A stretch of DNA of 5,388 nucleotides from Candidatus Auribacterota bacterium (GCA_016932965.1 JAFGBW010000131.1:1-5388); one strand, 5' to 3'; shown: positions 1 to 5,388, counted from the stretch's first letter. Numbers and translations are program-made. Notes: generated from the sequence alone by a model not told the origin.

Positions 1-189
1 AACCTGAATGTGGGCACGGCTGTGATTGAAGGCAGGATTGAAGGCGAAATCGTTGCGGAAAACGTGGTGGAACTCCTGGCAGGGAGCATGGTGGTGGGAA
101 CCATCAAATCCAATTCATTGGTGGTCCGCGAAGGCGCTGGTTTTGTCGGAAAAGCGGTCATCAATCCCAAGGAACACATGGAGCTGTAA
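1..189 (+). CDS. Bactofilin (polymer-forming cytoskeletal protein), 3' end only
   Basis: The reading frame is open from the first base and ends in TAA at 187-189, giving the last 62 residues of a protein whose start lies outside the window. The residues show the short-period beta-helix pattern of bactofilins (DUF583): alternating hydrophobics with regularly spaced glycines, as in GTAVIEGRIEGEI, LLAGSMVVGTI and VVREGAGFVGKAVI. Bactofilins self-assemble without nucleotide into cytoplasmic, often membrane-associated filaments. These filaments position cell-wall enzymes or other machinery and affect cell shape or stalks. The fragment ends soon after the last beta-helix rung with the short tail NPKEHMEL, as is usual for the compact members. 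No obvious rho-independent terminator follows the stop. The family call rests on the repeat pattern alone, since the N-terminal part is missing, so another right-handed beta-helix protein cannot be fully excluded. Confidence 0.85.
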   Translation, partial: NLNVGTAVIEGRIEGEIVAENVVELLAGSMVVGTIKSNSLVVREGAGFVGKAVINPKEHMEL

Positions 190-400
190 CACTCCCGGAG
201 AACCCGGTCTATCCCAGGAACGTCATCAAAACACGGATCTTGTTTCTTCTCACACCGAACATCACAACGTCGTTAAAATATGATCACGGGCCTGAACCGG
301 CTCTTAAAAAGACTTTACATTTTATTGTAAAATTGTTATTATTATCATGTTGGGTTAAACGGATTGAACCTATTGAACGGCTTTATTAATTATAAAAATA

Positions 401-440
401 TTATCATTTTTAAGTTTCAAGACCTTTTTAAAAATGATAA
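401..440. promoter_or_regulatory. 13-bp stem-loop upstream of the pseudopilin operon
   Basis: TTATCATTTTTAA (401-413) is exactly complementary in inverted order to TTAAAAATGATAA (428-440), leaving a 14-nt loop. It ends 28 nt before the Shine-Dalgarno site of the next gene. It is almost pure A/T and has no U-tract, so it is a poor terminator. As DNA it could be an operator, and as RNA a 5'-leader structure. The role is inferred only from position. Confidence 0.4.
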
Positions 441-468
441 GAAGAAAATGGTTTTTTCAAACATAGTG

Positions 469-474
469 AGGAGG
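469..474 (+). promoter_or_regulatory. Shine-Dalgarno site of the first pseudopilin gene
   Basis: A perfect AGGAGG lies 5 nt before the ATG at 480. This fixes the start codon, and the protein from that ATG begins with a proper prepilin leader. Confidence 0.85.
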
Positions 475-479
475 ATGTT

Positions 480-1190
480 ATGAATATCAGAAACCAAAAG
501 GGTTTCACCCTTGTTGAACTGCTCGTGGTGATCGGGATCATCATGCTTCTGGCCGCGATTTTAACGCCTGCCTTGTTAAGAGCAAGAGAATCAGCCAACC
601 GTTCATCATGTCTTGCAAACATTCGCTCGATTGGACAAGCTATGCATATCTATGCAAATGAAAACGGGGACAAATTTCCTGTCGCAACAAATTTAAGTGC
701 AACGCGTTCTTTTCACGCAATATGTAATCCAAAAACATTTAATAATATGAAAGTATTTGTTTGTCCCAACCGTGCAAGATGCCGTCCTCCTGACTATTCA
801 GCAACTAATTTAACAATTGATCTTAATTCATGGGGTTCTAATCAAAGGATCATTTCTTATTCAATTATACGTTCTTATGATGATACAATTAGTCCAGGCG
901 GTTATACAACGCCAATTAGCACTGATAATGGTCAAAATGTGTTATTGATAGAAGATTGTGATTGTGGGGTAGGCTCTGGTGGCTCTGGTACTGCTCTTTG
1001 TTATGATGACTATGATAATCATGGAAAAGATGGAACCAATACTTATTGTATTGGTGGGCAGGCAAAGTGGTTCAGAGGGGCGGATGATGGATCAGGACAT
1101 ACTATTTTGCCAACTATTATACCCGTTTCCGGGACTGGTACTCATACTTTACAGTCAGCTGGGGTAGTAAGGCCAAACACAAATCAATGA
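480..1190 (+). CDS. Prepilin-like protein (type II secretion/type IV pilin-type N-terminal methylation domain), first of a pair
   Basis: This 236-residue protein opens with a class III signal: the leader MNIRNQKG, predicted cleavage between G8 and F9, and mature [22 protein letters not shown] with the conserved Glu at +5 and Pro at +22. The hydrophobic helix anchors the protein in the inner membrane until a PilD-type peptidase processes it and it joins a pseudopilus or pilus. After the helix come [24 protein letters not shown] (residues 44-67), a cysteine pair in FVCPNRARC (93-101) and a late [17 protein letters not shown] segment (181-197). The last resembles the C-terminal H-x9-DG motif of the abundant DUF1559-like pseudopilins of Planctomycetes and relatives. 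A Cys/Asp/Gly-rich loop at 158-180 could bind metal, which is an inference. The start is supported by the AGGAGG at 469. The stop overlaps the next gene, a paralogue. The middle of the gene is much more AT-rich than its neighbours. The exact cargo or pilus system cannot be told. Confidence 0.88.
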
Positions 1191-1822
1191 ATAAAAGGAA
1201 TAATACTGGATTTTCTCTTATAGAATTATTGGTTATAATCAGCATTATCATGGTATTGGCTGCCATGATTTCATCAGGAATTCAGGGGGCTAAAGCTTCC
1301 GCCGTACGTCTGCAATGCCTGGCGAACATCCGTTCATTAGGACAGGCGGCCCTGATCTATGCTGACTCGAATCCCATCGGACGGGTTCCGGACGGAGGAC
1401 ATCAGCCAAGCGGCGCCTTTACTTACAGTAATAACGCCGCATTAGGAACGCTTTACGACCCCCGCGATTTTAATGACCTCTCCCTTTTCATCTGCCCCAT
1501 GCGGAAAAAAAGCGCCGGACAACCCACTTATAACAGCGCCAATAAAACCATCAGCCCGCCTTATTCTTACTTCTTTGTCCGGGGCAGGTTTTTGGATTCC
1601 ACCAGCGCCATTCAGGTGGAACCGCAATTAAATTCCTACCCAGCCTCCAATATCCTGCTGCTGGAAGACCCCAATAATACCATTCACGCAGAAAATGGCT
1701 TTTCGGTTTTTCAGATCAATGGAAAAGCCCGGTTTCAGAAAACACCCTGGCCTGTCAATAAACTGAAAGACGGAACGGATGACAACGCGAATATATCTAC
1801 CCTGTTGTATTCGCAATCCTGA
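1187..1822 (+). CDS. Prepilin-like protein, second of a tandem paralogous pair
   Basis: This 211-residue protein has the leader MNKRNNTG, cleavage G8/F9, and mature [19 protein letters not shown] with Glu at +5. It lacks the Pro at +22 seen in its upstream partner (Ser instead). It aligns without gaps to that protein through residue 60, sharing CLANIRSxGQAxxIYA. Further matches are FICPMRK (FVCPNRA upstream), [10 protein letters not shown] ([10 protein letters not shown]) and [17 protein letters not shown] (the late His...Gly motif). A local duplication with divergence is the simplest origin. The start ATG overlaps the previous stop as ATGA (1187-1190), which implies translational coupling and joint expression. 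No strong Shine-Dalgarno site is visible. From about 1300 onward the gene is far richer in G+C than the upstream paralogue. It probably acts in the same pseudopilus or surface structure as its partner, but that structure is unknown. Confidence 0.88.
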
Positions 1823-1844
1823 TGATTTCCCCCCTTTCGTATTT

Positions 1845-1921
1845 GTTATCCTTAAAATAGGATTAATGGTTTCAAAACAATAATGACCTATAGTCGAAAG
1901 AGGAGTTATCCTGAGGATTAA
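1845..1921. repeat. Two copies of a GTTATCCT...AGGATTAA dyad
   Basis: GTTATCCT and AGGATTAA occur twice in the same order: 1845-1852 with 1859-1866 (6-nt centre), and 1905-1912 with 1914-1921 (1-nt centre). Each pair is an imperfect palindrome with ATCCT/AGGAT as its exact core. The 1-nt centre of the second copy makes an RNA hairpin unlikely, so a DNA-binding site or a repeat relic is more plausible. They sit just downstream of the second pseudopilin stop. Confidence 0.4.
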
Positions 1922-1934
1922 GAGAAGAGAATTT

Positions 1935-1960
1935 ACCACGAAGAGCACGAAGGACACGAA
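1935..1960 (+). repeat. CACGAAGGA-type dispersed repeat, left copy
   Basis: The sequence is ACCACGAAGA followed by GCACGAAGGACACGAA, so CACGAA recurs every 9 bp three times. It is matched in inverted orientation at 2134-2150. From memory, such CACGAAGGACACGAA strings are common intergenic repeats in environmental bacterial genomes, but I cannot verify that here. It is not in a reading frame of a recognisable gene. Confidence 0.6.
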
Positions 1961-1994
1961 AAGACATCTGCATAACCCGGTAAATTCTTACTTT

Positions 1995-2022
1995 TGTCAT
2001 TCCCGCTTTCGCGGGAATGACA
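1995..2022. repeat. GTCATTCCCGC hairpin (REP-like or terminator)
   Basis: TGTCATTCCCGC (1995-2006) and GCGGGAATGACA (2011-2022) form a perfect 12-bp GC-rich stem with a TTTC loop, extendable by about three pairs including one G-T wobble. A run of six T follows at 2027-2032, four bases past the stem. It could therefore stop transcription leaving the pseudopilin operon. The same core (CATTCCCGC...GCGGGAATG) is, to my knowledge, a widespread palindromic intergenic repeat in several phyla, so it may be a REP-like element used as a terminator. Confidence 0.65.
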
Positions 2023-2133
2023 GAAATTTTTTGCGGTTTAATGCTTTACACTTCCCACATATTTTTAAAAGAGAACCAATTTTAATGTCAAAAAATTAAA
2101 GGAAGGATTGAAGCGGTATGTTTTTATAATCTA

Positions 2134-2150
2134 TTCGTGTCCTTCGTGGT
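2134..2150 (-). repeat. CACGAAGGA-type dispersed repeat, right inverted copy
   Basis: The complement reads ACCACGAAGGACACGAA. It is identical to the left copy at 1935-1960 except that one 9-bp unit is missing. It lies directly in front of plsY and occupies the place where its promoter and ribosome-binding site would be expected. Confidence 0.6.
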
Positions 2151-2168
2151 GAAAAAATATTTTGTATA

Positions 2169-2789
2169 ATGAATGATCCATTATTCAGCATTCCATTACT
2201 GATTCTGTCCTCCTACCTGATCGGCTCTTTTCCGACAGCTTACCTTTACTGCCGTCTGAGAGGCAAAGACATCCGCAAGGAAGGTTCCGGCAACGTGGGC
2301 GCCACTAATGCCGCCAGATTGTTCGGTAAATCCGCTTTCATCATCGTCTTTGGTATTGATGCCCTGAAAGGCTATGTCAGCGTGCGTTACCTTGTTCCCC
2401 TGTTTGTTCACTCCAATGTTCCTGCTGATTGGCTTTTACTCCTTGTCCTTTTGTTTGCCGTCATCGGCCATGTGTGGACCGTCTTCCTGGGTTTTAAAGG
2501 CGGTAAAGGCGTTGCGGTCTCCGCCGGAGGCCTTGTGGCTTTAATGCCCTTTTCCGTGCTTTTCAGTCTCATCGTGTTCGGCCTTGTTTTTATCTTTTCC
2601 CGCATCGTTTCTTTGGGCTCCGTCTGCGCCGCCCTTGCCCTTCCCCTTATCGCCTGGACCACCAAAGAACCTGGCCTATATACGGCTTTTTCAGTCATCT
2701 TGTCCGCCTTCATCCTGTTTACCCACCGTTCCAACCTTCATCGCCTTTTCGCCGGAACTGAAAAGAAAGTAGGAAGGACGGGTCAATAG
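2169..2789 (+). CDS. plsY: Glycerol-3-phosphate acyltransferase PlsY
   Basis: PlsY is an inner-membrane enzyme that transfers the acyl group of acyl phosphate (made by PlsX) to glycerol-3-phosphate, forming lysophosphatidic acid, the first step of phospholipid synthesis. The 206-residue length is normal. All family signatures are present in order: SYLIGSFPTAYL (15-26), GSGNVGATNAAR (39-50), DALKG (64-68), GHVWTVFLGFKGGKGVA (100-116) and HRSNLHRL with a following Glu (186-198). Several hydrophobic membrane segments separate the loops. ATG 2169 is the only ATG start available, because TAA at 2127-2129 closes the frame upstream. No Shine-Dalgarno site precedes it. TATAAT (2165-2170) overlaps the start codon, so a very short leader or leaderless message is possible if that is a -10 box. 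It is not linked to other lipid genes here. A long hairpin begins 2 nt after the stop. Confidence 0.96.
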   Translation: MNDPLFSIPLLILSSYLIGSFPTAYLYCRLRGKDIRKEGSGNVGATNAARLFGKSAFIIVFGIDALKGYVSVRYLVPLFVHSNVPADWLLLLVLLFAVIGHVWTVFLGFKGGKGVAVSAGGLVALMPFSVLFSLIVFGLVFIFSRIVSLGSVCAALALPLIAWTTKEPGLYTAFSVILSAFILFTHRSNLHRLFAGTEKKVGRTGQ

Positions 2790-2791
2790 AA

Positions 2792-2838
2792 TCTGAAGGG
2801 AACCTGTTCTTTGGCACAAAGAACAGGTTCCCTTCAGA
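2792..2838. repeat. Hairpin A1: perfect 22-bp stem, 3-nt loop
   Basis: The arms 2792-2813 and 2817-2838 are exact reverse complements, starting TCTGAAGGGAACC and ending GGTTCCCTTCAGA, around the loop GCA. The second copy (3783-3829) has identical arms but loop TGC, the reverse complement. The stem is two to three times longer than a typical rho-independent terminator and is not followed by T residues. It could block 3' exonucleases or be an RNase III substrate; the function is inferred. Confidence 0.85.
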
Positions 2839-2861
2839 CTACCCTCCCAAGAAATCAGATG

Positions 2862-2900
2862 GCCCGCTGTGGTTTCTTGAAACAAGAAAACACAGCGGGC
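2862..2900. repeat. Hairpin B1: 18-bp stem, AAA loop
   Basis: The arms GCCCGCTGTGGTTTCTTG (2862-2879) and CAAGAAAACACAGCGGGC (2883-2900) pair with a single G-A mismatch (2872 with 2890) around loop AAA. Copy 2 has T at the equivalent of 2872, which restores the pair. It also has a T-A pair in place of the C-G pair at 2865/2897, a compensated double change. Confidence 0.85.
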
Positions 2901-2905
2901 AGACC

Positions 2906-2949
2906 GATGATCAAATCTCAGTCCGGCTGTAAAAATCATCTTTTTTTTT
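2906..2949 (+). terminator. Probable rho-independent terminator after plsY
   Basis: GATGAT (2906-2911) pairs with ATCATC (2935-2940), immediately followed by nine T (2941-2949). The 23-nt loop contains a small inner stem, CAG...CTG (2919-2929). The long T-run directly after the stem favours termination of plsY transcription. The outer stem is short, so hairpins A and B upstream may assist. Confidence 0.5.
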
Positions 2950-2989
2950 CAAGGAAAGTAGCCAGCCTATTATTGTAAATTTTTTGGAA

Positions 2990-3062
2990 GCGAAGACAAG
3001 GATGTCGAAGCTTGGTGACCAAAGGGAACCCGTTAGGGCAAGGCCAGGAAGGCCGTAGCAAA
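2990..3062. other. 73-nt insertion rich in small hairpins, next to hairpin C1
   Basis: Copy 2 joins AAATTTTTTGGAA directly to AGGGTACGGG (4037-4059), whereas copy 1 has 73 extra nt between the same flanks. The insertion starts at the edge of a small structured motif: AAGC-GAA-GAC-AAGGAT-GTC-GAA-GCTT (2988-3013), two short helices with a symmetric GAA/GAA internal loop. It also has TTGG/CCAA, CCC-GTTA-GGG and GGCC-AGGAA-GGCC. AAGGGAACCCGTT (3022-3034) nearly repeats part of the hairpin A arm. I see no reading frame or target duplication. Confidence 0.5.
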
Positions 3063-3066
3063 AGGG

Positions 3067-3104
3067 TGCGGGAAAAACTTGTTTACAAAAAAGTTTTTCC
3101 CGCA
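3067..3104. repeat. Hairpin C1: GCGGGAAAAACTT stem
   Basis: TGCGGGAAAAACTT (3067-3080) pairs perfectly with AAGTTTTTCCCGCA (3091-3104). The stem continues across one G-A mismatch (3081/3090) to a TACA loop. The second copy at 4054-4091 keeps the structure while replacing the outer G-C pair (3068/3103) by A-T. It lies 51 nt before the zinc-ribbon gene. Confidence 0.8.
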
Positions 3105-3115
3105 TTATTATCCTT

Positions 3116-3130
3116 TATAAAAATTTTATA
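3116..3130. promoter_or_regulatory. AT palindrome ahead of the zinc-ribbon gene
   Basis: TATAAAA-A-TTTTATA is a perfect 15-bp palindrome 25 nt before the ATG at 3156. It includes TATAAA, a possible -10 box. It could be an operator or promoter core, but in such AT-rich DNA chance is a real alternative. Confidence 0.3.
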
Positions 3131-3155
3131 TTTTTAATAGACAGGATTTCATCTC

Positions 3156-3779
3156 ATGGACTGGGAATTAGACAAACGTTCAAAGAAGTGCGCTCTTTGC
3201 CGGAAGGAATTTGAAACCGGCGGGGCGTATCAGTCTGTCCTGAATCTGGAAGAAAACATGTTACAATCCGGTCCTGAGGCGGATTCTTCAAAGGATGAAC
3301 AACCGCCTTCCAAAGACAATCCTCTTAAAAACTCAGGCCGCCGTGAAGAATACTGCCCCTCCTGCTGGGAAATCAAAAAACAGGAGGTCCTTTTTGATTA
3401 TTTCTGGCAGGGGCGTTACATCGAACCCCCTGAACCGGGAAAAAGCCCATCCAGGCTCTATGACATAACCTCCATCCAGGAGCTTTTCTTCAACACTCTG
3501 ACTGAAGCGCAGAACCTCTCATTATCCGATGAAGAACGGATTGAAAAAAACGGAATAGCCTATCTTCTGGCCCTTTTCCTGGAACGGAAACGCCTTCTAA
3601 AACATAAAAAGGATTCGGTGATTGACGGCGTCAATTGCGCGCTTTATGAGGAACCTAAAACCGGAATAGTCCATACCATCCGGCATCCCCTCTTCTCAGC
3701 CCAGTGGGTCAGGGAATATCAGCATAAAATCGCTCTTCTTCTCAACATCCCTCCCAAAGCGGAGAAGGAGAAGGTTTAA
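3156..3779 (+). CDS. Hypothetical protein with CxxC...CxxC zinc-ribbon-like N-terminus
   Basis: This 207-residue soluble protein has no signal peptide or membrane segment. Two cysteine knuckles, CALC (12-15) and CPSC (67-70), could bind one zinc ion. They are separated by about 50 residues, of which 31-64 are polar and low-complexity (Glu/Asp/Ser/Lys/Pro) and probably a flexible insertion. The rest is helical in character: YDITSIQELFFNTL (102-115), then GIAYLLALFLERKRLLKH (133-150), then a short beta-like part YEEPKTGIVHTIRHPL (164-179). The order 'WELDKRSKKCALC ... YCPSCWE ... ALFLERKRLL' recalls a hypothetical family I associate with Planctomycetes and related phyla, whose function is unknown to me. 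This is recall, not a search. The start is supported by AGGA at 3143-3146, 9 nt upstream. The gene stands alone between two copies of the hairpin cassette, with a hairpin beginning 3 nt after its TAA. Confidence 0.8.
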   Translation: MDWELDKRSKKCALCRKEFETGGAYQSVLNLEENMLQSGPEADSSKDEQPPSKDNPLKNSGRREEYCPSCWEIKKQEVLFDYFWQGRYIEPPEPGKSPSRLYDITSIQELFFNTLTEAQNLSLSDEERIEKNGIAYLLALFLERKRLLKHKKDSVIDGVNCALYEEPKTGIVHTIRHPLFSAQWVREYQHKIALLLNIPPKAEKEKV

Positions 3780-3782
3780 GAA

Positions 3783-3829
3783 TCTGAAGGGAACCTGTTC
3801 TTTGTGCCAAAGAACAGGTTCCCTTCAGA
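3783..3829. repeat. Hairpin A2: perfect 22-bp stem, 3-nt loop
   Basis: The arms 3783-3804 and 3808-3829 are identical to those of A1, and the loop (3805-3807) is TGC where A1 has GCA. As the arms are perfect complements, A2 as a whole is the exact reverse complement of A1, although the flanking linker keeps the same orientation. Confidence 0.85.
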
Positions 3830-3852
3830 CTACCCTCCCAAGAAAGCATATG

Positions 3853-3891
3853 GCCTGCTGTGTTTTCTTGAAACAAGAAAACACAGCAGGC
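3853..3891. repeat. Hairpin B2: perfect 18-bp stem, AAA loop
   Basis: GCCTGCTGTGTTTTCTTG (3853-3870) and CAAGAAAACACAGCAGGC (3874-3891) pair without mismatch. Relative to B1, both sides of one pair changed together (C-G to T-A) and the B1 mismatch is absent. Confidence 0.85.
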
Positions 3892-3901
3892 AGATCAATT
3901 G

Positions 3902-3936
3902 ATTAAATTTTGGTTTTTCCAAAAATTGATATTTTT
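3902..3936 (+). terminator. Possible AT-rich terminator after the zinc-ribbon gene
   Basis: ATTAAATTTTGG (3902-3913) pairs with CCAAAAATTGAT (3919-3930) over 12 positions with one wobble and one A-A mismatch, around a TTTTT loop. ATTTTTG follows. It occupies the same place, behind hairpin B, as the T9 terminator of cassette 1, although the sequences differ. Confidence 0.4.
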
Positions 3937-3983
3937 GATTTCAGAATGTTTTAACTAAACCAGAAGGTCATTAAATATTTTTT

Positions 3984-4030
3984 GTATGCCGAAGCCTCTA
4001 TAGACATTGTCTATAGAGGCTTCGGCATAC
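3984..4030. repeat. Hairpin D: perfect 22-bp stem, ATT loop
   Basis: The arms 3984-4005 (starting GTATGCCGAAGCC) and 4009-4030 (ending GGCTTCGGCATAC) are exact complements with loop ATT. It has the same 22+3+22 geometry as hairpin A but unrelated sequence. AAAATTTTTT follows at 4036-4045. It is present only in cassette 2. Confidence 0.85.
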
Positions 4031-4053
4031 CATTTAAAATTTTTTGGAAAGGG

Positions 4054-4091
4054 TACGGGAAAAACTTTTTTATAAAAAAGTTTTTCCCGTG
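4054..4091. terminator. Hairpin C2: ACGGGAAAAACTTTTT stem, possibly a bidirectional terminator
   Basis: ACGGGAAAAACTTTTT (4055-4070) pairs perfectly with AAAAAGTTTTTCCCGT (4075-4090) around TATA, and a further T-G wobble is possible at 4054/4091. GATTTTTCCCC follows on the plus strand. On the minus strand the stem lies 17 nt beyond the stop of the gene ending at 4108, so it may end transcripts from either direction. It is a repeat of C1 with a compensated outer pair. Confidence 0.6.
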
Positions 4092-4107
4092 ATTTTTCCC
4101 CTTTTCA

Positions 4108-4425
4108 TTACTGGGAACAGGAAATCAGCTTGTCATCAGACAGATCAGATGAGGGGGGACTCTCCTGCAGGGAGGATGTTCCGGAACAAATGGAAGGGCT
4201 GGATGTTTCAGGACAACAGGAGGAAGACCTGTGGCGGGCCGGCAGAAAGCTTTTACACAGGCCCCATTTTTCAGGATGCAGACAGATGCTTTTTCCGGCA
4301 AAAGAATCTCCCCAATACCCCAGCTTCACGTAAAAATAAAAACACAGAACAACAAACAGTATGAAATACAGGCTAACGAGCTTCAATGTGATGGAATCTT
4401 TTTTATAGTGGTTCATTTCCGGCAT
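4108..4425 (-). CDS. Small hypothetical single-pass membrane protein, Cys/Ser-rich tail
   Basis: This is 105 residues, unrecognised. The start ATG (4425-4423) is chosen because AGGAGG lies 10 nt upstream on the minus strand (4441-4436). The frame is open further upstream to 4485, but that start has no such support. Residues 14-32 (LKLVSLYFILFVVLCFYFY) form one hydrophobic membrane segment after a short charged N-terminus, MPEMNHYKKDS. Few positive residues follow the segment, which would suit an N-in topology with an external tail. The tail has five cysteines between residues 48 and 80 plus one at 103. It ends in a Ser/Pro/Asp-rich, probably disordered stretch (66-105). It is divergent from the yihY-family gene and convergent with the zinc-ribbon gene. 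A competing plus-strand frame at 4130-4333 would need a TTG start without a good ribosome-binding site, so I favour the minus strand, though not decisively. Confidence 0.6.
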   Translation of the reverse strand: MPEMNHYKKDSITLKLVSLYFILFVVLCFYFYVKLGYWGDSFAGKSICLHPEKWGLCKSFLPARHRSSSCCPETSSPSICSGTSSLQESPPSSDLSDDKLISCSQ

Positions 4426-4531
4426 GATCCGATTTCCTCCTGGTTTGTTTTCAGTTATCAAACGATATTCAAATAAAAAGCGCAACCTTTTTGCTTGCTA
4501 TTTTATACGGCTCGTATTTTAATTCAATCCT
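4426..4531. promoter_or_regulatory. Divergent promoter region
   Basis: This 106-nt gap separates two divergent starts. On the minus strand, TTGAAT (complement of 4522-4527) and TAAAAT (complement of 4500-4505) are 16 nt apart and fit a sigma-70-type promoter for the small membrane gene. On the plus strand, TTGCTT (4491-4496) and TATTTT (4515-4520), 18 nt apart, could serve the yihY-family gene, which has no visible Shine-Dalgarno site. The dyad ATACG-GCT-CGTAT (4505-4517) lies within both and could be a shared operator. AGGAGG (complement of 4436-4441) is the ribosome-binding site of the minus-strand gene. Confidence 0.4.
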
Positions 4532-5388
4532 ATGCTTTCCTCCCTGACAAATCAGCTCCATCATTTTATCCGGAAAGACCTGTCCTCATCACGCTTCTGG
4601 CATCAAAAAGCGCAGGACATCCTTAAATTTCTGTATTTTGTTCGGAAAGACATTGGAGAAAAATACTGTCTGCAGCGGGCTTCCGGCATGGCCTACACCT
4701 CTTTGATGGCCATGGTGCCCACCCTCATTGTTTTTGTGTCTGTTTTTTCCAGCGTGAAATTTTTTCCCGCGCATGTGAAAGGAAAAATCGAGTTCCTGAT
4801 TTTCCAGAATTTTATTCCTGAAACCAGCCAGAAAATCGCCGACAAAATCGCCGCCACCATTCAAACATTCACCAGTGCCGCCGCCACTATCGGTCTCATC
4901 GGAGCCGTGTTCATGGTCCTGTCCGTTTTTTTTCTTTTAAACACCATCGAGCATATCTTCAACAGCATCATGGAAGCGGAAAAAGAAAGAACCCTTTTGC
5001 ATAAATTGTCGGCCTACACCACCATCATGGTATGGAGCGCGCTTTTAACCGGTTTGTCCATGTACTTTGCGTCCCAAACCGATATTGTCAAAAATATCCC
5101 GTTCATTGATCAGCTGAACGCCTTCTTCCATTACGGTTTTATTGTCATTGCTTTCACCCTTGCCTATAAGATGATCCCCAACAAGTCCATCGCCACACGC
5201 AATGCTTTTGCAGGAGGTATCGTCGCCACAATCCTATGGGAAATCGCAAGAAAAGGATTCAGCAACTATACTTCCAAACTGGTCGGCTTTGACCAGATTT
5301 ACGGAACATTAGGGATTATCCCTCTTTTTCTATTATGGCTTTACCTTGTCTGGATGGTGCTCTTAATAGGAATGGAAGTCACTTATGT
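4532..5388 (+). CDS. yihY: YihY/BrkB-family inner-membrane protein, 3' end cut off
   Basis: The frame runs from ATG 4532 off the end of the window, giving 285 residues. It matches the YihY/virulence factor BrkB (formerly 'ribonuclease BN') family of polytopic inner-membrane proteins, whose biochemical role is not established. Recognisable segments are QRASGMAYTSLMAMVPTL (48-64, the first conserved membrane helix), LNTIEHIFNSIM (136-147), YKMIPNKSIATRNAFAGG (212-229), then ILWEIARKGFSNY (234-246) and IYGTLGIIPLFLLWLYLVW (256-274), with MEVTY at the cut where the family has a conserved Gly/Met-Glu. There are about six hydrophobic stretches. The cytoplasmic N-terminal 45 residues are charged. 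No Shine-Dalgarno site precedes the ATG, and a possible promoter at 4491-4520 would leave a very short leader. The C-terminal extension typical of some members, if any, lies outside. Confidence 0.92.
   Translation, partial: MLSSLTNQLHHFIRKDLSSSRFWHQKAQDILKFLYFVRKDIGEKYCLQRASGMAYTSLMAMVPTLIVFVSVFSSVKFFPAHVKGKIEFLIFQNFIPETSQKIADKIAATIQTFTSAAATIGLIGAVFMVLSVFFLLNTIEHIFNSIMEAEKERTLLHKLSAYTTIMVWSALLTGLSMYFASQTDIVKNIPFIDQLNAFFHYGFIVIAFTLAYKMIPNKSIATRNAFAGGIVATILWEIARKGFSNYTSKLVGFDQIYGTLGIIPLFLLWLYLVWMVLLIGMEVTY

Follow-up and report, generated by a model that had tools for sequence, protein, structure and literature searches.

The intergenic repeats of a contig from a Candidatus Auribacterota bacterium (GCA_016932965.1, JAFGBW010000131.1) are members of one dispersed unit, in which a perfect hairpin is followed by a linker that mirrors the stem of this same hairpin. 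Comparison of the copies indicates that the constraint that shaped the linker is probably its use as a third strand on this stem. More tentatively, we propose that the units represent a natural alternate-strand triplex, the third strand of which would be kept by compensatory evolution and which would form a many-copy barrier at gene ends in several lineages. The contig, which is referred to here as the window (i.e., the whole stretch of 5,388 nt that was analysed), is one of the 300 contigs of a 3.14-Mb draft genome.

Repeat units and genes in the window

The upstream genes in the window are a bactofilin gene, of which only the 3' end is present, and then two pilin-like genes. The genes and repeat features that follow are:

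2169-2789, plus strand: plsY (glycerol-3-phosphate acyltransferase family); precedes unit 1
2792-2838, plus strand: unit 1, first hairpin (A); perfect 22-bp stem, 3-nt loop GCA, 2 nt past the plsY stop codon
2839-2861, plus strand: unit 1, linker and proposed third strand, CTACCCTCCCAAGAAA; mirrors the A stem
2862-2900, plus strand: unit 1, second hairpin (B); 18-bp stem with 1 mismatch
2980-2987 and 3060-3066: TTTTTTGG and AAAAGGG, respectively; proposed third-strand halves on either side of the insert
2988-3059: insert of approx. 72 nt inside the linker of the minus-strand C unit, which it divides into two; occurs 6 times genome-wide
3067-3104, minus strand: degenerate unit, first hairpin (C) with imperfect stem; second hairpin not recognisable
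3156-3779, plus strand: 207-aa ORF, no family assigned; precedes unit 2
3783-3829, plus strand: unit 2, first hairpin (A); same perfect 22-bp stem, loop TGC, 3 nt past the stop codon of ORF 3156-3779
3830-3852, plus strand: unit 2, linker and proposed third strand
3853-3891, plus strand: unit 2, second hairpin (B); perfect 18-bp stem
3984-4030, minus strand: unit 3, second hairpin; perfect 22-bp stem
4031-4054, minus strand: unit 3, linker and proposed third strand, ACCCTTTCCAAAAAA (minus-strand reading)
4055-4090, minus strand: unit 3, first hairpin (C); perfect 16-bp stem, 17 nt past the stop codon of ORF 4108-4485
4108-4485, minus strand: short ORF; precedes unit 3
4532 onward: BrkB/YihY-family gene

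An earlier note on this DNA had described a cassette of A-linker-B and C, present in two direct copies, and these repeats were recovered here: A-linker-B occurs at 2788-2908 and 3779-3899 in the same orientation (92% identity over 121 nt), and C occurs at 3067-3104 and 4054-4091 (93% identity over 42 nt). The three perfect 22-bp stems that had been reported are present at 2792-2838, 3783-3829 and 3984-4030, and the hairpins, including the 18-bp B stems and the C stems, are indeed strong; as single-stranded DNA, positions 2786-2905 and 3777-4095 fold 13 and 18 standard deviations better than dinucleotide shuffles, respectively. The A hairpins begin 2-3 nt past the stop codons of plsY and ORF 3156-3779, in agreement with the claim that each cassette starts within 3 nt of a stop codon. 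Two parts of the makeup of the cassette had been missed, however, i.e., the linker as a proposed third strand and the nature of C, which, together with the adjoining hairpin (3984-4030), reads as a unit of the same kind on the minus strand. This reading implies that the arrays of approx. 300 nt consist of two units facing each other. As convergent gene pairs can have one unit per gene, back to back, the second array of the window is explained as well. No match to the window at or above the family gathering score was found in Rfam.

The two A hairpins differ only in their loops (2814-2816 and 3805-3807), which are reversed (GCA and TGC) and look as though the palindrome had been flipped; TAC and GTA loops elsewhere in the genome suggest likewise. 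The position that the repeat of approx. 72 nt takes inside the linker is also filled in units on contigs C46 and C132, and this repeat may be either a variant form of the linker or a small repeat nested in it. Another type of intergenic repeat is found at 1932-2153, where a CACGAAGGACACGAA-type sequence occurs twice in inverted orientation, approx. 180 nt apart, with a palindrome, TGTCATTCCCGC...GCGGGAATGACA, between the copies at 1995-2022.

A dispersed family of hairpin units

The unit consists of a perfect hairpin of 16-22 bp, a linker of 20-27 nt and usually a second hairpin; the 5' arm of the first hairpin is purine-rich and then pyrimidine-rich. Families of units differ in linker sequence (e.g., CCCTCTTC as compared to CCCTTTTC). 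Using blastn against the window's own genome, we found A or A-B at 5 further loci, with C approx. 200-250 nt beyond in 4 of them, and 35 matches to C (both strands counted). A covariance model of A-B (R1) was built on six copies, in whose alignment 17 of the 39 predicted pairs had changes in both bases and no pair had a change in just one; a search with R1 found approx. 33 places in the same genome, and a model of the C-type unit (R2) found at least 50 distinct places at E < 1e-8. Merged by hand count, the two lists comprise at least approx. 75 places, all these counts being lower bounds as the census is based on the best 150 candidates scored per model search plus the retrieved stretches. These searches support the dispersed structured family that had been suggested from two copies. 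In the sequence retrieved around the matches, hairpins of such size occur at 51 per 100 kb, as compared to 1 per 100 kb after shuffling (approx. 50-fold).

Position of the units relative to genes

A generic flank pattern identified 49 units in this genome. Of these, 31 begin no more than 60 nt past a stop codon on the same strand (usually at -7 to +31), and for 14 units the upstream gene is on the opposite strand; ORFs were defined with a simple script rather than a gene finder. None of the 47 two-hairpin units in this genome lies inside an ORF, and the same peak past stop codons was observed in two Clostridia genomes, at 4-27 nt. These counts bear out the proposed attachment of the repeats to gene 3' ends. 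The outcomes that the earlier note had named as speaking against its proposal, i.e., an absence of further copies or a random spread relative to stop codons, were looked for and neither was observed.

The same note had suggested that the direct A-B repeats could make the gene at 3156-3779 a cassette that is moved or deleted. While this gene is in fact flanked by two direct A-B copies, 18 of the 43 other genomes in the phylum have a single homologue of it, all 18 without a strong unit match, and the units elsewhere each accompany a different gene. A movable gene cassette is therefore unsupported and hardly credible, and each repeat is better explained as a 3'-end module of the preceding gene. 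ORF 3156-3779 itself, which encodes CxxC and CPSC motifs and has no Pfam match, represents an undescribed conserved family; its synteny with plsY is not retained in the relatives (within approx. 1.5 kb). The homologues of this ORF in the window's phylum argue against a contig that is a contaminant from Clostridia.

Distribution across bacteria

When the 24-nt core of the C unit was compared to 84,980 species genomes, 23 stretches matched; these were from Clostridia/Oscillospiraceae, mostly gut and rumen MAGs, plus one Lentisphaerae MAG, and by reading the matches are usually located just past a stop codon. Four Clostridia genomes showed at least 41-123 R2 matches each (best 150 candidates scored; palindromes may match on both strands), and 12 of the 197 genomes in one order of Clostridia matched (20 candidates scored per genome). 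Within the window's phylum, on the other hand, no strong unit match was found in the 43 other genomes, so that of the 44 only this genome matched. This patchy, phylum-crossing spread suggests horizontal spread with local amplification. The Lentisphaerae genome (bacterium SIG80; L125, 4334-4357) has a single full unit with a second hairpin and one R2 match.

One possible explanation for the spread could be a REP/BIME- or MITE-like element, i.e., a selfish repeat that is mobile, prefers sites past stop codons as its targets and has a structure that serves transposition. The patchiness across phyla, the near-identical core, and the near-identity and reversed loops of the A-B copies in the window would all fit such an element. 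However, the Y1 (HUH) transposase family (PF01797) had no match in the window's own genome, nor in G040, G042 and G043, which are three of the four copy-rich Clostridia genomes, with one match above the cut-off in the fourth (G041; all of these genomes are drafts), and the core had no matches in phage, plasmid and viral collections. Some Y1 transposase matches were found in relatives that lack the unit. Moreover, mobility alone would leave the mirror relation of stem and linker unexplained, and it could coexist with a third-strand role of the linker. Overall, we consider transposition quite unlikely as the explanation for the structure.

The linker as a mirror of its own stem

The mirror relation can be illustrated by a unit in which the 5' arm GGGAAAAC-TTTT is matched by the linker CCCTTTTC-AAAA with a 3-nt turn between; in a longer form, the 5' arm GGGAAAAAC-TTTTT is matched by the linker CCCTTTTC-AAAAA, which is close to a mirror image of the 3' arm. 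Per unit, the median number of such correspondences is 11-13, with loops of mostly 3-5 nt and turns of 3-4 nt, and the linker is frequently 1 nt shorter than the purine run of the stem.

In a permutation test with flanks picked independently of the stem, linkers matched the mirror of their own stem significantly better than that of permuted stems (z = 9.7 for this genome, n = 47; z = 7.3 and 6.7 for two Clostridia genomes; z = 10.8 for four Clostridia genomes pooled, n = 52), where copies are counted as independent and copies within a family share ancestry. Relations between stem and linker other than the mirror reached z values of at most 4.3 in the same test. In a fixed register, a strong match in both halves was observed for 38% of the linkers with their own stem as compared to 2% with the stems of other families, and stratification by position showed that A or G in a stem predicts T or C in its linker (z = 5.7 and 3.4). 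Hairpins that do not show the purine-to-pyrimidine form had a mirror in only 2 of 99 and 2 of 60 cases, which is level with shuffles. Better evidence that the linker tracks the stem comes from the Clostridia sets, in which the purine orders are many and varied.

Different purine orders occur with linkers that match them, i.e., GAGAGAAAC with CTCTTTTC, GGGAGAAAAC with CCCTCTTTC, TTTCT with AAAGA, and a GGGGAGAGGGGGAAAC-TCT stem with a CCCCTCTTCCCTTTC-AGA linker. C at the switch point of the stem is accompanied by C in the linker in 62 of 73 cases, in matching numbers, and these pairs correspond to G.G-C when read on the complementary strand. In one family, a TTTAT stem is accompanied by an AAACA linker, which corresponds to G.T-A when the complement is read; the G.T-A triad is the usual answer to a T-A inversion. 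As the linker is mirror-imaged, Watson-Crick pairing with its own stem is impossible, which points to a third-strand code instead. Inverted partner units in Clostridia (L115, L129, L130 and L121) have stems like GGGGGTGC...TTTTT and CCCCCTTGAAAAAC linkers, and these stem types may extend this code.

Three other relations were considered and rejected. The linker as a direct repeat of the 3' or 5' arm scored far below the mirror. Watson-Crick pairing between the linkers of inverted units, as seen in the fold of the second array, is not a general explanation because solitary units also have the mirror. Pairing of an outer flank, AAAAGGG, with the linker would be possible in some C-type units of this genome, and this flank is absent from the Clostridia copies.

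We also assessed whether the units could be ordinary bidirectional intrinsic terminators, in which the mirror would be a by-product of base composition. Strong hairpins located past stop codons would be expected for such terminators, and some units have T-rich antisense flanks. However, a run of at least 5 T near the start of the sense tail (within its first 8 nt) is seen in only 7 of 105 units, the tail in the window itself (CTACCCTCCC) shows no such run, and this missing T-tract argues against a plain intrinsic terminator. Furthermore, the mirror was not reproduced by composition or shuffle controls and the covariation persisted after stratification by position, which makes this explanation very improbable. 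Canonical terminators were approximately as frequent at unit-bearing gene ends as at other gene ends, with few canonical ones detected overall.

Proposed triplex and possible function

According to the proposed mechanism, the linker, once exposed as a single strand, would turn back after 3 nt and enter the major groove of the hairpin. It would follow the purine tract of the lower half and then change to that of the upper half, which is on the other arm (i.e., an alternate-strand triplex), with a pyrimidine motif in the lower half and a purine motif in the upper half. For the complementary (template) strand, the main correspondences predict antiparallel A.A-T and G.G-C (lower half), G.G-C (switch point), and T.A-T, C.G-C and G.T-A (upper half); all of these are recognised triads. 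The upper half, with its purine motif, is A-rich and thus of weak chemistry, which counts against the triplex reading, as do the linkers that fall 1 nt short of the purine run and the results for TM-ECO in cells (see below).

An alternative is a 3' module that acts at the RNA level, where the transcribed hairpin would end the mRNA or protect it from exonucleases and the pyrimidine half of the linker would lie on the lower stem in a triple helix of RNA, with U.A-U and C.G-C triads. This would be consistent with units that are sense-oriented and located just past the stop codon, and the lower half of the mirror would work in RNA too. On the other hand, the upper half also tracks the stem, with G correctly placed, and RNA does not form purine-motif triplexes (cited in PMC4666352), which favours the DNA level, if not decisively. 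Nor do the stems prefer G.T over A.C mismatches; among 1675 pairs, there were 7 G.T, 13 A.C and 13 other mismatches (i.e., G.T represented 7 of 33), and the finding that wobble pairs are not favoured likewise points to DNA over RNA, again not decisively. We thus regard an RNA-level module as unlikely.

The position and orientation of the units argue for a role at gene ends, and a constraint at the DNA level suggests that the structure either obstructs polymerases or serves as a supercoil sink. It is possible, though we would stop short of calling it probable, that the predicted structure acts on DNA at the gene end in one of these ways, i.e., as a supercoil sink or as a two-way barrier that would limit read-through between neighbouring, above all convergent, genes.

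The formation and function of DNA triplexes in cells is a long-standing question. Dozens of stems that differ in purine order, many of which have a linker to match as third strand, resemble a natural mutation-compensation experiment, in which natural DNA triple helices become testable by evolution through a strong and falsifiable sequence test. The units also offer natural sequence sets for structure work and a place, the 3' ends of genes, to seek function. If the triplex reading is true, they would be direct evidence, drawn from evolution, that living cells form DNA triplexes and that these matter.

Comparison with known elements

Like intrinsic (Rho-independent) terminators, the units have a GC-based hairpin located 5-30 nt past a stop codon, but they lack an immediate T-tract and have a tail that is mirror-coded to the stem as well as a second hairpin. 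With REP/BIME elements and their RAYT they share a many-copy, palindromic and intergenic nature, frequent inverted pairs and a frequent location at gene 3' ends; they differ in the third-strand linker and in the absence of the Y1 transposase from copy-rich genomes other than G041. H-DNA mirror repeats also have two pyrimidine runs that are mirror-symmetric about a short centre, whereas in the units the mirror continues past the purine/pyrimidine switch and is linked to a hairpin, so that one strand is enough. Integron attC sites, which were considered for the flanking arrangement, were set aside, as the stems are perfect and each unit has its own upstream gene. To our knowledge, a strand switch in mid-helix is known only from designed oligonucleotides, and no report of a natural alternate-strand triplex was found in the literature searched, which covered few subscription journals.

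BoxC/PIT/TM-ECO elements are bacterial intrastrand triplex repeats with 9-nt stems and a 3-nt second loop that are intergenic, sometimes occur in inverted pairs and have been linked to genome instability (PMC4666352). The triplex of TM-ECO was shown in vitro, with a very stable fold, footprinting in E. coli showed no stable folding, and earlier work on PIT/TM-ECO saw neither promoter nor terminator activity (PMC4666352). The units have in common with these elements (Holder et al. 2015, PMC4666352) a single-strand hairpin plus (here proposed) third strand with a 3-nt second loop, a dispersed and intergenic location, perfect or near-perfect stems, occasional inverted pairs and a patchy occurrence among relatives. 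They also agree with the general definition of a PIT (loops of 1-6 nt, at least 6-8 triads, hairpin and third-strand segment in one strand), but depart from its single-class stem (all purines on one arm, classes I-IV), as the purines swap arm midway and the proposed third strand switches arms, giving a nested class III plus class II (on the complement, I plus IV). Compared to TM-ECO, the units have approx. 12-13 predicted triads rather than 9, an A/T-rich upper half and a second hairpin, are sense-oriented past stop codons where TM-ECO shows no strand bias, and occur in Clostridia and another phylum; their sequence is unrelated, and the BoxC/TM-ECO consensus (CCCTCNCCC...GGGNGAGGG...GGGNGAGGG) is, by reading, absent from the listed units. 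Overall, the unit would work like a PIT element but breaks the single-class definition, and its composite form at gene 3' ends is new.
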